A DNA stretch of 64,000 bases, from assembly GCF_014651635.1 (NCBI RefSeq), contig NZ_BMXG01000004.1, positions 1 to 64,000 of the forward strand, in the 5' to 3' direction. The stretch is from Cerasicoccus arenae. GTDB taxonomy: Bacteria; Verrucomicrobiota; Verrucomicrobiia; Opitutales; Cerasicoccaceae. This document shows, piece by piece, positions 1 through 64,000 of the stretch. A model generated the notes under the pieces. That model saw nothing but the letters and a program-made list of their open reading frames with translations. It had not been told where the DNA came from and made no database searches. Position numbers and translations under genes: made by a program. Position 1 is the stretch's first letter; the number at the start of each line of letters is the position of its first letter.

Positions 1-399
1 GGGGGCGGGGGGAGAACTGGATGTCAAATAACGTAAACCTTGTGAACGTCCCGCTGGGGGGGGGGGGGAAGCAAATTTGAACTGAACAACTTTGGGTAAT
101 TACCCTATTCTGCTAAAGTTGAAACGTAACGATCTCCATTGTGGATAATTGTCCTGCTTATGCAATGAAAATAGTATATTTATTTACATCCATTAGGTTT
201 CCTGAAATTAAATCCATGTTATTTATTATCAATTCTATGCGGAATTTTTAAATGAATCAAGGAAACCGAATTCTTTACAATAAACTGTGGAGTGGGCAGA
301 AAATTCCTTCCGTGAAAGCTGGATTGAAACGTAAACGGATTCTTCCTATAAGGCCATAGATTCTGTATGTGCAGTAACTCAGCAGCTTAAAAGACGACC
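1..399. other. AT-rich leader region with a 13-G run, no supported gene
   Basis: The stretch before the first gene is AT-rich apart from its G-rich first 70 bases. A run of 13 G lies at 56-68. The only open frame of note is a 35-codon frame at 252-359, with lysine- and arginine-rich content and no recognisable family; I do not call it. I see no tRNA, terminator hairpin or convincing promoter here. Confidence 0.5.
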
Positions 400-819
400 A
401 TGAAACCTCGAATCAGTATGATCACTCTCGGTGTCCGAGATTTGGCGAAATCAATTACCTTTTATGAAAAAGGACTTGGGCTTCCGAAAATGGAATCTCC
501 GCCGGAAGTGGCGTTCTTCACGTTGAATGGTTCGTGGCTTGGGCTATACGGGCGAGATGCACTCGCCGAGGATGCCAAGCAATCTGCTGAGGGCAGTGGG
601 TTCGAGGGGTTTGCCCTTGCCCATAATTTGGCCTCGGAGGCAGAAGTTGACGCTTTAATGCAAGAAGCGCAATCGGCTGGTGCCACAATAGTTAAAGAGG
701 CACAAAAAGTTTTTTGGGGCGGCTATAGCGGATATTTTAAGGACCCGGATGGGCACTTGTGGGAGATTGCCCATAATCCATTTGTTTGGGTCGGGCCACA
801 AGATGATCCAGCGGATTGA
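400..819 (+). CDS. VOC family protein (glyoxalase/bleomycin resistance/dioxygenase superfamily)
   Basis: The 139-aa product has the paired beta-alpha-beta-beta-beta layout of the vicinal oxygen chelate fold: an N-terminal strand followed by a helix (ITLGVRDLAKSITFYEKGLG, residues about 9-28) and a C-terminal strand ending FKDPDGHLWEIAHNP, where the Glu is the usual metal ligand position. Its length fits a single-domain VOC protein. Members bind a divalent metal and act on very varied small molecules, so the substrate cannot be read from sequence. It stands alone, convergent with the DUF481 gene, and is likely cytoplasmic. The family call is firm; the function is open. Confidence 0.9.
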   Translation: MKPRISMITLGVRDLAKSITFYEKGLGLPKMESPPEVAFFTLNGSWLGLYGRDALAEDAKQSAEGSGFEGFALAHNLASEAEVDALMQEAQSAGATIVKEAQKVFWGGYSGYFKDPDGHLWEIAHNPFVWVGPQDDPAD

Positions 820-958
820 TGTCAAGGTCCACTGAGAACTGTTGCAAATCAGCCAAGGTGGGCGACCTCTCTGTGCAGGATAATATCATCCCGCTAGTTA
901 CGAATGGGCTGATTCACGCGCCCACGAGCATTTATCCTCTAAACTTTAGCTTGCTCTC

Positions 959-1975
959 CTAATAGGGGACGCCGAAGCCAAAGATTATCTGCTGTTCTTT
1001 CTTTACGCCGCTGGTACCCACGGTGTTGTCGAAGGTCAGCTTGTAGGCGAGGGTGGCGTCGATCCAAGAGGCGAGCTTGGTGATCATAGCAGCGGTGAAC
1101 TCGTATTGGTAGTCGTCGAGGTCGGCTGGAGCGATGCTGCCCGAGGCAGTTTGCTCGAAGCGGACGATTTCGCTGAGCTTGTAAGTGAAGGTTTCCTTGA
1201 GGGTGGCCAAGTTATACCATTTCTGGCTGATGCCTTCTGCTTCCTTATATTGCAGTGTGTAGGCAGGGATGATGTTCAGGGTTATGTTATCTTCCTTGAT
1301 GACATGGAAACCAATACCAAGGTCGAGGTCAACTTGATGGTTGATGTCCTTGACCATGTTGCGCAGGTAGCTCAATTCGGAGTTAAAATACATGAGATCA
1401 TTGATATCATGGTCGTAGCCGAACATTGCGCCGTAGGTGTCGAGGTTCTTGGTGTCGACGCCATTTTTGTCCGTTTGATTGCTATACTGATAGTACATGT
1501 CGAACTTGTAGTGGTGCGGTGCGGCGTCTTTTTTACCGTTGAAATCGAAGTTTAGAGTCGTCGTTTCGGTGTTGGACTCAAGATAGCTGAAGCCAAAGGT
1601 GAGCTTACCGGACCAGCCTTCGGGAACCCACTGGTCAACCCAGCTTTGTGCATCAAGGAGGGACCTCGTAATGGCGTCGACTTCTTCTTGGTCTTCGGCG
1701 GTTTCGGCTTCTTCTGCGGATGATACCTCGGCACCAGCGACGATCGCGTTGGCAGATTCCGCTGCTTCTACGAAGTCAGGAGCTGGCTGTTCGACAGTGG
1801 CGTCTGCCGCGGCAACGGATATTTTGCCGATCATATCGGACTCGAAAGTGATTACACCATCTTCCTGACTGATCAACTGGCCGCTGATGCGATCACCGTT
1901 TTTCAAAATAAGTGTATCGGCAGAGGCAACGGCACAGAACGCTATTGAAGTAAGCAGTAAGGTAAATTTTAGCAT
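959..1975 (-). CDS. DUF481 family outer-membrane protein
   Basis: About 338 aa from the start at 1975, chosen because it begins a clear signal peptide (MLKFTLLLTSIAFCAVASA). An upstream ATG at 2029, with a GGAG about 10 nt before it, would add 18 residues, so the start is not settled. After the signal comes a short strand-rich module (LILKNGDRISGQLISQEDG) typical of proteins ahead of DUF481, then an Ala/Glu-rich linker at about 70-105, then a long beta-rich region with alternating aromatic residues that should form an outer-membrane barrel. DUF481 proteins (YdiY-like) have no defined biochemical role. It is divergent from lpdA. Confidence 0.85.
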   Translation of the reverse strand: MLKFTLLLTSIAFCAVASADTLILKNGDRISGQLISQEDGVITFESDMIGKISVAAADATVEQPAPDFVEAAESANAIVAGAEVSSAEEAETAEDQEEVDAITRSLLDAQSWVDQWVPEGWSGKLTFGFSYLESNTETTTLNFDFNGKKDAAPHHYKFDMYYQYSNQTDKNGVDTKNLDTYGAMFGYDHDINDLMYFNSELSYLRNMVKDINHQVDLDLGIGFHVIKEDNITLNIIPAYTLQYKEAEGISQKWYNLATLKETFTYKLSEIVRFEQTASGSIAPADLDDYQYEFTAAMITKLASWIDATLAYKLTFDNTVGTSGVKKEQQIIFGFGVPY

Positions 1976-2165
1976 TACGTTGAAAAACCTGTGGTGGATG
2001 GTGGTGATTTCAACGTTTTTTTCCCCCATTTTACAAAAACTCCGAGAATTCGCGGGTCTATCATAGATTGATAATTACGTATTCTTGGCGCCCGAGGGTT
2101 GACGGCGGCGGTGCAGGGGGCTTTATTCACGGGCTTTCGACCTGATCCTGATTGGAGAACATCTT

Positions 2166-3563
2166 ATGGCAGATACAAGTAGCTATGACTTAGTGGTAAT
2201 TGGCGGCGGCCCGGCCGGTTATGCGGGCGCTATTCGCGCTGGACAACTCGGCAAGAAGGTAGCTTGCGTGGAAATGGAACGCGCTGGCGGCACTTGCTTA
2301 AACTGGGGCTGTATCCCTTCTAAGGCTTTGCTTAAGAGCGCCGAGCTTTATCAGAAGATGCTGCACGCTGACGATTTTGGCTTCAATGTTGGTTCGATCG
2401 ACGTCGATTTCCCCAAGGTTGTGGAGCGCTCACGAAGCGTGGCTAACCAAATGGCCAAGGGCATTGAGTTCCTCTTTAAGAAGAACAAGGTCGACTACAT
2501 TGTCGGCCAAGCGCAGATCAATGTGCCCGGCATGGTCGAGCTGATCTCCGGTGATCGCAAGGGCGAGTATTTGTCCACGAAAAACATCCTGATCGCCACG
2601 GGCTGCCGTGCGCGCATGTTGCCAGGCCTGACTAAGGACGGTAAGCAGGTGATGACGGCCCGCGAAATTCTGGATCGTCGCGATCTGCCTAAAAGCTGCA
2701 TTGTCATGGGTGCTGGTGCCATTGGCATGGAGTTCGCATATTTTCTTAACGCCTTTGGCAGCGATGTGACAGTCGTCGAAATGATGGACCGCGTGCTCCC
2801 AGTGGAGGACGACGATGTTTCCAAGTTCGTGGAGAAGTCCTTTAAAAAGCAAGGCCTTAAGGTCATGACCGGCACGAAGGCGGAGAACATTACAGTGGCA
2901 GATGGGAAGGTGACGCTGGACGCCATGACAGGCGACAAGACCGAAAAGCTGGAGGCTGAGTCATTACTCGTCGCGATCGGCGTGCAGGCCAACACTGATA
3001 AGCTACTTTCGAACCGCGTGAAGCTGGAAATGCACCGCAACTACGTGAAGGTAGACGCTCATTACCGCACCAGCGTGAAAGGCATCTATGCAGCGGGTGA
3101 TATCATTGGGCCGCCTTGGCTCGCCCACGTTGCGACGTACGAGGCCGTGCAGGCCGTCAACGGCATGTTCGACCACGGCGAACCACGTCCTTACGTGCGT
3201 TTCCCCGGTTGCACTTACTGCCAGCCGCAGGTTGCCAGCATTGGCATGACCGAGCGTGACGTGAAGGCCAAGGAATTGAAATACAAGGTTGGCAAGTTCC
3301 CGTTTACAGCATCCGGAAAAGCGGTCGCAGCAATGGAGTCCGAAGGCTTCGTCAAGCTGATCGTTTCCGAGCCCGAAGGCGAAATCCTCGGTGCGCACAT
3401 CACGGGTGCCGAAGCCACGGAGCTCATCGCTGAATATGCATTGGGCATGGAGCTGGAAGCGACTTGGGAAGAAATCCACGGTACGATCCACGCGCACCCA
3501 ACCCTTTCCGAGGCCCTCATGGAGGCCGCCGCCGCCACTCACAACGAAGCGATTCATATTTGA
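2166..3563 (+). CDS. lpdA: dihydrolipoyl dehydrogenase (E3)
   Basis: The 465-aa protein is a full-length E3 of 2-oxoacid dehydrogenase complexes. It reoxidises dihydrolipoyl groups and passes electrons through FAD to NAD+. The N-terminal FAD motif is VVIGGGPAGYAG (about 10-21), the redox disulfide is in GGTCLNWGCIPSKAL (Cys44 and Cys49), a second dinucleotide motif follows near 180 (MGAGAIGMEF), and the C-terminal dimer domain carries the catalytic HPTLSE (His443, Glu448). No E1 or E2 gene is adjacent, so it is a stand-alone lpd that may serve several complexes. The ATG at 2166 has a purine-rich GGAGAA upstream. The identification is secure. Confidence 0.96.
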   Translation: MADTSSYDLVVIGGGPAGYAGAIRAGQLGKKVACVEMERAGGTCLNWGCIPSKALLKSAELYQKMLHADDFGFNVGSIDVDFPKVVERSRSVANQMAKGIEFLFKKNKVDYIVGQAQINVPGMVELISGDRKGEYLSTKNILIATGCRARMLPGLTKDGKQVMTAREILDRRDLPKSCIVMGAGAIGMEFAYFLNAFGSDVTVVEMMDRVLPVEDDDVSKFVEKSFKKQGLKVMTGTKAENITVADGKVTLDAMTGDKTEKLEAESLLVAIGVQANTDKLLSNRVKLEMHRNYVKVDAHYRTSVKGIYAAGDIIGPPWLAHVATYEAVQAVNGMFDHGEPRPYVRFPGCTYCQPQVASIGMTERDVKAKELKYKVGKFPFTASGKAVAAMESEGFVKLIVSEPEGEILGAHITGAEATELIAEYALGMELEATWEEIHGTIHAHPTLSEALMEAAAATHNEAIHI

Positions 3564-3571
3564 GGAGTTTA

Positions 3572-3632
3572 AAGGTTAAAGTGGAGAGGTTAAAGTTCAC
3601 CGAGGTGTGGCCTCTTCACTGTCTTTAACCTT
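3572..3632. repeat. imperfect inverted repeat with GGTTAAAG arms
   Basis: Just after lpdA, AAGGTTAAAG followed by TGGAGAGG (3572-3589) faces an imperfect reverse complement at 3611-3632. A further CTTTAACC-type run continues to about 3655. The structure could end lpdA transcription, but it lacks a clean U-tract. A related string lies at 55224-55249, which suggests a dispersed intergenic repeat. Confidence 0.5.
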
Positions 3633-3660
3633 TAATCTTTTAACTTTAACCTCCCAAACC

Positions 3661-4290
3661 ATGCGTTTAATCGTAATCCGGCACGGTGAGACCGAATGGA
3701 ATATCCAGCACCGCTATCAGGGGCAGTTGGATTCGCCACTGACTGAAAAGGGGAGGAGGCAGGCAGAGGCAATCGCTCATCGCTTGGCGGACGTAAGCTT
3801 CGATCGCTTGGTTTCCAGTGATCTGGGGCGTGCGGTGGACACCGCCAAGGCGATTGCGCGGCAGCATCCAGGATTACCTTGGGAGCAAGATGCTGGATTG
3901 CGGGAGCGCAACTTCGGCATGCTCGCTGGTTATACGCGTGACGAGGCAGCGAAGGAATTTCCCCGAGAAGAAGAGGGCTACCTGCATGGTGGCGTCGACT
4001 ACCGGATTCCAGAGGGAGAGAGCCTGCGGGATGTCTTTCATCGAGCAGGTCGGACCTTTGACCAACTGGCTGAACGTTGTGCTGGTGAGACGGTTTGCGT
4101 AATCACTCATGGAGGGATCTTGGGCATGTTTCTGCGGCACGCGGTTGGTATCCCCGTCGAGCACACACGCTGCTACAAGTTCGTGAACGCTGCCTATAAC
4201 GAATTCACGTGGGAACAAGGACATTGGCTTCTACACGTATGGGGGGATATCTCCCATTTGGGTGACATCGGAGCGATGGATGATCTTTAA
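3661..4290 (+). CDS. histidine phosphatase family protein (phosphoglycerate mutase-like)
   Basis: The 209-aa product starts at the ATG at 3661, because MRLIVIRHGETEWN is the canonical N-terminus; the upstream extension of the frame falls in the GGTTAAAG repeat region. The RHG motif at residues 7-9 holds the phospho-accepting His8, the acidic partner lies in LRERNFG, and the second catalytic His is in THGG near residue 150. This clade (CobC/PhoE/GpmB-like) dephosphorylates small phosphomonoesters in the cytoplasm. The substrate cannot be decided: no cobalamin genes are nearby. It is followed by a ferredoxin gene on the same strand. Confidence 0.92.
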   Translation: MRLIVIRHGETEWNIQHRYQGQLDSPLTEKGRRQAEAIAHRLADVSFDRLVSSDLGRAVDTAKAIARQHPGLPWEQDAGLRERNFGMLAGYTRDEAAKEFPREEEGYLHGGVDYRIPEGESLRDVFHRAGRTFDQLAERCAGETVCVITHGGILGMFLRHAVGIPVEHTRCYKFVNAAYNEFTWEQGHWLLHVWGDISHLGDIGAMDDL

Positions 4291-4363
4291 AAAAGAATCT
4301 CACGTGCCGATTTTGAAACTCCCGCTTGACAGATAGCCTCCGGCTCGCAAGTTTTTGCAGTTT

Positions 4364-4603
4364 ATGGCTGATATTAATGACAAGTGGCCAGAGAATGTGG
4401 CCGGAAAATTTTATGTGGACGAGCAGTGCATTGACTGCGATCTCTGCCGCGAAACCGCTCCCGACTTTTTTGCGCGTAGCGACGATGGCGGTTATTCCTA
4501 TGTCCATAAACAACCGACCTCCCAAGAGGATATCGATATGTGCATGGAAGCCCTCGAAGGTTGCCCGGTTGAGGCGATTGGCGACGATGGTGCCGAAAAG
4601 TAA
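4364..4603 (+). CDS. single-cluster [4Fe-4S] ferredoxin
   Basis: A 79-aa ferredoxin. The ATG at 4364 (MADINDKWPE) is preferred over an in-frame TTG nine bases upstream. Cys22, Cys25 and Cys28 (QCIDCDLCRE) and Cys67 (EGCPVEAIG) ligate one [4Fe-4S] cluster in the style of monocluster ferredoxins. Cys60 has no obvious cluster role and could form a disulfide. The protein is acidic and soluble and would carry electrons at low potential. Its partner is unknown: neither neighbour is a redox enzyme. A strong hairpin terminator follows 25 bases after the stop. Confidence 0.93.
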   Translation: MADINDKWPENVAGKFYVDEQCIDCDLCRETAPDFFARSDDGGYSYVHKQPTSQEDIDMCMEALEGCPVEAIGDDGAEK

Positions 4604-4627
4604 GTTATCATCAAATATTTTCAATTC

Positions 4628-4654
4628 AGCCTCTCCGATTGGAGGGGCTTTTTT
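4628..4654 (+). terminator. Rho-independent terminator after the ferredoxin gene
   Basis: AGCCTCTCC at 4628-4636, a GATT loop, and GGAGGGGCT at 4641-4649 form a nine-pair stem with one G-U pair. It is followed at once by a run of six T. It ends the ferredoxin transcript. Confidence 0.85.
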
Positions 4655-4690
4655 AATTGATCGGGCGTGGTAATATCGTAAGTTATTCTA

Positions 4691-4837
4691 GTGCCTAGAG
4701 TTAGTTACAATCGCACCAATGTTCGTCGAGTTCGCAAGGCGCGCAAAAGCCGTGCACCATTCATGCTAATTCTGGGCGGCTTAATGCTTGGCTGCGTGGC
4801 GGCTTGGGCGATCTGGGTAAGGAATTTACAAGGATAG
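4691..4837 (+). CDS. small basic single-span membrane protein, 48 aa
   Basis: A GTG-started frame too short for usual gene callers. The first 23 residues are strongly basic (many Arg and Lys), and residues about 24-42 form one hydrophobic helix (MLILGGLMLGCVAAWAIWV) before a short polar tail. By the positive-inside rule the N-terminus would stay in the cytoplasm. It lies between a terminator and the photolyase gene, with codon content like its neighbours. I do not recognise a family. Its start is a guess, since no strong ribosome binding site is visible, but the layout is typical of a real small membrane protein. Confidence 0.5.
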   Translation: MPRVSYNRTNVRRVRKARKSRAPFMLILGGLMLGCVAAWAIWVRNLQG

Positions 4838-4931
4838 GTCCGGTAATCGGAGCAACGCCGCTGTCGTTGGAGTTTTTGCAGATGAACAGTTGCGGTTGCG
4901 TCTACGGGCTTATGGCGCTAACAATAACGCT

Positions 4932-6377
4932 GTGCCCGAAGCTTCTATAACGCCGACACTGATCTGGTTCCGACAGGACCTCCGAATCCACGACAATCCT
5001 GCTTTGCAGGCTGCGATTGAACGTGGCGGTTCGGTGATACCGGTTTATCTTTTCGACGAGGCAGGGGAGGGCGACTGGCGGCCCGGTGGGGCGTCTTGTT
5101 GGTGGCTGCATCACGCGCTTCAGGATTTGGCTGCGCAACTCGATAAACATGGTCTGCGTCTGATTCTTGGCATTGGCCAGTCGGCCTCCGAGCTGAAGCG
5201 TCTTATTGCGGAAACAGGCGCGGGAGCTGTTTATTGGAACCGCCGTTATGAACCCGCCGTTATCTTGCGTGACGCCAAGATCAAGGAAGCGCTGACACAG
5301 CGTGGGCTGGAGGCCAAAAGCTTTAACAGTGCGCTCGTTTTTGAGCCTTGGGAAATCAAGAATCAATCAGGCAAGCCATTTCAGGTCTTCACGCCATATT
5401 GGAAACACTGTCTGAAACGCGCTATCCCAGCCCCAGTCGAAGTCGAATTGAAGCATGCCCATGCCCCCCGTAACTGGCCAGCAACGCGTGCCCTCGAGGA
5501 ACTCGCGCTTTTGCCAAGAATCGCTTGGGACACCGGATTTTTCCCTTTTTGGACGCCCACCTCAGCCGCCGCCAAGCAACGCCTAGGCAAGCTCGCTGCC
5601 AGCCACGCATCCGGTTACACGAGGAATCGAGATCGGCCTGATATGGACGGCACTTCTCGTCTGTCGCCCTACCTACACTTTGGCCAAATCGGCCCGCGTG
5701 AAGTCTTTGCAGCCTTTGCCCGTTACGATGCTGAGGGGACAAAGGGTGGGCGGAAATTCCTCTCAGAAATTGGCTGGCGCGAGTTCTCTTACCAATTGCT
5801 CTACCACTTTCCACATATCCCCACCGAGCCACTGCGCGCCGAGTTTAATCATTTTCCGTGGGAGATGGACGAGACGCTCCTGAGCGCCTGGCAGAAGGGG
5901 CTTACGGGCTACCCAATAGTCGACGCCGGCATGCGCCAGCTTTGGACGACGGGCTGGATGCATAACCGCGTCCGCATGATCGTGGCCTCGTTGTTAGTCA
6001 AGCACTTGCTCGTGCCTTGGCAAGAAGGCGCTCGTTGGTTTTGGGATACACTTGTCGACGCTGATCTGGCCAGCAACACACAAGGCTGGCAATGGAGTGC
6101 GGGTTGCGGCGCTGACGCCGCCCCATACTTCCGCGTGTTTAACCCCATTTTGCAGGGGCAGAAATTCGACCCCAATGGGGATTACGTTCGGGAATGGATT
6201 CCCGAGTTACGCCCTGTCGCAACAAGCATCATCCACAAACCGTGGGAAGGGGGGGGGGAGCAGCTTGGTGGCGTTGTCATTGGGCGCGACTATCCCACGC
6301 CAATTATCGATCACTCCCGCGGTCGCAACCGCGCATTACAAGCCTACGGTAAATTGAAGGCGTTGAGGTCAGCGTAA
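4932..6377 (+). CDS. phr: deoxyribodipyrimidine photolyase (cryptochrome/photolyase family)
   Basis: About 481 aa from GTG 4932; an upstream TTG at 4890 would add 14 residues that match nothing in the family. The N-terminal antenna domain opens TPTLIWFRQDLRIHDNPAL. The C-terminal FAD-binding domain contains DGTSRLSPYLHFGQI and the hallmark block LASNTQGWQWSAGCGADAAP with YFRVFNP. The Trp residues of the electron-transfer chain appear present. The enzyme uses blue light to split cyclobutane pyrimidine dimers. The motifs fit a class I CPD photolyase rather than a 6-4 enzyme, but that is family inference. A ten-G run at 6249-6258 encodes part of an EGGGEQ loop. Confidence 0.93.
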   Translation: MPEASITPTLIWFRQDLRIHDNPALQAAIERGGSVIPVYLFDEAGEGDWRPGGASCWWLHHALQDLAAQLDKHGLRLILGIGQSASELKRLIAETGAGAVYWNRRYEPAVILRDAKIKEALTQRGLEAKSFNSALVFEPWEIKNQSGKPFQVFTPYWKHCLKRAIPAPVEVELKHAHAPRNWPATRALEELALLPRIAWDTGFFPFWTPTSAAAKQRLGKLAASHASGYTRNRDRPDMDGTSRLSPYLHFGQIGPREVFAAFARYDAEGTKGGRKFLSEIGWREFSYQLLYHFPHIPTEPLRAEFNHFPWEMDETLLSAWQKGLTGYPIVDAGMRQLWTTGWMHNRVRMIVASLLVKHLLVPWQEGARWFWDTLVDADLASNTQGWQWSAGCGADAAPYFRVFNPILQGQKFDPNGDYVREWIPELRPVATSIIHKPWEGGGEQLGGVVIGRDYPTPIIDHSRGRNRALQAYGKLKALRSA

Positions 6378-6408
6378 CACTAGACAGCATGTGGATTCCA
6401 CACCGCCG

Positions 6409-7692
6409 CTACTTACTCGAGGCCAACTCATCGCCGGTTTTAGCCCCGTTTTCTAGCAGAATTTCGGCACATGCGGCGCGATCTTCTAACGACGTGCCGC
6501 TTCCATAAAGCTCTTTGGACAGTGCCTTATCGAGAGGGGTAACACCGCCGCCAGGGACACGTTCGCCGCCTTCGGCCTTATTGATATCGGCACCGTTCGC
6601 AATGAGTAGTTTGACGGTTTCCACGCGACCGTGAAATGCGGCTTGCTGTAACGGCGTGCCCCAATCAGCGACTTCGTTGATGGCGTCAGGATGCGTCTTC
6701 AGGTAGGCAAGTAGGCGCTCATTCAAGCCCCAAGCTGCGAGCTGTTGCGGGGTCGGGTCAATGTCAGTTAATTCAATCAGGAATGCGACTGCTTCATCAT
6801 TATGATTATGTGCTGCCCAGCCTAGGGGTGTGCCGGAATAATTTTTATCCTCGATGTTGGTTCGCCCACCGCGCTCAATCAAAATTTTGAGGATGTCGAC
6901 GTGATTATTCAAAGCAGCTTGATGCATCGCCGTCGCGCCTGGATGAAGGTGAGCTGGCATGTAGGCGCTGGGGGCGGCTCCGGCGTCGAGTGCTACTGTA
7001 ACGCACTCCAGGTTTCCCTTTGTGACCGCTGCAAAGAGTGCTTTTTGCGCCGCGAGCGGGTCATTGGTTGTTGCTAAGGTTTTCTTCAATCCCGCGGCGT
7101 CATTTTGATAAGCTAGCGCAACTGGCTGTTGACCTGCCCCGAGCCTAATCAACGTATCCATCGCGTCCCAATCGCTGTAGGCAGCGGCACCGATGACACC
7201 GTAGGAAAGGTCAGCGCCATGTTTGTTCAAGATTTCGATCATGCGGTCTTCTATACCAGCTTCTCTCAGTAGAATGCCAGTCGTCACCAACCCGAGCGTG
7301 GTGTCTTCATTACCTGGATTTCCACATTTGGCATCCACGTCGGCACCTGCTTCCAGTAGCACAATGAGCACTTCTGGAGTCGTTTCAGGGACTTTTGTGC
7401 CTCGATTCCAAAATGGATTAAATGCCGTGAAATGGATCAGTGCCGGATGCATAAAGTATCCTTTCTCATATTCCTCATGGCCCGTTGCGCGCATATTCAC
7501 AAGCTGAGGGTTTTGCTTCAGGAGTTGGGACAGTGCTTCTGCATTGCCCTCGTTTATGTAAACGACGGCTTGATCGAACTCTTTGTTGCCAGTTGTGGGA
7601 TGGGTATTAGGAGACATCTTGGTATGGTCGCCGTCATGGGCGAAGATTAACGAAGTTGAGCAGAGCAGTAGTAGTGTGGTTAGATAGCGCAT
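6409..7692 (-). CDS. exported ankyrin-repeat protein
   Basis: The 427-aa product starts with a Sec signal (MRYLTTLLLLCSTSLIFA). The mature protein is built of ankyrin repeats; the clearest lie at about 245-300 (GATAMHQAALNNHVDILKIL, then GTPLGWAAHNHNDEAVAFL) and 340-375 (GTPLQQAAFHGRVETVKLLI). A repeat near the C-terminus (GVTPLDKALSKELYGSG) is followed by a short tail. Ankyrin arrays bind other proteins, and the signal puts this one in the periplasm or outside. Its partner is unknown. It is a single gene convergent with the photolyase gene. Confidence 0.9.
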   Translation of the reverse strand: MRYLTTLLLLCSTSLIFAHDGDHTKMSPNTHPTTGNKEFDQAVVYINEGNAEALSQLLKQNPQLVNMRATGHEEYEKGYFMHPALIHFTAFNPFWNRGTKVPETTPEVLIVLLEAGADVDAKCGNPGNEDTTLGLVTTGILLREAGIEDRMIEILNKHGADLSYGVIGAAAYSDWDAMDTLIRLGAGQQPVALAYQNDAAGLKKTLATTNDPLAAQKALFAAVTKGNLECVTVALDAGAAPSAYMPAHLHPGATAMHQAALNNHVDILKILIERGGRTNIEDKNYSGTPLGWAAHNHNDEAVAFLIELTDIDPTPQQLAAWGLNERLLAYLKTHPDAINEVADWGTPLQQAAFHGRVETVKLLIANGADINKAEGGERVPGGGVTPLDKALSKELYGSGTSLEDRAACAEILLENGAKTGDELASSK

Positions 7693-7899
7693 GATTCGAT
7701 GGATTGCCTGAGCATAGGGGCGTGAGTTGTCGTCGCAATGATAATATATAAAGTTATTTAATGATTTGATTGCGTCTGGTGTTCGGTGGAGCCTTATCGC
7801 TTAAATTAGGTGTTTGGTCATGAATTGCGCGTGCAGCTAGTCTGCTAGTCCCGTTATTTTTTCTCTTTCCCCAGAGCAGGGACCGCGTATCGTCTTTCC

Positions 7900-8964
7900 A
7901 TGGATTTAGGACCTGTCCGTGAAAAAATTGATGGCATTGACCGCGAGATTATCGCCAAGCTGAACGAGCGCTTTCGTTTGGCGTCGGAGGTTGCGCGTGT
8001 TAAGCACAAGGCGGGGCTGCCGATCTATCACCCCGGTCGGGAGGAGGCGTTGCTGCGCAAGCTGGCTGAGATCAACCCGGGGCCCTTGTCTGAGAGCGGC
8101 ATGCGTGCGATCTACCGGGAAATTATTTCCGCGATGATCAGCTTGGAGGCACCCATGACGATTGCTTATTTGGGGCCAGAGGCGACCTACACTGAACAGG
8201 CGGCTCGCAAAAATTTTGGCACGCAGCCTAATTACGCGCCCATGCCGACAATTCCTGATGTTTTCGCGGCGGTAGAAAAAGGCGAGGCGGACCACGGCGT
8301 GATCCCGATTGAAAATTCGACTGGTGGCGTTGTTAGCCATTCGATTGATATGCTCGCCGAGACTGACCTGACGATCATCAACCAAGTTTACTTATCGATC
8401 GAGCATTGCTTGATCTCGCAGTCGCCGTTGGAAGAAGTCCGCGAAGTTCGTTCCAAGGATCAAGCCCTCGCCCAATGTCGGGAATGGCTGGCGCGGCACC
8501 TGCCTCATGCACAGCAAGTGGATGCTGATAGCACCGCACAGGCTGTTAAGCAGGCCGGTGAGCTGAAGGGCGTCGCCGCGATTGCTAGCGAGCTTGCTGC
8601 CGAGAAATACGAAGTGCCCATTCTTGCCAAAGGAATCCAAGACCGCGCAAATAACGTCACCCGCTTCCTTGTGCTGGGCCGTGAGCCAGTTGGTAGTGGT
8701 ACTGGCCATGATCGCACCAGCCTGTTGCTTTCGCTCAACGATGAGCCCGGAGCGCTTGAAAAAGCGCTCAAGCCTTTCAGTTCGCGTGGCATCAACATGA
8801 CGAAGATCGAGTCACGCCCCAGTCGCCGTAAGGCATGGGATTATCTGTTCTACATCGACATTGACGGCCATTGGAGCGATGAAATCGTTCAAGCCGCAGT
8901 GGGCGAATTAAAAGCCTGCTGCCCGCTGGTCAAGTGGTTGGGCAGCTACCCGGTGCGGGGTTGA
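7900..8964 (+). CDS. pheA: bifunctional chorismate mutase / prephenate dehydratase
   Basis: The 354-aa P-protein makes phenylpyruvate from chorismate for phenylalanine synthesis. Residues 1-85 are an AroQ-type chorismate mutase (MDLGPVREKIDGIDREIIAK). Residues about 88-265 are prephenate dehydratase, with IAYLGPEATYTEQAA, the NSTGGVVSHSIDML block and the catalytic TRF triplet in RANNVTRFLVLG. Residues about 275-350 are an ACT domain with the ESRPSRRKAWDYLFYID phenylalanine-binding motif, so feedback inhibition by Phe is expected. No leader peptide or attenuator could be made out upstream. It stands alone. Confidence 0.96.
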   Translation: MDLGPVREKIDGIDREIIAKLNERFRLASEVARVKHKAGLPIYHPGREEALLRKLAEINPGPLSESGMRAIYREIISAMISLEAPMTIAYLGPEATYTEQAARKNFGTQPNYAPMPTIPDVFAAVEKGEADHGVIPIENSTGGVVSHSIDMLAETDLTIINQVYLSIEHCLISQSPLEEVREVRSKDQALAQCREWLARHLPHAQQVDADSTAQAVKQAGELKGVAAIASELAAEKYEVPILAKGIQDRANNVTRFLVLGREPVGSGTGHDRTSLLLSLNDEPGALEKALKPFSSRGINMTKIESRPSRRKAWDYLFYIDIDGHWSDEIVQAAVGELKACCPLVKWLGSYPVRG

Positions 8965-8986
8965 TGGGAGAGGAAAAGGCTAGCTC

Positions 8987-9163
8987 ATTGGGCTCCCCAT
9001 CATTGCGTTTTGTATAATCGCAGTGGTGGTGGTCTACATTGGTTCTTTTGTTCTGATTATGCTGGTTAATGGGAATTCTTTTTTTACTCTATCCATTAAT
9101 GTTCAGGATGCATTGATAACGATTTACAGGCCGCTGCTCTTGCTCATGGAGCAGATAAGTTAG
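8987..9163 (+). other. possible small hydrophobic reading frame, start unclear
   Basis: Between pheA and the AI-2E family gene a 58-codon frame runs from just after an in-frame TAG (8981) to TAG at 9161. Its translation is strikingly hydrophobic (IIAFCIIAVVVVYIGSFVLI) and ends in LLLLMEQIS. No ATG, GTG or TTG sits at the beginning; GTG at 9023 would give 46 residues. It may be a small membrane protein or a decayed one. I would not count it as a gene without expression data. Confidence 0.2.
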
Positions 9164-10344
9164 TTGGGAACTTCCTTGGCGCTCAATAGTTTGGGCAAAT
9201 ACTTCTCCCGCGCTAGGCGCCAGAAAACGAGGAAGAACGCCGTGAGCGGGATGGCGAGGATCATGCCCAATATGCCACCCAACGCGGTGCCCCAGAAGAA
9301 GATAGAGAAGATGATAAGCATCGGGCCCATGCCGGTTTTGTCGCCCATGATCTTTGGCGTCAACACGTAGTCTTGGACGCACTGCACAACGGCGAATACG
9401 CCCAAGCAAAGCCCGAGCAGCGTCCAACCGCCCTCAGGTTGAAAATAGGCTAGGGGCAGTACCACCGTTACGCCAAGTATGGTGCCGAGGTAGGGGACGA
9501 TGTTACCCAAGCCAACCATGATGCCGAGCAGAATGGCGAACTTTAGCCCGATTACGCCGAAGCCCAGTGCGAAGAGCACGGAAAGAATCAGCCCGATTAA
9601 AATCTGCCCACGGAAGAATGAAACGAGAATGTCGGCGAATTGTTTGATCAGAAAGAGGATGTCCGCGCGCCATTTTTCATTGATGAACGATAGCTGCGAA
9701 TCGATGTCCTTCCAAGAGTCGCGCTGGCTGTCGAGCAGGTAGAACAAATAGACTGGGATGACTGCGTAGGCAGCGATTTTGGCAAACACCCCAATCAGGA
9801 GACCTCCCGCAGTGCCTAATGTTTTTAAGGTGTGATCGACCGCGTTTTTGACCGTTGAGCCGTGCTCTGTGACAAAATTTTTGATGATCGCTTCGATCGA
9901 TTCGCCGCCCGTCTGTTGGTTAATCCATTCCTTGAGCCAAGGCGCTTTTTCGCCGGCGAAGGCCACAGCGCTGCTGACGAGCTTGGGCCCGCTGTCGATC
10001 AGGTCGATGATTTGCTTGAACAGTAGTGGGGCCGCATACGATAGGATGCCAAACAGCGCCAACATAACTAATGCGAACAACAGCAGAATGCTTTTCACAC
10101 GGCTCAGTTTGAGCCTGTTTTCGAAGAATAAGACGAGTGGCCGCAGTAGCGTGGCAAGGATCGCTGCCAACGCTACTGGTAAAAGCACGTCACTAAAGGT
10201 ATTTACGAAGCTGCGGAGCAGGATGAATAGGCCGTAGACGGCCCCCAGTAAGACGACTGCCGCCAGCACCGTGAGCCCTGCGCCGACGATGCTGCGCTGG
10301 TTGGGGGAGAGTAGGCGGTTGGATGTAGCGTCGTTGTCAGTCAT
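9160..10344 (-). CDS. AI-2E family transporter (PerM/YdiK/TqsA family membrane protein)
   Basis: About 394 aa from the ATG at 10344 (MTDNDATSNRLL); a start 17 residues earlier is less likely. The pattern is that of the AI-2E exporter superfamily: two membrane spans near the N-terminus (about 20-75), a third near 90-115, a long soluble segment about 120-200, then a C-terminal bundle of four to five spans with the family block GNIVPYLGTILGVTVVLPLA near 280-300 and a final span before REKYLPKLL. Members export autoinducer-2 or act as Na+/H+ antiporters or general permeases. No luxS lies nearby, so the transported species is unknown. Confidence 0.9.
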   Translation of the reverse strand: MTDNDATSNRLLSPNQRSIVGAGLTVLAAVVLLGAVYGLFILLRSFVNTFSDVLLPVALAAILATLLRPLVLFFENRLKLSRVKSILLLFALVMLALFGILSYAAPLLFKQIIDLIDSGPKLVSSAVAFAGEKAPWLKEWINQQTGGESIEAIIKNFVTEHGSTVKNAVDHTLKTLGTAGGLLIGVFAKIAAYAVIPVYLFYLLDSQRDSWKDIDSQLSFINEKWRADILFLIKQFADILVSFFRGQILIGLILSVLFALGFGVIGLKFAILLGIMVGLGNIVPYLGTILGVTVVLPLAYFQPEGGWTLLGLCLGVFAVVQCVQDYVLTPKIMGDKTGMGPMLIIFSIFFWGTALGGILGMILAIPLTAFFLVFWRLAREKYLPKLLSAKEVPN

Positions 10345-10562
10345 AGAACGTGCACAGTAGAGTAACTTTTCGTGATGCTGGCGAGTTCTATTCAAACACG
10401 TTCCGTTTCGGCACAGCGGCTACCGCATTAGAAGGATTGTTTCCGGGTGTAATTCACCGCGGACGAGAACTCGGGCAATGGACAATGTTCACGCCATAAT
10501 ACTGGCGATCCATTTGACGCGCCATTACAAGTTCGTTCGCCGTTTATAAGCGAGGAGGGGGA

Positions 10563-10844
10563 TCAATCGTCTTCCAAGTGATCGGCTAGGCCAAGTTCAC
10601 GCCGGATTTCCGGCACTTCGGCAATTTGGTCGATAAATTCGTCTACGCTGAAGTCTGCCACAATGAAGTCGCCGTACTCGAAGGTCGGGGTAAGGGATTG
10701 TCCGCTGACCTCAATCATACGCTGCATGCTGCTGCGGCTGCGGATCACATCGCGCACGTCGAGATCGACGCCATGTTGTTGAAAATAGGTCAGGGCCTCA
10801 CGGCACCACGGGCAGCCTGGTTTGATGTATACAATAGGTTTCAT
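10563..10844 (-). CDS. glutaredoxin-like protein
   Basis: A 93-aa thioredoxin-fold protein with the dithiol active site CPWC at Cys11 and Cys14 in IKPGCPWCREALTYFQQHGV, followed by the conserved TPT (cis-Pro) element in SLTPTFEYGDFIVADFSVDEF. It is a cytoplasmic thiol-disulfide oxidoreductase that would use glutathione or a related thiol. The C-terminal extension after residue 78 (ELGLADHLEDD) is acidic. The gene is divergent from uvrA and probably has its own promoter in the shared intergenic region. Confidence 0.92.
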   Translation of the reverse strand: MKPIVYIKPGCPWCREALTYFQQHGVDLDVRDVIRSRSSMQRMIEVSGQSLTPTFEYGDFIVADFSVDEFIDQIAEVPEIRRELGLADHLEDD

Positions 10845-10992
10845 GTGTTTCTCCGTTAAGGACTTATTGAATCTGACTTACGCTTGATAGCAACCCAAAA
10901 CGCGCGAAAGTGGCCATACTAATATGGATGATTGGATGGGCTTTGGCAAACGCTCGACAAGCAGTACGACAGCATCAACGATAAAGGTTTCC

Positions 10993-13812
10993 ATGGACAT
11001 TCATATTAAAGGCGCACGCGAGCACAACCTTCAGAATCTGGAATTACGCATTCCGCGGGAGAAGCTGGTCGTGATTACCGGTGTGAGTGGTTCGGGGAAG
11101 TCATCGTTGGCTTTTGACACTCTTTATGCTGAGGGCTACCGCAAATATGTGGAGAGCCTCTCGACTCGTGCCCGGCAGTTGCTGGAGCAGATTAAGCGGC
11201 CCGAGGTGGACTTTATTCACGGACTTTCACCAGTGGTCGCGATCGAGCAGCGTTCGGCCGCGGGCTCTAACCCACGGAGTACCGTAGCCACTATCACAGA
11301 GATTGCGGATTACTCGCGACTGCTCTGGGCCGTTTGTGGCGAACAGTTTGATCCGATCGACGGCGGTCGTATTGAACGCCGTTCGCTGGATGACTGCATC
11401 CGTCGCGTTTACCGTGAGCCGGAGGAGTCGCGCCTGATGATTTTGGCCCCGGTAATGACTGCGCGCGCCTCGGTCATTCGCGAAGAGATTCCTCACCTAC
11501 GTCAAAAGGGATTTCAGCGCGTGCGCATTGCGGGTACGGTTTATGAGTTAGATGAGGCGGAGCGCTTTCCGAGCCAGACAGGTGAACTGGAGCTCGAGGT
11601 GATCGTTGATCGTATTGTCTTACGCGAAGACCAACGTTCACGGCTGGCGGATTCGCTGGAGTTGGCTTTTCGCGAAGGGCTGGATCGTGCGTTAGTGATG
11701 ACTCAGGATAACCGCGACGCTCCCTGGAAAGAAATTCGCCTGAGCCGCGCTTTGGCGGGCGCAACTTCGGGCCAGGTCTATGATCCGCTCACGCCGCGTC
11801 ACTTTTCCTGGAACCATCCAGAGGGTGCCTGTGAAACTTGCGGGGGGGTAGGGCAGACGCGTCAATTTAACGAGATGCTACTCGTGCCAGATCCATCGAA
11901 ATCGGTCAAGAAGGGGGCGATCAAGCCGCTACGCCTTGGATCGAAGGGGATGATCATTAAGCACAATGCGATTCTCAAGCAATTGGCTGAGCAACTTCCC
12001 TTTGACCCGAATACCGCTTGGGAGGAGCTGCCTGCCGACGTGCGGCAGACAATCCTGGGGGGGGGGGGCGAACGTCTTTTCAGCTTCAAGCTCAAGCGTG
12101 GCAATACCAAGCCTGAGGCTTTGCCGTGGAACGGTGTGCTCGACTTGCTCGACGATATCCGGCGGGAGACCTCCAGCGACGGCCTGCGGGCGCGTCTGCT
12201 GGCATATCAGGTGGCCTCTGAGTGCCCGAGTTGTCACGGTCAGCGGCTCAATGCACGTGCGCGCAATGTGCTCGTCAGCGGAAAGCGTTTCACAGATTTC
12301 CTTTCGCAAAGTATCGGCGACGCACATAACTTTGTATTGCAAAGCTTGCTACCTGAAGAGCGGCTTATGCCAGCACGAGAAGCCTTGATCGGACTGGAGC
12401 AGCGTCTGGGTTTCTTGGTAGAAGTAGGGCTGAGCTACATGACGCTTGATCGTGCATATTCGACGCTTTCTGGCGGCGAGGCTCAGCGCGTTCGTCTGGC
12501 CACTCAGCTTGGTATGGGGCTGGTTGGCGTGTGTTACGTGCTCGACGAGCCCAGCATTGGCCTACATCCGCACGATAACGACAAGCTCATCCATACGCTG
12601 CTCGACTTGCGCAATCGCGGTAACGCGGTAGTCGTGGTCGAGCACGACGAGGCCACGATTCGTGTGGCAGATTGGCTGATTGAACTTGGGCCGGGTGCCG
12701 GTGCCCAAGGCGGAAAGCTTGTTTTCGAAGGCACCCCTGAGGAGTGCAAGACGGACAAAAAATCCCGTACAGGTCCGTATCTTTCCGGTCAGCGAACGCT
12801 GATGAAAGACGTGAAGGATCGTGAGCCTGCTTATGGACGATTGACGGTGTTGAATGCGCGGGAGCACAACTTGCGCGGGCTAAACGTTGGCTTTCCGCTA
12901 AAACTGTTAACGGTCGTTTGCGGTGTATCTGGCTCAGGTAAAAGCACCTTGGTCAACGACGTTTTGGCGCAGGCGGCGTCGTGGAAACTTAACGGAGCAA
13001 AAGCGATTCCTGGCGCGCACGACGGGCTTGATGGGCTCGATGCATTCAAGAGCGTTATCCGCGTTGACCAGGACCCGATTGGTCGCAGTCCACGCTCGAA
13101 CCCCGCAACTTACACCAAAGTTTTCGACCATTTGCGCGATCTATACGCGAAGTGTCCGCTGTCCAAAGTTCGTGGTTATAAGGGTAGCCGATTCAGTTTC
13201 AATGTGCGTGGTGGGCGCTGTGAGCGCTGTCAGGGCGATGGCCAGATCAAGCTGGATATGCAGTTCCTGGGCGATGTCTTTGTGGAGTGCCCAAGCTGCC
13301 ATGGTCGCCGATACAACCGCGAAACGCTGGAGGTGCGTTTTAAGGGCGTTAACATCGCCGAGGCATTGGACATGACCGTTGATGAAGCTCTGGCGCATTT
13401 TAAAAACATGCCGAAAATCGCTGAACGTCTGCAGACCTTGTCTGCCGTGGGCTTGGGTTATGTGAAATTAGGCCAGCCAGCAAATTCGTTGTCCGGCGGT
13501 GAAGCGCAGCGTATCAAGCTCTCTCTGGAGTTGGCCAAGCGGCAGCAGGGCGAGACGCTATACCTACTGGACGAGCCGACGACGGGTCTGCACTGGGACG
13601 ACATTCAGAAGCTGCTCGATTTGCTCTATCAGTTGCGGGAAGCGGGCAACACCATCATCCTGATCGAGCACCATAGTGACATCATTCGCTTGGCGGATTG
13701 GGTGATCGAGCTTGGCCCTGGCGGCGGATCAGCAGGCGGCCATCTCGTTTACGAAGGTAAGCCCGCAGGCCTCAAGTCTTGTGAGAAATCTTTAACAGGG
13801 CGATACCTGTAG
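10993..13812 (+). CDS. uvrA: excinuclease ABC subunit A
   Basis: The start at 10993 ([16 protein letters not shown]) is chosen because it is the conserved UvrA N-terminus and AAAGG lies a few bases upstream; 23 extra codons back to 10924 are unlikely. The 939-aa length is typical. It has two ABC ATPase modules: Walker A GVSGSGKS at 30-37 and again near 644, and signature LSGGEAQR in both. The zinc-finger cysteines are visible ([36 protein letters not shown]). UvrA dimers scan DNA for bulky damage and load UvrB. A 12-G run at 12057-12068 lies inside the gene at a Gly stretch, which is unusual for a core repair gene. Confidence 0.97.
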
Positions 13813-13900
13813 CTTATCTTGGAGTCATTTCTTCGTTTTCGGTTTTACAAACCAACTCACTTGCTAGTTAACTTAATTTTGCTCATTTTTAATCTTACCC

Positions 13901-15454
13901 ATGAAATACCCAGCACTGAAAATCCTGTCTCTGCTCATCGCTTCACACACGCTTTCGGCGGATGTCACGTTGCCACATTTATTCAGCGACCACATGGTCT
14001 TGCAACGCAATTTGGCCGATCCGGTATGGGGCAAGGCTGATCCTGGCGAAACAGTCAGCGTGACCATCGCAGGGCAGAAGCACGAAACGGTGGCTGACGC
14101 CGACGGAAAATGGGGCGTTACCCTCGACCCAATGCCAGCAGGGGGGCCGTTGCAGATGATCATCAAGGGAAACAACACGATTGAGCTAGAGAACATTCTG
14201 GTTGGCGAAGTTTGGGTTTGTTCGGGTCAGTCCAACATGGGATTTGCAGTCAAGAGCACCTATAACAATGAGGTTGAAATTGCCTCGGCTAATTTCCCGG
14301 AAATTCGTTTGCTCTCGCTCCCACGCAAGGGCACTCAAGAACCACAGGATGATTTCGAGGCTGATTGGCAGATCTGCTCGCCAGCAACTGTGGGTGGTTT
14401 TTCCGCGGTTGGCTATTTCTTTGGCCGTCGTATTCACGAAACCTTGGGTGTGCCGGTCGGATTAATTGACAACGCATGGGGTGGCTCTGCTGCCGAAGCT
14501 TGGGCACCCCGCGAACTGCTTGAACAACACGAACAATACGCGGACTATATTTCTCAATGGGACAAACGTGCCTTTGAGTATACGGATGAAATCCATGCAG
14601 AAAAAATGGCTGAATATAAGGTAGCCAGAGAGGAATATGATAAGAATGGCGGCAAACGTCCGCGCTGGCCTCAGGATCCTCGCTATGGGCAACATCGCCC
14701 CGGCAATATTTACAACGGTGGCGTTTTGCCGCTCGTTGGTTATGGTATTCAGGGAATGATCTGGTATCAGGGCGAAACCAATGCAGGCCGGCCAGACAAC
14801 TATGAGCATCTAATGGGGCTCGTTATCGGTAATATGCGCGAGCAATGGGGGCAGGGCGATTTCCCATTCTATTGGGTGCAATTAGCGGATTATGGGTCAG
14901 AGAGCGCTGAACCCACAGATTCCAAGTGGGCCCACTTGCGTGAAGCGCAGACTAAGACCATGGAATCTGTGCCCAATAGCGGACAAGCTGTCATCATTGA
15001 TTTGGGAGAAGGCCGAGACATTCATCCACGCAACAAGCAGACCGTTGCTGATCGCCTTGTTCGTTGGCCGCTCGCCAAGGAATACGGTTATACGATGGAC
15101 TATCGTAGCCCAGAATTTGCCTCAATGGAAACCGTTGACATCGCATCGACTGAGGAGGATGGCGCTGAGACATCTACTACTGGCAAGGGTGTGCTCTTGA
15201 GCTTTGACTACAACTCCAGCGATGGGCTGATCCCTTTCGACACCAACGAAGTGAAGGGCTTCGCTATTGCAGGCGAAGACCAGCAGTTCCATTGGGCCGA
15301 GGCCGAGATTATTGGCAAGAATCAGGTCCGGGTTTGGAGTGATGCGGTTGCTGAACCCGTTGCCGTGCGTTACGCTTGGGCAACGAATCCAGTCGCGAAT
15401 CTCTACGACAAAAACGGCCTGCCCGTGACTCCTTTCCGCACCGACGATTGGTGA
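13901..15454 (+). CDS. sialate O-acetylesterase family protein, exported
   Basis: The 517-aa protein has a signal peptide (MKYPALKILSLLIASHTLSA). The start of the mature domain (VTLPHLFSDHMVLQRN) is characteristic of the SASA/DUF303 family. Catalytic Ser111 sits in CSGQSNMGF, the WYQGETNAG block follows near residue 290, and the Asp-His pair is in GRDIHPRNK (Asp373, His375). The family removes O-acetyl groups from sialic acids or from plant and algal polysaccharides such as xylan or pectin. In a probable marine or aquatic verrucomicrobial host, deacetylation of algal polysaccharide is a reasonable guess. No other glycan-degrading enzyme is next to it. Confidence 0.93.
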   Translation: MKYPALKILSLLIASHTLSADVTLPHLFSDHMVLQRNLADPVWGKADPGETVSVTIAGQKHETVADADGKWGVTLDPMPAGGPLQMIIKGNNTIELENILVGEVWVCSGQSNMGFAVKSTYNNEVEIASANFPEIRLLSLPRKGTQEPQDDFEADWQICSPATVGGFSAVGYFFGRRIHETLGVPVGLIDNAWGGSAAEAWAPRELLEQHEQYADYISQWDKRAFEYTDEIHAEKMAEYKVAREEYDKNGGKRPRWPQDPRYGQHRPGNIYNGGVLPLVGYGIQGMIWYQGETNAGRPDNYEHLMGLVIGNMREQWGQGDFPFYWVQLADYGSESAEPTDSKWAHLREAQTKTMESVPNSGQAVIIDLGEGRDIHPRNKQTVADRLVRWPLAKEYGYTMDYRSPEFASMETVDIASTEEDGAETSTTGKGVLLSFDYNSSDGLIPFDTNEVKGFAIAGEDQQFHWAEAEIIGKNQVRVWSDAVAEPVAVRYAWATNPVANLYDKNGLPVTPFRTDDW

Positions 15455-15479
15455 GTGTCAGCGAAGTAAACGGAGTCGG

Positions 15480-16136
15480 TTAAGCGAAATCTGAAAGCGT
15501 GGTCCACTTGGCCCAACTGTCGATTGGTCCTCGTAAATCACGTAATTTTCCAGGCACAGATTCTGCAACGTCGGTCTTCGTGGGAAACAGGAAGATGGCT
15601 CCAAGCAGGATTTCTCCTGCTGGAATGCCAAGCATCGCGAAGACATTAGGCTCGCGGAGAGCACCCCCACTCGACCAGTAATTGGGGACTCCGCGTGCCG
15701 TCGCAGCGAGTAGCATATTTTGAACCGCTGAAGATGCCGCGGCTAAGTGTTCCATGTTGTCCAAAGTCGGGTCGAAGAGTTGCTCGTTAGGCGCTTTGGG
15801 CGGATTAGGCAGCCAGGTGACTTGGATCAAGGCCGTGGCCGTGGCGAGGAGTTGGGGGATTTTTGAGGTATCCCTAGCGGCTTGCAGGCGATCTCGCAAT
15901 TGTCGACATTCGGGTGCGTCCAGCGCGTAGCAGCGCCAAGGGACAATGGAGGCTAACTCACTGCGATGCACATTGGCGCTGGGCCGATGAAAGGGTGCCC
16001 AGCCTGCAGCGGTAATCACAGCCTCCACCAAAGCGCGGTCGCCATGAGCGGGTAGTGGGGAATCAGCGAGACGCTTAGTCGTGCAGCGCGCTTGGATAGT
16101 ATGTTCGACGGGATTGGCTGGATCAGATGCCTTCAT
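15480..16136 (-). CDS. nitroreductase family protein
   Basis: A 218-aa FMN-dependent nitroreductase-fold protein. The family layout is visible: an early helix followed by AAGWAPFHRPSANVHRSELA (about 48-67), where the usual APS-N motif is altered, the LAAASSAVQNMLLAATARGV helix (about 132-151) with YWSSGGAL, and MLGIPAGEILLGAIFLFPT near the C-terminus, equivalent to the LGIPEG/GYP block of the family. It would reduce quinone or nitro-type substrates with NAD(P)H. The substrate is unknown. It is convergent with the esterase gene. Confidence 0.85.
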   Translation of the reverse strand: MKASDPANPVEHTIQARCTTKRLADSPLPAHGDRALVEAVITAAGWAPFHRPSANVHRSELASIVPWRCYALDAPECRQLRDRLQAARDTSKIPQLLATATALIQVTWLPNPPKAPNEQLFDPTLDNMEHLAAASSAVQNMLLAATARGVPNYWSSGGALREPNVFAMLGIPAGEILLGAIFLFPTKTDVAESVPGKLRDLRGPIDSWAKWTTLSDFA

Positions 16137-16204
16137 GTCACAAAAGGTGCATGACTCGCGGTAAAGGTCGAGCGCGGACGGCGTTTTATCGCATCGCTAT
16201 TCGG

Positions 16205-17047
16205 CTAGAAACCGATTAAGGTGACACCTTGCTTTTTCGCTGAGGCGAGCACGGCATCTTTGTCGAGCATGATGACATTATCGGCTTCAAGAGCGGCGGC
16301 GCGAATGCCTGCCTGAGCCATGACATCAAGCGTCTGCTCGCCAAAAACGGGCACATCGAAGCGGTAGTCCTGGTGTGGTTTTACCGTCTTAACGAACAGA
16401 GTTTCCTTCGCGCCAAAGCTGCCTGCGCGTTGAAGCATGGCGTCGGTGCCCTCAAATGCCTCGACTGCGATCACGGAACCGCGATTAACCACGACGCCTT
16501 GGCCGACATCCAACCGTGCCATTTCTCGGGCAATTTTTACTCCGTGATCGAGAGTGTCGCCGTCGGGCAGGAATTTTCTTTTGACCATGACACCAGCGTG
16601 GGCCATCTGGTCGTCGAGGAACGCCCGAGCGTCGAGCAATTCACAGTCCTGCTGGCGCATTTCATCGGCCAGTGCGCCGAATATAGACTCAGCATTGCGC
16701 TGCTTGAGGCGGGCCAAAATAGTTACCGCCTTCAGGTCTGGGTGGAGTCCGTCGAAGAGGCGTCGGGGGGTGATCTGGCCGACCATGAGCGAGGACCGCG
16801 CCTCAAAGCGTTTCAGCGCCTTAAGTAGGTGTCCGACTTGTCCAACTTTGACCATGGCCCTTTCGCTTTCAGCAAAGCTTTCGTAAAGATCAAGGCGTGT
16901 TTCGCCCTCGAATGCGATCAGGCGTGTAGGCACTCCTGCTGCTCGCAAGCGCGCGACAGTGAGCACCGGGTATTGGCGTTGCCCAGCAATGACGGCCACG
17001 GGCTGCGTGGCGTCAAAATTGTCAGGGAGGAAACGGGAGAGCGGCAC
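16205..17047 (-). CDS. lpxI: UDP-2,3-diacylglucosamine diphosphatase LpxI
   Basis: The 280-aa product matches the LpxI (formerly DUF1009) layout. The N-terminal domain begins VAVIAGQRQYPVLTVARLRA. The C-terminal domain carries VGQGVVVNRGSVIAVEAFEG, followed by TLFVKTVKPHQDYRFDVPVF and a conserved AGIRAAALEADNVIMLD. LpxI hydrolyses UDP-2,3-diacylglucosamine to lipid X, the fourth step of lipid A synthesis, at the inner face of the membrane; it replaces LpxH in many phyla. The start is GTG and directly abuts the stop of the upstream fecR-like gene, so the two are translated from one message. This supports an LPS-bearing Gram-negative host. Confidence 0.93.
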   Translation of the reverse strand: MPLSRFLPDNFDATQPVAVIAGQRQYPVLTVARLRAAGVPTRLIAFEGETRLDLYESFAESERAMVKVGQVGHLLKALKRFEARSSLMVGQITPRRLFDGLHPDLKAVTILARLKQRNAESIFGALADEMRQQDCELLDARAFLDDQMAHAGVMVKRKFLPDGDTLDHGVKIAREMARLDVGQGVVVNRGSVIAVEAFEGTDAMLQRAGSFGAKETLFVKTVKPHQDYRFDVPVFGEQTLDVMAQAGIRAAALEADNVIMLDKDAVLASAKKQGVTLIGF

Positions 17048-17797
17048 TTACAGTTTGGTGTTGTTGTAGGGTTTGCTGCTGTGAATCGAAGAAGTGGTGA
17101 TGCGCGAAGGAAGAATTACGCCATCCTCCGGCGTCTGAAAATACCATCGGCGTAGCGCAATGCTGGCTAATTTAGCCAGCGGTTCCCACTCTTCGCGCTG
17201 CTTGTTGGTTAGTGGCTTAATGTGTTCTTCGGAGCTGACAGATAGGCTGGCTACAAAGCTGTATCCTTCGCTGAGGATGTGATTTTGTTCGCCCACCTGA
17301 ATGCTACCCCGACCGTCGAAGATCGCCATAATTCCACTAAGTGTCTCGTGAATGACAGTCGCCGATTGCGCCTTGAGGGATACTGAAACTCCTTCGTTTA
17401 GCTCAATGGTGAATGCCGACAATGGGTTTGGGTCTCGCTGAGCAACGCCGACTTGGCCGTTTAGCAGAGATGTTCGCAAAGTTGAGCGACTAGGCTCGAA
17501 CTCAACGTCATCCGGGCGCGCCTTGAAGGGCGTTTGCTCATAGTGACTGATCTGTAGATGGCTATTGGGCGCGATGTAAACAGCGACGCCATTGGAAAAA
17601 ACCAACGCCGAAAATCCGTCTGCGCCCGTCTGGATATCGGTGCCGACTGGGTCAAATGCCTTGCCAACCGGCAGCTCCTTGCCCGCCAACGTTGCGGTTA
17701 CCTGGCCGCTTTGGCTGTCGATAACAGCTACGCCGGACTCGCCGCGCAAGCTGGAGGAAATGCCGATGAACAAGAGGATGATACAGAAGAATCGCAT
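17048..17797 (-). CDS. FecR domain-containing exported protein
   Basis: A 249-aa protein with a signal peptide (MRFFCIILLFIGISSSLRG). A FecR-type beta domain follows at about 35-170: the segment with VGTDIQTGADGFSALVFSNG and VAVYIAPNSHLQISHYEQ, then SLLNGQVGVAQ and FDGRGSIQVGEQNHIL. The last 70 residues are more polar, with an unassigned helix. FecR domains are found in sigma regulators and, in Verrucomicrobiota and Planctomycetota, in stand-alone exported proteins of unknown role. No sigma factor is adjacent. Its stop abuts the lpxI start, and it lies just downstream of leuS on the same strand. Confidence 0.8.
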   Translation of the reverse strand: MRFFCIILLFIGISSSLRGESGVAVIDSQSGQVTATLAGKELPVGKAFDPVGTDIQTGADGFSALVFSNGVAVYIAPNSHLQISHYEQTPFKARPDDVEFEPSRSTLRTSLLNGQVGVAQRDPNPLSAFTIELNEGVSVSLKAQSATVIHETLSGIMAIFDGRGSIQVGEQNHILSEGYSFVASLSVSSEEHIKPLTNKQREEWEPLAKLASIALRRWYFQTPEDGVILPSRITTSSIHSSKPYNNTKL

Positions 17798-17819
17798 CAG
17801 TTTACTTTGCGAGGCAGAG

Positions 17820-20459
17820 TTATTTAACGACGAGGTTTACAATCCGGCCCGGAACGTAGATTTCTTTGACGATGGTTTTGCCCTCGAGTTGGGGAGCTAC
17901 CTTGTCGAGTGCTTTCGCTGCGGTGAGGATATCGGGTTGGGCTGTGTCTTTGGCGACTTCAAGTTCGCCGCGCAATTTACCGTTGATCTGAACCATCAGC
18001 TTGACGGTGTCCTTGACCAGCTTGGACTCATCATGCTTGGGCCAAGGGGCGTTGGCGATGGACGGTGCTTCGCCCAGGCGTTCCCAGATTTCTTCCGTGA
18101 TGTGCGGGGCCAACGGCGCTAGCAGTTGCAGGAATGCCTTGGCCGAGGCGAAGTTCAATGTCTTGGCTTTGGCGAACTGGTTCGCGCAGATCATCATTTG
18201 CGAAATGGCGGTATTGAAAGACAGGCGCTCGTAGTCAGCCGTGACTTTTTTGATCGTTTCATGCAGGGCGCGAGCGGTGTCGGCATCATCTTCTGTATCG
18301 CAAAGCTTGGTTGCTGGTTGGCCGTTGTCATCGAGCAGTTCACGCCAGACTTTGTTGCGCAGGAAACGGTTGATGCCTTGGATGCCGTCGGTGTTCCACG
18401 GCTTCATGGCTTCCAGTGGTCCGAGGAACATCAGGTACAGGCGCATGGCGTCAGCACCATGGTCCTTAATGATGAACTCTGGGTTGACGACATTGCCACG
18501 GCTCTTGGACATTTTTTCGCCGTCCTCGCCCAAAATAATACCCTGGTGGAACAGCTTCTTGAACGGTTCCTTGGTTTTCAGCACGCCGATATCGTGCAGG
18601 AACAGATGCCAGAAGCGCGCGTAAAGCAGGTGCAGCACGGCGTGCTCGGCACCACCGACATAGAGGTCAGGCGCTTGCCAGTATTCCTCGATTTTCGGGT
18701 CGATGATGAAGTCCGGGTTCTTCGGATCCATGTAGCGCAGGTAATACCAGCACGAGCCAGCCCATTGCGGCATGGTGTTGGTTTCGCGTGTAGCGGCTGC
18801 CCAGTCAGTGCCGGGGCGTTCGGTCAGTTGTTCGTCGCCGTCCTGCTGGATGACGCGCGGGCGGGTTTCGCCAGTCTTCAAGTTGAGCCAGACGTTCACC
18901 CATTCCACGGCTTTGGCCAAGGGGCTTTCTCCGGTGCCTGTGGGCTGATAGCTATCAACCTGCGGAAGTGTGAGCGGCAGGTCTTGCGTGGGGACGGTGA
19001 TGGCACAACGCGCCTCGCCATTGATGATTGAAGTGACGGGATCGATGGGCAGTGTGTTGTTGAGCTCACTCTCATCCTTGTCCAGCGCCATGAGACGCTT
19101 ATAGTCGGCTGGGGACAGCCACATGATGGGGAAAGGCTCACCCCAATAGCGTTGCCGTGAAAACAGCCAGTCGCGCAGCTTGTAATTCACGGCTTCCTTG
19201 CCGACTTTTTTCGCGGCGAGCTCGGCGGTGATTTTTGCTTTGGCGTCGGCCACGTTCAGACCATTGAGATCGCCTGAGTTGATTAACGCACCATCGCCCG
19301 TGTAGGCTTCCGTTAATTCCTCATCTGGATTGGCATTTTCATTGGCAATTACCGGTAAAATTTCTAGTCCAAAGGTTTTTGCGAACTCGAAGTCGCGCTC
19401 GTCGTGGGCGGGGACAGCCATGATGGCACCCGTGCCGTAAGTGATGAGCACGTAGTCGGCTACCCACACGGGGATTTTTGCGCCGTTGACTGGGTTGATT
19501 GCATAACCGCCCGTGAAGACACCGGTTTTTTCCTTGGCCAGTTCGGCGCGCTCTAGGTCGCTTTTGCGCTTGGCTTGTTCGGCGTAGGCTTCGACTTCAG
19601 CGCGGCGATCGTCGATGGTAATCTTGCTCAACAGCGGATGCTCCGGTGACACAACCATGTAGGTCGCGCCGTAAAGGGTATCGGGGCGAGTGGTGAAGAC
19701 GCGCAGTTTCTCATCGAGTCCGTCTAGTTGGAAGTCAACTTCGGCCCCGGTGCTGCGGCCAATCCAATTTTCTTGCAAGCGTTTGGTGGAGTCTGGCCAG
19801 TCGAGGTCTTTCAAGCCAGCAATCAACTTGTCCGCATAGGCGGTGATCCGCAGAACCCACTGGCGCAGTGGACGCTTTTCCACGGGAAAGCTGCCACGCT
19901 CGGAGCGGGGGCCTTCGGGCGTGTTCAATACTTCTTCATTGGCGAGCACGGTGCCTAGCTCTGGGCAATACCAGACTGGCTTTTCTTCGACATAGGCCAA
20001 GCCATGTTTGAATAGCTGGACAAAGATCCATTGCGTCCACTTGTAGTAAGCGGGGTCGGTGGTGTTTACTTCGCGGTCACTGTCATAGGTGAGGCCGATC
20101 TGCGCGAGTTGCTTCTTAAAATTGGCAATATTTTCCTCGGTCACCTCTGCGGGCGGGCGGCCGGTCTTGATGGCATACTGCTCGGTGGGCAGGCCAAAAG
20201 CGTCCCAACCCATGGGATGAAGCACATTGAAGCCCTGGGACTTCTTCATGCGCTTTAGGGCGTCTGTGGCGGTGTAGCCTTCCGGGTGGCCAATGTGGAG
20301 GCCGGCACCAGACGGGTAGGGGAACATGTCCAGCACGTAGTATTTGGGCGCAGGCTTGGCGTTCGGTGCTGGATTGGGTCCGGCAAAGGTCTTGTCATCG
20401 GCCCAGAAGGCTTGCCACTTGGGCTCGATGGAGGCGGGTTGGTAATCGGCGGTTTTCAT
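17820..20459 (-). CDS. leuS: leucyl-tRNA synthetase
   Basis: The 879-aa class I synthetase is full length. It has the HIGH motif at residues 55-58 ([11 protein letters not shown]), the CP1 editing domain ([18 protein letters not shown] and [17 protein letters not shown]), the family blocks [13 protein letters not shown] and [20 protein letters not shown], the KMSKS loop starting at Lys649, and an anticodon-binding plus C-terminal domain ending in [11 protein letters not shown]. It charges tRNA-Leu in the cytoplasm. The gene is the first of a leftward group with the fecR-like gene and lpxI; the gap of 22 bases to the fecR-like gene suggests co-transcription. Confidence 0.97.
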
Positions 20460-20505
20460 CTACTTGATGGGAAACCGTCCGAGTGTGGGCCTTTCGACCC
20501 GCGCG

Positions 20506-20865
20506 TCAAGGATGGGTCTTCGTTTCCAAGGCCCGAAGTTCAGCTTTTAATTTTGAGATGCGCGCAGTGCGATGAGCGAATGAAAAGCAGCCAGCGATGA
20601 AAAAGGCGGTGCCAAGAACCATGCAAAATATCTTTAAGAAGGTGTTCTCAGAGAAACTCCCAAAAAACTGCATTACGGCTCCTAAGGCAATGAGTGGCAA
20701 GACGTAGGTGCTGCGGAACTCCTGATCCTCATTGATTTCGGCCTCTAATATATCTTGGGGAGGACGTTCCTTGTCGTTATAATGCCATTCTTTACGACCG
20801 ATGAATCTTATGCGAAAAAGATTCCGCTTGTTTTCGTCCATTTGGTTGAAGTCATCATCGAGCAT
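20506..20865 (-). CDS. hypothetical two-span membrane protein
   Basis: 119 aa of no family I recognise. A polar, charged N-terminus of about 50 residues (rich in Asp, Glu, Arg and Asn) precedes two hydrophobic helices at about 54-70 (YVLPLIALGAVMQFFGSF) and 77-96 (FLKIFCMVLGTAFFIAGCF). A short basic amphipathic helix follows (ARISKLKAELRALETK), possibly a coiled coil. Both ends should lie in the cytoplasm. It precedes leuS on the same strand with a 46-base gap and may share its promoter. Confidence 0.65.
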   Translation of the reverse strand: MLDDDFNQMDENKRNLFRIRFIGRKEWHYNDKERPPQDILEAEINEDQEFRSTYVLPLIALGAVMQFFGSFSENTFLKIFCMVLGTAFFIAGCFSFAHRTARISKLKAELRALETKTHP

Positions 20866-20977
20866 TTCGTTAGTCTAAGTTTTAAGAGCGAATTGGCAAG
20901 CAACCATGACATTATCCTGACAATCAATTTACGCGGGGCTGACGACATCTATCGGCGTATTTGCTAGGATGCGCGGC

Positions 20978-22336
20978 ATGAACCAACTCATCACAAGAAT
21001 CTCTCTGCTGGCCGCGCTGACGGCTGGCCTGACAGGGGCCGCCTTCGCTAAGGCCGCCGCTGAGCCTCTCCAGGTTGACGCCGCCCTCGACCGCCCAGTT
21101 ATCAGCGCGGATAAAGATGAATCTGTGGTCGTGCAGATAAAAATTCGCCCCGATGAAATTCAATCCGATCACGACCGCCCACCCGTCAACCTGAGTCTTG
21201 TGCTTGACCGCTCGGGCTCGATGCAGGGCGATAAGATTCGTCAGGCCATTGAGGCTGCGCAGGTCGCCGTAGGCAAACTGGGGCCGCGTGACATCGTTTC
21301 TGTAATTACCTACAGCGACAGCGCTTCGACCTTGGCAGACTCGCAATACGCCACCCGGTCGAACATCAAGAGGATCCAGTCCGCGCTCAGCGAAGTCAGC
21401 GCCAACGGCAGCACGGCAATCTACGACGGTCTCAATCGCGGAGCCGCCGAGCTTCGTCGCCGCGCTGATGAAGGGTACATCAACCGCATTGTGCTACTCT
21501 CAGATGGCTTGGCGAATCGGGGGCCGAGCGGCGTTTCAGACTTTCGTGACCTCGCCCGCGCCTTTGCGGGAGAAGACATCGTGGTCAGCACAGTTGGTTT
21601 GGGCGGCGGCTTCAACGAAGACATTATGACAGCGCTGGCGGAGGCCGGACAAGGCAATACATACTTTGTTGAAAATGCCTCTGACTTGCCGCGCATCTTT
21701 GGAGCAGAATTAGGCGATGCGCTCAACGTAGCCGCAACGAATATTGAGATCATCATTACCCCGAGGGAGGGCGTGCGGATTAAGCGGAGCTTGGGCCGAG
21801 AAGCCGAGATTAAGAATAACCGCGCTTATTTCCAGATGCCGCAGGTGTATGGGGGCCAAGACAAGCTGGCGCTGCTGGAGATCGATGCGCCACAGGGCAA
21901 AGACGGCCAGACCCGCGACCTCGTCGATGTGGAAGTGCGCTACGTTCCTGTTAGTGGCGGTGAAGCGCGCAGCCAGTCTGTTTCGGTGCCGATTGCTTAC
22001 GCTGCTAGCGAAGTGAAAATCAAGGAATCTGCCCGGGTGGATGTCGCCCAGAATGTCATTGATAATCGGATTGCTGAAGCAAAAAAGGTGGCCGTTGGCT
22101 ACGCAGATTCAGGTGACCTTGCCAAGGCGGCGACTAACCTCGCGATCACCAATGACAAAATTCAGCAGGATTATGATTTCCTCGGCCAAAGTTTCACCAG
22201 TGCCTCTGCAGAGTATCTCAACAAAGAGGAAGATGCGATGCGCAATGGGGAGTTCGGCAATAGGCAGCGTAAGGCTTACGTGACCGAGAGCTACCAGAAG
22301 AGCAATTCACAGACGGTTACAAATACTCAGGATTAA
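20978..22336 (+). CDS. von Willebrand factor type A domain protein, exported
   Basis: About 452 aa. The ATG at 20978 is chosen because AGGA lies nine bases upstream and a signal peptide follows at once (MNQLITRISLLAALTAGLTG, cleavage near AFA-KA). The VWA domain at about 70-250 has an intact MIDAS (LDRSGSM, Asp77, Ser79, Ser81) plus the later TYSDSAST and LSDGLANRG elements, so it should bind a divalent cation and a protein ligand. The C-terminal region after 260 is beta-rich, then helical and polar. A terminator follows, and then a histidine kinase and response regulator on the same strand. A link with that two-component system is only suggested by position. Confidence 0.88.
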   Translation: MNQLITRISLLAALTAGLTGAAFAKAAAEPLQVDAALDRPVISADKDESVVVQIKIRPDEIQSDHDRPPVNLSLVLDRSGSMQGDKIRQAIEAAQVAVGKLGPRDIVSVITYSDSASTLADSQYATRSNIKRIQSALSEVSANGSTAIYDGLNRGAAELRRRADEGYINRIVLLSDGLANRGPSGVSDFRDLARAFAGEDIVVSTVGLGGGFNEDIMTALAEAGQGNTYFVENASDLPRIFGAELGDALNVAATNIEIIITPREGVRIKRSLGREAEIKNNRAYFQMPQVYGGQDKLALLEIDAPQGKDGQTRDLVDVEVRYVPVSGGEARSQSVSVPIAYAASEVKIKESARVDVAQNVIDNRIAEAKKVAVGYADSGDLAKAATNLAITNDKIQQDYDFLGQSFTSASAEYLNKEEDAMRNGEFGNRQRKAYVTESYQKSNSQTVTNTQD

Positions 22337-22385
22337 GATTAGTCATAGGATCAGGATAAAGGTATAGGCAACACCGATCAGTGAG

Positions 22386-22417
22386 GGCGGGCGGTTTATC
22401 AGGAGCCGCCCGCCTTT
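22386..22417 (+). terminator. Rho-independent terminator after the VWA gene
   Basis: GGCGGGCGG at 22386-22394 and CCGCCCGCC at 22406-22414 form a perfect nine-pair GC stem with an 11-base loop, followed by TTTCT. It separates the VWA gene from the downstream histidine kinase gene, so those two are probably not one transcript. Confidence 0.8.
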
Positions 22418-22557
22418 CTGGTTATGCGCGACTAAAAAATGAGCATTGCTGTATTATACGGCGCGTCTTTTGCTGAGAGATCGTCACATGAACATGCCTA
22501 CCGCCAAGTGCAAGATGCGTTACCGCGGTGCCTTATCGAAATAAAGCCTATCCCCGT

Positions 22558-24804
22558 ATGAAGTTTCGCCCCATATTACTGGCTTGGTTCTTGTTGCTCG
22601 GCGCAACATTGGCCATGGGCGGTGGGGCTTGGTGGCTCCTCGATCGTGAGGCCGACCGCGTGGAGACCTTGGCCGCTGGTGTTGTCGCCAATGGCGCTGC
22701 TAGTGTCGCAGAAAGCGTGGATTTGCTCATGGAAGAAATCCGCACCGGCGTTATCGATGGTCTGCTGGCGGCGCGGCGTTCCCCGCAACCACGCAGCGGA
22801 TTAGCCGAATTCATCGCGAATAATCCCTACGTGCAGACCGGATTTTATTTTCGTGCTTCGGATGGCGTTACTTCGTGGTATGGCCCCAGAGCAGATGCAC
22901 CCAGCCCGACAGCCCTGCAATCGGAAGATGCCGATCAGTCATATCCATGGTCGCTGAACGGTGACGATACACAGGACGTCGTTGAGCGAACCAAGGAATT
23001 ACCTTTGGTTTATCCTGCAACTCTGCCCGCTGCCCCCCCACACTCGGCCCCAACGCCCAAAGAGCGGCCACAGACCCAATACAAAGGAAATGCGGCACCG
23101 ACTGATGTCATTCAGGCCGAATCAAGTGATGTGGTGCAGGAAGTTGTCGAGTACGACATGCCCCAAGAACCTGTCCAGCAGGAGTATTTTAGCAAGTCCA
23201 AGGCCTTGAAGCGGCAACGCGAGTCGGTGCGACAGTTGAATATTGATAACCGAATTGCCGTCATGAACCAGAGCATCGTTTTGGATGATGAAGCCGAGCA
23301 ATCAAGCGGCTCGTCATTGGCGTCACAGGAGGAGAGCGCCTCGCAAAGTAGCGCTTTTCAAAGTGCCAATGCCGATAGCGTGGACTTCCTATCCAGCCTG
23401 AGCACCGCAGGCTCGTCGACATCGGTTGGTGATGACAGTGATTCACAGGCAGCTTCGACCTCTGCAGTAGCCGTTCAATCCAGGGGCAATAATCAGTTTC
23501 TCGGCCAAATTAGTAATGTGGACAGTGGAGCCTTTGTTGATCAGGAAAACCTGGTTGGCACCGAGAAAAAAGAAACGCAGTTGGCGGAGAGCGAACCAGA
23601 AGGATTCAGCATCACCAAAGCAGAGGATCTAGCCAAGCTTGATGAGCTTGCGCGGCGGATCAAAGTCATCTTGCCTCAGCGGCCCCGGACAGGTTGGGTG
23701 CGGCAGGCGGTTAAAGGTGTTGATCAATGGCTGGCGTGGGTCGACTTACCCGGACAGGATAACATCCTCGGTGTTTGGTTGAATCGGGATATCGTGATCG
23801 CAGAGATCGCTAAAACAATCAGTATCAGCCAACTAAAAGACGTCCAATTTGCCCTCGTAGATGCAGCAGGGAACCGTGTGGCAGGGGCAGGGGGCGACCA
23901 TTACTCAAGATGGGAAAACACGGGGCCGGAACTTACTTTGAGCATCGGTGCGGCCTTGCCAGGCTGGCATATCGAGGCCTATCCTGCGCTGCTCGAAAAT
24001 CCCTTTGGGCGGAGTTTCCGCCTCCTCGGGGGCGTAGCAGTGGCGGGCCTGAGCATCGCGATTCTCCTAGGCGGCAGCCTCTTGCTTTGGCAGGCCCAGC
24101 GCGACGCCCATGAGGCCCAGCGGAAGACCACTTTTGTCGCCAATGTCTCGCATGAACTCAAGACGCCGCTAACCAGCATCCGGCTGTTTGCGGAAATGCT
24201 TTACGACGGACGGGCGGGCGACGAGACCAAGCAGCGACGCTATCTCCAGACCATGTTGAATGAGACGCAGCGCCTGACACGGCTCGTCAACAACGTGCTG
24301 GATTTTAGTCGCTTGGAACGTGGTCGGCGTGATTTTCAACAAGAGTCAGTGGACGCGATTCAGGCTGTCCGCGATATCTTGGAGGCCCAACGAGATCGCC
24401 TTGCGGGCGAGGGATTGACGGTGGATTTCGTTGCCCCCGAAAGGCCGCTCAAGGCAATGGTGGACCGCGATGCGCTTGAGCAAATCCTGCTCAATCTGCT
24501 GGATAACGCCGCCAAATACGCTGCGTCTGGCCAACGCGCAGAAGTGCGTCTGGAGCAAGCGACATCGGCCTGGACGCTCAGTGTATGCGATTTTGGCCCC
24601 GGCATTCCGCCTCGCGAACGGCAGCAAGTTTTTGAAGCCTTTCACCGCATCGATGACCGCCTGACTGCTGAACGACCGGGCTGCGGGCTGGGCCTGAGCA
24701 TCGCTGCCCGCCTTGCTCGAGGGCTGGGAGGGCAATTGACGCTCCAGGCGAATCAACCAACCGGCTGCTGCTTTAAATTAACTGTTCCAACCATCATTGC
24801 CTAA
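22558..24804 (+). CDS. sensor histidine kinase with a long low-complexity extracytoplasmic region
   Basis: About 748 aa from ATG 22558 (MKFRPILLAWFLLLG). One span at about 5-25 and a second at about 490-512 (AVAGLSIAILLGGSLLLW) enclose an unusually long extracytoplasmic part of over 450 residues. Its middle, about 150-350, is rich in Ser, Gln, Ala and acidic residues and looks disordered. The kinase core follows: H-box VSHELKTPLTSIRLFAEML with phospho-acceptor His532, N-box NLLDNAAKYA, GPGIPPRERQQVFEAFHR, and G2 box GCGLGLSIAARLARG. The signal sensed is unknown. The stop is one base from the start of the cognate regulator gene, so the pair forms a two-component system. Confidence 0.92.
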   Translation: MKFRPILLAWFLLLGATLAMGGGAWWLLDREADRVETLAAGVVANGAASVAESVDLLMEEIRTGVIDGLLAARRSPQPRSGLAEFIANNPYVQTGFYFRASDGVTSWYGPRADAPSPTALQSEDADQSYPWSLNGDDTQDVVERTKELPLVYPATLPAAPPHSAPTPKERPQTQYKGNAAPTDVIQAESSDVVQEVVEYDMPQEPVQQEYFSKSKALKRQRESVRQLNIDNRIAVMNQSIVLDDEAEQSSGSSLASQEESASQSSAFQSANADSVDFLSSLSTAGSSTSVGDDSDSQAASTSAVAVQSRGNNQFLGQISNVDSGAFVDQENLVGTEKKETQLAESEPEGFSITKAEDLAKLDELARRIKVILPQRPRTGWVRQAVKGVDQWLAWVDLPGQDNILGVWLNRDIVIAEIAKTISISQLKDVQFALVDAAGNRVAGAGGDHYSRWENTGPELTLSIGAALPGWHIEAYPALLENPFGRSFRLLGGVAVAGLSIAILLGGSLLLWQAQRDAHEAQRKTTFVANVSHELKTPLTSIRLFAEMLYDGRAGDETKQRRYLQTMLNETQRLTRLVNNVLDFSRLERGRRDFQQESVDAIQAVRDILEAQRDRLAGEGLTVDFVAPERPLKAMVDRDALEQILLNLLDNAAKYAASGQRAEVRLEQATSAWTLSVCDFGPGIPPRERQQVFEAFHRIDDRLTAERPGCGLGLSIAARLARGLGGQLTLQANQPTGCCFKLTVPTIIA

Positions 24805-24805
24805 C

Positions 24806-25510
24806 ATGCCTGAAGAAAAACATATACTCGTGGCCGAGGACGACGCCAGCATCCGCATGGGGCTTGTCGACGCGCTGGAAAGCGAAGGCTACCGTGTAGA
24901 GGAGGCCGTTAATGGAGAGGAGGCCGTGGCTTACTTTAAGGAGGCGCGCCCGGACCTTGTTCTGCTCGACATCATGATGCCGCGCTTGAGCGGTTATGAC
25001 GTGTGTCGGGAGATTCGTAAGCTCGACGCGGCGGTGCCAGTGCTGATGCTCAGTGCCAAGAGCGAGGAGATCGATAAGGTGCTGGGGCTTGAGCTGGGGG
25101 CCGATGATTACATCACCAAGCCCTTTGGCGTAAGGGAGCTATTGGCGCGTGTTTCGGCGGCCTTAAGGCGCAGTAGCATGGTGCCTGTTGAAGTTCAGGA
25201 TGACGTTCCAGCCCGCATGCCATTTGGGATGGGGGAGATTGATACCGCACGCCGGCAGCTCTGGCGTGGAGCCGAAGAGATCACGCTGACGCAGCTTGAG
25301 TATAAGCTGATGATGGCCTTCTACGCGCATCCAGACAGGGCCTTGAGCCGTGATTTCCTGCTGAATGCCGCGTGGGGCATCGATTATCTGGGGACGACGC
25401 GTACGCTCGATCAGCATGTTTCGCAACTGAGGCGCAAAATCGAGGTCGATTCCGCAAAGCCAAAATTCCTGCTCACGGTGCACGGATATGGGTACCGCTA
25501 TAAGCCATAA
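24806..25510 (+). CDS. OmpR/PhoB-family response regulator
   Basis: About 234 aa from ATG 24806, one base after the kinase stop; the TTG at 24797 is an unlikely start. The receiver domain has the acidic pair EDD at 11-13, phospho-acceptor Asp55 (LVLLDIMMPRLSGYDV), the switch residue in MLSAKSEE and the Lys of ITKPFGVRELLARV. The C-terminal winged helix (about 140-232) has LTQLEYKLMMAF, GTTRTLDQHVSQLRRKIE and the closing LTVHGYGYRYKP typical of PhoB-like DNA binders. It is the transcriptional output of the upstream kinase. Its target promoters cannot be inferred. Confidence 0.95.
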   Translation: MPEEKHILVAEDDASIRMGLVDALESEGYRVEEAVNGEEAVAYFKEARPDLVLLDIMMPRLSGYDVCREIRKLDAAVPVLMLSAKSEEIDKVLGLELGADDYITKPFGVRELLARVSAALRRSSMVPVEVQDDVPARMPFGMGEIDTARRQLWRGAEEITLTQLEYKLMMAFYAHPDRALSRDFLLNAAWGIDYLGTTRTLDQHVSQLRRKIEVDSAKPKFLLTVHGYGYRYKP

Positions 25511-25761
25511 AAGAGCAGGGGGGGTGTTTTTTGGTAAAATACCATTATAGCTTTGGTAATCAATAGATTATGCGATTTTTGACGTTTTTTGGGTCAAATA
25601 AAACTGATACTTTTATGCTCTTTTTGGGCCAAAAATGCTCTGAAAATGGAAACTACAGCAAAGTTTTGGTTTTTCGGGAAACGAATTGGGCGATTCAGAT
25701 TTCCTTGTTGGTGTTGGGCAAAGTTGGTTCTTCGTGCTTGGATTTTAAGAATTGAAACGTA

Positions 25762-26451
25762 ATGTCCCTTTGTCTGCGTCTTTTTTGGCGCTTGGAATCA
25801 CGTAACACTGCACTTCATTTGGAACAGTCAACGACAGCAACCTCTGCCGATACACGCGCCTTTGACCGGCTGGTGCTGGCTTCGGCATCACCTCGCAGGA
25901 GCTTCCTGCTGGAGCAGTTGGGGTTGCGTTTTGACGTTTGCCCGGCCCAGGTCGAGGAGCACGAAGAGCCCGATAGCTGCCCGCGTGAGACCGTGCTGCA
26001 CAACGCTCAGATCAAGGCGGAATACGTCGCTGCCCAACGTCCCGAAACGCTGGTGCTGGGCTGTGATACCATCGTTGCTCTGGAAGAAGAAGTCCTGCAC
26101 AAACCGTCTACAATTGAGGCCGCCTACGAGATGCTAACGAAGCTTTCCGGCCGCACCCATACCGTTTATACGGGCATTTGCCTGCGTTCGGTGGAAGGCG
26201 GGATCAACGAGGCGCATTACGTCACGAGCGAGGTTACGTTCCACACCTTAAGCCGTGAGGCGATTGACCAATATTTTCGCGTGGTGAACCCATTGGACAA
26301 AGCGGGTGCCTATGGCATTCAGGAGGGGCGGGAAATGATCGTCTCCAAGCTGGATGGTTCTTTGAACAACGTCATGGGCTTACCCACCGAATACCTACGT
26401 GCCCGACTGCGTGGCTTGGGACTGTGGGATAGAATGGAGGTCGCGTCGTGA
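25762..26451 (+). CDS. maf: Maf family nucleoside triphosphate pyrophosphatase
   Basis: The 229-aa product carries the Maf signature LASASPRRSFLLEQLGL (about 38-54), the catalytic Asp in GCDTIVALEEEVLHKP, the GRTHTVYTGICL block and DKAGAYGIQEG. Maf proteins hydrolyse non-canonical or damaged nucleotides to monophosphates; the YhdE-like pattern suggests dTTP/UTP and modified pyrimidines, which is inference. The N-terminal 35 residues precede the usual start and have weak coding character, so the true start may be downstream, although no good ATG is visible. The stop overlaps the GTG of the tonB-like gene, beginning a four-gene coupled operon. Confidence 0.92.
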   Translation: MSLCLRLFWRLESRNTALHLEQSTTATSADTRAFDRLVLASASPRRSFLLEQLGLRFDVCPAQVEEHEEPDSCPRETVLHNAQIKAEYVAAQRPETLVLGCDTIVALEEEVLHKPSTIEAAYEMLTKLSGRTHTVYTGICLRSVEGGINEAHYVTSEVTFHTLSREAIDQYFRVVNPLDKAGAYGIQEGREMIVSKLDGSLNNVMGLPTEYLRARLRGLGLWDRMEVAS

Positions 26452-27728
26452 GCGTTGAGACTCCAACTCCTCCGCCCGCCTCGCCGCCGCCGCGCAACGA
26501 ATGGCCACGCTGGACGGATGACAAGGCGGGCGATAAAATGCGCCGCGTGTCCGTGCCTCTCGGCCTGGCGGTTACGGTGATCATTCACCTCTTGGCCGTG
26601 TGGGTATTTCCGTGGGACGAGATCGGCATCATCGAAAAGGAAAAGCCGAAACCGAATCCGCCGCTGGAAGTTGAATTTTTACCACCGCCTCCGGCGTTGC
26701 CTGAATTTGTCCCGGTCAATCCGATGGCACCGGAAGAAAAGCCGGAAGACACCGATAAAATTTCTTCGCAAGATCAGGTTGCGGCGCAAGAAGTGCCTGA
26801 CCCCACGCAGGATTCCGATACACCCAAGGTTGATGGGGAAATGCTGGACGCCAGTAACATTGTGACGGGTGACTTGACGACTGAGCCCGGCCCGCCTTCG
26901 CCTGAGGTCATGTCCGATCCCTCACCAGCGTTGCCACCCTCACCAGAAGAACAACAACAGGCTGAGAATACTGAAGCGCCTCCGCAGGAGGAAAAGCCCA
27001 GCGAGGAAGCGCCCACCGAAGCTGAAAAGCCAGAGGAGATGACGACGGATGCCACCGAGCCGCAATATTTGGACCAGCCAGTGTCCGAAGAGGACCCAGG
27101 TATTGAGGAAATTAAGGCGATTGAAATGGCGGAAGCACCCGAAGCCGAAGAGGGAATCCTCGTGAGGGAGAAACCCGGCGAGGCGGAAATTGTCGTCGAG
27201 GAAACCGTCGAGAAAACTGCTCAGCCTGAACGGGCAGATCAAGACCGGCTGGAAGTTTACATGGAAGAAGTCGTGGTTTCCGAAGCTGCGACCAGCCAGC
27301 CGACCAGCGAACCGCGCCCGCAGGCCCGCCCACGTTTGAATTTCGTCCAGTCCACTTCGGGCCCGCTCAAGATGGAACAGCGCTCCAGCAATCGCGTGGG
27401 TGCGATTGAGGTGGACGCCAAGTTTGACAAGTTCGGTGCCTACCTGCAGCGCATGATCGAAGCGATTGATTTGCAATGGCAGTTGATGGTGCGGGAGTCT
27501 TCGACGATCATGGCGGAGCTTGGCTCTCGGGTGGTCGTCCGCTACACGATTAACCAGCAAGGTGAGATCATTAATATGGAGGTGGTGTTCTCGTCGGCGA
27601 GCCGATCAGGAACCGCGATTTGTGTGGAGGCCATTCAGTCTCGCGCGCCCTTTGGCGTGTGGACCAAGGAAATGGCGCAAACCCTGGGCGAGAGCCAGAG
27701 CATTACGATCAGGTATTACTTTCGATGA
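26448..27728 (+). CDS. TonB-like energy transducer
   Basis: The 426-aa protein starts with GTG overlapping the maf stop. It has the TonB layout: a short cytoplasmic N-terminus, one membrane span at about 42-55 (PLGLAVTVIIHLLAVWVF), a very long Pro/Glu-rich extended segment from about 60 to 285 (including EEKPSEEAPTEAEKPEEM), and a C-terminal domain at about 325-425 with VVVRYTINQQGEIINMEVVF and SITIRYYFR, which resembles the TonB C-terminal fold. TonB couples the proton-motive force to outer-membrane receptors. No exbB or exbD is present here. The spacer is longer than in E. coli TonB, and a TolA-like role is also possible. Confidence 0.75.
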   Translation: MSVETPTPPPASPPPRNEWPRWTDDKAGDKMRRVSVPLGLAVTVIIHLLAVWVFPWDEIGIIEKEKPKPNPPLEVEFLPPPPALPEFVPVNPMAPEEKPEDTDKISSQDQVAAQEVPDPTQDSDTPKVDGEMLDASNIVTGDLTTEPGPPSPEVMSDPSPALPPSPEEQQQAENTEAPPQEEKPSEEAPTEAEKPEEMTTDATEPQYLDQPVSEEDPGIEEIKAIEMAEAPEAEEGILVREKPGEAEIVVEETVEKTAQPERADQDRLEVYMEEVVVSEAATSQPTSEPRPQARPRLNFVQSTSGPLKMEQRSSNRVGAIEVDAKFDKFGAYLQRMIEAIDLQWQLMVRESSTIMAELGSRVVVRYTINQQGEIINMEVVFSSASRSGTAICVEAIQSRAPFGVWTKEMAQTLGESQSITIRYYFR

Positions 27729-28630
27729 GCGAAACTCAGCCTACGGATAACTGGCTGCCTTGGGGCGATGGCGTCCGCTTAATTGGCAGTCATCCATGTG
27801 GACTTCTCGCGGTTGAGAAGCCCGTGGGCGTGTTGTCTCATCCCAATGAAGAGGCATCGGAGAAACGCGAGCGTGCCTTGCTCACGGCCGATTACGATCA
27901 TGAGCGGGAATGCTACCACGGTTTTGCCAACGAGGGCGCGCCCAAGGAAGTTTTCCTGCTGCATCGGCTGGACTCCGCCACCTCAGGCGTCTTGCTCTTG
28001 GCCACCAATAAGGAAGTTGCTGAGGCCGTTCACCTGCGTTTTCAGTCGCATGATGTGGAGAAGATTTACTACGCCATCGTTAAGTTTCAGGGGCGGATTG
28101 GGATGCATGGTCTCTGGGCGAATATGATGGATAAGGGGCATCGTAGTGGCCGGCAAGGCCCCGTTCACGCAAGTGCCGGGCATTCGCTGCAAGCGCGCAC
28201 GCTTTACAAATGGGAGCGTGGCGACACCTTTCGCTATGGACTGTCGCTGTTGCAGCTCACGCCGCTGACGGGGCGCACGCACCAACTGCGTTACCAATGT
28301 ATGAAGAACGGTATGCCGATTGTTGGCGACCGGACTTACGGCGATTTTCGCTTCAACAAAAAGATTAAAGCTGCCACTGGCCAGAAGCGCCTGTTTCTCC
28401 ACGCGAGCTCGATTAATGTCCGCTTTCTTTACGGTGGTGATGTGGTTCGCTTTAGCGCCGAGTCTCCTCTGCCACATGAGTTTGAAGGGCTGCTGGGCAA
28501 AGACGAAAACTGGATAAAGGGCCTCACGCACAAGCCAACTCCGGGTGAGCTTGCCGAACGGCGTCGCGCCCAAATTCGTGATTCGCTGCGTGGTCCGCAT
28601 TCACGCAAACACGGCCGTCGTCGTCATTAA
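27725..28630 (+). CDS. RluA-family RNA pseudouridine synthase
   Basis: About 301 aa from ATG 27725, which overlaps the tonB-like stop as ATGA; the frame upstream of that belongs to the previous gene. The catalytic Asp83 lies in the HRLDSATSG motif, followed by LTPLTGRTHQLRYQCMKNGMP and IVGDRTYGDFRF, both RluA/TruC-type blocks. Such enzymes convert uridine to pseudouridine in rRNA or tRNA. There is no S4 domain and the N-terminus is short, so the target RNA cannot be named. The C-terminus is strongly basic (HSRKHGRRRH), which may aid RNA binding. Confidence 0.92.
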   Translation: MSETQPTDNWLPWGDGVRLIGSHPCGLLAVEKPVGVLSHPNEEASEKRERALLTADYDHERECYHGFANEGAPKEVFLLHRLDSATSGVLLLATNKEVAEAVHLRFQSHDVEKIYYAIVKFQGRIGMHGLWANMMDKGHRSGRQGPVHASAGHSLQARTLYKWERGDTFRYGLSLLQLTPLTGRTHQLRYQCMKNGMPIVGDRTYGDFRFNKKIKAATGQKRLFLHASSINVRFLYGGDVVRFSAESPLPHEFEGLLGKDENWIKGLTHKPTPGELAERRRAQIRDSLRGPHSRKHGRRRH

Positions 28631-28633
28631 TTT

Positions 28634-29230
28634 ATGTTTACAGGAATCGTTGAAGAAACGGGCGAAATTATTTCGTTCGCCGAAGGTGCCGAGAGCTGGC
28701 GCTTGGTCATCCGTGCCGAGCGTGTGTTGTCCGATTTGGGCATTGGTGACAGCTTGGCCTGCAATGGCTGCTGCCTGACCGTGGTCGAAATCCAGGGCAA
28801 TCAGCTGAGCTTTGATTTGCTGGACGAAACCGTCCGCCTGACTTCATTGGCTGGTTTGCAGCCGGGCGACTTGATCAACCTTGAGCGGAGCCTCGCCGCG
28901 AATGGTCGCTTTGGCGGACACGTCGTCTCGGGCCATGTCGATGCGACGGGCGAGATATTGGTTTTTGAGGAGCGCGGCAAAAATCATTACCTGAAAATCC
29001 GCACGCCCGCCGAGTTTCGTCAGTACCTGATTTATAAGGGTAGCATCGCCATCGATGGGATGTCCCTGACGGTGGCGGAAGTTCACGACGATAGCTTGGC
29101 GGTATGGCTGATCCCGCACACGCTTGAAATTACGAATTTGCGCAACAGACGGGCTGGCGAAATCGTTAACCTGGAGTTCGATCTGCTGGCCAAATACGTG
29201 GAGCGCATGCTCGCCGCCAAGGAGCAATAA
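28634..29230 (+). CDS. ribE: riboflavin synthase (alpha subunit)
   Basis: The 198-aa enzyme combines two 6,7-dimethyl-8-ribityllumazine molecules into riboflavin. It starts with the invariant MFTGIVEE and contains two homologous lumazine-binding domains. The first, about 1-88, has SLACNGCCLTVVEI; the second, about 98-190, has GHVDATGEI and YKGSIAIDGMSLTVAEVHDD, each with its GxSLT- or CCLT-type element. Length is typical. It is the last gene of the maf, tonB-like, rluA-like, ribE operon, three bases after the preceding stop. No FMN riboswitch is visible in front of the operon. Confidence 0.96.
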   Translation: MFTGIVEETGEIISFAEGAESWRLVIRAERVLSDLGIGDSLACNGCCLTVVEIQGNQLSFDLLDETVRLTSLAGLQPGDLINLERSLAANGRFGGHVVSGHVDATGEILVFEERGKNHYLKIRTPAEFRQYLIYKGSIAIDGMSLTVAEVHDDSLAVWLIPHTLEITNLRNRRAGEIVNLEFDLLAKYVERMLAAKEQ

Positions 29231-29253
29231 GCTCCACTAAAAGGTAGCGCTTG

Positions 29254-30273
29254 CTAACCGTGATACGCGACCAGCAGTTGCTCTGCGGTCAGACCTTGCA
29301 AGCCCTCGGGCGACTCCTGACCGAGCACGGTCCGGTGCGCGGTGCCGGGCGGTAGCCACTCGATCTTGCCCGAATAATCACGAAACCATGACACCGTCGG
29401 TGTGTTCATCATCAGCGCGAGGTGTAAGGCCCCGGAATCGCCGCCAAAATGCCTTTGCGCGCGGCCCATGACCGCCGCCAGCTCTAGCAAAGACAAATCC
29501 CCTGCGAAGACCCGCCAAGGCTTTTGCGGCAAGTGAGTAATCAGTTCCGCCACTTTGCCGCGTTCGCGTTCGTTGGGCGCGCAGGAGAGGACAACTTTTG
29601 GGCCAGTCTTGTCTGCCACCAGCGCACTAACGAGTTTTGCGAGCTCCTTCATCGGCAGCTCCTTCTGGTCTTGCGTGGTGCAGGGGCTGATGTGGATAAA
29701 GCCGCGCTCGCCGTCTAGTTTTACATCGACGGCGGATTCAATCGCGGCAGGGATTTTTACGGCAAAAATTGCCTCTTCGCCCACCGGAATCCCTGCCGCT
29801 TGCAGGCACTCCCAACGCTGTTGAAACACTGGACGCCCGCCATGAGGCACATCGACGGGGTGCGTGAAACAATGCTTCCAGAACGCCGCCGGTTTCGGAG
29901 GCACGCGGCCCAAGCGCCATTTGGCCCCGCTGGCCCGTGTCAGGATACTGGAGCGATCTGAGCCGTTGAGATTGATCACCGCATCATAGCGGCGCGCTCG
30001 GAGATTTTTTACGCGGCCAAAATCTTCATACCACTTCGGGCCTTTGGGAAAACGCGGGTAGCCCAGAATCGCGTTCAGGCCGGGGACGATTTCGAGGATT
30101 TGTTTGGCCTTTTCCTCGGCCATCACGTCCAGCTCAGCAGTGGGCCAAGCACGGCGGATTTCGTGTAGGGCTGGGATCAGGTGGACGGTGTCGCCGAGGA
30201 AACCAAGGTCGAGCACGAGAATCCGTTTGGCGGATCCTGCCTGCTCGTAGAAGCTTCGGCCTTGCTCGCTCAT
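29254..30273 (-). CDS. glycosyltransferase family 9 (heptosyltransferase-like)
   Basis: 339 aa with the GT-B fold of ADP-heptose:LPS heptosyltransferases. The N-terminal domain begins RILVLDLGFLGDTVHLIPAL, the GT9 acceptor signature. The C-terminal nucleotide-sugar site includes ISPCTTQDQKELPMKELAKL and the family block HFGGDSGALHLALMMNTPTV. It should add heptose or another sugar to the LPS core on the inner face of the membrane. It faces a second GT9 gene across a 68-base divergent intergenic region, so both probably act on the same core oligosaccharide. The donor sugar is inferred from family only. Confidence 0.9.
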   Translation of the reverse strand: MSEQGRSFYEQAGSAKRILVLDLGFLGDTVHLIPALHEIRRAWPTAELDVMAEEKAKQILEIVPGLNAILGYPRFPKGPKWYEDFGRVKNLRARRYDAVINLNGSDRSSILTRASGAKWRLGRVPPKPAAFWKHCFTHPVDVPHGGRPVFQQRWECLQAAGIPVGEEAIFAVKIPAAIESAVDVKLDGERGFIHISPCTTQDQKELPMKELAKLVSALVADKTGPKVVLSCAPNERERGKVAELITHLPQKPWRVFAGDLSLLELAAVMGRAQRHFGGDSGALHLALMMNTPTVSWFRDYSGKIEWLPPGTAHRTVLGQESPEGLQGLTAEQLLVAYHG

Positions 30274-30341
30274 GGCTTAGTCGTTATCGCGTAATGTTTT
30301 AAAGATGGCGCAGCGGCGCCGGTTCATTCAATGCTTTTACG

Positions 30342-31367
30342 GTGGGACGCGAAAAAATCCTGGCAATCAAATTCAAGTATCTCGGTGACGTGGCCCTGAT
30401 GGTCCCCGCCTTGCGGATGCTGCGTCAACATCGCCGGGAGGCGGAGTTGCACGTCTTAGTCGCTGCCGAGGCTGTCCCGCTGCTCCAGCGCCTGAGCTGG
30501 ATTGACCACGTCTGGAGTCTCCCGCGGACTCGTGGCAAGCTCCGCCTTCGCAGCACGCTACCAATCATTCGTAAGCTGCGTGGCGAACATTTTGACCGCA
30601 GCGTAGACTTCGTCGGCAATGACCGCGGTGCGCTGCTTTCTCGCATGATCGGTGCCCGCGAACGTCTTGGCGTGGTCGCGCCCAAGGGCTTCGTGGGCCG
30701 CGCCAAATGCTACACGCAGACCATTGAGGAGCTCGATACGACCCGCCACGAATCCGTCCGCGACGCCTACGTGCTGTCGCTGTGGGACGTCCCGTTCGAT
30801 CGTTCGGCGCTCCAACTTGAGCTGACCGCCGATCCCGCCCTTGCCGCCGAAGCGGAAAAAATCCTGCCCGCGCCGTGCGTTATCGGGCACCTGTCTACCA
30901 GCCAACCCAAGAAGGAATGGTGGATCGAGCATTGGGTCGCGCTTCATGGTTTAATGAAGGACGCGGGGCAGGAAATGATTTTTACCGCTGGCCCCAGTAA
31001 GCGTGAGCAAGCCTTGCTCGAAGTGCTTCAGGCAGCGTTGCCATCGGCGACGTACTTGCCTCAATTTGCCACGCTGGAGCTCTTTATCGCCGTGATTGCG
31101 CGGGCCAAGCTGTTCATTTCCCCTGACACCGCGCCGCTGCACCTCGCGGCAGGTCTTGGCGTGCTTTCGGTGGGGATGTTTGGGCCAACGTCTGCCGCGC
31201 GCTGGGCACCAATCAGTGATCGTAACGCCTGCATGCAAGGTGCTGCCTGCCCGTGTAGCGGTCACCTCCACGAGTGCGCCTTAGCCGAGCGTTGCATTGA
31301 CACCATTACCCCGCCGCAAGTTGCTCAACGCGCACTGGAACTCCTGGCCAAGGAGGGCGCGCAATGA
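30342..31367 (+). CDS. glycosyltransferase family 9 (heptosyltransferase-like)
   Basis: 341 aa starting with GTG (MGREKILAIKFKYLGDVALM). It has the GT9 N-terminal signature, the second-domain block VIGHLSTSQPKKEWWIEHWV and the nucleotide-sugar site SPDTAPLHLAAGLGVLSVGM. The C-terminal CSGHLHECALAERCIDTITP resembles the cysteine-containing end of many heptosyltransferases. It is the first gene of a rightward run of four, overlapping the next gene by ATGA. Its divergent partner at 29254 is the same family, so the two probably add consecutive core residues. Confidence 0.92.
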   Translation: MGREKILAIKFKYLGDVALMVPALRMLRQHRREAELHVLVAAEAVPLLQRLSWIDHVWSLPRTRGKLRLRSTLPIIRKLRGEHFDRSVDFVGNDRGALLSRMIGARERLGVVAPKGFVGRAKCYTQTIEELDTTRHESVRDAYVLSLWDVPFDRSALQLELTADPALAAEAEKILPAPCVIGHLSTSQPKKEWWIEHWVALHGLMKDAGQEMIFTAGPSKREQALLEVLQAALPSATYLPQFATLELFIAVIARAKLFISPDTAPLHLAAGLGVLSVGMFGPTSAARWAPISDRNACMQGAACPCSGHLHECALAERCIDTITPPQVAQRALELLAKEGAQ

Positions 31368-32158
31368 ACCGGCTCCCGCTTTCTGTCTGCCTGATCGCGC
31401 ACAACGAAGCCGCGCGCATCCGACGTTGCCTCGATAGCGTGAAGCCGCTCGCAGGGGAGATTATTCTCGTCTATAACGACTGCACCGACGGCACCGAGGC
31501 CATTGCTCGTGACGAATACGGCGCGCAGACTTTTCCTGAATCCTGGCATGGCCATCGTGATCAGAAAAACATCGCTCTCGATAAGGCGACCCAGCCCTGG
31601 ACGCTTTGCCTCGACTGCGATGAAGAGCTTTCGCCCGAGCTTGCCGCCGAGCTGCGCGCGTTTATTGAGGCGAATGACGAGGCCTTCAACGGCGCGTCCT
31701 TTCCGCGCAAAGTCTGGTTTCTCGGGCGCTGGATTACGCACGGAGACTGGTATCCCGACCGCAGCCTGCGCCTTATCCGCACGGGCAAGGGGCGCTGGGG
31801 CGGCAGCCGCGAACACGACCGCATGGAGCTGGATGGGAGCGCAAAAAGCCTTACAGCCGACCTCCATCATTACACGAATCCGACGCTCAACGACCAGATC
31901 GAGAAGATCAATTATTTCGCCGACATCTACCTCCAGCGCCAGCTCGATGCTGGCAAAAAATGGTCGCTGATCCACACGGTTTTCCGTCCGCTCTGGCGCT
32001 TTTTTCGCGCCTATATTTTGCGGCGAGGTTTTCTCGACGGCTTCCCCGGACTCTATGCTGCGGTGCTGACCTCGTTCGCGACATTCGTCCGCCACAGCCG
32101 TCTCTACGAACACGCGACTACGCCCGAAGTGCGGGAGAAATTCCAGCCGAAGCGATGA
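31364..32158 (+). CDS. glycosyltransferase family 2 (WaaE/KdtX-like)
   Basis: 264 aa of GT-A fold. It opens PLSVCLIAHNEAARIRRCLD and continues with the nucleotide-binding segment and a DxD-like CLDCDEELSP near residue 85. The FPRKVWFLGRWITHGDWYPD and LRLIRTGKGRWGG blocks are typical of WaaE-type LPS core beta-1,4-glucosyltransferases. The usual acidic STDGT motif reads NDCTDGT. A C-terminal amphipathic region (about 205-255) would attach to the membrane. Start and stop overlap both neighbours by four bases, pointing to translational coupling in an LPS core operon. Confidence 0.88.
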   Translation: MNRLPLSVCLIAHNEAARIRRCLDSVKPLAGEIILVYNDCTDGTEAIARDEYGAQTFPESWHGHRDQKNIALDKATQPWTLCLDCDEELSPELAAELRAFIEANDEAFNGASFPRKVWFLGRWITHGDWYPDRSLRLIRTGKGRWGGSREHDRMELDGSAKSLTADLHHYTNPTLNDQIEKINYFADIYLQRQLDAGKKWSLIHTVFRPLWRFFRAYILRRGFLDGFPGLYAAVLTSFATFVRHSRLYEHATTPEVREKFQPKR

Positions 32159-32958
32159 GCAACGCCCCCAGCATTGGTCTGGTGATCAACACCTACAACG
32201 CGCCGGAAAAGCTCGAAGCTGTCTTCCACTGGCTCGCGGTTGCTGGCGGTTGCGATGAAGTGCTCGTTGCCGATGACGGTTCCAAGAGCGAGACCCGCGA
32301 GTTGATTGCCACGTGGCAAAACTCAATGCCTCGCTGGGGTCTAAAGCATATCTGGCAGGAGGACCAAGGCTACCGCCGTTCACGCATCCTCAACCGCACC
32401 ATTGCGCAAGCCAACGCCGATTACCTCGTCTTCATTGACGGCGATTGCTTACCCTTCAAACGCTTCATTACAGACCATCAAGCACTGGCCGAGCGCGGGG
32501 CTTTTGTGCAAGGTCGGCGTTGCTTTGTGCCGCAAAGTAAGGTTAAGGCCATAACTACATTTAAGACTTCCATTTTTAGCTTATTAATTACTGGCCAGTT
32601 GGGTGGCGCGTTCAAAGCTATCCGCTGGCCCATGCCAGTGATTAAGAGGAATCGCGAGCTGCACGGCATCTTGGGATGCAACCTCGGCATTTGGCGCGAT
32701 GACCTCATCGCGGTTAATGGCTACGACGAATCTTTCGAAGGTTGGGGCGCGGAAGATTCCGACCTTGCTGCGCGACTTTATCATCACGGGCTTATTCGTA
32801 AATTCGTTTATGGCCGCGCTCAGTTGGCGCACCTCAATCACGACGAATTGCCCCGTGACCGCTACGACGCCAACAAGGAAAAGCTCACCGCCACACTCGG
32901 AGAAAAACGCGTCCGCTGCTCCCTCGGATTGGACCAACACTTGCAGCCAGAAGCATGA
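32155..32958 (+). CDS. glycosyltransferase family 2
   Basis: 267 aa from ATG 32155, which overlaps the previous stop as ATGA; the 65 upstream codons lie inside the previous gene and are not used. The GT-A core shows GLVINTYNAPEKLEAVF, the acidic VLVADDGSKSETREL, a DxD-type FIDGDCLPF and GCNLGIWRDDLIAVNGYDE with FEGWGAEDSDLAARLYHHG. That last block is shared with the chondroitin-polymerase-like and galactosyltransferase C-terminal family. It is probably an LPS core or O-chain transferase; the sugar is unknown. Confidence 0.9.
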   Translation: MSNAPSIGLVINTYNAPEKLEAVFHWLAVAGGCDEVLVADDGSKSETRELIATWQNSMPRWGLKHIWQEDQGYRRSRILNRTIAQANADYLVFIDGDCLPFKRFITDHQALAERGAFVQGRRCFVPQSKVKAITTFKTSIFSLLITGQLGGAFKAIRWPMPVIKRNRELHGILGCNLGIWRDDLIAVNGYDESFEGWGAEDSDLAARLYHHGLIRKFVYGRAQLAHLNHDELPRDRYDANKEKLTATLGEKRVRCSLGLDQHLQPEA

Positions 32959-33653
32959 ACTTGGACGGGGTTCAGGCGATAACTTTTGATGCGGCGGGCA
33001 CGCTGATGGTGCCGCATCCATCCGTGGGCGAGGTTTATGCCGAGGTGCTTGCGGCTATGGGATATTCGGTTGACCCCAGTCTGCTGGAGCAGCGTTTTCG
33101 GGCTTCGTTTAAGGCCCAAAAATCTACCACACCCGAGGCCGTGCTCGATCGCGCGAGTTGGCGGAAAATCGTAGCGGGCACGCTTAAGGACCTTACGCCA
33201 AGCGCAGATTTCGAGACGCAATTCGACGCGCTTTGGCACACCTTTGCGGAGCCAAATCGCTGGCGTGTCCTGCCCGGCGTTGAGTCTACGTTGGCTAGTT
33301 TACAACGGCGCGGATTTCGCCTTTTTGTCCTGTCCAATAATGATTCACGTCTCCGACGCATTCTCGTTGGGCTTGGTTTGGATCAATTTTTCGAGGCCAT
33401 ATTCATTTCTGCTGAGCTTGGGGTTGAGAAGCCGTCGCCCAGGATTTTCCAGCTCGTCGAAGCGAATATTGGTGTTCCGGCAGCGAGCATACTCCATGTT
33501 GGTGACAGCCCGTTGGAAGACATTGAGGGGGCACAAAATGCGGGTTGGTGTACGGCGCTGGTGGGGTCCAAGACAAAGATGCCTAATCGCCCGACTCACT
33601 TAAATTGCCCGGTCACGATTAGCAGTCTGTTTGAACCAATCGATTCCGACTGA
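32955..33653 (+). CDS. HAD-superfamily hydrolase
   Basis: The 232-aa HAD phosphatase has motif I AITFDAAGTLM, in which the second Asp of the usual DxD is Ala. Motif II is in RLFVLSNNDSRL, the conserved Lys is in GVEKPSPRIFQ, and motif IV is in LHVGDSPLEDIEGAQNAG. It has a helical cap of the C1 type at about 20-95. DxA variants occur in HDHD3-like and other family members, and the loss of the general acid Asp would slow or redirect phosphatase activity. It overlaps the GT2 gene by four bases, so it may process a sugar phosphate for LPS, but that is inference. Confidence 0.85.
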   Translation: MNLDGVQAITFDAAGTLMVPHPSVGEVYAEVLAAMGYSVDPSLLEQRFRASFKAQKSTTPEAVLDRASWRKIVAGTLKDLTPSADFETQFDALWHTFAEPNRWRVLPGVESTLASLQRRGFRLFVLSNNDSRLRRILVGLGLDQFFEAIFISAELGVEKPSPRIFQLVEANIGVPAASILHVGDSPLEDIEGAQNAGWCTALVGSKTKMPNRPTHLNCPVTISSLFEPIDSD

Positions 33654-33720
33654 AAAAGCATTGCTGCTTGAAAGGAAATGGGAACAATTACGTCTGAAAG
33701 ATAAAGGAAACGATTAATCA

Positions 33721-34008
33721 ATGCTTCACCGAGTTTATAAATGGTTCACACGCACGTGCTTAAACTGCCACGATGCGGCCCGGCTCGTATCCGAGTCGTG
33801 CGAGCGTGAACTCACATTTATGGAAAAAATGAAGCTGAAGATGCTCAGCCTCATGTGCCCTTATACGGCGCGCTACGGTGAACAAGTCAGCTTGATGCAT
33901 GACAAACTCGCGTCTTGCTGCGACGAAATTGCCGAGCAATCCGTTCCCGAATGTATGCCGCCCGATTGCAAAGAGCGGATCAAGTCCAAGTTGGCTGCAG
34001 CAGAATAG
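33721..34008 (+). CDS. small cysteine-rich protein resembling a degenerate zf-HC2 anti-sigma domain
   Basis: The 95-aa protein contains CLNCHDAARLVSESCEREL (Cys13 to Leu31) and KLKMLSLMCPYTARYGEQ (38-55). This reproduces the zf-HC2 layout (a Cys, the Ser-Glu helix, a basic helix, then a Cys-Pro-x-x end). However, the usual His before MC is replaced and the last Cys of the CxxC pair reads Thr. Cys66, Cys67, Cys78 and Cys83 follow in a polar tail. Zinc binding by the classical set is therefore doubtful, although other Cys could substitute. No sigma factor gene is adjacent and no membrane span is present. The function is unknown. Confidence 0.65.
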   Translation: MLHRVYKWFTRTCLNCHDAARLVSESCERELTFMEKMKLKMLSLMCPYTARYGEQVSLMHDKLASCCDEIAEQSVPECMPPDCKERIKSKLAAAE

Positions 34009-34035
34009 CTAAGCCGGTTTGGAGTTTCTTTGTTT

Positions 34036-34060
34036 AGGACGCGCCAGCGGCTACCCCTTT
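34036..34060. repeat. dispersed intergenic repeat, copy 1
   Basis: AGGACGCGCCAGCGGCTACC and five more bases here match the string at 42586-42610 with about three differences. Both copies sit in short intergenic gaps after gene ends. A related core (GGACCGGCGCTAC) is part of the hairpin at 34107-34132. Confidence 0.45.
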
Positions 34061-34100
34061 TGAGGGGATGTAGAGCGGCGTGATGTGGCCAAGTGTGGAA

Positions 34101-34132
34101 AAAGAAAGCGCCGGCCCACTAGGACCGGCGCT
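34101..34132 (-). terminator. Rho-independent terminator for the thioredoxin-like gene
   Basis: Read on the minus strand, AGCGCCGG and CCGGCGCT (34125-34132 and 34107-34114 on the plus strand) close a stable stem with extra G-C pairs inside. A T-rich run, TTTCTTTTT, follows directly. It lies about 40 bases downstream of the thioredoxin-like stop. Confidence 0.75.
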
Positions 34133-34173
34133 ACTTACTGCTGCTAACTTTTTACTCTACTATACTGACTGAA

Positions 34174-34737
34174 CTATGATTTTTCTTTTGGAGAGATAAT
34201 CTCCTCTAAAGTTTCTACGTATTTAACGGGGCCGCCTGGTTGATAGCCAATTTGGGCGAGGGGCTTTCCGTCGTGGTTTAATACAAGTATCGTTGGGAAT
34301 CCTTCGACCCCGAATTTCTTGGCAAGTTCCTGATTTTGCTTTTCCAGTTCGACGCTTTGAGCTTTTCCACTGGGGAAATCAAGGTAAACGCGGACGAGAT
34401 TTTTCTCGGCAAATTGTTCAAATTCAGGTTTGGAGAAGACTTCTTTATCAAGCTTCTTGCACCAACCACACCAGTCGGAACCGGTAAAGTCGATGAGAAC
34501 GGCTTTGTTTTCTTCTTTAGCCTGTTTGAGTGCGGCGTCGTAATCGGTTATCCATCCGGCAGGCACATTGTCTTGTGGCTCGGTGGAAATGGTGGTGGCG
34601 GCTGAATTGCTGTCAGCTGCGGCATTTGCATTAGCACCGGATAAGGGACAACTACGGTTGGCGGCAAAATAACTGCCCGCGGCAACGGCACCAAGGGCGA
34701 GGATGAATAGCAGGTTTTTCATAATTGGTTGGTTCAT
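34174..34737 (-). CDS. thioredoxin-family protein, exported or membrane-anchored
   Basis: 187 aa. The N-terminal hydrophobic stretch (MKNLLFILALGAVAAGSYFA, from Met6) is a signal or anchor; a start at that Met (34722) is equally possible. The thioredoxin domain at about 65-185 has the active site in FTGSDWCGWCKKLDKEVFSK, a CGWC dithiol with the DUF255/DsbD-gamma-like SDWCGWC context, and the cis-Pro in GVEGFPTILVLN. It should work outside the cytoplasm as a thiol-disulfide oxidoreductase, most likely reducing or repairing disulfides given the CGWC motif. It stands alone and is divergent from nadB. Confidence 0.9.
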   Translation of the reverse strand: MNQPIMKNLLFILALGAVAAGSYFAANRSCPLSGANANAAADSNSAATTISTEPQDNVPAGWITDYDAALKQAKEENKAVLIDFTGSDWCGWCKKLDKEVFSKPEFEQFAEKNLVRVYLDFPSGKAQSVELEKQNQELAKKFGVEGFPTILVLNHDGKPLAQIGYQPGGPVKYVETLEEIISPKEKS

Positions 34738-34865
34738 ATATATGACACGTAGTCGGGGATTTTATTCCATCCTTACAGAAAAAAAATTGCGGCATTGCGG
34801 CAGGCGGATTATTGATTCACTGTTTAGCCCTTTACTCGTTGAAAATTAACCAGTTCTAAAAGTCT

Positions 34866-36500
34866 TTGAAGACATTCGATGTCATTGTAGTCGGCTCCGG
34901 CATTGCCGGGCTAAGTTTTGCTTTGGGAATGGGCCGCGCGGGGCACCGCGTTGCCATCATCACCAAAAAGAACCGGGCGGAGTCCAATACGAACTACGCG
35001 CAGGGCGGCATTGCCAGCGTGACCTCCCAGACTGACGACTTTGAGTTGCACGTGAAGGACACCCTGACGGCGGGTGACGGCTTGTGCGACGAGGCGGTGG
35101 TCCGTGCGATCATCAGCGATGGGCCAGCGCGCATTCAGGAGCTGATTGAGCTGGGCGTGGACTTTACTCATTTGGGCGATGGCCGTGTCTCGCTGCACCG
35201 AGAAGGCGGGCACAGCAAACGCCGCATCCTGCACGTTAAGGACCTGACGGGTGCTGCGATCGAACATGCGCTGCTGGACGCGGTAGCGGCTTGCCCCAAG
35301 ATTGAGGTGCTGGAGCACCATATGGCGATCGACCTGATTACTTTTGAGAAATTGCGTCGCAAGGGCATGTCCGTGGGGCCGTCACGCAATCGCGTGGTGG
35401 GCCTTTATGCACTGGATTCGCGTCAGGGTGTGGTGGATGCATTTGCCGCTCGGGTGGTCATGTTGGCCACTGGCGGAGGCGGGCAGGTTTACCAGTATTC
35501 GACGAATCCCACCATTGCGACCGGAGACGGCATTGCGATGGCTTATCGTGCGGGTGCCGAAATCCGCAACATGGAATTTATCCAATTCCACCCGACGGCG
35601 CTCTTTACCTACACCCATGACCGATTCTTGATTTCAGAGGCCGTGCGCGGCGAAGGGGCCATCTTACGCAACCTGAAAAAAGAAGCCTTTATGGCTCGCT
35701 ACGACGACCGCCGTGACTTGGCTCCGCGAGATGTCGTGGCCCGTGCGATCGACAGCGAAATGAAGAAAAGCGGTGCGCAGCACTTGTGGTTGGACATTAC
35801 GAACCAGTCCGAGGAAAGCCTCCGCGACCGCTTCCCCACGATTTTTGACGCCTTGCTCAAGCACGGGATCAACATGGCAACGGACCCCATTCCGGTGGTC
35901 CCCGCTTGCCATTACCTATGTGGTGGAGTGACAACGGATTTGACTGCGCGCACGAGCTTGCCAGGGCTGTTGGCTTGCGGTGAAGTCGCTTGCACGGGCC
36001 TGCATGGTGCCAATCGGCTGGCCAGCAATTCCTTACTTGAAGCCTGTGTGCTGGCGCGTGATGGCGTGGCGAGCGCCGAGCAAATACTCAAAGAAACACC
36101 TCTTGCGGCCCGGAAATTACCTGATTGGGTAGATGGCGATATGCGCGACCCGGATGAGCGCGTGGTGCTCGCACACAATTTGGAAGAACTCAAGCGCACG
36201 ATGTGGGACTATGTGGGCATTGTCCGCACGACAAAGCGTCTCCGCCGCGCTAAGACCCGCATATCCAATCTCCAGCAGGAGATCATGGAGTATTATTGGA
36301 ATTACAAGGTGGAGCCGGATTTTCTGGAACTGCGCAATCTGATCCAGTTAGCAGAACTCATCGTTGACTGTGCCTTGCAGCGCAAAGAATCGCGTGGTCT
36401 GCATTATACGTTAGATTATCCAGACCTTCTCCCGGAGGCCATTGATAGCGTCGTGCAAATACATGCGAGCATGAAAAGGAGCGTTTTTCCGCAACATTAA
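34866..36500 (+). CDS. nadB: L-aspartate oxidase
   Basis: The 544-aa flavoenzyme oxidises L-aspartate to iminoaspartate, the first step of de novo NAD synthesis. It starts with TTG (MKTFDVIVVGSGIAGLSFAL). It shows the FAD motif, then the succinate dehydrogenase-like blocks NTNYAQGGIASV, HREGGHSKRRILHVKD, TGGGGQVYQYSTNP, EFIQFHPTALF and the catalytic EAVRGEGAILRN, and the late HGANRLASNSLLEACV. The C-terminal helical domain is present, so the enzyme is complete. nadA and nadC are not adjacent. A TTG start may lower expression. Confidence 0.95.
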   Translation: MKTFDVIVVGSGIAGLSFALGMGRAGHRVAIITKKNRAESNTNYAQGGIASVTSQTDDFELHVKDTLTAGDGLCDEAVVRAIISDGPARIQELIELGVDFTHLGDGRVSLHREGGHSKRRILHVKDLTGAAIEHALLDAVAACPKIEVLEHHMAIDLITFEKLRRKGMSVGPSRNRVVGLYALDSRQGVVDAFAARVVMLATGGGGQVYQYSTNPTIATGDGIAMAYRAGAEIRNMEFIQFHPTALFTYTHDRFLISEAVRGEGAILRNLKKEAFMARYDDRRDLAPRDVVARAIDSEMKKSGAQHLWLDITNQSEESLRDRFPTIFDALLKHGINMATDPIPVVPACHYLCGGVTTDLTARTSLPGLLACGEVACTGLHGANRLASNSLLEACVLARDGVASAEQILKETPLAARKLPDWVDGDMRDPDERVVLAHNLEELKRTMWDYVGIVRTTKRLRRAKTRISNLQQEIMEYYWNYKVEPDFLELRNLIQLAELIVDCALQRKESRGLHYTLDYPDLLPEAIDSVVQIHASMKRSVFPQH

Positions 36501-36524
36501 CGCAGACGAGGGGTTACTTTGATT

Positions 36525-37469
36525 ATGCAAAGTATTCCGTCACCTCTGATTGCCCTTTATTGCTTTTCTGCTGTTGTCTCGCTGGCCCACTCGGATCACG
36601 AGCACGCTGCCGGGACGACGGATATTATGGCGCATGCCTCGGATTTAGGCGCAGTCTCAATGAGCACAGTGGGTAATTACCGGGTGATCGAATCCAAGGA
36701 CCTGCCGCAACATGAAACCGGAAAGTTTCCGAATAGGGGAAATCCGAACGCGATCACTGAGCAACGACTGTATTTTCGTGTGCCGCTGACACCTACGCGA
36801 GCCGAGCGGCCAATTGATTACGATGGCTATGTGTTTGGCGTGGCGGTCAACGGCGTTCCTTTTGATCCAGGTACGGCTGGGACTTGGCAAAATAACCGGG
36901 AATGGCGTGAAGAGGCAATTGTCGAGGGCAAGCCCATGCGTTTGGGCGTTGATCAGAACAATGCCCATGTGCAGCCCAACGGCATGTATCATTACCACGG
37001 CATTCCGTGGGGCCTCATCAACGACCTGCGCAAAAACAATCCCAAGGCGGGCGTGGACGAGCCCCTGCTAATTGGCTGGGCAGCGGACGGTTACCCCATT
37101 TATTTTCAGGAGGGCGTTCAATCAAGTTGGCGCTTGAAGACCAGCAAACGGGAGACGCAACCCAATGGCCCCGGCGGTGAGCGGGACGGCCTTTACACGC
37201 GGGATTATGAGTATGTTGACGACTCCGGTGATCTGGATTGGCTCAACGGTCGCTACGGCATTACCGACGAATACCCCGACGGGACCTATCAATATTACGT
37301 GACCGAGGGATTTCCCTTTGTGGCGCGTTATTTTCTGGGGCAGCCCAATGAAAGTTTTGCAAAACCCAGGCAAGGCCAGGTCAGCCACGGTCGGGGCGGG
37401 CGTGGGCCGGGCGGGGCAGGGCCAGAGGGACGTCCAATTGGGCCGCCTGTGCCGTTGGGTGTTCGCTGA
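36525..37469 (+). CDS. YHYH domain-containing exported protein
   Basis: About 314 aa from ATG 36525, with a signal peptide (MQSIPSPLIALYCFSAVVSLA). A short His-rich stretch follows (HSDHEHAAG). The family-defining YHYH sits in PNGMYHYHGIPWGLINDL, preceded by WREEAIVEGKPMRLGVDQNN and followed by GWAADGYPIYFQ and YPDGTYQYYVTEGFPFVARY. The C-terminus is Gly/Arg-rich and probably disordered. YHYH proteins are exported and of unknown biochemical role; the histidines suggest metal binding. The gene is close behind nadB (24 bases). Confidence 0.88.
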   Translation: MQSIPSPLIALYCFSAVVSLAHSDHEHAAGTTDIMAHASDLGAVSMSTVGNYRVIESKDLPQHETGKFPNRGNPNAITEQRLYFRVPLTPTRAERPIDYDGYVFGVAVNGVPFDPGTAGTWQNNREWREEAIVEGKPMRLGVDQNNAHVQPNGMYHYHGIPWGLINDLRKNNPKAGVDEPLLIGWAADGYPIYFQEGVQSSWRLKTSKRETQPNGPGGERDGLYTRDYEYVDDSGDLDWLNGRYGITDEYPDGTYQYYVTEGFPFVARYFLGQPNESFAKPRQGQVSHGRGGRGPGGAGPEGRPIGPPVPLGVR

Positions 37470-37555
37470 TGATATTGCGCTTTTTGCGGTGAATTCTCAT
37501 GGCTCAAGCAGAAAATTCTGGCCAGCGCCGATTCCGTGCGCGAGCGTAGCGGGCT

Positions 37556-38008
37556 ATGGCGAAAGTCGACATTGATTTAGTGAAGATGGTAATGACCCGC
37601 ACCGGGATGGATGTCCGCACCGTGGCTCAGGTGATTGAGGAGATTAACCAGGAGCTCAAGGCGCAGGTGGACGAAGAAGATAAGCCACCACCCATCAAGA
37701 AGCAGTTCGTGATGATGGTCTCCGACCCCGATGGCAAGCTAGAGGGTTTAGACCTCGTTGGCTGGGTGCTGCAGATACCTGAAGAGGACTCCCCCTACGT
37801 GAGCGAGGAACGCCTGTTCCGTTGCGCTTACGAATACAATATGACCAAGAAAGGCCGTCGTATGCCGGTGAAGACCATTGGCGAGGCCTGTGAGTTCACT
37901 CCGGCCCGCATTGCCAAAGAGCAGAAGGTCTGGATCAAAAACAAGGAACCCGTTCTCCTCGTGCGCACTGGCGGCAAAGTCCCCACCGAGACCAAAGACG
38001 GTTTCTAG
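37556..38008 (+). CDS. conserved-looking hypothetical protein, 150 aa
   Basis: I do not recognise this family. The protein is soluble, with no signal or span. Residues 1-45 are helical and charged (IDLVKMVMTRTGMDVRTVAQ, then VIEEINQELK). Residues about 48-85 form a strand-rich block (KKQFVMMVSDPDGKLEGLDL then VGWVLQIPEED), and the C-terminus (about 105-150) is basic with alternating strands (KVWIKNKEPVLLVRTGGKVP). The N-terminal helix resembles the DNA-binding N-terminus of histone-like HU proteins only vaguely, and I would not rely on that. It lies between the YHYH and MBL genes, 85 and 120 bases from them. Confidence 0.7.
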   Translation: MAKVDIDLVKMVMTRTGMDVRTVAQVIEEINQELKAQVDEEDKPPPIKKQFVMMVSDPDGKLEGLDLVGWVLQIPEEDSPYVSEERLFRCAYEYNMTKKGRRMPVKTIGEACEFTPARIAKEQKVWIKNKEPVLLVRTGGKVPTETKDGF

Positions 38009-38128
38009 CCGTTTTTAGGGGCTGTTTCATTAGCCTTTGGCCAATCGCAATCCAGCGACGGAATTAATCTTAATCTGAGCGAAAATTGCTTTGCCGAGCT
38101 TCGAGGGATACGCCTTGATCGGCGCGGG

Positions 38129-38908
38129 ATGGAGGTAATATTTCTAGGAACGGGCACATCACAAGGCGTGCCCATGATTGCGCACAATAGCGAGGGCTGC
38201 GACCTGTCCAATCCAAAGAATTGGCGTACGCGCAGCAGCATACATGTGGTGATGGACGGCTATCACGTGCAGGTCGACGCTGCGCCCGAGTTTCGTCTGC
38301 AATGCATCCGCAACCAGATTGAGTGGATTGACACCTTCATCCTGACTCACGCGCACGCGGACCACATTCAGGGAATGGACGACCTGCGCCGCTTTTGCGA
38401 CCTGCTCGGTGGCACGGCGTTGCCGGTTTACAGCACCGAAAAAGGCCTTGGGCGCATTCGGAGCATTTACCCCTACGCCATCGGCGAGACACCCGCCAGC
38501 AAGGGCTACGCCGCATTCCGCCTCGCAGAAATGCCTGCCCAGTTGGAGACGCCCGGCGGGATAATTTACAGCACGCCTCTGCCGCATGGTGGCCTGCAAA
38601 CGCTGGGTTTGGTGTTCGAGGAGCGGTCAACGGGCAAAAAGTTCGCCTATTTCAACGATTGTAAGGAAGTGCCACCCGCTGCACGTGAGCTGGCCGCTGA
38701 CGCCGATCTACTGGTGCTCGACGGCCTCCGTCCCATGACACACCCCACGCACATGTCGACCCCCGAGGCGATCCAGGTGGCTTTAGAAATGAAGCGCCCA
38801 CAGACTTATCTGACGCACTTCACGTTCCACATTGACCATGAGATCTGGACTCAAAAATTGCCGGAAAATGTTCACCTCGCCTACGATGGCTTGCGGCTGA
38901 CGCTCTGA
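38129..38908 (+). CDS. MBL-fold metallohydrolase (PhnP-like)
   Basis: The 259-aa enzyme has an N-terminus (MEVIFLGTGTSQGVPMIAHN) of the RNase Z/PhnP type. The metal site HAHADH is in ILTHAHADHIQGMDDLRRF, with later ligands in FAYFNDCKEVPP (Asp), LVLDGLRP and MTHPTHMSTPEAIQVA, and a final HFTFHIDHEI. PhnP hydrolyses 2',3'- or 1,2-cyclic phosphate diesters, but this branch also includes lipoate-related and tRNA-processing relatives, so the substrate is open. The likely start is ATG 38129; no other candidate fits. No phn genes are present. Confidence 0.9.
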   Translation: MEVIFLGTGTSQGVPMIAHNSEGCDLSNPKNWRTRSSIHVVMDGYHVQVDAAPEFRLQCIRNQIEWIDTFILTHAHADHIQGMDDLRRFCDLLGGTALPVYSTEKGLGRIRSIYPYAIGETPASKGYAAFRLAEMPAQLETPGGIIYSTPLPHGGLQTLGLVFEERSTGKKFAYFNDCKEVPPAARELAADADLLVLDGLRPMTHPTHMSTPEAIQVALEMKRPQTYLTHFTFHIDHEIWTQKLPENVHLAYDGLRLTL

Positions 38909-39191
38909 TCTGAGCTCTCGGGTAGGATGGGCCCTATTCCGCGCTCCGCATTACGCTTTCTTTGCACCGCATCGTGAATGCTAAATATTCAGGATAATTA
39001 TTCACGCAAAGGCGCATAGTCGCAAAGAAACTACCCGCATTAATACTTGGCGACTTGAGCGAAGCGGGCGCGAGGTCTTATTATGTCTTTAAAGAGACAT
39101 TGTCCTTGTCAGCTGTCACCGGAATTGAAGAAATATAATTGAATGTATTAAATGACAAGTGTGTCATCCAGGAAAACTGCTGGGCAATAAT
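38909..39191. other. AT-rich intergenic stretch with one degenerate tandem repeat
   Basis: This gap holds a CGCAAAG-type string at 39001-39031 (listed separately), followed by sequence with no open frame of interest. Base composition shifts to AT-rich around 39060 and stays so through the next gene. No tRNA or clear promoter is visible. Confidence 0.4.
39001..39031. repeat. CGCAAAG-type intergenic repeat
   Basis: TTCACGCAAAGGCGCATAGT followed by CGCAAAGAAAC repeats the unit CGCAAAG with a spacing of about nine bases and one degenerate middle unit. Strings of this kind are common dispersed repeats in environmental bacterial genomes. It lies at the left edge of the AT-rich patch. Confidence 0.4.
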
Positions 39192-39635
39192 ATGAAAATG
39201 AAACGCAGACATACAGTTGGCATCCTGCTGACGATCATGGTCATTGTTCCATTCTTGGTGAATCTGACTGGATGGAATATGTTCGTTTACTTGCAAGTCG
39301 GAGATCGAGATTTGATAGCTGCATCTTCTCGTGGATCAGCCCACTTTGCGGTTTCAGAGCATATTGAGGATTCTCTGCTCTTCGGGATGGTAGAAGAATT
39401 GGAGTGGCACAAAATACTATTTGAAGCAGGACCAATCGAAATCTTCGCCGAGAAACCGGGTGAACCGCTTCAAATGTTAACATTCCGAGTAATTAGTCAG
39501 TCAGAATTCTCTGACTACAGTGGTATAGAGTTTCCATGGCTTTTATTCCTATTGTTTCCAATTGGTTTGTTTGCCTTCGGCCGAGAGCGAAAACTCGTTC
39601 GCAGAGGGGTGGCAGGAAACGCGGGAGACGATTGA
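39192..39635 (+). CDS. hypothetical membrane protein, two spans
   Basis: About 147 aa from ATG 39192 (MKMKRRHTVGILLTIMVIVP). It has a span at about 8-28, an extracytoplasmic domain of around 85 residues with an alternating strand pattern (FAVSEHIEDSLLFGMVEELE, then IFAEKPGEPLQMLTFRVIS), and a second span at about 113-130 (FPWLLFLLFPIGLFAFG) ending in a basic tail. The layout resembles DUF3592-type proteins, but I cannot confirm that. It is AT-richer than its neighbours and its last 74 bases overlap another frame (39562-39804), so it may have been inserted here. Confidence 0.5.
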   Translation: MKMKRRHTVGILLTIMVIVPFLVNLTGWNMFVYLQVGDRDLIAASSRGSAHFAVSEHIEDSLLFGMVEELEWHKILFEAGPIEIFAEKPGEPLQMLTFRVISQSEFSDYSGIEFPWLLFLLFPIGLFAFGRERKLVRRGVAGNAGDD

Positions 39636-39804
39636 TCAATTGATGGCTAATGGGGTGGGGGAGGCCGACCGCTTGGTTGACAAGGGCTTTCAGCGGGCGC
39701 TGCTTGTCGTGCTGGCTTTTACGCTGGGCTTGATGGCTGCGTTGACGGTTCCTGCGTATATCTTACGGGGGCGCAAGGACTTAGGGAAATCATCGCGCCC
39801 GTAA
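39562..39804 (+). pseudogene. short membrane-protein frame, possible remnant with missing 5' end
   Basis: The 80-codon frame from a TTG has a coding-like helix (FAEGWQETRETIDQLMANGV) and then EADRLVDKGFQRALLVVLAF leading into a single span of about 20 residues and a short charged tail. Its first 15 codons are shared out of frame with the preceding gene and look random. Either translation begins at ATG 39643, giving a 53-residue protein, or the original 5' end was replaced when the AT-rich patch arrived. Composition is like the flanking core genes, unlike the patch. Confidence 0.35.
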
Positions 39805-39874
39805 ATCGGCGGGTGAATTCGCTTGCTCGGCTGAAATGAGGGCTATACTCTTTTGGGTTGCTTATAGTTGAATT

Positions 39875-42505
39875 ATGCCCCGTCGGGCAGGCGTTGAGTT
39901 CGATTTCCCGAAGTCGACGCCAACTCAATTGCTGCTCCGCTGCCCAATGAATCATCGCACGTCACAACGCGTTTATTCGGACATCGCACTCGACAACTGG
40001 TTGATGCGCTTGCAGGACAATTGGGAAAAGCAATTCACCACGAAGGCGATTGATGCCGGGCGCCGACTCTACCGCGATGGAACCATCCGCCAAGTCGAAC
40101 TGGGCGCTGATGACGCGATTGTCCACATACGGATGCCTGACGGTGCCGATGTTTACGTAGTGCTGGACTGGAGCGGGCCCAAGATCGATGTCCGCTCATC
40201 GATTGAAGACGCCTATGAGCGCCAGATTCTGGCCTGCGCAGCGCTTTACGAGATCGAAGAATTGGTGGTTGAAGAGGCCGCGGCGCTTCCTCCTGAAGTA
40301 AAGACCCCATCTACCAAGGTCGAGGGGGAACCCGAAGAAGATGAGACCGAGCCTTCCTCCAGCGAAACGCCCCCCCCCCCATCGGTAACAACTTCACCCA
40401 CTGCCCGCGATCTGGTATTGAAATTTTCCTCAGTCGACGCTGGCTTGGCTTTGACGGCTGTCTGGCGTAGCTCTGACGGGCGAGAAGAGCGTGCTCTAGG
40501 CCCTCAGGCTCCCAGTGCAGACCGAACTACCGCCGAAGAGCGAGAGGCCCTTATTCGCCTAGCTAGCAGCGCCCGTCGCGACGGTTTCCGCTATCAGGCT
40601 AACTCCACCCGTTACGAGCTGCAGCAGCTCGACCGGCTACCCGGCTTTGTGCGGACCGATCTTCGGCGTTGGAAGCAGCATTTTACGATTGAGAAAGACG
40701 CCGACGTGGACGTGCTCGCCCGAGGCGTGCGCGAGGTCGACATTGCCGTGGAAATCGAGGAGGCAATGCTCGGCGGCGATCTGAATATTAATTGGAAACT
40801 GTCACTGGGCTCGTCCCGTTTGACGGAGAAGGAACGCCGCCGCCTGATGCGCCGCATTGACGAGGGTCTGGTGCTCCTGCCGGGTCGAGGCCTTGTCCGC
40901 CTGAATCGTAGCCAAGCTCAGGCGATTGCTGAAACGGGCGATAGTTTGGCAGTGGTCGCTGGCCGTGCGCCGCGTTACCTTTTATTTTCGTTTTTTGCCC
41001 AAGAAGCGGTGAAGCTGGAGTTGTCTTCCGAGCTTCAGGCTTGGCGTGACCAGCTTTTCCACCCTGACCCGAGCGTCAACGGTGCGCCGCAGTTTCTACG
41101 AAGCTACCAGCAGCACGGCGTTCACTGGCTTCAGCACATTTTCGCCTGCGGTTGTCATGGTTTGTTGGCGGATGAAATGGGATTGGGCAAGACCTTGCAG
41201 GTGCTCAGCTTGTTGAGCATCCAGAAGATTTCTAACAAACCGAGCCTGATCGTTTGTCCGGCCAGTGTGGTGCCGGTGTGGCAGCAGGAGGTCTCGCGGT
41301 TCTTCCCAGAGATGCGGACTGAAGCCCTCGGCAAGGATCAGAATTTTGTCACCAAGCCAGACAAGGACATCCTTTGGCTGGCGAGCTACACTCAATTGCG
41401 CCGTCATCGCTCATTGCTCGATGCGGTCGAATTTGGCTATGTGGTGCTCGATGAGGCTCAGTTCATTAAGAACCCCGACGCTAAGTCCACCCAAGCCTGT
41501 ATGTCGCTTAAGGCAGAGCATCGCCTGGCTTTGACTGGTACGCCGCTGGAGAACCGTTTTCTGGACGTTTGGACGATCTTCCGCTTCCTGATGCCGGGCC
41601 TACTCGGCCTACGCCGTCGTTTCGAAGAGGCGATCATGGAAGATGGACCTGCTGCAATGGCGCGTATCCGCACGCAGTTGGCACCGTTCATCCTCCGACG
41701 CACGAAAAAAGAGGTGGCGAAGGAATTACCGGACAAGGTGGAACTGGATCTCGTTTGTCCGCTGACCGACCTGCAACGCTCTGAATATGTGCGTATCGCC
41801 TCAGAGGGCGTTAGCCGCTTTGGAGATAATTTGCCCGCCGGCATGCGTGAAAACGCGATGGGCCTGCTGACGCTGCTAACCCGCCTTCGGCAGACTTGTT
41901 GCGATCCGGGGCTACTGCCTTGGATGACCACCGAGGCGAGCCAGAGTGGCAAGCTCAACATCCTTCGAGACCGGTTGAGCGAAATCTTGGCCAGCGGGCA
42001 CAAGGCCGTGGTCTTTAGCCAGTTTGTTTCCTTACTTGACCGCGCCAAAGGCGTGCTCAAGAGCGAATTCCCGAATGTGGCGCTCTATGAGCTGACCGGA
42101 AAAACGTTGGATCGGCAAAAGCCAGTCGCTGAATTCCAAAGTGCCAAGGGAGCCGCGGTAATGCTCGTCAGCCTGCGCGCTGGCGGGTCAGGGATTACAC
42201 TGCATGCGGCGGACTACGTTTTCCTCCTCGATCCCTGGTGGAACCCGGCTGTCGAGGCTCAGGCAATTGACCGCGTGCATCGTATTGGCCAACGCCGTGT
42301 GGTCTTTGTTTACCGGATGATCACTGCTGGTACCATTGAGCAGCGTATCCAGCGCCTGAAGGCCGATAAACGTGAGCTTTTTGAGCAAGCCATGGGTGGA
42401 GCCACAACCGGGGAAGACTTTACGAGTCACTATCGTTCTCTGAGTGAGCTGACGGACTTGTTGGATGACAGCAGCCGCACTGAGCTGGAAACAATCGAGG
42501 CTTAG
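39875..42505 (+). CDS. SNF2-family DNA-dependent ATPase/helicase
   Basis: 876 aa, or 852 if the ATG at 39947 (MNHRTSQRVY) is the start, which fits the family better because the first 24 residues look unstructured. The N-terminal part (about 30-130) may be a diverged SWIM-like domain. After an acidic Pro-rich linker with an 11-C run (40370-40380), the Swi2/Snf2 core shows Walker A LLADEMGLGKT, DEAQ box VVLDEAQFIKNPDAKS, LTGTPLENRFLDVW, and the C-terminal helicase lobe with VVFSQFVSLLD and LDPWWNPAVEAQAIDRVHRI with GQ. Bacterial SNF2 proteins remodel protein-DNA contacts or transcription complexes. There is no methyltransferase or nuclease nearby to suggest phage defence. Confidence 0.93.
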   Translation: MPRRAGVEFDFPKSTPTQLLLRCPMNHRTSQRVYSDIALDNWLMRLQDNWEKQFTTKAIDAGRRLYRDGTIRQVELGADDAIVHIRMPDGADVYVVLDWSGPKIDVRSSIEDAYERQILACAALYEIEELVVEEAAALPPEVKTPSTKVEGEPEEDETEPSSSETPPPPSVTTSPTARDLVLKFSSVDAGLALTAVWRSSDGREERALGPQAPSADRTTAEEREALIRLASSARRDGFRYQANSTRYELQQLDRLPGFVRTDLRRWKQHFTIEKDADVDVLARGVREVDIAVEIEEAMLGGDLNINWKLSLGSSRLTEKERRRLMRRIDEGLVLLPGRGLVRLNRSQAQAIAETGDSLAVVAGRAPRYLLFSFFAQEAVKLELSSELQAWRDQLFHPDPSVNGAPQFLRSYQQHGVHWLQHIFACGCHGLLADEMGLGKTLQVLSLLSIQKISNKPSLIVCPASVVPVWQQEVSRFFPEMRTEALGKDQNFVTKPDKDILWLASYTQLRRHRSLLDAVEFGYVVLDEAQFIKNPDAKSTQACMSLKAEHRLALTGTPLENRFLDVWTIFRFLMPGLLGLRRRFEEAIMEDGPAAMARIRTQLAPFILRRTKKEVAKELPDKVELDLVCPLTDLQRSEYVRIASEGVSRFGDNLPAGMRENAMGLLTLLTRLRQTCCDPGLLPWMTTEASQSGKLNILRDRLSEILASGHKAVVFSQFVSLLDRAKGVLKSEFPNVALYELTGKTLDRQKPVAEFQSAKGAAVMLVSLRAGGSGITLHAADYVFLLDPWWNPAVEAQAIDRVHRIGQRRVVFVYRMITAGTIEQRIQRLKADKRELFEQAMGGATTGEDFTSHYRSLSELTDLLDDSSRTELETIEA

Positions 42506-42579
42506 TTTCTCCAAACGGTATTGCAGGTGCCTTTCACGTGCCTGCTTGCGACATGCCTGAATGTCCGGATGGGAATTGC

Positions 42580-42610
42580 GGCGCGAGGACGCGCCTGCGC
42601 TACCCTTTAT
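42580..42610. repeat. dispersed intergenic repeat, copy 2, with a GGCGCG hairpin
   Basis: The 25-base string at 42586-42610 matches copy 1 at 34036-34060. Here GGCGCG (42580-42585) and CGCGCC (42590-42595) form a perfect six-pair stem around AGGA. It lies between the convergent SNF2 and Wza-like genes, where it could aid termination but has no U-tract. Confidence 0.45.
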
Positions 42611-42652
42611 GAGTCGCCTTGAGGTTAGCCAGCCAAACTGATAAGAAACCGG

Positions 42653-43249
42653 CTAGAATGGCGAACGCTCGATCATGATCGAGTCGCCGGGGAAGAGCTT
42701 AGGGTCTTGTGAGGGGTTATTGAGGGCCACGTCAGCATCGATCACATAAACTGCTTGTTCACGCGTGAGTTTGACTGCCCCTTCACGTGCGTAGAGGGAA
42801 AAGCCGCCTGCGGCCTGCACGGCCTTGGATAAGGTTAGGTCAGGAGTCCAGACAACACGGCCCGGGATGGCGACTTCGCCGCCAACGTAGATATAGCGAT
42901 CTGTCACATAGACCGAGACATCCACGTTTCGATAAATTTTTTGTTCAATATAGCGCTGGCGGATGTTGGTCGCGAGTTCAGAGGGCGTGAGCCCCGCAGC
43001 GGTCAAACGGCCTAGGAAGGGCAGGCTGACAATGCCTTCGTCGTCGATCTGAACATCGTTGGCACTGGGATCAGGAATGCCTTGCAGACTGATCTGAAGT
43101 GTGTCTCCAGCGCGCAGTGTTGAGGCAGATCGCGGCGCGGCGGGGGTGGGGTTACCACCACCGCCAGCAGATTGGCAGCCCACGCTAATGAGCGCAACCA
43201 AGGCAAAGGCCCAGATCGCTGACAGGAAACGCTGCGGACGGCGGTTCAC
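42653..43249 (-). CDS. polysaccharide biosynthesis/export protein (Wza-like lipoprotein)
   Basis: The 198-aa protein begins with a lipoprotein signal (LVALISVGCQSAG, lipobox Cys25). The polysaccharide export domain follows: LRAGDTLQISLQGIPDPSAN, VSLPFLGRLTAAGLTPSELA and a strand with YVTDRYIYVGGEVAIPGR, which starts an SLBB-type beta-grasp (TLSKAVQAAGGF). The family forms the outer-membrane channel for capsule or exopolysaccharide. At about 200 residues this is the short form, without the long C-terminal helix. It follows the acidic protein gene on the same strand with a two-base gap. Confidence 0.88.
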   Translation of the reverse strand: MNRRPQRFLSAIWAFALVALISVGCQSAGGGGNPTPAAPRSASTLRAGDTLQISLQGIPDPSANDVQIDDEGIVSLPFLGRLTAAGLTPSELATNIRQRYIEQKIYRNVDVSVYVTDRYIYVGGEVAIPGRVVWTPDLTLSKAVQAAGGFSLYAREGAVKLTREQAVYVIDADVALNNPSQDPKLFPGDSIMIERSPF

Positions 43250-43251
43250 AA

Positions 43252-44043
43252 TTATTTTTTGCGAGCGCGGGATTTCGGCGCGGGTTTCTCATCCGCTTTG
43301 TCTTCTTCGTCTTCGTCCGACTCCTCGTCGTCGTCGTCGTCATCATCGTCGTCAAAGCCTTCTTCCGTTTCTTCGGATTCTTCGTCTTCGTCCTCGTCTT
43401 CGTCCCACTTCATCGTTTCGTCTTCCTCGATTTTTTCATCTTCGTCGATGTCGGGGAAGGTTTCTTCGATTGGGTCCTCGCTTGAGCTTTCTTCATCGGC
43501 GTCGAGTTCGTAGCCTTCGGGGACGAATTCCATGACGTCAAGCAGCTCGCGGAAGCAGTGGACGGCGCGGCCTTCCATGAAGTCGGCGTTTTGGTCTTCG
43601 CGAATGTCGTCTTCCAATTCTTCGACCGTGAACTTCTGCTCGAATTCGATAAGGTCGTTGAGCAGCTTGACGCGCAACACGGTAACGTGGTCGATACAGT
43701 CGGCGTAAGGCCCCTTTTCCTCGTCAATCACGTCTGGCAGTGCAAACAGCAGATCGTCGGATTCAAAGAGTGAGTCATTGGTGCGGACCAGTCGCAGGCG
43801 TTGATCATCCAGCTTTCGTTCGATGCGGAACTTAAAGAACGCATCTTCGAAGATCGAAGGCTGGAAGTCGTAATCACGTAGCGGTTCGAGCAGGTCCATG
43901 AGGTGGCTGACTTGGCGCGGGTCAATGATGCTCAGTCCGTCGACGTCCCAGTGGACATCGTCGCTGATTTCTTCGACCCACCAGTTCATGTCTTCGCCGA
44001 GACGGACGATACACCACTCAAGTTTTGGAGCTGATTTAGGCAT
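43252..44043 (-). CDS. highly acidic hypothetical protein with Asp/Glu-rich C-terminus
   Basis: 263 aa. Residues 1-160 form an unrecognised globular domain rich in acidic and aromatic residues (WCIVRLGEDMNWWVEEISDD and HVTVLRVKLLNDLIEFEQ). From about 170 to 250 the protein is almost wholly Asp, Glu and Ser with a run of DDDDDDDD, and the end is a short basic tail (PKSRARKK). The acidic part comes from GAC/GAA codon repeats, visible as GTC and TTC runs on the plus strand, and could vary in length by slippage. It may bind cations or basic partners. It is cotranscribed with the Wza-like gene. Confidence 0.65.
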   Translation of the reverse strand: MPKSAPKLEWCIVRLGEDMNWWVEEISDDVHWDVDGLSIIDPRQVSHLMDLLEPLRDYDFQPSIFEDAFFKFRIERKLDDQRLRLVRTNDSLFESDDLLFALPDVIDEEKGPYADCIDHVTVLRVKLLNDLIEFEQKFTVEELEDDIREDQNADFMEGRAVHCFRELLDVMEFVPEGYELDADEESSSEDPIEETFPDIDEDEKIEEDETMKWDEDEDEDEESEETEEGFDDDDDDDDDEESDEDEEDKADEKPAPKSRARKK

Positions 44044-44225
44044 GTTGTTGTTTAGAAGCGGTTTTGGTGATAGCTAGGGCAAGTTTATTTTTTTACTGCA
44101 CGTTGAGATAGTTTTGGCGGTCGTCAAGGATTGAGGGAGTTATTTTTTGCATTCCAAGTTAAAAGTGGACAGTGAGGGCTTTTTTCTTGAACGTGTGCGC
44201 TGCATATTAATCTGCTATTTTTGCT

Positions 44226-45287
44226 ATGGGGGCGTTTTACGAGACACTTGTCCGACCTTATTTATTCCGAGGCGATCCAGAAGAAGCTCACGACCGTGCG
44301 CTTGGTTGGCTGCATATGCTGTCGGGCTTTAGCCCGGCGCTGCGGTTGATGGAACGATATAATCGGCCCACCAAGGGAGAGCCGATCGAACTTTTTGGGC
44401 TGAATTTCCCTAATCCAGTGGGGCTTGCGGCGGGCTTTGATAAAAACGCGCACTGTTGGCAGGCCATGGCGGCACTAGGCTTTGGCCATGTGGAAATCGG
44501 CACTGTGACTCGGCAGGAGCAGCCTGGCAACCAGAAGCCACGTGTGTTCCGCTACCCCCAGCACGAGGCGCTGATCAACCGTATGGGCTTTCCCAATGAA
44601 GGGGCGGATGCCGTCGCCAAACGTCTGGCCAAGGCACCACCATCGCGTAAGCGTCGCATCCCACTGGGCATCAATATTGGCAAAAGTCGCGTAACGCCCG
44701 TTGATCAGGCTGTCGGCGATTATTTGGGGTCTTATGAGAAATTGGCTGATTTCGCCGATTATTTCGCGATCAACGTCAGCAGCCCCAATACACCGGACCT
44801 GCGTCAATTGCAGCAACGCAGCTACCTGAGCGAGCTTGTAGGCGCTGTAATCGCTGCAGACCGTGACCGTGCGAGAAAATTAGGCAAAGAGCGGATTCCG
44901 ATGCTAATCAAGATCGCTCCGGATTTATCTTATCGCGAAATTGACGAAGTTTTAACAAGTGCGCTTGAAGTTGGCGCGGATGGAATTATCGCCACCAATA
45001 CGTTACTCGACCGCCCAGTCGACTTGGGTAAAGATGAGGTTGGTGGGCTGAGCGGTTCGCCGATCCACCGCCGTGCCGTAGATGTTGTCAACTACATGTA
45101 CCGCTCTGTAGGAGATAAATTGCCGATCATTGGTGTGGGTGGTATCCACGATGAGCGCTCTGCGGGCGATTTCTTCGACGCTGGTGCCAAGTTGATTCAA
45201 ATCTACACGGGGATGATTTACCGTGGGCCATTTTTCGCCAAGGACCTAGCGCAGGCATTTTGCTGGCGCACTGAAGACTGGGCGTAG
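44226..45287 (+). CDS. pyrD: dihydroorotate dehydrogenase (quinone), class 2
   Basis: The 353-aa enzyme oxidises dihydroorotate to orotate and passes electrons to quinones at the inner membrane, in pyrimidine synthesis. It has the N-terminal helical extension specific to class 2 (about 1-45, FYETLVRPYLFRGDPEEAHD). FMN-binding and catalytic blocks follow: NPVGLAAGFDKNAHCWQAMA, VEIGTVTRQEQPGN, NRMGFPNEGADAV, the catalytic Ser region INVSSPNTPDLR, LIKIAPDLSYREID, IATNTLLDRP and GVGGIHDERSAGDFFDAGAK. It starts at ATG 44226 and is followed at 65 bases by a HAD gene. Confidence 0.96.
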   Translation: MGAFYETLVRPYLFRGDPEEAHDRALGWLHMLSGFSPALRLMERYNRPTKGEPIELFGLNFPNPVGLAAGFDKNAHCWQAMAALGFGHVEIGTVTRQEQPGNQKPRVFRYPQHEALINRMGFPNEGADAVAKRLAKAPPSRKRRIPLGINIGKSRVTPVDQAVGDYLGSYEKLADFADYFAINVSSPNTPDLRQLQQRSYLSELVGAVIAADRDRARKLGKERIPMLIKIAPDLSYREIDEVLTSALEVGADGIIATNTLLDRPVDLGKDEVGGLSGSPIHRRAVDVVNYMYRSVGDKLPIIGVGGIHDERSAGDFFDAGAKLIQIYTGMIYRGPFFAKDLAQAFCWRTEDWA

Positions 45288-45352
45288 GTGGCGGAAAGCT
45301 AAATTTCGATTTTTGCTCAGCGAAATAGCGGGACGGGGCGTTTTTTTTTCTC

Positions 45353-46015
45353 ATGCAACTCAATCAAAGATTCCAAGCAGCAATCTTCGATATGGATGGC
45401 CTATTGCTCGACACCGAGCGCTTGGCCTATGAATCCTATCGATTTGTTTGCGAAGAATTGGGACTGTCCGATCTGGACAGCGTTTTTTACCAATGCATTG
45501 GGATTAATTCCGAGGCCGGACGTTTAGTCCTGAAAAACGGACTGGATGGCATCGCCGACCATGAGATATTTTGCGAAAGGTGGGACGAAGAGTATCAGAA
45601 ACTGACTCTGGATCGGCCGCTGCCCCTGAAAATGGGAGTGGTGGAATTACTTGATTATTTGAGCGCATTAGCTGTTCCAACAGCGGTGGCCACCTCGACG
45701 CGGACAGAACGGGCCTTATCTAAGCTCGGGCACTCTGGCATCAGGGATTATTTCCAAGTAGTGATTGGTGGAGACGTGGTTGAGCGCAGCAAGCCAGCGC
45801 CCGATATTTATTTAGCTGCGGCAACGGCGCTCAAGGTCGACCCAACGGATTGCGTGGCCTTTGAAGATTCTACGAACGGGGTGAAGGCGGCTGTCGCTGC
45901 GCAGATGACGGTTGTGCAGATTCCAGACCTCGTGGCACCCAGTGACGAATTAAAGCAGTTGGGGCACATAATACTGAGTAGCCTGGCCAGTGTGCCGCGG
46001 TACGAGTTTGCCTAG
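45353..46015 (+). CDS. HAD hydrolase, beta-phosphoglucomutase/phosphatase type
   Basis: 220 aa with all HAD motifs intact: AAIFDMDGLLLDTERLAYES (nucleophile Asp and DxD), TAVATSTRTERALSKLG (motif II), SKPAPDIYLAAATALK (motif III Lys) and CVAFEDSTNGVKAAVAAQM (motif IV). The cap (about 20-90) is helical, as in beta-phosphoglucomutase and the GPH/2-deoxyglucose-6-phosphatase group. The substrate is probably a sugar or glycolate phosphate; it cannot be narrowed further. It shares the direction of pyrD, 65 bases downstream of it. Confidence 0.92.
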   Translation: MQLNQRFQAAIFDMDGLLLDTERLAYESYRFVCEELGLSDLDSVFYQCIGINSEAGRLVLKNGLDGIADHEIFCERWDEEYQKLTLDRPLPLKMGVVELLDYLSALAVPTAVATSTRTERALSKLGHSGIRDYFQVVIGGDVVERSKPAPDIYLAAATALKVDPTDCVAFEDSTNGVKAAVAAQMTVVQIPDLVAPSDELKQLGHIILSSLASVPRYEFA

Positions 46016-46112
46016 CTAAGGCTGGGCTCTTGCAAATTGTTGCGTAAAAGCCACAGGGCAGGTTTTGACCTGCACGCGTTTTGGTGTACACATATTAGTA
46101 AAATTCTTTGCT

Positions 46113-47093
46113 ATGTCAGACAACCCTTCTAATACGCCCACCGATGATGAACTACGCCGCGTGATCCAATACGCCGCGAACGACGGCGAATTTCGTGCCC
46201 GTTTGGAAGCCGAGATCTTTGATGATCTCGAGGAAGAGCTGGAATATGACCTGGAGGACCTCTTTGAGGAGCAGCATGCGCTCAAGGTTGGCAAGGCTCT
46301 TCCGTCAGCTGAGGATCGTGCGCGTTTCCGGCAGATGTATCTTAAGGAGCTGCGCCGGCTGCAAATCGAGCTCGTGCGCATGCAGGATTGGGTCGTTGCG
46401 ACCGGTTATAAGCTCGTGGTGATCTTTGAAGGCCGTGATGCGGCGGGGAAGGGGGGCGTCATCAAGCGGATCACTCAGCGCACCAATCCACGCGTTTGCC
46501 GAGTGGTTGCCTTACCAGCGCCAACTGAGCGTGAAAAGACTCAATGGTATTTCCAGCGTTACGTGCCTCATTTGCCTGCGGCTGGAGAGATGGTGCTTTT
46601 TGATCGTAGTTGGTATAATCGGTCGGGCGTGGAGCGTGTCATGGGCTTTTGCTCGGAGGATGAAGTCGCGCAGTTTTTTAATGACGTGCCGCACTTTGAA
46701 GAAATGCTGGTGAACTCCGGCATTAAATTGGTTAAATACTGGTTTTCGATCACTGACGAAGAGCAGGAGTTCCGTTTCCAATGCCGTCTGACGGATCCGC
46801 TTAAGCAATGGAAACTCAGCCCGATGGACCTGCAATCACGTATTCGTTGGGAGGATTATACCGCCGCGAAGGAAGAAACCTTTAGTCGCACTAATTTTTC
46901 TTTTGCGCCTTGGAACGTAGTCAGCGCTATCGATAAGAAACGGGCGCGGCTGAATTGCATCAGCCATTTGCTTCAGCAAGTGCCTTTTGAGCGGGTGGAT
47001 AAGCCGGAAATCGTGCTGCCGGAGCGCGTTCATCACGCTGATTATCAGCGTCATCCAGTGCCGAAGGATATGTTCGTGCCACAGGTTTATTAG
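46113..47093 (+). CDS. ppk2: polyphosphate kinase 2
   Basis: About 326 aa from ATG 46113 (MSDNPSNTPTDDELRR). The PPK2 core has Walker A GRDAAGKG at 107-114, the TQRTNPRVCRVVALPAPTE block, Walker B in MVLFDRSWYNRSGVERVMGF and the KYWFSITDEEQEFRFQCRL region, ending VHHADYQRHPVPKDMFVPQV. PPK2 enzymes phosphorylate GDP, ADP or nucleoside monophosphates from polyphosphate. This layout with a helical N-terminus of about 75 residues is seen in class I PPK2 that make nucleoside triphosphates, but the class is inferred. A bidirectional terminator follows. Confidence 0.95.
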   Translation: MSDNPSNTPTDDELRRVIQYAANDGEFRARLEAEIFDDLEEELEYDLEDLFEEQHALKVGKALPSAEDRARFRQMYLKELRRLQIELVRMQDWVVATGYKLVVIFEGRDAAGKGGVIKRITQRTNPRVCRVVALPAPTEREKTQWYFQRYVPHLPAAGEMVLFDRSWYNRSGVERVMGFCSEDEVAQFFNDVPHFEEMLVNSGIKLVKYWFSITDEEQEFRFQCRLTDPLKQWKLSPMDLQSRIRWEDYTAAKEETFSRTNFSFAPWNVVSAIDKKRARLNCISHLLQQVPFERVDKPEIVLPERVHHADYQRHPVPKDMFVPQVY

Positions 47094-47142
47094 GGCACTT
47101 TTTCGCTTGATGGGGGGGCAATAGTCGGCACCCCAAAAAAAG

Positions 47143-47168
47143 TCCCGCGATGTTGCGGGAGCTTTTTT
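47143..47168. terminator. bidirectional Rho-independent terminator between ppk2 and the pilin-like gene
   Basis: TCCCGC at 47143-47148 and GCGGGA at 47155-47160 form a stem that is followed by GCTTTTTT on the plus strand, ending ppk2. On the minus strand the same stem ends in a run of seven T (plus-strand A run from about 47135). It therefore also terminates the leftward heme-locus operon. Confidence 0.85.
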
Positions 47169-47193
47169 AGGCATGATGGCTAGGTGGAAAAAC

Positions 47194-48006
47194 TTAGCGT
47201 GGCTTGAAGTTTGGATCGTTTCTGTCTCGCGCCTGGTTGGACCAACGACGCATGTCCTTCAGTTCTTCACTGTTGAGTAGGGCGACACTGCCATCCAAGT
47301 GCGCCACTACGGCTTGGTTCGCATAGCGCAGGTGAATATTGCCCATGTTTTTGGGAGTATCCTCTTTATAGCTGCCGCTCCACTCATTGGGGCCATAAAC
47401 ATAGAATTTGCCCGCGTAAGGTGCCTCTGTTTCGGCTTGGGCAGGAGTGCTCAGGGCTGAAACGAATACGATTTGATCTGAAGGCTGAATGCATTGGGAC
47501 ATCATTGTGATGGCGTAGTGAGGGTTTTTCCCCACAGAGTGTCGGCCGTCCGTACTATAGTCTCCACCAACAAATGAACTATTGAGACCAAAGGAGGGAT
47601 ACATGGAAATCTTATACAAATCATTATCCCTGATTTCCGCCAAATGTTCTTGGGAACGGCCAGGAAAGAACAGATCAATACCGCCTGAGTAAGGAAGTAG
47701 GCGAAAAACGTAGCGATCGGAGATTGCGCCTTGATAGATCGGATTGCCTCTGTGGTCCATAACCGTCGTCATTTGCCGGTCATCATCGCTAGGCACGGAA
47801 GGCAGCAATTTGCCATTATGGTCTTGTGGATAGAGCAAATAGGCAGCAGCCAGTTGGCGTGCGGCGGCAATATCCGAACTTCGGTAAGCGGATTCCCTGA
47901 CGGTGCCAACAGCGGCTACGGTGATCGCACTGAGCACGCCAATGATGCTGACAGAAACGAGCACTTCGATAAGTGTGAAACCGAAATGTTTACTTGAAGA
48001 CTTCAT
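47194..48006 (-). CDS. prepilin-type N-terminal cleavage/methylation domain protein (pseudopilin)
   Basis: The 270-aa protein carries the prepilin peptidase site and hydrophobic helix GFTLIEVLVSVSIIGVLSAI. It belongs to the large verrucomicrobial and planctomycetal pseudopilin group with a globular C-terminal region and VVAHLDGSVALLNSEEL, the equivalent of the H-x9-DG motif. It is cleaved after Gly by a PilD-like peptidase and should be displayed by a type II-like secretion apparatus. Its start is four bases from the stop of the upstream secreted-protein gene, in one operon with hemS. A surface role in heme uptake is inferred from context only. Confidence 0.85.
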   Translation of the reverse strand: MKSSSKHFGFTLIEVLVSVSIIGVLSAITVAAVGTVRESAYRSSDIAAARQLAAAYLLYPQDHNGKLLPSVPSDDDRQMTTVMDHRGNPIYQGAISDRYVFRLLPYSGGIDLFFPGRSQEHLAEIRDNDLYKISMYPSFGLNSSFVGGDYSTDGRHSVGKNPHYAITMMSQCIQPSDQIVFVSALSTPAQAETEAPYAGKFYVYGPNEWSGSYKEDTPKNMGNIHLRYANQAVVAHLDGSVALLNSEELKDMRRWSNQARDRNDPNFKPR

Positions 48007-48010
48007 GTGA

Positions 48011-49312
48011 TTATTCCGTTAGACTGATATTAACTTTCATGAACGGGAGGGCATCGGGGTCTTCAAGCGGGATGAGGGAGCGCACGCGTACTTGCTGTGT
48101 GCCATCATCATTGAGCGAGAGTATTTCGGGATCGGCAGTGTAGGGGCCACCGGGGTCGGAATTGGTCAGCCAGTTGGCCAGATTGGCCGAAGCGGCTACT
48201 TCGTAGGTAAGATCATCTGCCCCCGCTTGCTGCGGGAAAATGACGGCTGGGTATTCAAATTCGCCGATGACTACGGTTTCGAGTTGGACGCGCTTTTCCG
48301 TGAGATTACCACTCTCAGGGTTGCTGCCTAGGCCATACTCCATCGCGTTGATGAGACCATCGATGTCATAATCAGTCTCGGCTGCCCAGTCTTGTGAGGT
48401 GATGCCGCCTCCATGATTGGAAGGGAATGCCATTTGTCGCCATACATTGTATTTCCGTGGAGCCAGCACCAAAAAGAGTTCGGTGTCATCGGTGATGGTA
48501 ATTTCCAATGGATTTTCTGTGGACTCGCCAAACGGCCCCTCCCACTTGACAAATCGATAGCCGGAATTGGGAACTGCAGTCACTGTTACGGTTTCGCCAT
48601 CGTTATAAATGAGCTTAGCTGGGGATTTCCGGATCAGACCGAAAAGAAGGCCAAAGGGAATGTTGGTGTCTACATTCAGGCCGTAGCCATCCAGTTGAAG
48701 CTCGAAATTTTCATTGGTGTCGAGCTGTGCGGCTGCGAATGACGTGTGCGGCAGTTCGTAAGAAAATTGGATGTAATAGTCTGCGATCAGCAGGCTGCTG
48801 GTGTCCCACTCCCAAGCCGTGTATTGATTACTCGTGGAGTCCGAGCTGGTGACTGCCGCCGCCATTGGGTCCGTATATTCAATCCAATCGCCAGCTTCGG
48901 TCGTGCGATAATAGAGCTTTACGCTGGAGAAGTCAGGCGAGGGGGACTGGCTGCCCTGATAGGTCATTGTCTGGAAAAGGATGTCCCCTGGGCTATACGA
49001 CGGGTTGTCATACACTTTGAAGGCCATAGGGTCCTCACCGAAACTATATAAGCGGTCGGTCGTTGTGATAATGGCTGTCGATGTTCCATATTGCCCCAGA
49101 CGGGCGTTCTCGTTACCACCGAAGTAAGGATAATTGACCTCTTCGTCAGACAATCCGTCGTAAGGTGGTTCTTCGGGCGTATAGGCGGCGTCGAAGCCGA
49201 GCCATTCGGCAAAATCTTCGTCGCTGTCGCTTCCCCGATATGTGGGGGTGATGAACTGTGCCATGAGACTGCTGGACAGGCAAAGGGCGGTGATTGGCAA
49301 AAGGTGTTTCAT
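48011..49312 (-). CDS. exported protein with a PEP-CTERM-neighbour-like domain and InlB-type repeat
   Basis: The 433-aa protein has a signal peptide (MKHLLPITALCLSSSLMA). Residues about 60-210 form a beta-rich domain with FKVYDNP (Tyr101), ILFQTMT (Phe113), YTAWEWD (164-170), DYYIQF and PHTSFAAAQLD (His189). The same elements occur, in order and spacing, in the adjacent PEP-CTERM protein. At about 235-285 there is a divergent InlB B-type repeat (DGETVTVTAVPNSGYRFVKW), then a calcium-loop-like DYDIDGLINAMEYGLGSNPE with a C-terminal beta domain. It has no PEP-CTERM anchor. It lies between the PEP-CTERM and pseudopilin genes, so a surface or secreted heme-related role is suggested by context. 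Confidence 0.8.
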   Translation of the reverse strand: MKHLLPITALCLSSSLMAQFITPTYRGSDSDEDFAEWLGFDAAYTPEEPPYDGLSDEEVNYPYFGGNENARLGQYGTSTAIITTTDRLYSFGEDPMAFKVYDNPSYSPGDILFQTMTYQGSQSPSPDFSSVKLYYRTTEAGDWIEYTDPMAAAVTSSDSTSNQYTAWEWDTSSLLIADYYIQFSYELPHTSFAAAQLDTNENFELQLDGYGLNVDTNIPFGLLFGLIRKSPAKLIYNDGETVTVTAVPNSGYRFVKWEGPFGESTENPLEITITDDTELFLVLAPRKYNVWRQMAFPSNHGGGITSQDWAAETDYDIDGLINAMEYGLGSNPESGNLTEKRVQLETVVIGEFEYPAVIFPQQAGADDLTYEVAASANLANWLTNSDPGGPYTADPEILSLNDDGTQQVRVRSLIPLEDPDALPFMKVNISLTE

Positions 49313-49334
49313 CGCGATATTTTATACAGAAGTA

Positions 49335-49364
49335 GCCCGCTGACAGTGACTGCTGCCAGCGGGC
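49335..49364 (-). terminator. hairpin after the PEP-CTERM gene
   Basis: GCCCGCTG with CAG (49335-49346) pairs with CTG and CAGCGGGC (49353-49364), giving an eight-pair plus three-pair stem with one mismatch. On the minus strand it lies just after the PEP-CTERM stop, followed by a weak T-rich tail. It may attenuate rather than end transcription into the secreted-protein gene. Confidence 0.6.
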
Positions 49365-49386
49365 CGGTTTTCTTGCTTGGCTTTAA

Positions 49387-50067
49387 CTAACGTCTTTGAC
49401 GACGCATCAAAAGAAGGGCACCACAGGCTGCACCAAGGATTAAGGCGTAGGTGGATGGCTCAGGAATGGCTTGACCAAAGGTGTCGCCCGCGTTGATTTG
49501 CATGGCGTAGTTGGCGTTATGCGGCGGTGTCGTCCACACAATTTCATAGTTTGAAATGGTGTCGAAAATGCCCGAAAGATCCCATTGGAAAGCGTAAACG
49601 GTGGTATCGAAATCACCCGTTACCGAGGCGGTGAAGTCTGCGGCTAGGTTTTGCGCACCACTATTGAAGCTGAGGACTGGGGCGACCATCATTTCAGAAC
49701 CTGCATCTGTTTGGAAGACAACGGTTTCCAAGCCAGCGATTGGCGAATTATCGTAGATAGTGTAGGTGCCTGGCGTATTGCCATTGTAGAGGGAGCCACC
49801 GAAGCTTAGAGGGAAGAATAAGCCGCCGCCGGAGACTTTGGTAAACTCTGCGCTGCCAGCATCCGCGGCTATTGGTGCCTCAAATGGGTCCGTTTCGATA
49901 GCAAAGCTACCAGCAAAAACTGGATAGGTTGGTTCCGTATAGACGTCGCCGTTCAGATTCGCCCAATTGGACTGCGTTGAATTGCCGGGCAAGGTGATGT
50001 CCAGCATCGCCATTGCGCTGCCTGCGCTGAGGGCGAAAATTAAGGTGGTGGTGAGTTGCTTGTTCAT
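49387..50067 (-). CDS. PEP-CTERM sorting domain protein
   Basis: About 226 aa from ATG 50067 (MNKQLTTTLIFALSAGSAMA is the signal peptide). The C-terminus is a textbook PEP-CTERM signal: IPEPSTYALILGAACGALLL with a final basic RRQRR, so the protein is processed by an exosortase and displayed at the surface. The mature domain (about 40-200) holds IYDNSP (Tyr105), VVFQTDAG (118-120), YAFQWDLSG (158-163), NYEIVW and PPHNANYAMQIN (His183). These match the neighbour at 48011 in order, with Tyr-to-His spacing of 25 residues in both. It lies directly downstream of hemS. Confidence 0.85.
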   Translation of the reverse strand: MNKQLTTTLIFALSAGSAMAMLDITLPGNSTQSNWANLNGDVYTEPTYPVFAGSFAIETDPFEAPIAADAGSAEFTKVSGGGLFFPLSFGGSLYNGNTPGTYTIYDNSPIAGLETVVFQTDAGSEMMVAPVLSFNSGAQNLAADFTASVTGDFDTTVYAFQWDLSGIFDTISNYEIVWTTPPHNANYAMQINAGDTFGQAIPEPSTYALILGAACGALLLMRRQRR

Positions 50068-50136
50068 TGGATTCTTATTTGGAATTATTCTAATTATCAA
50101 AAGTGGGATTCAGTCTCAATTTTTCTTTAAAATGAA

Positions 50137-50158
50137 GCGCCTGCCGAGAGGAAGGCGC
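50137..50158 (-). terminator. hairpin downstream of hemS
   Basis: GCGCCT (50137-50142) and AGGCGC (50153-50158) form a six-pair stem just after the hemS stop on the minus strand, followed by TTCATTTTAAAG. The short stem and interrupted T-tract suggest partial termination, which would let a share of transcripts continue to the PEP-CTERM gene. Confidence 0.5.
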
Positions 50159-50165
50159 GACAGAT

Positions 50166-51203
50166 TTACAGACTCTTGGAGAGCTGACGCCAGTCTTCAC
50201 GTTCAGGGATGCCAGGCTTGCGGGCACCAAAGAACTGGACAATGATGTCGCCATTGGCGTCATAGAGTTCGATTGCGTTTACGTCACCATCAGTGGTGGG
50301 CTTGACGACGTGCCAACTGCTGGCGATGCCTTGCTCGTTGAGGTGCAGATTGAAGTCAGGATCAAGCACGTTAAACCATTCGCCGAAAACGACGAGTTTG
50401 CTAACGGGACCAGTGTGGATCTGGATTGCTGAGTCGTTGCCAACAAAAACCATGATCGACATTTCCTGGTCACGGGCTTGCTCGAGTAGACGACGGGCAG
50501 CGTCATTTTCAATACGGCGGGTAAAGCGACCTTCACCAATTTCCATTGCTTGGTAGCGGCTGACCTTATTTCTGGCGAGCAAGGGAAAGAAATCGTGGGT
50601 GTCCTTCAAGTTGGCCCAGCCCTCAAGGAATTTCTCTTGACGCTCTGCATCTACTGAAGCCGGAGCTTCTTTTGCTGATTTGGGTTTGACGGTGAGGTCG
50701 GCACTTTGATCTTCGTGGCCGAAGCGGTTAACTAGATCCTGATAGACGTCTGCCTTGGCTTCTTCTTGAGGATAAACCTTATGGATCGCGTCGCCATGGT
50801 GGTCGAAAAATTGGATGGACTTTAGCTCTGTGTCACGGCTCGGCGCGGTTACGGCGAAGGCGTGGGTCCAATCTGAATAGAATAGGCGTAGGTCGATGTC
50901 TTTGCCCGTTACCAAGCCAATACGTCCACCGTGGTCGCTGATGTTCTCATAGCTGCCTTTACGTTCGTGCACGCAGTATTCGTTACGAGTCAGCACCATG
51001 ACGCGGCCAAGAGGCTTGAGCTCTTTCATGAATTCTGCCCAGTTTTCTACCTTCAGGCGAGTTGCCGTGCAGCCACATTGAGCAGCGACGAGTTCAGCCT
51101 CAGTTGCACCCAAGCGATTTGCGTAATCGCGTATGCGTAATTTTGGCTCGGCGGCTTTAAGCTCGGCGTATCGCTCGGAAAGGGATGCAGTAGTCGTGTT
51201 CAT
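50166..51203 (-). CDS. hemS: hemin-degrading factor (HemS/ChuS family)
   Basis: About 345 aa from ATG 51203 (MNTTTASLSERYAELKAAEP). HemS-family proteins bind heme in the cytoplasm and transfer or degrade it. The protein has the two tandem homologous halves: the first (about 10-165) with LGRVMVLTRNEYCVHERKGS; the second (about 195-340) with NKVSRYQAMEIGEGRFTRRI, GNDSAIQIHTGPVSKL and NVLDPDFNLHLNEQGIASSW. The His of IQIHTGPV lies in a strongly conserved family motif. It is divergent from hmuT and shares a 91-base promoter region with it, confirming a heme locus. Confidence 0.93.
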   Translation of the reverse strand: MNTTTASLSERYAELKAAEPKLRIRDYANRLGATEAELVAAQCGCTATRLKVENWAEFMKELKPLGRVMVLTRNEYCVHERKGSYENISDHGGRIGLVTGKDIDLRLFYSDWTHAFAVTAPSRDTELKSIQFFDHHGDAIHKVYPQEEAKADVYQDLVNRFGHEDQSADLTVKPKSAKEAPASVDAERQEKFLEGWANLKDTHDFFPLLARNKVSRYQAMEIGEGRFTRRIENDAARRLLEQARDQEMSIMVFVGNDSAIQIHTGPVSKLVVFGEWFNVLDPDFNLHLNEQGIASSWHVVKPTTDGDVNAIELYDANGDIIVQFFGARKPGIPEREDWRQLSKSL

Positions 51204-51287
51204 TGAAATGATTAGAAGGTTTATCTTGAGAACGAGTCCCATCAGCGAGAAAAGGCTTGCCCACGTCAACCAGAAAAACCAACTTTT

Positions 51288-51308
51288 TGAAATTATGTCT
51301 CAATTTCA
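51288..51308. promoter_or_regulatory. 7-bp inverted repeat over the hmuT start
   Basis: TGAAATT (51288-51294) and AATTTCA (51302-51308) are perfect inverted copies spaced by seven bases that include the hmuT ATG. It does not match the E. coli Fur box closely. It could be an operator or a chance palindrome in AT-rich sequence. Confidence 0.3.
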
Positions 51309-52167
51309 TCTAAAGGGGTTCCTGACGAGTTTAACCATGGTTGCAGGATTGGCGACCGTTTCGGCCCAGGCCGAAAGTCAGTCACGTATTGTAACCGTTG
51401 GCGGAGCAGCAACGGAGATTGTTTTTGCTTTGGGCGCTGGAGATCAGGTCGTTGCCGTGGATTTATCCAGTACGTATCCAGCCGAAGTTCATGAGCTGCC
51501 ATCGGTGGGCTACATTCGTAATATTTCTCCAGAGGGTGTTCTTTCAATGCGTCCCGATTTAGTCGTGACCACGGAGTCCTTAGGGCCCCCCGCCGCCAAG
51601 AAAATGCTCAAGCAAATGTCGGTGCCAATCATTTGGTGCCCAGAGCCCAACACTGTTGAGGCGTTGGAGACTGGTTTACGTGAAGTTGGTGCCAAGCTTG
51701 GTGAATCGGCGCGTGCTGAAACGATCATTAACGAGGTGAAGGCATCTATTGCGGAGACTCAGGCAACAAGCGAGAACTGGGCGAAGCGGCCCACTGTAGT
51801 CTTTTTCCTAGCCCCCCCCAGTGCGAGCGGGGCTGGCCGCGCTGGTGGCAAGGGCACGCGTTCGAGCGAGTTGATCCATCTCGCTGGTGGTAAAAATGCG
51901 GTCGATGATTTTGAAAACTTTCAGCCGATGTCGATCGAATCGCTGATTCAGGTCAACCCGGATGTGATTTTCGTCGGTGTGTCTGATAGCCACGGGGCGA
52001 GCCCACAGAGTGTGGAGGCAATGAAGAAACTGCCTGGCCTCGCTGGCGTTACGGCGGTGCGCACTGGCGCAGTCTATGGCGTGCCGATGGACGACTTGAG
52101 CTTCGGGCCACGGTTGGGTGAGGCAGTCAATCGCTGGCACGCCCATTTGGCCGAGTCAGCGAAATAG
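51295..52167 (+). CDS. hmuT: heme ABC transporter substrate-binding protein
   Basis: About 290 aa from ATG 51295, giving a signal peptide (MSQFHLKGFLTSLTMVAGLA). It is a helical-backbone metal-receptor-type binding protein of the FecB/BtuF/HmuT cluster: the first lobe has RIVTVGGAATEIVFALGAGD and VGYIRNISPEGVLSMRPDLV, and the second lobe ends with FGPRLGEAVNRWHAHL. The hemin class is supported by the SAAGRAGG-like glycine loop (ASGAGRAGGKGTRSSELIHL) and the adjacent permease, ATPase and hemS. It delivers heme in the periplasm to HmuUV. A run of eight C at 51812-51819 lies in the coding sequence. Confidence 0.92.
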   Translation: MSQFHLKGFLTSLTMVAGLATVSAQAESQSRIVTVGGAATEIVFALGAGDQVVAVDLSSTYPAEVHELPSVGYIRNISPEGVLSMRPDLVVTTESLGPPAAKKMLKQMSVPIIWCPEPNTVEALETGLREVGAKLGESARAETIINEVKASIAETQATSENWAKRPTVVFFLAPPSASGAGRAGGKGTRSSELIHLAGGKNAVDDFENFQPMSIESLIQVNPDVIFVGVSDSHGASPQSVEAMKKLPGLAGVTAVRTGAVYGVPMDDLSFGPRLGEAVNRWHAHLAESAK

Positions 52168-52207
52168 CTTTTGCGTTACTAAGCTGCTCCGTTCTAGTTA
52201 TTCAGCT

Positions 52208-53260
52208 ATGCCTCTGCGCATCCCGGAAAAGCGTCGGATTTGGATCCACGTCGCCTTGCTCTTTATTTTACTAATGCTGGCGTGGGCTGCGCTGGGCATT
52301 GGCCCTACGAAGATCAGTTGGGGCGAGATCGGACAAGTCTTGCTTGATCGCATGACTTTTTCGTCCGAAAAAATAGCGGTCGATCCAATCATCTGGCAAC
52401 TACGTCTGCCGCGCATTGTGATGGCAATACTGGTGGGCGCTGGTCTGGCGGTGGCGGGTGCACTCATGCAGGGGTTGTTTCGTAATCCGCTTGCTGATCC
52501 AGGGTTGATTGGCGTCTCCAGCGGCTCAGCGATGGGGGCCGTCGTGGGGATAATCATTTTGCCTTCCATGGGGCTGACTGGCGGTTGGCTGACTTTCGCC
52601 GCGACTCCGATCTGCGCGATGGCTGGTGGCGTGGGGATTACCTTTCTGATTTATCAACTTTCGCGCGTCGGCGGGCGTATTCATGTGGCCTCGATGCTGT
52701 TGACTGGGATTGCGGTTAATGCAATTGGAGGGGCTTTAATTGGGCTTGCGGTGACTAAAATCGCCACGGCGGAGCAATTGCAGAGCTTGACCTTTTGGAG
52801 CCTGGGAAGTCTCAATGGCATTTTGTGGCCGGTGGTCGGTATTACGGCTATTATTCTGGTCCCTGGCTTGATTGCGTCGATGTGGCTCGGACGCCCGCTT
52901 AATGCTTTTCTTTTCGGCGAATTAGAGGCCTATCATCTGGGTGTCGACGTGCCATTCATCAAGCGTCTTGTGATCGTGATAAGTGCTTTGATGGTGGGCA
53001 TTACGGTGGCGTTCACGGGCGGCATTGGTTTCATTGGTTTAGTGGCACCGCACATTATCCGACTGAGCTTTGGCCCAGACCATCGTCTGCTTCTACCGGC
53101 CTGCGCTATGAGCGGTGCGATTCTTCTCTTGATTGCCGACACTGCAGCGCGGACGATCGCCGCTCCGGCGGAGTTACAAATCGGTATTCTTACGGCAATT
53201 ATCGGTGGCCCATTCTTCCTTATGCTTCTGCTGAAAAATCGAAAGGAACTGAGCATTTAG
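52208..53260 (+). CDS. hmuU: heme ABC transporter permease (FecCD family)
   Basis: About 350 aa from ATG 52208 (MPLRIPEKRRIWIHVALLFI). It has the FecCD/BtuC pattern of some nine or ten spans, the family signature WQLRLPRIVMAILVGAGLAV near the N-terminus, GALMQGLFRNPLADPGLIGV, a mid-protein FWSLGSLNGILWPVVG, and the cytoplasmic coupling region HLGVDVPFIKRLVIVISALM, ending with GPFFLMLLLKNRKEL. Two copies form the channel with HmuV below. The gap to hmuT is about 40 bases and to hmuV only two, so hmuTUV form one operon. Confidence 0.95.
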   Translation: MPLRIPEKRRIWIHVALLFILLMLAWAALGIGPTKISWGEIGQVLLDRMTFSSEKIAVDPIIWQLRLPRIVMAILVGAGLAVAGALMQGLFRNPLADPGLIGVSSGSAMGAVVGIIILPSMGLTGGWLTFAATPICAMAGGVGITFLIYQLSRVGGRIHVASMLLTGIAVNAIGGALIGLAVTKIATAEQLQSLTFWSLGSLNGILWPVVGITAIILVPGLIASMWLGRPLNAFLFGELEAYHLGVDVPFIKRLVIVISALMVGITVAFTGGIGFIGLVAPHIIRLSFGPDHRLLLPACAMSGAILLLIADTAARTIAAPAELQIGILTAIIGGPFFLMLLLKNRKELSI

Positions 53261-53262
53261 CC

Positions 53263-54054
53263 ATGTTGTGCGCGGATAAAGTTTCATTCTCCTATGGCCG
53301 CCGAACGGTGGTCGACAACGTCTCACTGGCGGTCGAGCCGGGCAAGGTGATTGCGATCCTTGGGCCCAATGGCGCGGGGAAAACCTCGCTTTTTCGACTG
53401 TTGAGTGGGGGGGAGGAACCGGAGGAAGGCACGGTGACTTTGGATGGCAAGCCACTTAAGTCATTTGCTGCTGAGGCGTTGGCGCGCCGCCGCTCAGTGC
53501 TGCCACAGACATCCCAGTTGGGCTTTAATTTTACCGTCCGCGAAGTTGTGGAAATGGGACGCCTGCCGCATGCCCGTGTGGACAAATCCGTCGATGAGGA
53601 GGCCGTCGTCGAGCAGGCGATGGCCCAAGCGGATATTGGCAATTTTGCGGAGCGGCATTTTTTGAGCCTGTCGGGGGGGGAGCGTCAACGCGTCCATCTG
53701 GCGCGTTGCTTGGCACAGGTTTGGCCGGGGGACAGTACGCCTGCTGAAAGCCGCTATTTACTGCTTGATGAGCCTACGAACAACCTCGATATTTCACACC
53801 AGCACACGTGTTTGCGTGAGGCGCGCCTGTTAGCGACGAAGGGCGTGGGGGTAGCCTGTATCCTGCACGATTTCAATCTCGCGCTGGCTTACGCTGACAC
53901 CTGCGTGGTGCTATTCGACGGGATGGTGCGGGCGAGCGGAACGGTGGCCACAGCACTGACCGCCGAAGTTATCAGCGACGTGTTTGGCGTCGAAGCAACG
54001 ATGATTGAGCACGAAGGCCAGCGGGTGCTGGTGACGCTGGCCAGGCCGGACTAA
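53263..54054 (+). CDS. hmuV: heme ABC transporter ATP-binding protein
   Basis: The 263-aa ATPase has Walker A GPNGAGKT at 34-41, signature LSGGERQRVHLARCLAQV, Walker B LLLDEPTNNLDISHQHTC and the switch His in CILHDFNLALAYADTCVV. The HmuV-type REVVEMGRLPHAR block is present. It powers heme import through HmuU. The LSGGERQ codons include a run of eight G (53673-53680), so a one-base slip here would abolish the transporter. Its last four bases overlap the convergent moeB-like gene, with no terminator between them. Confidence 0.95.
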   Translation: MLCADKVSFSYGRRTVVDNVSLAVEPGKVIAILGPNGAGKTSLFRLLSGGEEPEEGTVTLDGKPLKSFAAEALARRRSVLPQTSQLGFNFTVREVVEMGRLPHARVDKSVDEEAVVEQAMAQADIGNFAERHFLSLSGGERQRVHLARCLAQVWPGDSTPAESRYLLLDEPTNNLDISHQHTCLREARLLATKGVGVACILHDFNLALAYADTCVVLFDGMVRASGTVATALTAEVISDVFGVEATMIEHEGQRVLVTLARPD

Positions 54055-55196
54055 TATCGCGCTAGCTCGGGGTTGATTTCGCGTGACCAAGCGTCGATGC
54101 CACCCCGGATGCTAACGGCACCATCTAGGCCCTTGGAACGGAGGAATTCTGTGGCACGAAGGCTGCGCATGCCGTGGTGACAATAGACGAGCAGGGGGGC
54201 CTTTGCGTCGAGCGCTTCCCAACGGAGCGGTAGCTCACCCAAGGGGATTTCAATTGCCCCGTCAATCTTGGCGATCGCGACTTCGAAATCCTCGCGGACA
54301 TCGAGGAAGAGAGGGGGGGGGGCTTGTTGTAATTGGGCGTGTGCTTCTTGAACGGATATTTCCATGGGGATTTCTTCTGACGTGGTATCGGGTGCAGCGC
54401 AAGACCACTCGTAGTTTTCTGGGCGAATGTCTGTGATGCTAGGCGTGTGGCCGCAGAGAGGGCATTGGGGGTCTGGCTTGAGCTTGAGCGTTCGGTGGCG
54501 TTGGGCAAGGGAGTCTATGACAAGTAACCGGCCCATAAGGCTTTCGCCAACATTGATCAATCGCTTGATCGACTCCATGGCCTGATTACTACCAACAACG
54601 CCACACAATGCGCCAAAGACGCCAGCTTCCTCGCAATTGGGGACCGTGCCTGGCTCTGGCATCTGTGGAAACAGACAACGATAGCAGGGGCCACCTGCGC
54701 AGGGTTCAAAGATCGATACCTGGCCCTCAAACTGGAAAATGCTGCCGTAGACCAGTGGTTTACCCGCAAAAAAAGCGGCGTCGTTGACCAGGTAGCGGGT
54801 GGGGAAATTATCGGAGCCATCGAGCACCAAATCATACTGGCTGATCAGGTCGACGGCGTTGTCCACGGTGATTCCTTCAGGGTGGCGGATTAGCTCGATT
54901 TTGGGGTTAATCGCGCGCAGGCTTTCAATGCCGGAGTCGAGCTTTTTGCGGCCCGAATCGGTGTCGCCATGAAGAATCTGTCGTTGCAGGTTATGCGGCT
55001 CCACGACATCGAAATCAGCCAGACCGAGGGTGCCTAGGCCAGCGGCGGCGAGATAGAGCGAAGCAGGGCTGCCGAGCCCGCCTAATCCGATGATAAGCAC
55101 ACGCGCGGTGGCCAGCTTTTCCTGTCCAGGTAAGCCGACCTGCGGCAAACGAATGTGCCGGGAATAGCGGGAAATTTCTTCGGGAGTGAGCGACAT
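54051..55196 (-). CDS. moeB: MoeB/ThiF-type adenylyltransferase fused to a rhodanese domain
   Basis: About 381 aa from ATG 55196 (MSLTPEEISRYSRHIRLPQV). The E1-like domain (about 1-255) has the GxGGxG nucleotide site at 38-43, NLQRQILHGDTDSGRKK, DGSDNFPTRYLVNDA and zinc Cys pairs (CYRCLFP and CPLCG). The rhodanese domain (about 280-381) has a persulfide-type loop CHHGMRSLRA with Cys339. Such fusions adenylate the C-terminus of a ubiquitin-like sulfur carrier (MoaD, ThiS, CysO) and pass sulfur to it. The partner carrier is not in the window, so molybdopterin, thiamine or tRNA thiolation remain possible. A ten-C run (54313-54322, coding strand) sits at PPP. Confidence 0.92.
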   Translation of the reverse strand: MSLTPEEISRYSRHIRLPQVGLPGQEKLATARVLIIGLGGLGSPASLYLAAAGLGTLGLADFDVVEPHNLQRQILHGDTDSGRKKLDSGIESLRAINPKIELIRHPEGITVDNAVDLISQYDLVLDGSDNFPTRYLVNDAAFFAGKPLVYGSIFQFEGQVSIFEPCAGGPCYRCLFPQMPEPGTVPNCEEAGVFGALCGVVGSNQAMESIKRLINVGESLMGRLLVIDSLAQRHRTLKLKPDPQCPLCGHTPSITDIRPENYEWSCAAPDTTSEEIPMEISVQEAHAQLQQAPPPLFLDVREDFEVAIAKIDGAIEIPLGELPLRWEALDAKAPLLVYCHHGMRSLRATEFLRSKGLDGAVSIRGGIDAWSREINPELARY

Positions 55197-55223
55197 GCCC
55201 ACCAGTCAAGCGGGGCAGGGAGC

Positions 55224-55249
55224 GAGGTTAAAGATTAAAGTTTGGAGGT
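55224..55249. repeat. GGTTAAAG-type intergenic repeat, second locus
   Basis: GAGGTTAAAGATTAAAGTTT and six more bases match, with a short gap, the reverse complement of the tail of the repeat after lpdA (3621-3655). Both lie in intergenic gaps. Confidence 0.4.
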
Positions 55250-55311
55250 CAAAACGGACGGTAAAATCGGTGCAGGCTTAGTTGCTGTGAATGGCATACT
55301 AAGCACTCGAT

Positions 55312-56007
55312 TTACCACTTGTATTTCTCGCGCAGGCTAGTGGGTTCGGAGTAGTCCAGCAGTTCCAAATCTCCCTTAAAAACCTTCAAGTGAATACCTT
55401 CCAGTTTATCTTTAGACGCACGGTCACCGCTGTTGGTGAAGACCCAGCCACCGTCGAGCTTGGATTCTTGCATCTTGGCTTTATCGGTTTCCACTACAAC
55501 GGTTTTGCGTGGGCCGATGAGCTTGATCTTCAAATCGCCAGAGGTCTTATCGGTTTGGCCTTCGCTTCTTTTTTGGGCGGCGATTGTATCGTCAAAGACG
55601 AAAAAACGATATTCGACACGAATGTCGTCTAAGATGAGGTCGCTCTTGTTTTCAATGCTCAGCTTATAAAATCCCTCCCAATTATAGTAGGTCATCGGCT
55701 CTCGATCAGTCTTTTCCTTACGCGTGCCGTCTTCCTTAGCTCCGATTTTGAATAGGCGGTCGTTTTTTGCCAAGTGAAGCAGCATCCATTCATCAAGAAA
55801 TTCCTGATCGGCCTTGGCAAAAATATCGGTGGAGACATTAAACTCCTGGCCATCTTCCCGCTGGATACGGACTTGATTGCCAATGACGCTGACGGGCTTA
55901 GCCTGCATGACACGCCCAGCCTTGTCGGTGAAATCTCGATAGTCGTCGGCAGCCCACAAAGACATGCACAACAGGAGTAGAGTGAAGTTAATAATGATAG
56001 CGCGCAT
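55312..56007 (-). CDS. exported protein with SHD1-like N-terminal domain
   Basis: The 231-aa protein has a signal peptide (MRAIIINFTLLLLCMSLWA). The mature N-terminus, YRDFTDKAGRVMQAKPVSVI then VRIQREDGQEFNVSTDIFAK, matches the SLA1-homology-1-like module (a strand pair around DxxGR, then an EDGQ turn, then a DQEFL helix) that is common in Planctomycetota and Verrucomicrobiota exported proteins. The rest (about 100-231) is beta-rich, with YYNWEGFYKLSIENKSDLIL and KTVVVETDKAKMQESKLDGG, possibly an immunoglobulin-like fold. Its function is unknown. It stands alone upstream of the palindrome region. Confidence 0.75.
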   Translation of the reverse strand: MRAIIINFTLLLLCMSLWAADDYRDFTDKAGRVMQAKPVSVIGNQVRIQREDGQEFNVSTDIFAKADQEFLDEWMLLHLAKNDRLFKIGAKEDGTRKEKTDREPMTYYNWEGFYKLSIENKSDLILDDIRVEYRFFVFDDTIAAQKRSEGQTDKTSGDLKIKLIGPRKTVVVETDKAKMQESKLDGGWVFTNSGDRASKDKLEGIHLKVFKGDLELLDYSEPTSLREKYKW

Positions 56008-56354
56008 GGTATATTGTATCTTCCGACTGATAGTCTGTTTGGCAATCCTATAGTTCCAATAAACAGTCCATCGAACACTTCAGTGTGGTGAGAGCAAAGT
56101 GCCGAACATTGTTGTCGAGGCTCTTTTTTCGGTTGGACTTTATCCAAAGGTGGAGCCCGGTGTCCCGACCGGGCCGTTTCATCCAACTGACGGTGAGGTA
56201 ACGCATGCCCGGTCGGGACACCGGGCTCCACCTTTGGAGTGACCAGTATGAAGCTTACTTTAAACTCGGGGCGCTGGTTATCCAAATCGTCACAATTCTG
56301 CCATTTGGCGGGAAATGGTTGAATTCGTCCACCGCTTGACCATGCTAGCCCGCC
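56008..56354. other. intergenic region holding a 94-bp palindrome
   Basis: The gap between two divergent genes contains no credible gene. Its main content is the inverted repeat at 56144-56237. Neither side of it shows a clean sigma-70 promoter. Confidence 0.5.
56144..56237. repeat. perfect 31-bp inverted repeat with 32-bp loop
   Basis: The left arm 56144-56174 starts CCAAAGGTGGAGCCCGGTGT, and the right arm 56207-56237 is its exact reverse complement. GTCCCGACC and GGTCGGGAC lie near the arm ends. Such a long, perfect palindrome is not a terminator, since no T-tract follows. It resembles a REP or MITE element. No second copy was found in the window. Confidence 0.85.
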
Positions 56355-57446
56355 ATGCCCGAAAAATTTGTTGTCATTATGGCTGGGGGGCGCGGTGAGC
56401 GCTTCTGGCCGCAGAGTCGTTTACGCCGTCCCAAGCACCTGCTGCCTATCGTAGGGGATAAGCCTATGCTCACGCAGACCGTGGAGCGTCTGGAAGGCCT
56501 TGCGCCAGCAAAGAATATTTTGATTATCACCAACGCCGAACAGCGCGATGCCGTGGTCGAGGTTTGCCCAATGCTGCCGCCGGAAAATGTGATTGCCGAG
56601 CCAGTGGGCCGCGACACCGCCCCTGCCGTTGGTTTGGCGATGGAACTGGTTCGCGCACGCGATCCCGAAGGTGTTTTTGCGATGCTGCCAGCCGACCACG
56701 TAATCCACGATGCCGAGGGTTTCCGCCGGGTGTTGAGTGCCGCTTTCGAAGCTGCCGCCAAAGAGCCGGTGTTGGTGACGATTGGAGTGGAGCCGGAGTT
56801 TCCCGCGACTGGCTTTGGCTACGTGCACAAGGGCGAGCAGTACAGTGAGATCGACGGCCTGCCCGTGTTCCGCGTCCAGCGCTTTGTTGAAAAGCCTGAT
56901 TTGGAAACCGCGAAGTCATACGTCGAGTCCGGCGAATATTACTGGAACGCCGGCATGTTCGTGTGGACGGTGCCCACCGTTGACGCAGCCTTTGCCGCGC
57001 ACTCGCCCACGCTGCACACGGCTTTGGGCAAGATCAAGGATGCCCTTGCAGCCAAGGAATCCATCGTCGAAATCCTTGCACGCGAATATCCGACCTTGGA
57101 CAAAATCTCCATCGACTTCGCCCTCATGGAAAAGGCCGATAACGTCGTGACCATGCCCTCGGCTTTCGACTGGGACGACGTGGGCGAATGGCCCGCGGTT
57201 TCGCGTCACCACAAGCAGGACGCCGCTGGCAATGTAATCAAGGGTGCTGGCTGGGTAGAGCAGGGCAGCGGTAACATCGTCTTCAGCGAAAATGACGGGC
57301 ACCTGTTGGCGCTCGTTGGCGTGGACGACATGATCGTGGTCCGCACTGCGGATGCGACCCTCGTCTGTCCGAAATCCAAGGCCCAGGAAATCAAGAAGCT
57401 GGTCAAGGAACTCGGCGCTCACGAGACCTGGAAAAAACTGATGTGA
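56355..57446 (+). CDS. manC: mannose-1-phosphate guanylyltransferase
   Basis: The 363-aa enzyme makes GDP-mannose from mannose-1-phosphate and GTP for cell-surface polysaccharides. The N-terminal nucleotide motif is MAGGRGERFWPQSRLRRPKH. The family blocks ADHVIHDAEGFRRVL, GFGYVHKGEQY, RFVEKPDLETA, YYWNAGMFVW, SIDFALMEKADNV and FDWDDVGEWPAVSRH follow. The length corresponds to the guanylyltransferase domain alone, without the C-terminal isomerase domain of bifunctional ManC. It is downstream of the palindrome and just left of the inverted-repeat cassette. Confidence 0.95.
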   Translation: MPEKFVVIMAGGRGERFWPQSRLRRPKHLLPIVGDKPMLTQTVERLEGLAPAKNILIITNAEQRDAVVEVCPMLPPENVIAEPVGRDTAPAVGLAMELVRARDPEGVFAMLPADHVIHDAEGFRRVLSAAFEAAAKEPVLVTIGVEPEFPATGFGYVHKGEQYSEIDGLPVFRVQRFVEKPDLETAKSYVESGEYYWNAGMFVWTVPTVDAAFAAHSPTLHTALGKIKDALAAKESIVEILAREYPTLDKISIDFALMEKADNVVTMPSAFDWDDVGEWPAVSRHHKQDAAGNVIKGAGWVEQGSGNIVFSENDGHLLALVGVDDMIVVRTADATLVCPKSKAQEIKKLVKELGAHETWKKLM

Positions 57447-57454
57447 GGACGCCG

Positions 57455-57491
57455 TTTTTTTAGCCACGGATGAACGCGGATGTGCACGGAT
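57455..57491. repeat. left inverted repeat arm of the cassette
   Basis: The arm starts with seven T then AGCCACGGATGAACGCGGAT and continues to CACGGAT. Strings of the CACGGATGAACGCGGATG type are common dispersed repeats in bacterial genomes. Confidence 0.75.
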
Positions 57492-57663
57492 GATTTTTCT
57501 CGGAGCGTCGCAAACTCCTAGGCTTCATCTTGGATGGCTTACTGGTAAGTTTTCATGTGTGATCAATCACACTGTTCTGCAAGAGATTCGACTGTGGTTT
57601 TTCAAGAACCTGGAATTTTCCTTTTTTGTTTAGAAATAACTTTCAAAGTTTCATGTCTTTCAC

Positions 57664-57885
57664 ATGAATAAAAAGAGCAATAAGGAGCTGTATGAAAATC
57701 TAAAAGCTAAAACTGATTTGGAACTTAGAGAGTTGGTTTATACGAAAAACAGCTTTGTCCCCGAGCATTACGTTGCTGTTGAAATTCTTGAAAAGAGAAA
57801 GTTTTGGAAGGGTTTTTTGACTTATGGAATTGTGGCTTGGTTAGCCTTGGTGCTTTCAATATTCAATCTTTGGTTACAGTTATAG
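57664..57885 (+). CDS. small single-span membrane protein inside an inverted-repeat cassette
   Basis: 73 aa. A charged N-terminal region (residues 1-48, MNKKSNKELYENLKAKTDLE) is predicted helical and contains LRELVYTKNSFVPEHYVAVE. One hydrophobic helix follows at about 51-70 (FLTYGIVAWLALVLSIFNLW) with a very short tail. The positive-inside rule places the N-terminus in the cytoplasm. The gene is AT-rich, unlike manC and ruvX, and its start at 57664 is well placed, 173 bases inside the left arm. I recognise no family. It could be a cargo gene of a mobile cassette, such as a small toxin or a membrane anchor. Confidence 0.6.
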   Translation: MNKKSNKELYENLKAKTDLELRELVYTKNSFVPEHYVAVEILEKRKFWKGFLTYGIVAWLALVLSIFNLWLQL

Positions 57886-57959
57886 TGAGGCACACAACAA
57901 ACTAGTATAGGCGAGGGCTAACAACGCGCCTACCTCGACGTTCTATAGCGACTGTTTCT

Positions 57960-57996
57960 ATCCGTGCTCATCCGCGTTCATCCGTGGCTAAAAAAA
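57960..57996. repeat. right inverted repeat arm of the cassette
   Basis: Reverse complement of the left arm at 57455-57491 with one difference (A for T in the GATG-TGCACGG part). It ends seven bases before the ruvX start. Confidence 0.75.
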
Positions 57997-58003
57997 TTAA
58001 CTC

Positions 58004-58480
58004 ATGAACTACCTTGGTATTGATTACGGTGAAAAGCGCATTGGCCTGAGTACGGGCGATGATGATGTGCGCCTTGCGGTGCCGATCCCTGCCGCCGTTG
58101 AGCCGACGCGGGAGGCGCGGGTGGCCCACATTGCCAAGGAAATTCAGCAGCGGCGCATTGGCTCGTTGGTCGTTGGGTATCCGTATAATATGGATGGCTC
58201 AGTCGGCTTTAAGGCCAAGGAAGTGGACGCTTTTATTGCGGAGCTGGAAGCAAAGTTTGGCCTGCCAATTCATCGCACCGACGAGCGGCTGACTTCACAG
58301 GCGGCGGAGGCGCAGATGCGGTCGAACAAACCGAAGAAAAGCCGTTCCAAGGTGTCCGTGAAGGCCAAGCAGGAGGAGCGCCGCAGCGGTAATCTGGATT
58401 CGCGGGCTGCGGCATTGATTTTGCAGGATTATCTGGATGGCGGCATTACACCGCTGTTCATCGATGACGACGACGAATGA
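58004..58480 (+). CDS. ruvX: Holliday junction resolvase RuvX (YqgF)
   Basis: The 158-aa RNase H-fold protein starts at ATG 58004 with NYLGIDYGEKRIGLSTGDDD, where Asp7 is a catalytic acid. The family blocks SLVVGYPYNMDGSVGFKAKE and FGLPIHRTDERLTSQAAEA follow, and the C-terminal Asp lies in DSRAAALILQDYLDG. YqgF-type proteins process the 5' end of pre-16S rRNA or resolve junctions; the role in rRNA maturation is the better supported one. A basic insert (KPKKSRSKVSVKAKQEERR) lengthens the C-terminal part. Its promoter probably lies in or past the right cassette arm. Confidence 0.93.
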   Translation: MNYLGIDYGEKRIGLSTGDDDVRLAVPIPAAVEPTREARVAHIAKEIQQRRIGSLVVGYPYNMDGSVGFKAKEVDAFIAELEAKFGLPIHRTDERLTSQAAEAQMRSNKPKKSRSKVSVKAKQEERRSGNLDSRAAALILQDYLDGGITPLFIDDDDE

Positions 58481-58505
58481 CCTATTCGTAATCGCGCGAT
58501 AAGGG

Positions 58506-59198
58506 CTATTGCACTGAGAGCTGATCCATCAGTTGTTGGATGCGGAGGGCTTCGTCCCAATGGCCGCTGTCATGGTTGAGCGGTTGACCAAAACTACGGG
58601 CAAGGTCGACGCCCATCACTTGATTACCATGGTAGTTGACGTGAAAGGCGTCGATCATGAGCGGCAGGTAAATTTCTGGATGCTTTAGGCGCAGCGGAGT
58701 CCAGCGTGCGAAGTGATCGATGAGTGCGGAGTCGGTGTCGGCCGCAACGCGACGCACGATGTCCATGAAGGCTTCGAACTTTACGTAGTGCTCGCTGCCA
58801 TCGGAATTGACGGCGTAATAGGTTTGAAAAATGACCCGCGTGTCCATCGCGGTAAAGCGACGATGTAATTCCTTCAAATTTCCCTCGAATTCAGAGGCGT
58901 CCATTTCCTTGGCGGGGTTGCTGTCGTTGCCGCCAATGGTGATGAAGACGGCGTGCGGTTGATAAAAGGCGGCGTCTTGCTCGAAGCGGGCAAGCAGTTC
59001 ACGCGTGGTTTCACCGCCGATGCCTGTATTGATAAAGCGATGCGGGCGCCCATAACCTTGTTGAATGGCGAGGTCGAGGCAGTCAAACCAGTGCATGCCG
59101 GGTAGGCGGCGTTCGGTGTTGGACGAGCCGAAAGCAAGCAGACGGGTGAGCTTGTTGCGGGCAAAGCGTTTCGTGAGCCATTCAATGTGGGGATGCAT
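58506..59198 (-). CDS. SGNH/GDSL hydrolase family protein
   Basis: About 230 aa from ATG 59198 (MHPHIEWLTKRFARNKLTRL); 14 codons upstream at 59240 are less likely. Block I reads LAFGSSNTERRLPG, with Ser26 as the nucleophile in place of the usual GDSL. The Gly of block II is in NTGIGGETTRELLARF, block III is FITIGGNDSNPAKEMD, and the Asp-His of block V is in MIDAFHVNYHGNQVMGV. The enzyme is a cytoplasmic esterase or lipase-like hydrolase, since there is no signal peptide. The substrate is unknown. It is divergent from the symporter gene. Confidence 0.88.
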   Translation of the reverse strand: MHPHIEWLTKRFARNKLTRLLAFGSSNTERRLPGMHWFDCLDLAIQQGYGRPHRFINTGIGGETTRELLARFEQDAAFYQPHAVFITIGGNDSNPAKEMDASEFEGNLKELHRRFTAMDTRVIFQTYYAVNSDGSEHYVKFEAFMDIVRRVAADTDSALIDHFARWTPLRLKHPEIYLPLMIDAFHVNYHGNQVMGVDLARSFGQPLNHDSGHWDEALRIQQLMDQLSVQ

Positions 59199-59260
59199 GG
59201 CTATTGATAATCTCAAAACGTCATTGTCGAACAAGCGCAATCCGCGTTAAATGACTCCCA

Positions 59261-60862
59261 ATGGGAATTAATGAAGGTAATCTCGGACCACTGGACTGGA
59301 TCATAATTTTCGGTTATATGGTTGGGCTGATTGCCATGAGCGCTTGGCTTTCCCGGGGGCAACATACCGGAAAAGACTACTACCTTGGCAGTAATTCTAG
59401 CGGCCCATGGGCGATCGCGCTGTCGACGATGGCAACGCAGTGCTCGACGAATAGCCTGCTTGGCGTGCCGGCGTTTGTGGCGTTTTCGGGCGGGCTTGTC
59501 TGGCTGCAATACGAGCTGGGTGTGCCCTTTGCGATGATTGCGCTGATCCTGCTGATTATGCCGATTTTGCGCGGGATGAACTTGATCTCGGTTTACCAAT
59601 ACGTGGAGGATCGGTTCAGTTTGAACGCCCGGTTGCTGTTGTCTGCGCTGTTTTTGATACTGCGCGCGTTTGCGACCGGAGTGACGATTTACGGGGTCGG
59701 CCTGACGATTGCCAAGGTGCTCAACGTGGATTTTTTCATGGCCGTGTTGATCTTGATGATCGCGACAATTGTCTACGATTTTCTGGGCGGAATGAAGGCC
59801 GTGATTTGGTCGGACGTGATTCAGATAATCCTGATCTTCGGCTCCATTATCGCGGCGGTTTTTGTGGCGGTGCACATCAATGGCGGCATATCCGGCACCT
59901 TGGCGGCGTTTCCTCCCGAGCGGATGAAGGCGATCGATTTTAAAGGGACTGGCTTGGGCGACGGGCAAACGTATTCTTTTTGGCCAATGCTCATTGGCGG
60001 CTTTTTCCTTTATGTGGCCTACTACGGCTGCGATCAGACTCAGGCTCAGCGTAGTCTGTCTACACGAAATGTGGGCGAGACGAACCAAGCCTTGTTCATC
60101 GGCGGGCTGTTGCGTTTTCCGTTGGTGTTGAGCTACTGTCTGCTCGGCGTGGCGATTGGTGCCCACGCGGCGATTTATCCGGAATTTGTCGACACGCTCC
60201 AACTCCATGTCGACGCCAAGGGCGAGCCGGAGTGGAACCTCGCGCTGCCAGTGTTCGTGCTCCAGCATTTTCCCACGGGCTTGATCGGTGTGGTGATGGT
60301 GGGCATCCTCGGGGCAGCGATGTCTTCCTTGGATTCGACGCTCAATTCGATGAGTGCGGTGACGATGCAAGACTTTGTCCACCGGCTAAAGAAAAAGCCG
60401 CTGAGCGACCGTCAGGAGCTTTACTTGTCCAAGGCGACGACGGTTCTCTGGGGCTTGCTGTGCCTGGCTTTTTCATTTTATGTCGGCGGAATCGCGACTA
60501 CGGTTGTTGAGTCAGTGAACAAGATTGGCTCGCTGCTCAATGGCCCGCTGCTGGCCTTGTTTACAATGGGGCTGCTAACGCGTTTCATCGGGGCTCGCGC
60601 GGTGATTGCGGGGCTGCTGCTCGGATTGACGGGAAATGCTCTGCTTTGGCTTTTTGCACCGGGCGTATCCTGGCTCTGGTGGAATGTTTTCGGCTTCATT
60701 GTGGCTTGGGTGGTCGGCTTGGGGGTGGCGCTCATTGATCGGCAGCCCGTCCGAGAGATACCTGGTGCGGTGCATGTAAAGCCTTCGGCGAAGACTTGGC
60801 GCAGCGTCGCGATCCTTGCCGCCTACGGCGTGCTGATTGGCGTTGGCCTTGCGTTCATGTAG
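59261..60862 (+). CDS. sodium:solute symporter family protein
   Basis: The 533-aa protein has the SSS pattern of 13 or so membrane spans. The start at 59261 is MGINEGNLGPLDWIIIFGYM. The family block GRQHTGKDYYLGSNSSGPWA is seen here as SRGQHTGKDYYLG, followed by STMATQCSTNSLLGVPAFVA and later GAAMSSLDSTLNSMSAVTMQD, the sodium-site block. Substrates in the family include sugars, amino acids, sialic acid and myo-inositol. The sodium dependence suits a marine host. The substrate cannot be assigned; no catabolic genes are next to it. Confidence 0.93.
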   Translation: MGINEGNLGPLDWIIIFGYMVGLIAMSAWLSRGQHTGKDYYLGSNSSGPWAIALSTMATQCSTNSLLGVPAFVAFSGGLVWLQYELGVPFAMIALILLIMPILRGMNLISVYQYVEDRFSLNARLLLSALFLILRAFATGVTIYGVGLTIAKVLNVDFFMAVLILMIATIVYDFLGGMKAVIWSDVIQIILIFGSIIAAVFVAVHINGGISGTLAAFPPERMKAIDFKGTGLGDGQTYSFWPMLIGGFFLYVAYYGCDQTQAQRSLSTRNVGETNQALFIGGLLRFPLVLSYCLLGVAIGAHAAIYPEFVDTLQLHVDAKGEPEWNLALPVFVLQHFPTGLIGVVMVGILGAAMSSLDSTLNSMSAVTMQDFVHRLKKKPLSDRQELYLSKATTVLWGLLCLAFSFYVGGIATTVVESVNKIGSLLNGPLLALFTMGLLTRFIGARAVIAGLLLGLTGNALLWLFAPGVSWLWWNVFGFIVAWVVGLGVALIDRQPVREIPGAVHVKPSAKTWRSVAILAAYGVLIGVGLAFM

Positions 60863-60933
60863 GGGGGGCGTGTTGGAATCACCTTGCGATATGGAAGCAA
60901 CTTCGTTGCCTTGGTCTGGGCTAAAAGATAGAA

Positions 60934-61605
60934 ATGGAAAGCTCGAAAATCATGCAACGCAACGTTCAACCGGAAATCCTGGATTCGTTGGCGCATGACG
61001 ATCCGCAAGCTTTGGCCAATCGGAGGGATCTGCGTTTGATCAACGCTCTGTTAAGGAATCCAGATTGGTTTGCCCGCTGTGTTTTTCCCGCGCTGAGTCC
61101 CAAAGATCGCGTGATGGAGCTCGGTGCTGGAGAAGGCGTGATCGGCATGAGGCTTGCCCGTGAAATGGGCCCAGACGCCGTCGATTATGTCGCCATTGAT
61201 TTAGCGCCGCCGCCGTCATCTTGGCCAGATCGCTTTTCGTGGCGTCGAGTTGACTGCTTGAGTCTACCGGACTTTAATAACCTTGATGCCCTCTGGGGGA
61301 ACATGATCCTGCACCAATTCCAAGATGACCAGCTCCGTGCGCTTGGAGAAAAAATCGAGCGTTCGCGTCTGCGTTTGCTGTCTTTTGTCGAGCCTGCCCG
61401 CTATCGGCTACATCTTTGGCAATTGTGTGCATTGGGGCCGCTAATTTGCGCCGTGTCGCGCCATGACGGCGCGGTCAGCGTGCGTGCGGGCTTCCGGGAC
61501 CACGAGCTGCCAGCGCTTTTGGGCCTTGGACCGGACTGGCGGATTTCTATTCGACACACTTTTCTTGGCGGATACCGGATGTTGGCGGAGCGTCCGCAAG
61601 CATGA
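60934..61605 (+). CDS. SAM-dependent methyltransferase, polyketide-cluster type
   Basis: The 223-aa class I methyltransferase has motif I in VMELGAGEGVIGMRLAREMG and motif II-like YVAIDLAPPPSSWPDRF. The N-terminal 60 residues (helical) carry DDPQALANRRDLRLINALLR. Members in this setting methylate a phenolic polyketide or quinone precursor, but no target is proven. Its stop overlaps the FAD oxidoreductase start as ATGA. This is the first gene of a three-gene operon with the type III polyketide synthase, which indicates a tailoring role. Confidence 0.9.
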   Translation: MESSKIMQRNVQPEILDSLAHDDPQALANRRDLRLINALLRNPDWFARCVFPALSPKDRVMELGAGEGVIGMRLAREMGPDAVDYVAIDLAPPPSSWPDRFSWRRVDCLSLPDFNNLDALWGNMILHQFQDDQLRALGEKIERSRLRLLSFVEPARYRLHLWQLCALGPLICAVSRHDGAVSVRAGFRDHELPALLGLGPDWRISIRHTFLGGYRMLAERPQA

Positions 61606-62618
61606 CGAACGTGATCCAGATTGTGGGGGGGGGGCTGGCTGGGCTTGCACTGGGCATTGGCCTACGCGAACGAGGTGTGTCCGTTGTGGTGCACGAGGCG
61701 CATAATTATCCACGCCATCGTGTCTGTGGGGAATTCATTGCTGGACTGACGGACGAGACCCAAGATTTATTGGGCATTCGCGATAGTTTGAGCGATGCAC
61801 AGCTGTTAACTCGTTCAATTTGGCGGCTGGGTGACCGTGTGGTCTATGAGCAACAACTGCCTCGGCCTGCATTGGGCATCTCTCGCTATAGCTTGGACGC
61901 CCGCTTGGCTGAACGTTTTGTGGCGCTGGGCGGTGATCTGCGAATTGGTGCGCGGCTGGGGCCAACGGAGGACTTACCAGGCTGGGTCTGGTCACAAGGC
62001 CGTGAGCGCTGTGAAAGTGAATGGATTGGGCTTAAAATGCATTGTCAACAATTGGATTTAGATAGCGAGCTGGAGCTTCATTTGGGCGCACAGGCTTATG
62101 TTGGTTTGGCACCAGTGGAGGGGGGGAGGGTGAACGTCTGCGGGCTCTTTCGCCAACGCCCCGTCGCCGCCACGAGCCGCGTGGACCGCTTGCCCGCCTA
62201 TCTTGATGCCTGTGGGCTGGGGACATTGGCCGTGCGCGTCCGCGGAGGGCAGCCTGACTCAGTGAGCGCAGTGGGCGTGACGGCTTTATCCTATGAGCCA
62301 AGCCAGCCTGATGGCTGTGTTCGCTTGGGCGATCAATCTGGGCTAATCGCACCTTTTACGGGTAATGGCATGGCGCAGGCGCTCGAAGGTGCAGCGCTGG
62401 CTTTGGAGCCGCTGACCCGCTTTGCTGAAGGGCAGGGAGGGTGGCAACAGACGGCGGCGGAGATTAATGAACGTCTCCAGAAATCATTCAGGCACCGTCG
62501 GGCGATTGCGCGTTGGCTGCATCCGTGGCTGCTCAGTCCGCCGAAACAAAATCTGCTTGCGGTGCTTGCCCGAGCGCGACTCCTGCCCTTTGATGTCCTC
62601 TTTCGCCTGACGCATTGA
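61602..62618 (+). CDS. FAD-dependent oxidoreductase (geranylgeranyl reductase/monooxygenase-like)
   Basis: The 338-aa flavoprotein has the Rossmann motif IQIVGGGLAGLALGIGLRER, the central strand segment LDARLAERFVALGGDL and the second FAD motif RLGDQSGLIAPFTGNGMAQA. It belongs to the PHBH-like/geranylgeranyl reductase group, which includes ring hydroxylases and quinone-forming monooxygenases. Membership of an operon with a type III polyketide synthase suggests it oxidises the aromatic product to a hydroquinone or quinone; that is inference. A ten-G run at 61625-61634 codes for the GGG of the FAD motif. Confidence 0.9.
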   Translation: MTNVIQIVGGGLAGLALGIGLRERGVSVVVHEAHNYPRHRVCGEFIAGLTDETQDLLGIRDSLSDAQLLTRSIWRLGDRVVYEQQLPRPALGISRYSLDARLAERFVALGGDLRIGARLGPTEDLPGWVWSQGRERCESEWIGLKMHCQQLDLDSELELHLGAQAYVGLAPVEGGRVNVCGLFRQRPVAATSRVDRLPAYLDACGLGTLAVRVRGGQPDSVSAVGVTALSYEPSQPDGCVRLGDQSGLIAPFTGNGMAQALEGAALALEPLTRFAEGQGGWQQTAAEINERLQKSFRHRRAIARWLHPWLLSPPKQNLLAVLARARLLPFDVLFRLTH

Positions 62619-63652
62619 TGTATCTTCATTCCCTCGCCAATCGAGTTCCTCCGCAGTCCTACACTCAGTCGGATTGCTGGGAAATGGTCCAACGCACGTC
62701 TATTCTTGGCCAATTGGAGCCTCGCTATGCATACTTGCTGGAGCGCCTATTGAAGAAGCCCAACGGCATTGCCAAGCGCCATTTTGCGGCGGAGGATGTC
62801 GAGCAGCTCTTCACTCGTAGCCCCGAGCAATTGAATCATGAATTCCAGCGTGCCGCGCCCAAGCTGGCTGGTGAGGCTTTGAGTGATGCGTTGGAACGAG
62901 GAGGTTTGCGTGCACTAGACCTGGATGCATTGGTCATTTGCACCTGTACTGGCTACCTTTGCCCAGGGGTGAGCAGTTACGTGGCGGAGGATCTGGGCCT
63001 GCGGTCAGACTGTTTTCTTCAAGACTTGGTCGGGCTAGGCTGTGGCGCGGCAGTTCCTTCTTTGCGGAATGCTGCGGGCCTGATTGCGGCTAATCCATCG
63101 GCGAAGGTAGGTGTGATCGCGGTGGAAATCTGCTCGGCAGCTTTTTATACGGATAATGATGCCGGTGTGCTGGTTTCCCTATGTTTGTTTGCCGACGGTG
63201 CCAGCGCCAGTATTTGGTCGGGTGAGCCACCCAAGGGGGGGGGGTGGGGAGTAAGTGAATTCGCCACTGTGCACCAGCCTGAGAACCGTGAATTATTGCG
63301 TTTTGTAAATCATAATGGTTTCTTACGCAACAAGTTACATATTAGCGTGCCGACCCGTGCAGGAGAGGCCGTGCACTCGCTCTACGATCAACGAACTTCG
63401 AGAGGCGAGGTGATTGCTCATGCGGGCGGGCGGGACGTGATTGAGGCCTTGCGCGGTACACTGCCCGGTCAGAAACTGGTGGAAAGTGAAGTGGTTTTGC
63501 GCGAATATGGCAATATGAGTAGCCCTTCGGTGATGTTTGCGCTCGAAGAGCGGCTGAAGCAGTCGTCGAATAAGGCTGATTTATGGTTGACTAGCTTTGG
63601 CGCTGGTTTTGCGGCACACTCATGTGCGTTGGGTTGGTCGGAAGGGACTTAA
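62618..63652 (+). CDS. type III polyketide synthase
   Basis: The 344-aa protein starts at ATG 62618 (TGATG overlap). It shows the chalcone synthase-superfamily triad: Cys142 in LVGLGCGAAVPSLRNA, His268 in AHAGGRDVI, and Asn299 in REYGNMSSPSVMFALEE. The GFGPG-like loop near the end is SFGAGFAAHS. It condenses malonyl-CoA onto an acyl starter to give a resorcinol, pyrone or phloroglucinol. Starter and ring closure cannot be read from sequence. With the upstream methyltransferase and flavoprotein this forms a compact phenolic-lipid or quinone pathway. A ten-G run (63235-63244) lies within the gene. Confidence 0.93.
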   Translation: MYLHSLANRVPPQSYTQSDCWEMVQRTSILGQLEPRYAYLLERLLKKPNGIAKRHFAAEDVEQLFTRSPEQLNHEFQRAAPKLAGEALSDALERGGLRALDLDALVICTCTGYLCPGVSSYVAEDLGLRSDCFLQDLVGLGCGAAVPSLRNAAGLIAANPSAKVGVIAVEICSAAFYTDNDAGVLVSLCLFADGASASIWSGEPPKGGGWGVSEFATVHQPENRELLRFVNHNGFLRNKLHISVPTRAGEAVHSLYDQRTSRGEVIAHAGGRDVIEALRGTLPGQKLVESEVVLREYGNMSSPSVMFALEERLKQSSNKADLWLTSFGAGFAAHSCALGWSEGT

Positions 63653-63700
63653 GCCCTCTTTTTTGATGGGGTATTTGTGCTATCTATGTGTTTCCTGATC

Positions 63701-63730
63701 TTGACAATAGGTGGGGTGTCTTTTTAGTAT
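63701..63730 (+). promoter_or_regulatory. sigma-70-like promoter before the TerB-like gene
   Basis: TTGACA at 63701-63706 is separated by 18 bases from TAGTAT at 63725-63730. The TerB-like ATG at 63761 lies about 30 bases further. The spacing is one base longer than ideal. Confidence 0.55.
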
Positions 63731-63760
63731 TTCATTGAAGGTATTAACCTATTTGTTCTC

Positions 63761-64000
63761 ATGCCCACTGAGATTCTTCAGCCATCCAATGATCCTCGTC
63801 CGCTAGCAATCGCTAAACTAATGCTGGCTGTGGCGTGGGTGGAGGGAAAACTAAACCATGACGATGTGCTCAAGATTCAGCGCTATCTGGACAGCACAAT
63901 TGAGATGAATGATGAGGATATACACTCATTTAATCTCTATCATGAATATGCCGTTGAGCCCATGGAGCGTCGCCGCTTGGCGCGGCGTTTTGCGCAGCGT
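63761..64000 (+). CDS. TerB-like domain protein (3' end beyond window)
   Basis: At least 80 aa, cut by the window end. The sequence LAIAKLMLAVAWVEGKLNHD (about 15-34) is the start of a TerB/DjlA-type helical domain, and ERRRLARRFAQ closes the visible part. The domain occurs in tellurite resistance and in general membrane-stress proteins; its biochemical role is not established. The gene lies 108 bases after the polyketide synthase behind its own promoter-like element, so it is probably not part of that operon. Confidence 0.75.
   Translation, partial: MPTEILQPSNDPRPLAIAKLMLAVAWVEGKLNHDDVLKIQRYLDSTIEMNDEDIHSFNLYHEYAVEPMERRRLARRFAQR

Follow-up and report, generated by a model that had tools for sequence, protein, structure and literature searches.

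The heme locus of Cerasicoccus arenae (assembly GCF_014651635.1, contig NZ_BMXG01000004.1, positions 1-64,000, the 64,000-nt stretch analysed here and called the window) raises the question of whether two exported proteins encoded beside heme genes are related to each other, and what they do there. The two genes lie on the minus strand, as a preliminary description of the locus had placed them, and encode a 433-aa exported protein, named A (48011..49312), and a 226-aa exported PEP-CTERM protein, named B (49387..50067, ATG at 50067). They are flanked not by a heme TonB receptor gene but by hemS (50166..51203, minus strand), encoding a two-domain haemin-degrading protein (PF05171, 272.9 bits in two stretches), and, downstream of A after a gap of 4 bases, by the gene of a prepilin-type protein, named C (47194..48006, minus strand). 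On the plus strand, an HmuT-like periplasmic binding protein (51295..52167; PF01497, 123.4 bits), an HmuU-like FecCD permease (52208..53260; PF01032, 294.1 bits), and the heme ABC ATPase HmuV (53263..54054; NF010068, 299.4 bits, cut-off 261) are encoded. The combination of a heme ATPase above its cut-off with a FecCD permease and a binding protein points to a putative HmuTUV importer, and neither the permease nor the binding protein reached a heme-specific NCBIfam cut-off. A terminator-like hairpin between B and A (49334..49365, minus strand) has its sequence kept in four Cerasicoccus genomes, although the six terminator-like sites found in the region are not above the 5.1 expected by chance.

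B consists of a signal peptide, read from the sequence, a predicted jelly-roll domain (residues 20-197, 49477..50010; model pLDDT 94.4, pTM 0.89), and a PEP-CTERM sorting signal (49390..49470) above both cut-offs, PF07589 (20.8 bits, cut-off 20.7) and TIGR02595 (24 bits, cut-off 16). A has a signal peptide, read in the same way, a predicted jelly-roll domain at about residues 69-203 (48704..49108; placed by hhalign against the B family, model pLDDT 83.1), a divergent InlB B-repeat (PF18998, 48494..48607, 35.8 bits, cut-off 23.6), and a C-terminal tail. No anchor was found in A, and the PEP-CTERM models of Pfam and NCBIfam gave no match, in line with the earlier proposal of one anchored and one secreted copy.

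Comparison of the two families showed that A and B are paralogues sharing a common ancestry. The A profile (13 sequences) matched the B profile (19 sequences) in hhalign with a probability of 97.6% and an E-value of 2.7e-12 over 122 columns, with the His of the Pro-His motif aligned, whereas the negative control, the A profile against the C prepilin profile, gave 0.3%. The B profile alone also matched A orthologues, such as that of genome G002 (E 1.9e-10); at E 0.001 it listed neither the A protein of the window's own genome nor any paralogue there besides B. Weaker matches of the single B sequence in this genome were mainly to the PEP-CTERM tail, two of them extending back to residues 144 and 135, and those of the single A sequence were confined to its C-terminal half. 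The pairwise alignment taken alone is no more than suggestive: at gap costs 11/1 its Smith-Waterman score, 60, is reached by 12 of 3000 shuffles, with 8, 2, and 297 of 3000 reaching the score at 9/1, 7/1, and 15/2, respectively. A likeness due to chance or to general beta-protein composition would fit the count obtained under the strict gap costs and the pairwise BLASTP search, which gave no meaningful match (best E 1.8, in an unrelated register), but its probability is negligible: chance resemblance is ruled out by the profile-profile match, the B-profile matches to A orthologues, and the negative control, and A adjoins B in all ten genomes of family f1. The N-terminal part of A was present in 13 of 104 genomes and B in 16 of 104, their own included.

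The motifs on which the relationship had originally been proposed were retained in part. VYDN or IYDN, FQT, WD, and PH occur in both proteins in the claimed order, but Y-A-x-x-W-D is missing from A, where YTAWEWD corresponds to YAFQWD in B. Each protein does have a Tyr 25 residues before the His, as had been described, but given this difference the two tyrosines are not aligned; the Trp of WD and the His lie 20 residues apart in A but 21 apart in B. The Gln seven residues past the His is present in both A (His189, 48746..48748, minus strand) and B (His183, 49519..49521, minus strand). Conservation of the His itself, another element of the preliminary description, held for most of the family but not for A beyond the window's genus, and the preceding Pro is not conserved across the family. 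The His183 column contains His in 82 of the 93 copies detected by the B profile, a count outside which 10 of the 103 domain genes fall; beyond these rows it is present in A of L046-L048 and in A' of L060 and L063, and missing from A of L049, L052, and L056. B also has a conserved Tyr, Tyr94, at profile position 70. Of the 13 A proteins, 4 retain His189, all from the window's genus, against 0 of 9 elsewhere; the His therefore cannot serve as heme ligand in all copies. Within the family it is also kept equally in copies away from heme genes (39/44, without hmuU or heme-type receptor) and in hmu-linked copies (29/35).

The domain had been presented as undescribed, and this agrees with the database searches: 0 of 19 B-family members matched Pfam at E 0.01, a single weak stray NCBIfam match appeared in one of the 19, and scanning A and B against Pfam at E up to 1 listed only PF18998 and PF07589. 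A search of the sequences of solved structures gave one match, with a chance-level E of 0.1. The structure models of A and B, each compared with PDB structures, gave the same kind of predicted jelly-roll fold, with the best PDB chain common to both, as the preliminary description would expect. The fold matches listed are general jelly rolls, and none was recognized as a heme binder, an observation that excludes nothing. They include CBM4, CBM6, CBM22, CBM27, CBM61, and CBM86 domains at middling scores of about Z 6-8.5. Values below 8 may reflect no more than a similar arrangement, and sharing a fold does not reveal a function; Pfam gave no CBM match in A, B, or the 19 B domains. The family may instead bind carbohydrate or a surface polymer, as a CBM-like adhesin or matrix protein that is iron-regulated because attachment or biofilm formation is switched on under iron scarcity. 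PEP-CTERM sorting has been tied to exopolysaccharide (Haft et al. 2006; PMC4960237, in the text available), and many domain copies lie away from heme genes, in agreement with such a role. However, domain genes also occur, in differing gene orders, inside operons for a receptor, hmuTUV, and heme degradation, and carbohydrate binding is considered rather unlikely as the main function.

The genomic context of the domain was compared across 68 distinct loci, kept from 73 examined after the duplicates L115, L116, L118, L121, and L129 were dropped. hmuU was found within 8 kb of 24 of these loci and a heme-type TonB receptor beside 8 further ones, and the heme-linked loci span seven families (f1, f11, f14, f21, f22, f29, and f49). 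The expectation that homologues would repeatedly neighbour heme genes was thus borne out, and the linkage is strong. Operons occur in the orders B-A'-receptor-hmuTUV-HugZ (L060, L063, and L108), hmuTUV-HugZ-B-ExbB-ExbD-TonB-A'-receptor (L061 and L062), and B-A'-receptor-HemS-hmuTUV (L153 and L155-L157). HemS was detected in 10 of 10 f1 genomes, every one with the domain, and among 372 genomes in 22, of which 13 had the domain and 9 did not. hmuU, a heme-type receptor, and C are all missing from the surroundings of about three in ten domain loci (20/68), one of which (L152) has a HemS gene, and another 16 of 68 contain C without hmuU or such a receptor, so that the ligand may not be heme everywhere. 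The BLAST probes behind the neighbour labels came from the window and three loci, so that distant partners can be missed, and because a genome search scores just the top candidates in each genome, an absence means the absence of a good match.

A heme-type TonB receptor is encoded in 17 of the 68 domain loci. The pattern RNP..H..NPxL, found in 16 of these 17 receptors, resembles the His, FRAP, and NPNL signature described for heme receptors (PMC6449446, as far as its text was available). Among 31 other receptor loci, drawn from the 100 matches listed in one search and from those of another, it was present only in L222, itself a linked locus. In the window's genome (97.6% complete), no homologue of the linked receptor was found at E 1e-10, and the heme box was absent from all three PF00593 loci. 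An accessory gene beside a receptor gene is an arrangement also seen in SusD with SusC and HpuA with HpuB, and domain genes, often as tandem pairs, adjoin receptors in L060-L063, L108, L153, L155-L157, L158, and L162. The domain proteins could accordingly bind no heme and act as lids or docking partners of TonB receptors, or as carriers of foreign hemoproteins; this appears quite improbable, since C-bearing copies without a heme-type receptor are equally linked to hmuTUV (15/24).

C, which the preliminary description had missed along with the Fur-box-like site considered below, matches the N-terminal cleavage and methylation motif of type IV prepilin-like proteins (PF07963, 29.8 bits, cut-off 21.2; TIGR02532, 29 bits, cut-off 16.3). 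Its family is narrow, with a ELRDMRRWSNQA-like end, and across 372 genomes each of its 25 matches has a domain gene no more than 1.7 kb away; the H-X9-DG model TIGR04294 matched weakly in 2 of 20 members (best E 0.0013). C occurs in 31 of 68 domain loci and never together with a heme-type receptor (overlap 0 with the 17), and 15 of the 24 hmuU-linked loci have C and no such receptor. On the HmuU tree, the label C or receptor needs two changes, of which strongly supported branches force only one, and the exclusion may thus rest on very few events. With a broader receptor model, receptors without the heme box were found 2.4-7.2 kb from the C-type loci L107, L117, and L149, and 3.2 kb from L119, so that the exclusion holds for linked heme-box-like receptors and not for every receptor. 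Genome G041 has both kinds at separate loci, a receptor at C120 and C at C93. Locus L109 (G294) was rejected as a switch within a genus, because its place on the tree is with another family and its source is a contig of 9.9 kb from a genome showing 6% contamination. An almost even prospect is that C serves the type II secretion of A- or B-like proteins as a minor pseudopilin specific to these substrates and has no part in the passage of heme through the outer membrane. The constant proximity of C to a domain gene, even in loci without heme genes, would fit this role, as would the three T2SSE genes and one T2SSF gene adjoining the B-A-C locus of G007; yet receptor-type loci also encode exported domain proteins, and C is present in none of the 17. 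A secretion role for C is compatible with heme capture by A and B.

Two exact Fur-box-like 15-mers, the only two standing out in the window, were used to build the pattern: TGAGACTGAATCCCA (50104..50118, minus strand), 36 bases before the start of B, and TGAGAACGAGTCCCA (51227..51241, plus strand), between hemS and hmuT. Allowing up to three mismatches, the window contains 9 such sites against 8.06 expected, which is chance level. In held-out loci, the site lies upstream of 31 of 83 first or only domain genes versus 17 of 532 control ORFs. It also precedes two Fur-family genes and lies upstream of HmuT in 6 of 21 cases and of HemS in 5 of 12, but the motif is not universal among linked genes: in receptor-only loci it preceded 1 of 11 domain genes, and it was found upstream of 0 of 17 linked TonB receptors, 0 of 10 HugZ genes, and 0 of 14 second-in-tandem domain genes.

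The common ancestry of A and B, the PEP-CTERM signal of B, the linkage to heme genes, the enriched Fur-box-like site, and the partner C suggest, with modest confidence, that these proteins capture heme at the surface or after secretion under the control of iron, in a role like that of HmuY but outside the HmuY family. As judged from sequence, extracellular capture of heme is the probable task of the family, whose members would be teamed either with a TonB heme receptor or with a pilin-like protein of their own. The main role of A and B would be to capture heme, or a heme carrier, extracellularly and pass it on for import. Under iron shortage, Fur would release the promoters; exported B would be cleaved by an exosortase and retained on the cell surface, and A would be exported without an anchor. 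Either protein or both may bind heme, B perhaps via the hairpin residue His183. In relatives with a receptor, heme would pass to the neighbouring TonB-dependent receptor, as from HmuY to HmuR. For Cerasicoccus, in which the search for such a receptor gave none, the secretion or presentation of A and B may fall to C together with a type IV pilus-like machine. Heme entering the cell would then be imported by HmuTUV and received or degraded by HemS. The A proteins lacking the His outside the genus, the loci without heme genes and the equal conservation of the His there, the HemS genomes without the domain, the CBM-like folds, and the linked genes not preceded by the Fur-box-like site speak against heme capture. 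An unlikely extension is that the A-B-C set takes the place of the TonB receptor in Cerasicoccus and related bacteria, giving heme uptake without a receptor: a pseudopilus built with C would carry or display A and B and pull heme or hemoproteins across the outer membrane to HmuT, and other domain-C pairs would act likewise for other iron ligands.

No account of the A/B domain family was found in the literature searched, in which the passage of heme through the outer membrane of PVC bacteria, such as Verrucomicrobiota, is little described. The present findings give a domain without a name a likely function and partners, provide some PEP-CTERM proteins with a concrete candidate role, and expose heme-import loci that travel with a dedicated pilin-like protein and without a heme-type receptor. 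HmuY is an all-beta protein, in which it resembles the A/B domain, and Pfam holds models for HmuY, NEAT, and HasA. However, no match to any of these was obtained with A, B, or the 19 B domains. HasA with HasR and HpuA with HpuB also pair a receptor with an accessory protein that binds heme or hemoproteins; the A/B domain differs from these systems in its lack of a Pfam match and its one chance-level match among solved-structure sequences. The closest parallel is HmuY/HmuR of Porphyromonas, described in the accessible text as a hemophore-like protein and a heme TonB receptor (PMC8911585, PMC6200708): the domain proteins are likewise predicted to be extracellular and lie beside a heme TonB receptor in those relatives that have one. 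In contrast, A and B use a PEP-CTERM signal or free secretion, occur in Verrucomicrobiota and other PVC bacteria and not in Bacteroidota as HmuY does, and belong to a genome in which no such receptor was found. The putative HmuTUV importer and two-domain HemS of the window resemble known HmuTUV-HemS/HugZ import, the difference lying in the outer-membrane step, for which the genome has neither a homologue of the linked receptors nor the heme box among the receptors found. B resembles other PEP-CTERM/exosortase proteins, although it falls under the cut-off of every NCBIfam PEP-CTERM family other than TIGR02595. C shares the N-terminal prepilin motif with H-X9-DG type prepilins and differs from them in its narrow distribution, its ELRDMRRWSNQA-like end, and its constant place beside a domain gene in the 372 genomes searched. 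A link between macromolecule uptake and surface fibres has been proposed for Planctomycetes (PMC5394234, in the part available), and the small defined gene set described here, with its putative coloured ligand, would allow that idea to be tested.

Protein A (48011-49312, minus strand; 433 aa, with a signal peptide read from its sequence and a divergent InlB B-repeat) and the 226-aa PEP-CTERM protein B (49387-50067, minus strand), both correctly placed in the preliminary description, are homologous. Judged from the pair alone, their resemblance is weak: BLASTP of A against B gave no meaningful match, and the real score was reached by 12 of 3000 shuffles under standard gap costs and by 297 of 3000 under strict ones. 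A survey of 104 genomes, their own included, found the N-terminal part of A in 13 and B in 16, and profiles of 13 A and 19 B sequences matched with a probability of 97.6% (E 2.7e-12, 122 columns, histidines aligned), compared with only 0.3% for a control with the unrelated profile of C, the prepilin-type gene downstream of A. None of the 19 B domains matched Pfam, and NCBIfam gave a single weak stray match over the same domains; together with the profile E-value, the absence of Pfam matches bears out the proposal of a shared, undescribed beta domain. The predicted structures, each compared with PDB chains, are also consistent with it: among the chains aligned, both AlphaFold models had the same best one, a phage baseplate protein (9euf_0 or sister entries). 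Against 9euf_0, 136 aligned positions of A gave Z 8.2 and rmsd 3.2, and 137 of B gave Z 9.2 and rmsd 3.2; carbohydrate-binding modules and similar folds matched with middling scores. The B model is confident (pLDDT 94.4, pTM 0.89) and that of A fair (pLDDT 83.1, pTM 0.81; five models spanning 83 to 53). The motif order VYDN or IYDN, FQT, WD, a strand and Pro-His was found in both proteins, as was the Gln seven residues after the His; however, the Y-A-x-x-W-D read in both is YTAWEWD in A, and the Tyr 25 residues before the His, although present in both, are not aligned partners. A terminator-like hairpin between B and A (window 49334-49365), its sequence kept in four Cerasicoccus genomes, could put the level of B above that of A.

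The histidine, described as conserved, is retained in 82 of the 93 rows of the profile alignment, where it ranks seventh among the counted columns, with Trp16, Tyr70, Trp143 and Asp144 conserved above it. The description does not extend to A, which keeps it in 4 of 13 sequences, all from Cerasicoccus, with SMS in its place in most of the remainder. It is retained in the A' proteins, the second domain proteins of receptor-type loci in relatives. Counted by locus type, the residue is kept in 29/35 hmu-linked, 13/13 receptor-only, 1/1 HemS-only and 39/44 other rows, and so does not follow the heme link. The predicted structure of B puts it between strands 155-161 and 166-175, the final two, where a ligand residue would be well placed, but it may instead be structural.

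The proposed profile search with a count of neighbors supported the link to heme genes. After removing five duplicates from 73 examined loci, 68 distinct domain loci remained, 24 with hmuU within 8 kb, 8 further with a heme-type TonB receptor, 16 with C only and 20 with none of these. In nine of the ten genomes of f1, the window's family (G000-G006, G008 and G009), hmuVUT, hemS, B, A and C occur together, with B reversed in G005, G008 and G009; the tenth, G007, carries B-A-C with B reversed and without hmu, and hemS on a separate contig. Outside this family the gene order varies and the accompanying genes stay: B-A'-TonB receptor-hmuTUV-HugZ-DUF2470 in f11 (L060, L063, L108); hmuTUV-HugZ-B-ExbB-ExbD-TonB-A'-receptor in f21 (L061, a Puniceicoccaceae MAG, and L062); B-A'-receptor-HemS-hmuTUV in f49 (L153, L155-L157); the domain and C alongside hmuTUV and HugZ in f14 (L106, L107, L110) and in an Opitutaceae MAG whose contig stops after hmuU (L124); A and C with hemS-hmuTUV in f22 (L057, L059); and receptor neighbors in f29 (L150, L151, L158, L162, L164-L167). 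In f22, a different small PEP-CTERM-like protein occupies the slot of B between hemS and A (L057 10534-11238; L059 8418-9095, PF07589 17.5 bits, under the 20.7 cut-off). Among the 372 genomes of the order, HemS and the domain are each found in 22 and both in 13, counting G310, whose HemS match is below the cut-off; the nine HemS genomes without the domain indicate an association with particular heme loci, not with every HemS. The domain also occurs in Planctomycetes and an Armatimonadetes MAG (L122, L123, L126-L128, L130), near which BLAST probes found no heme genes; these include Blastopirellula marina, with three copies inside 9 kb (L126 8732-17345). A third clade (L095-L103) has domain proteins of about 300 aa, a divergent C gene adjoining at 7/9 loci and many Fur-box-like sites, and no heme genes were found there.

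In heme receptors, one conserved His sits between the FRAP and NPNL boxes. The linked receptors carry RNP..H..NPxL in 16 of 17 cases (exception, L166), against one of 31 comparison loci drawn from 100 listed receptor matches and a separate receptor search, that one (L222) being itself a linked locus. By sequence they look like heme receptors, which are described as having FRAP and NPNL motifs together with conserved His residues (PMC6449446, citing Bracken et al. 1999). The linked receptor of G242 is split across two overlapping frames (L108 11392-13603), by a frameshift or an assembly error.

C, a prepilin-type protein with an uncharacterized globular part, starts 4 bases 3' of A. Searched in nine genomes, the globular part gave 0 to 2 matches each, 10 in total, none more than 1.3 kb from a domain gene; the family profile gave 25 matches in 18 of the 372 genomes, all of them at most 1.7 kb from such a gene and 24 of them at most 1 kb. 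Three C genes (G006:C7:266280, G287:C61:75348, G041:C93:16556) are listed with one in-frame stop. Of the 68 loci, 31 have C, 17 have a heme-type receptor and none has both (15 versus 9 at the 24 hmu-linked loci); the four of 22 domain genomes lacking C (G047, G056, G075, G242) all have receptor-type loci, and G041 has both types at separate places. A search at E 1e-10 found no homologue of the linked receptor in any of 13 genomes of f1 and f22 or in G057, G310 and G294, and the match in G287 is only a fragment (2.5e-11). Receptors without the heme box sit 2.4-7.2 kb from three C-type loci. The HmuU tree allows that one or two events could be the whole basis of the split between C and a heme-type receptor. 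The G007 B-A-C locus adjoins three T2SSE genes and one T2SSF gene, and in L053 and L060 genes of these types also lie no more than 8 kb from the domain. A role of C in secretion is a tentative reading, close to even, ranked above an improbable heme-drawing pilus.

When four Cerasicoccus loci are aligned, TGAGAACGAGTCCCA appears between hemS and hmuT and TGAGACTGAATCCCA 5' of B, both varying slightly from genome to genome. No other site in the 64-kb window matches their joint pattern exactly, and matches with three mismatches were at chance level. With two mismatches allowed and the Cerasicoccus source loci excluded from the domain-gene count, the palindrome TGAGANTNANTCTCA was found upstream of 31/83 first-or-only domain genes versus 17/532 control ORFs (one-sided Fisher 3e-18, uncorrected for relatedness), and of 0/14 second-in-tandem ones. 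By context, it precedes 11/26 domain genes in hmu loci, 13/22 with C only, 6/24 with neither and 1/11 receptor-only, and, among partners, 6/21 HmuT, 5/12 HemS, 6/28 C and 0/17 receptor genes. We infer that it is a Fur box. It also lies 5' of two Fur-family genes (L050, L097) and, in L051 (13332-14821), of a flavodoxin gene, after which comes a second HemS-like gene whose start is rich in Cys; a B paralogue lies about 4 kb away. Domain genes outside hmu loci share their stretch with Fur-family genes in L050 (also with a SufBD gene), L097 and L099, which suggests a broader iron regulon.

With homology, sorting signal, linkage, partners and an enriched operator-like site computed, capture of heme or a hemoprotein appears the most likely role, favored by a modest degree, with the HemS genomes that lack the domain counting slightly against it. 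The domain proteins would capture heme using the His, B being displayed on the surface; the heme could then be handed to the receptor or moved by a C-dependent route, after which HmuTUV and then HemS would take over. No account of this family was found in the literature on PEP-CTERM, hemophores, HmuY, prepilins and heme uptake in Verrucomicrobia and Planctomycetes, most subscription journals lying outside the search, nor a mention in passages of PMC4960237, nor a paper on Cerasicoccus together with heme. By model match, A, B and the 19 B domains do not belong to HmuY, NEAT or HasA, but the manner of working proposed for the A/B family is like that of HmuY with HmuR.
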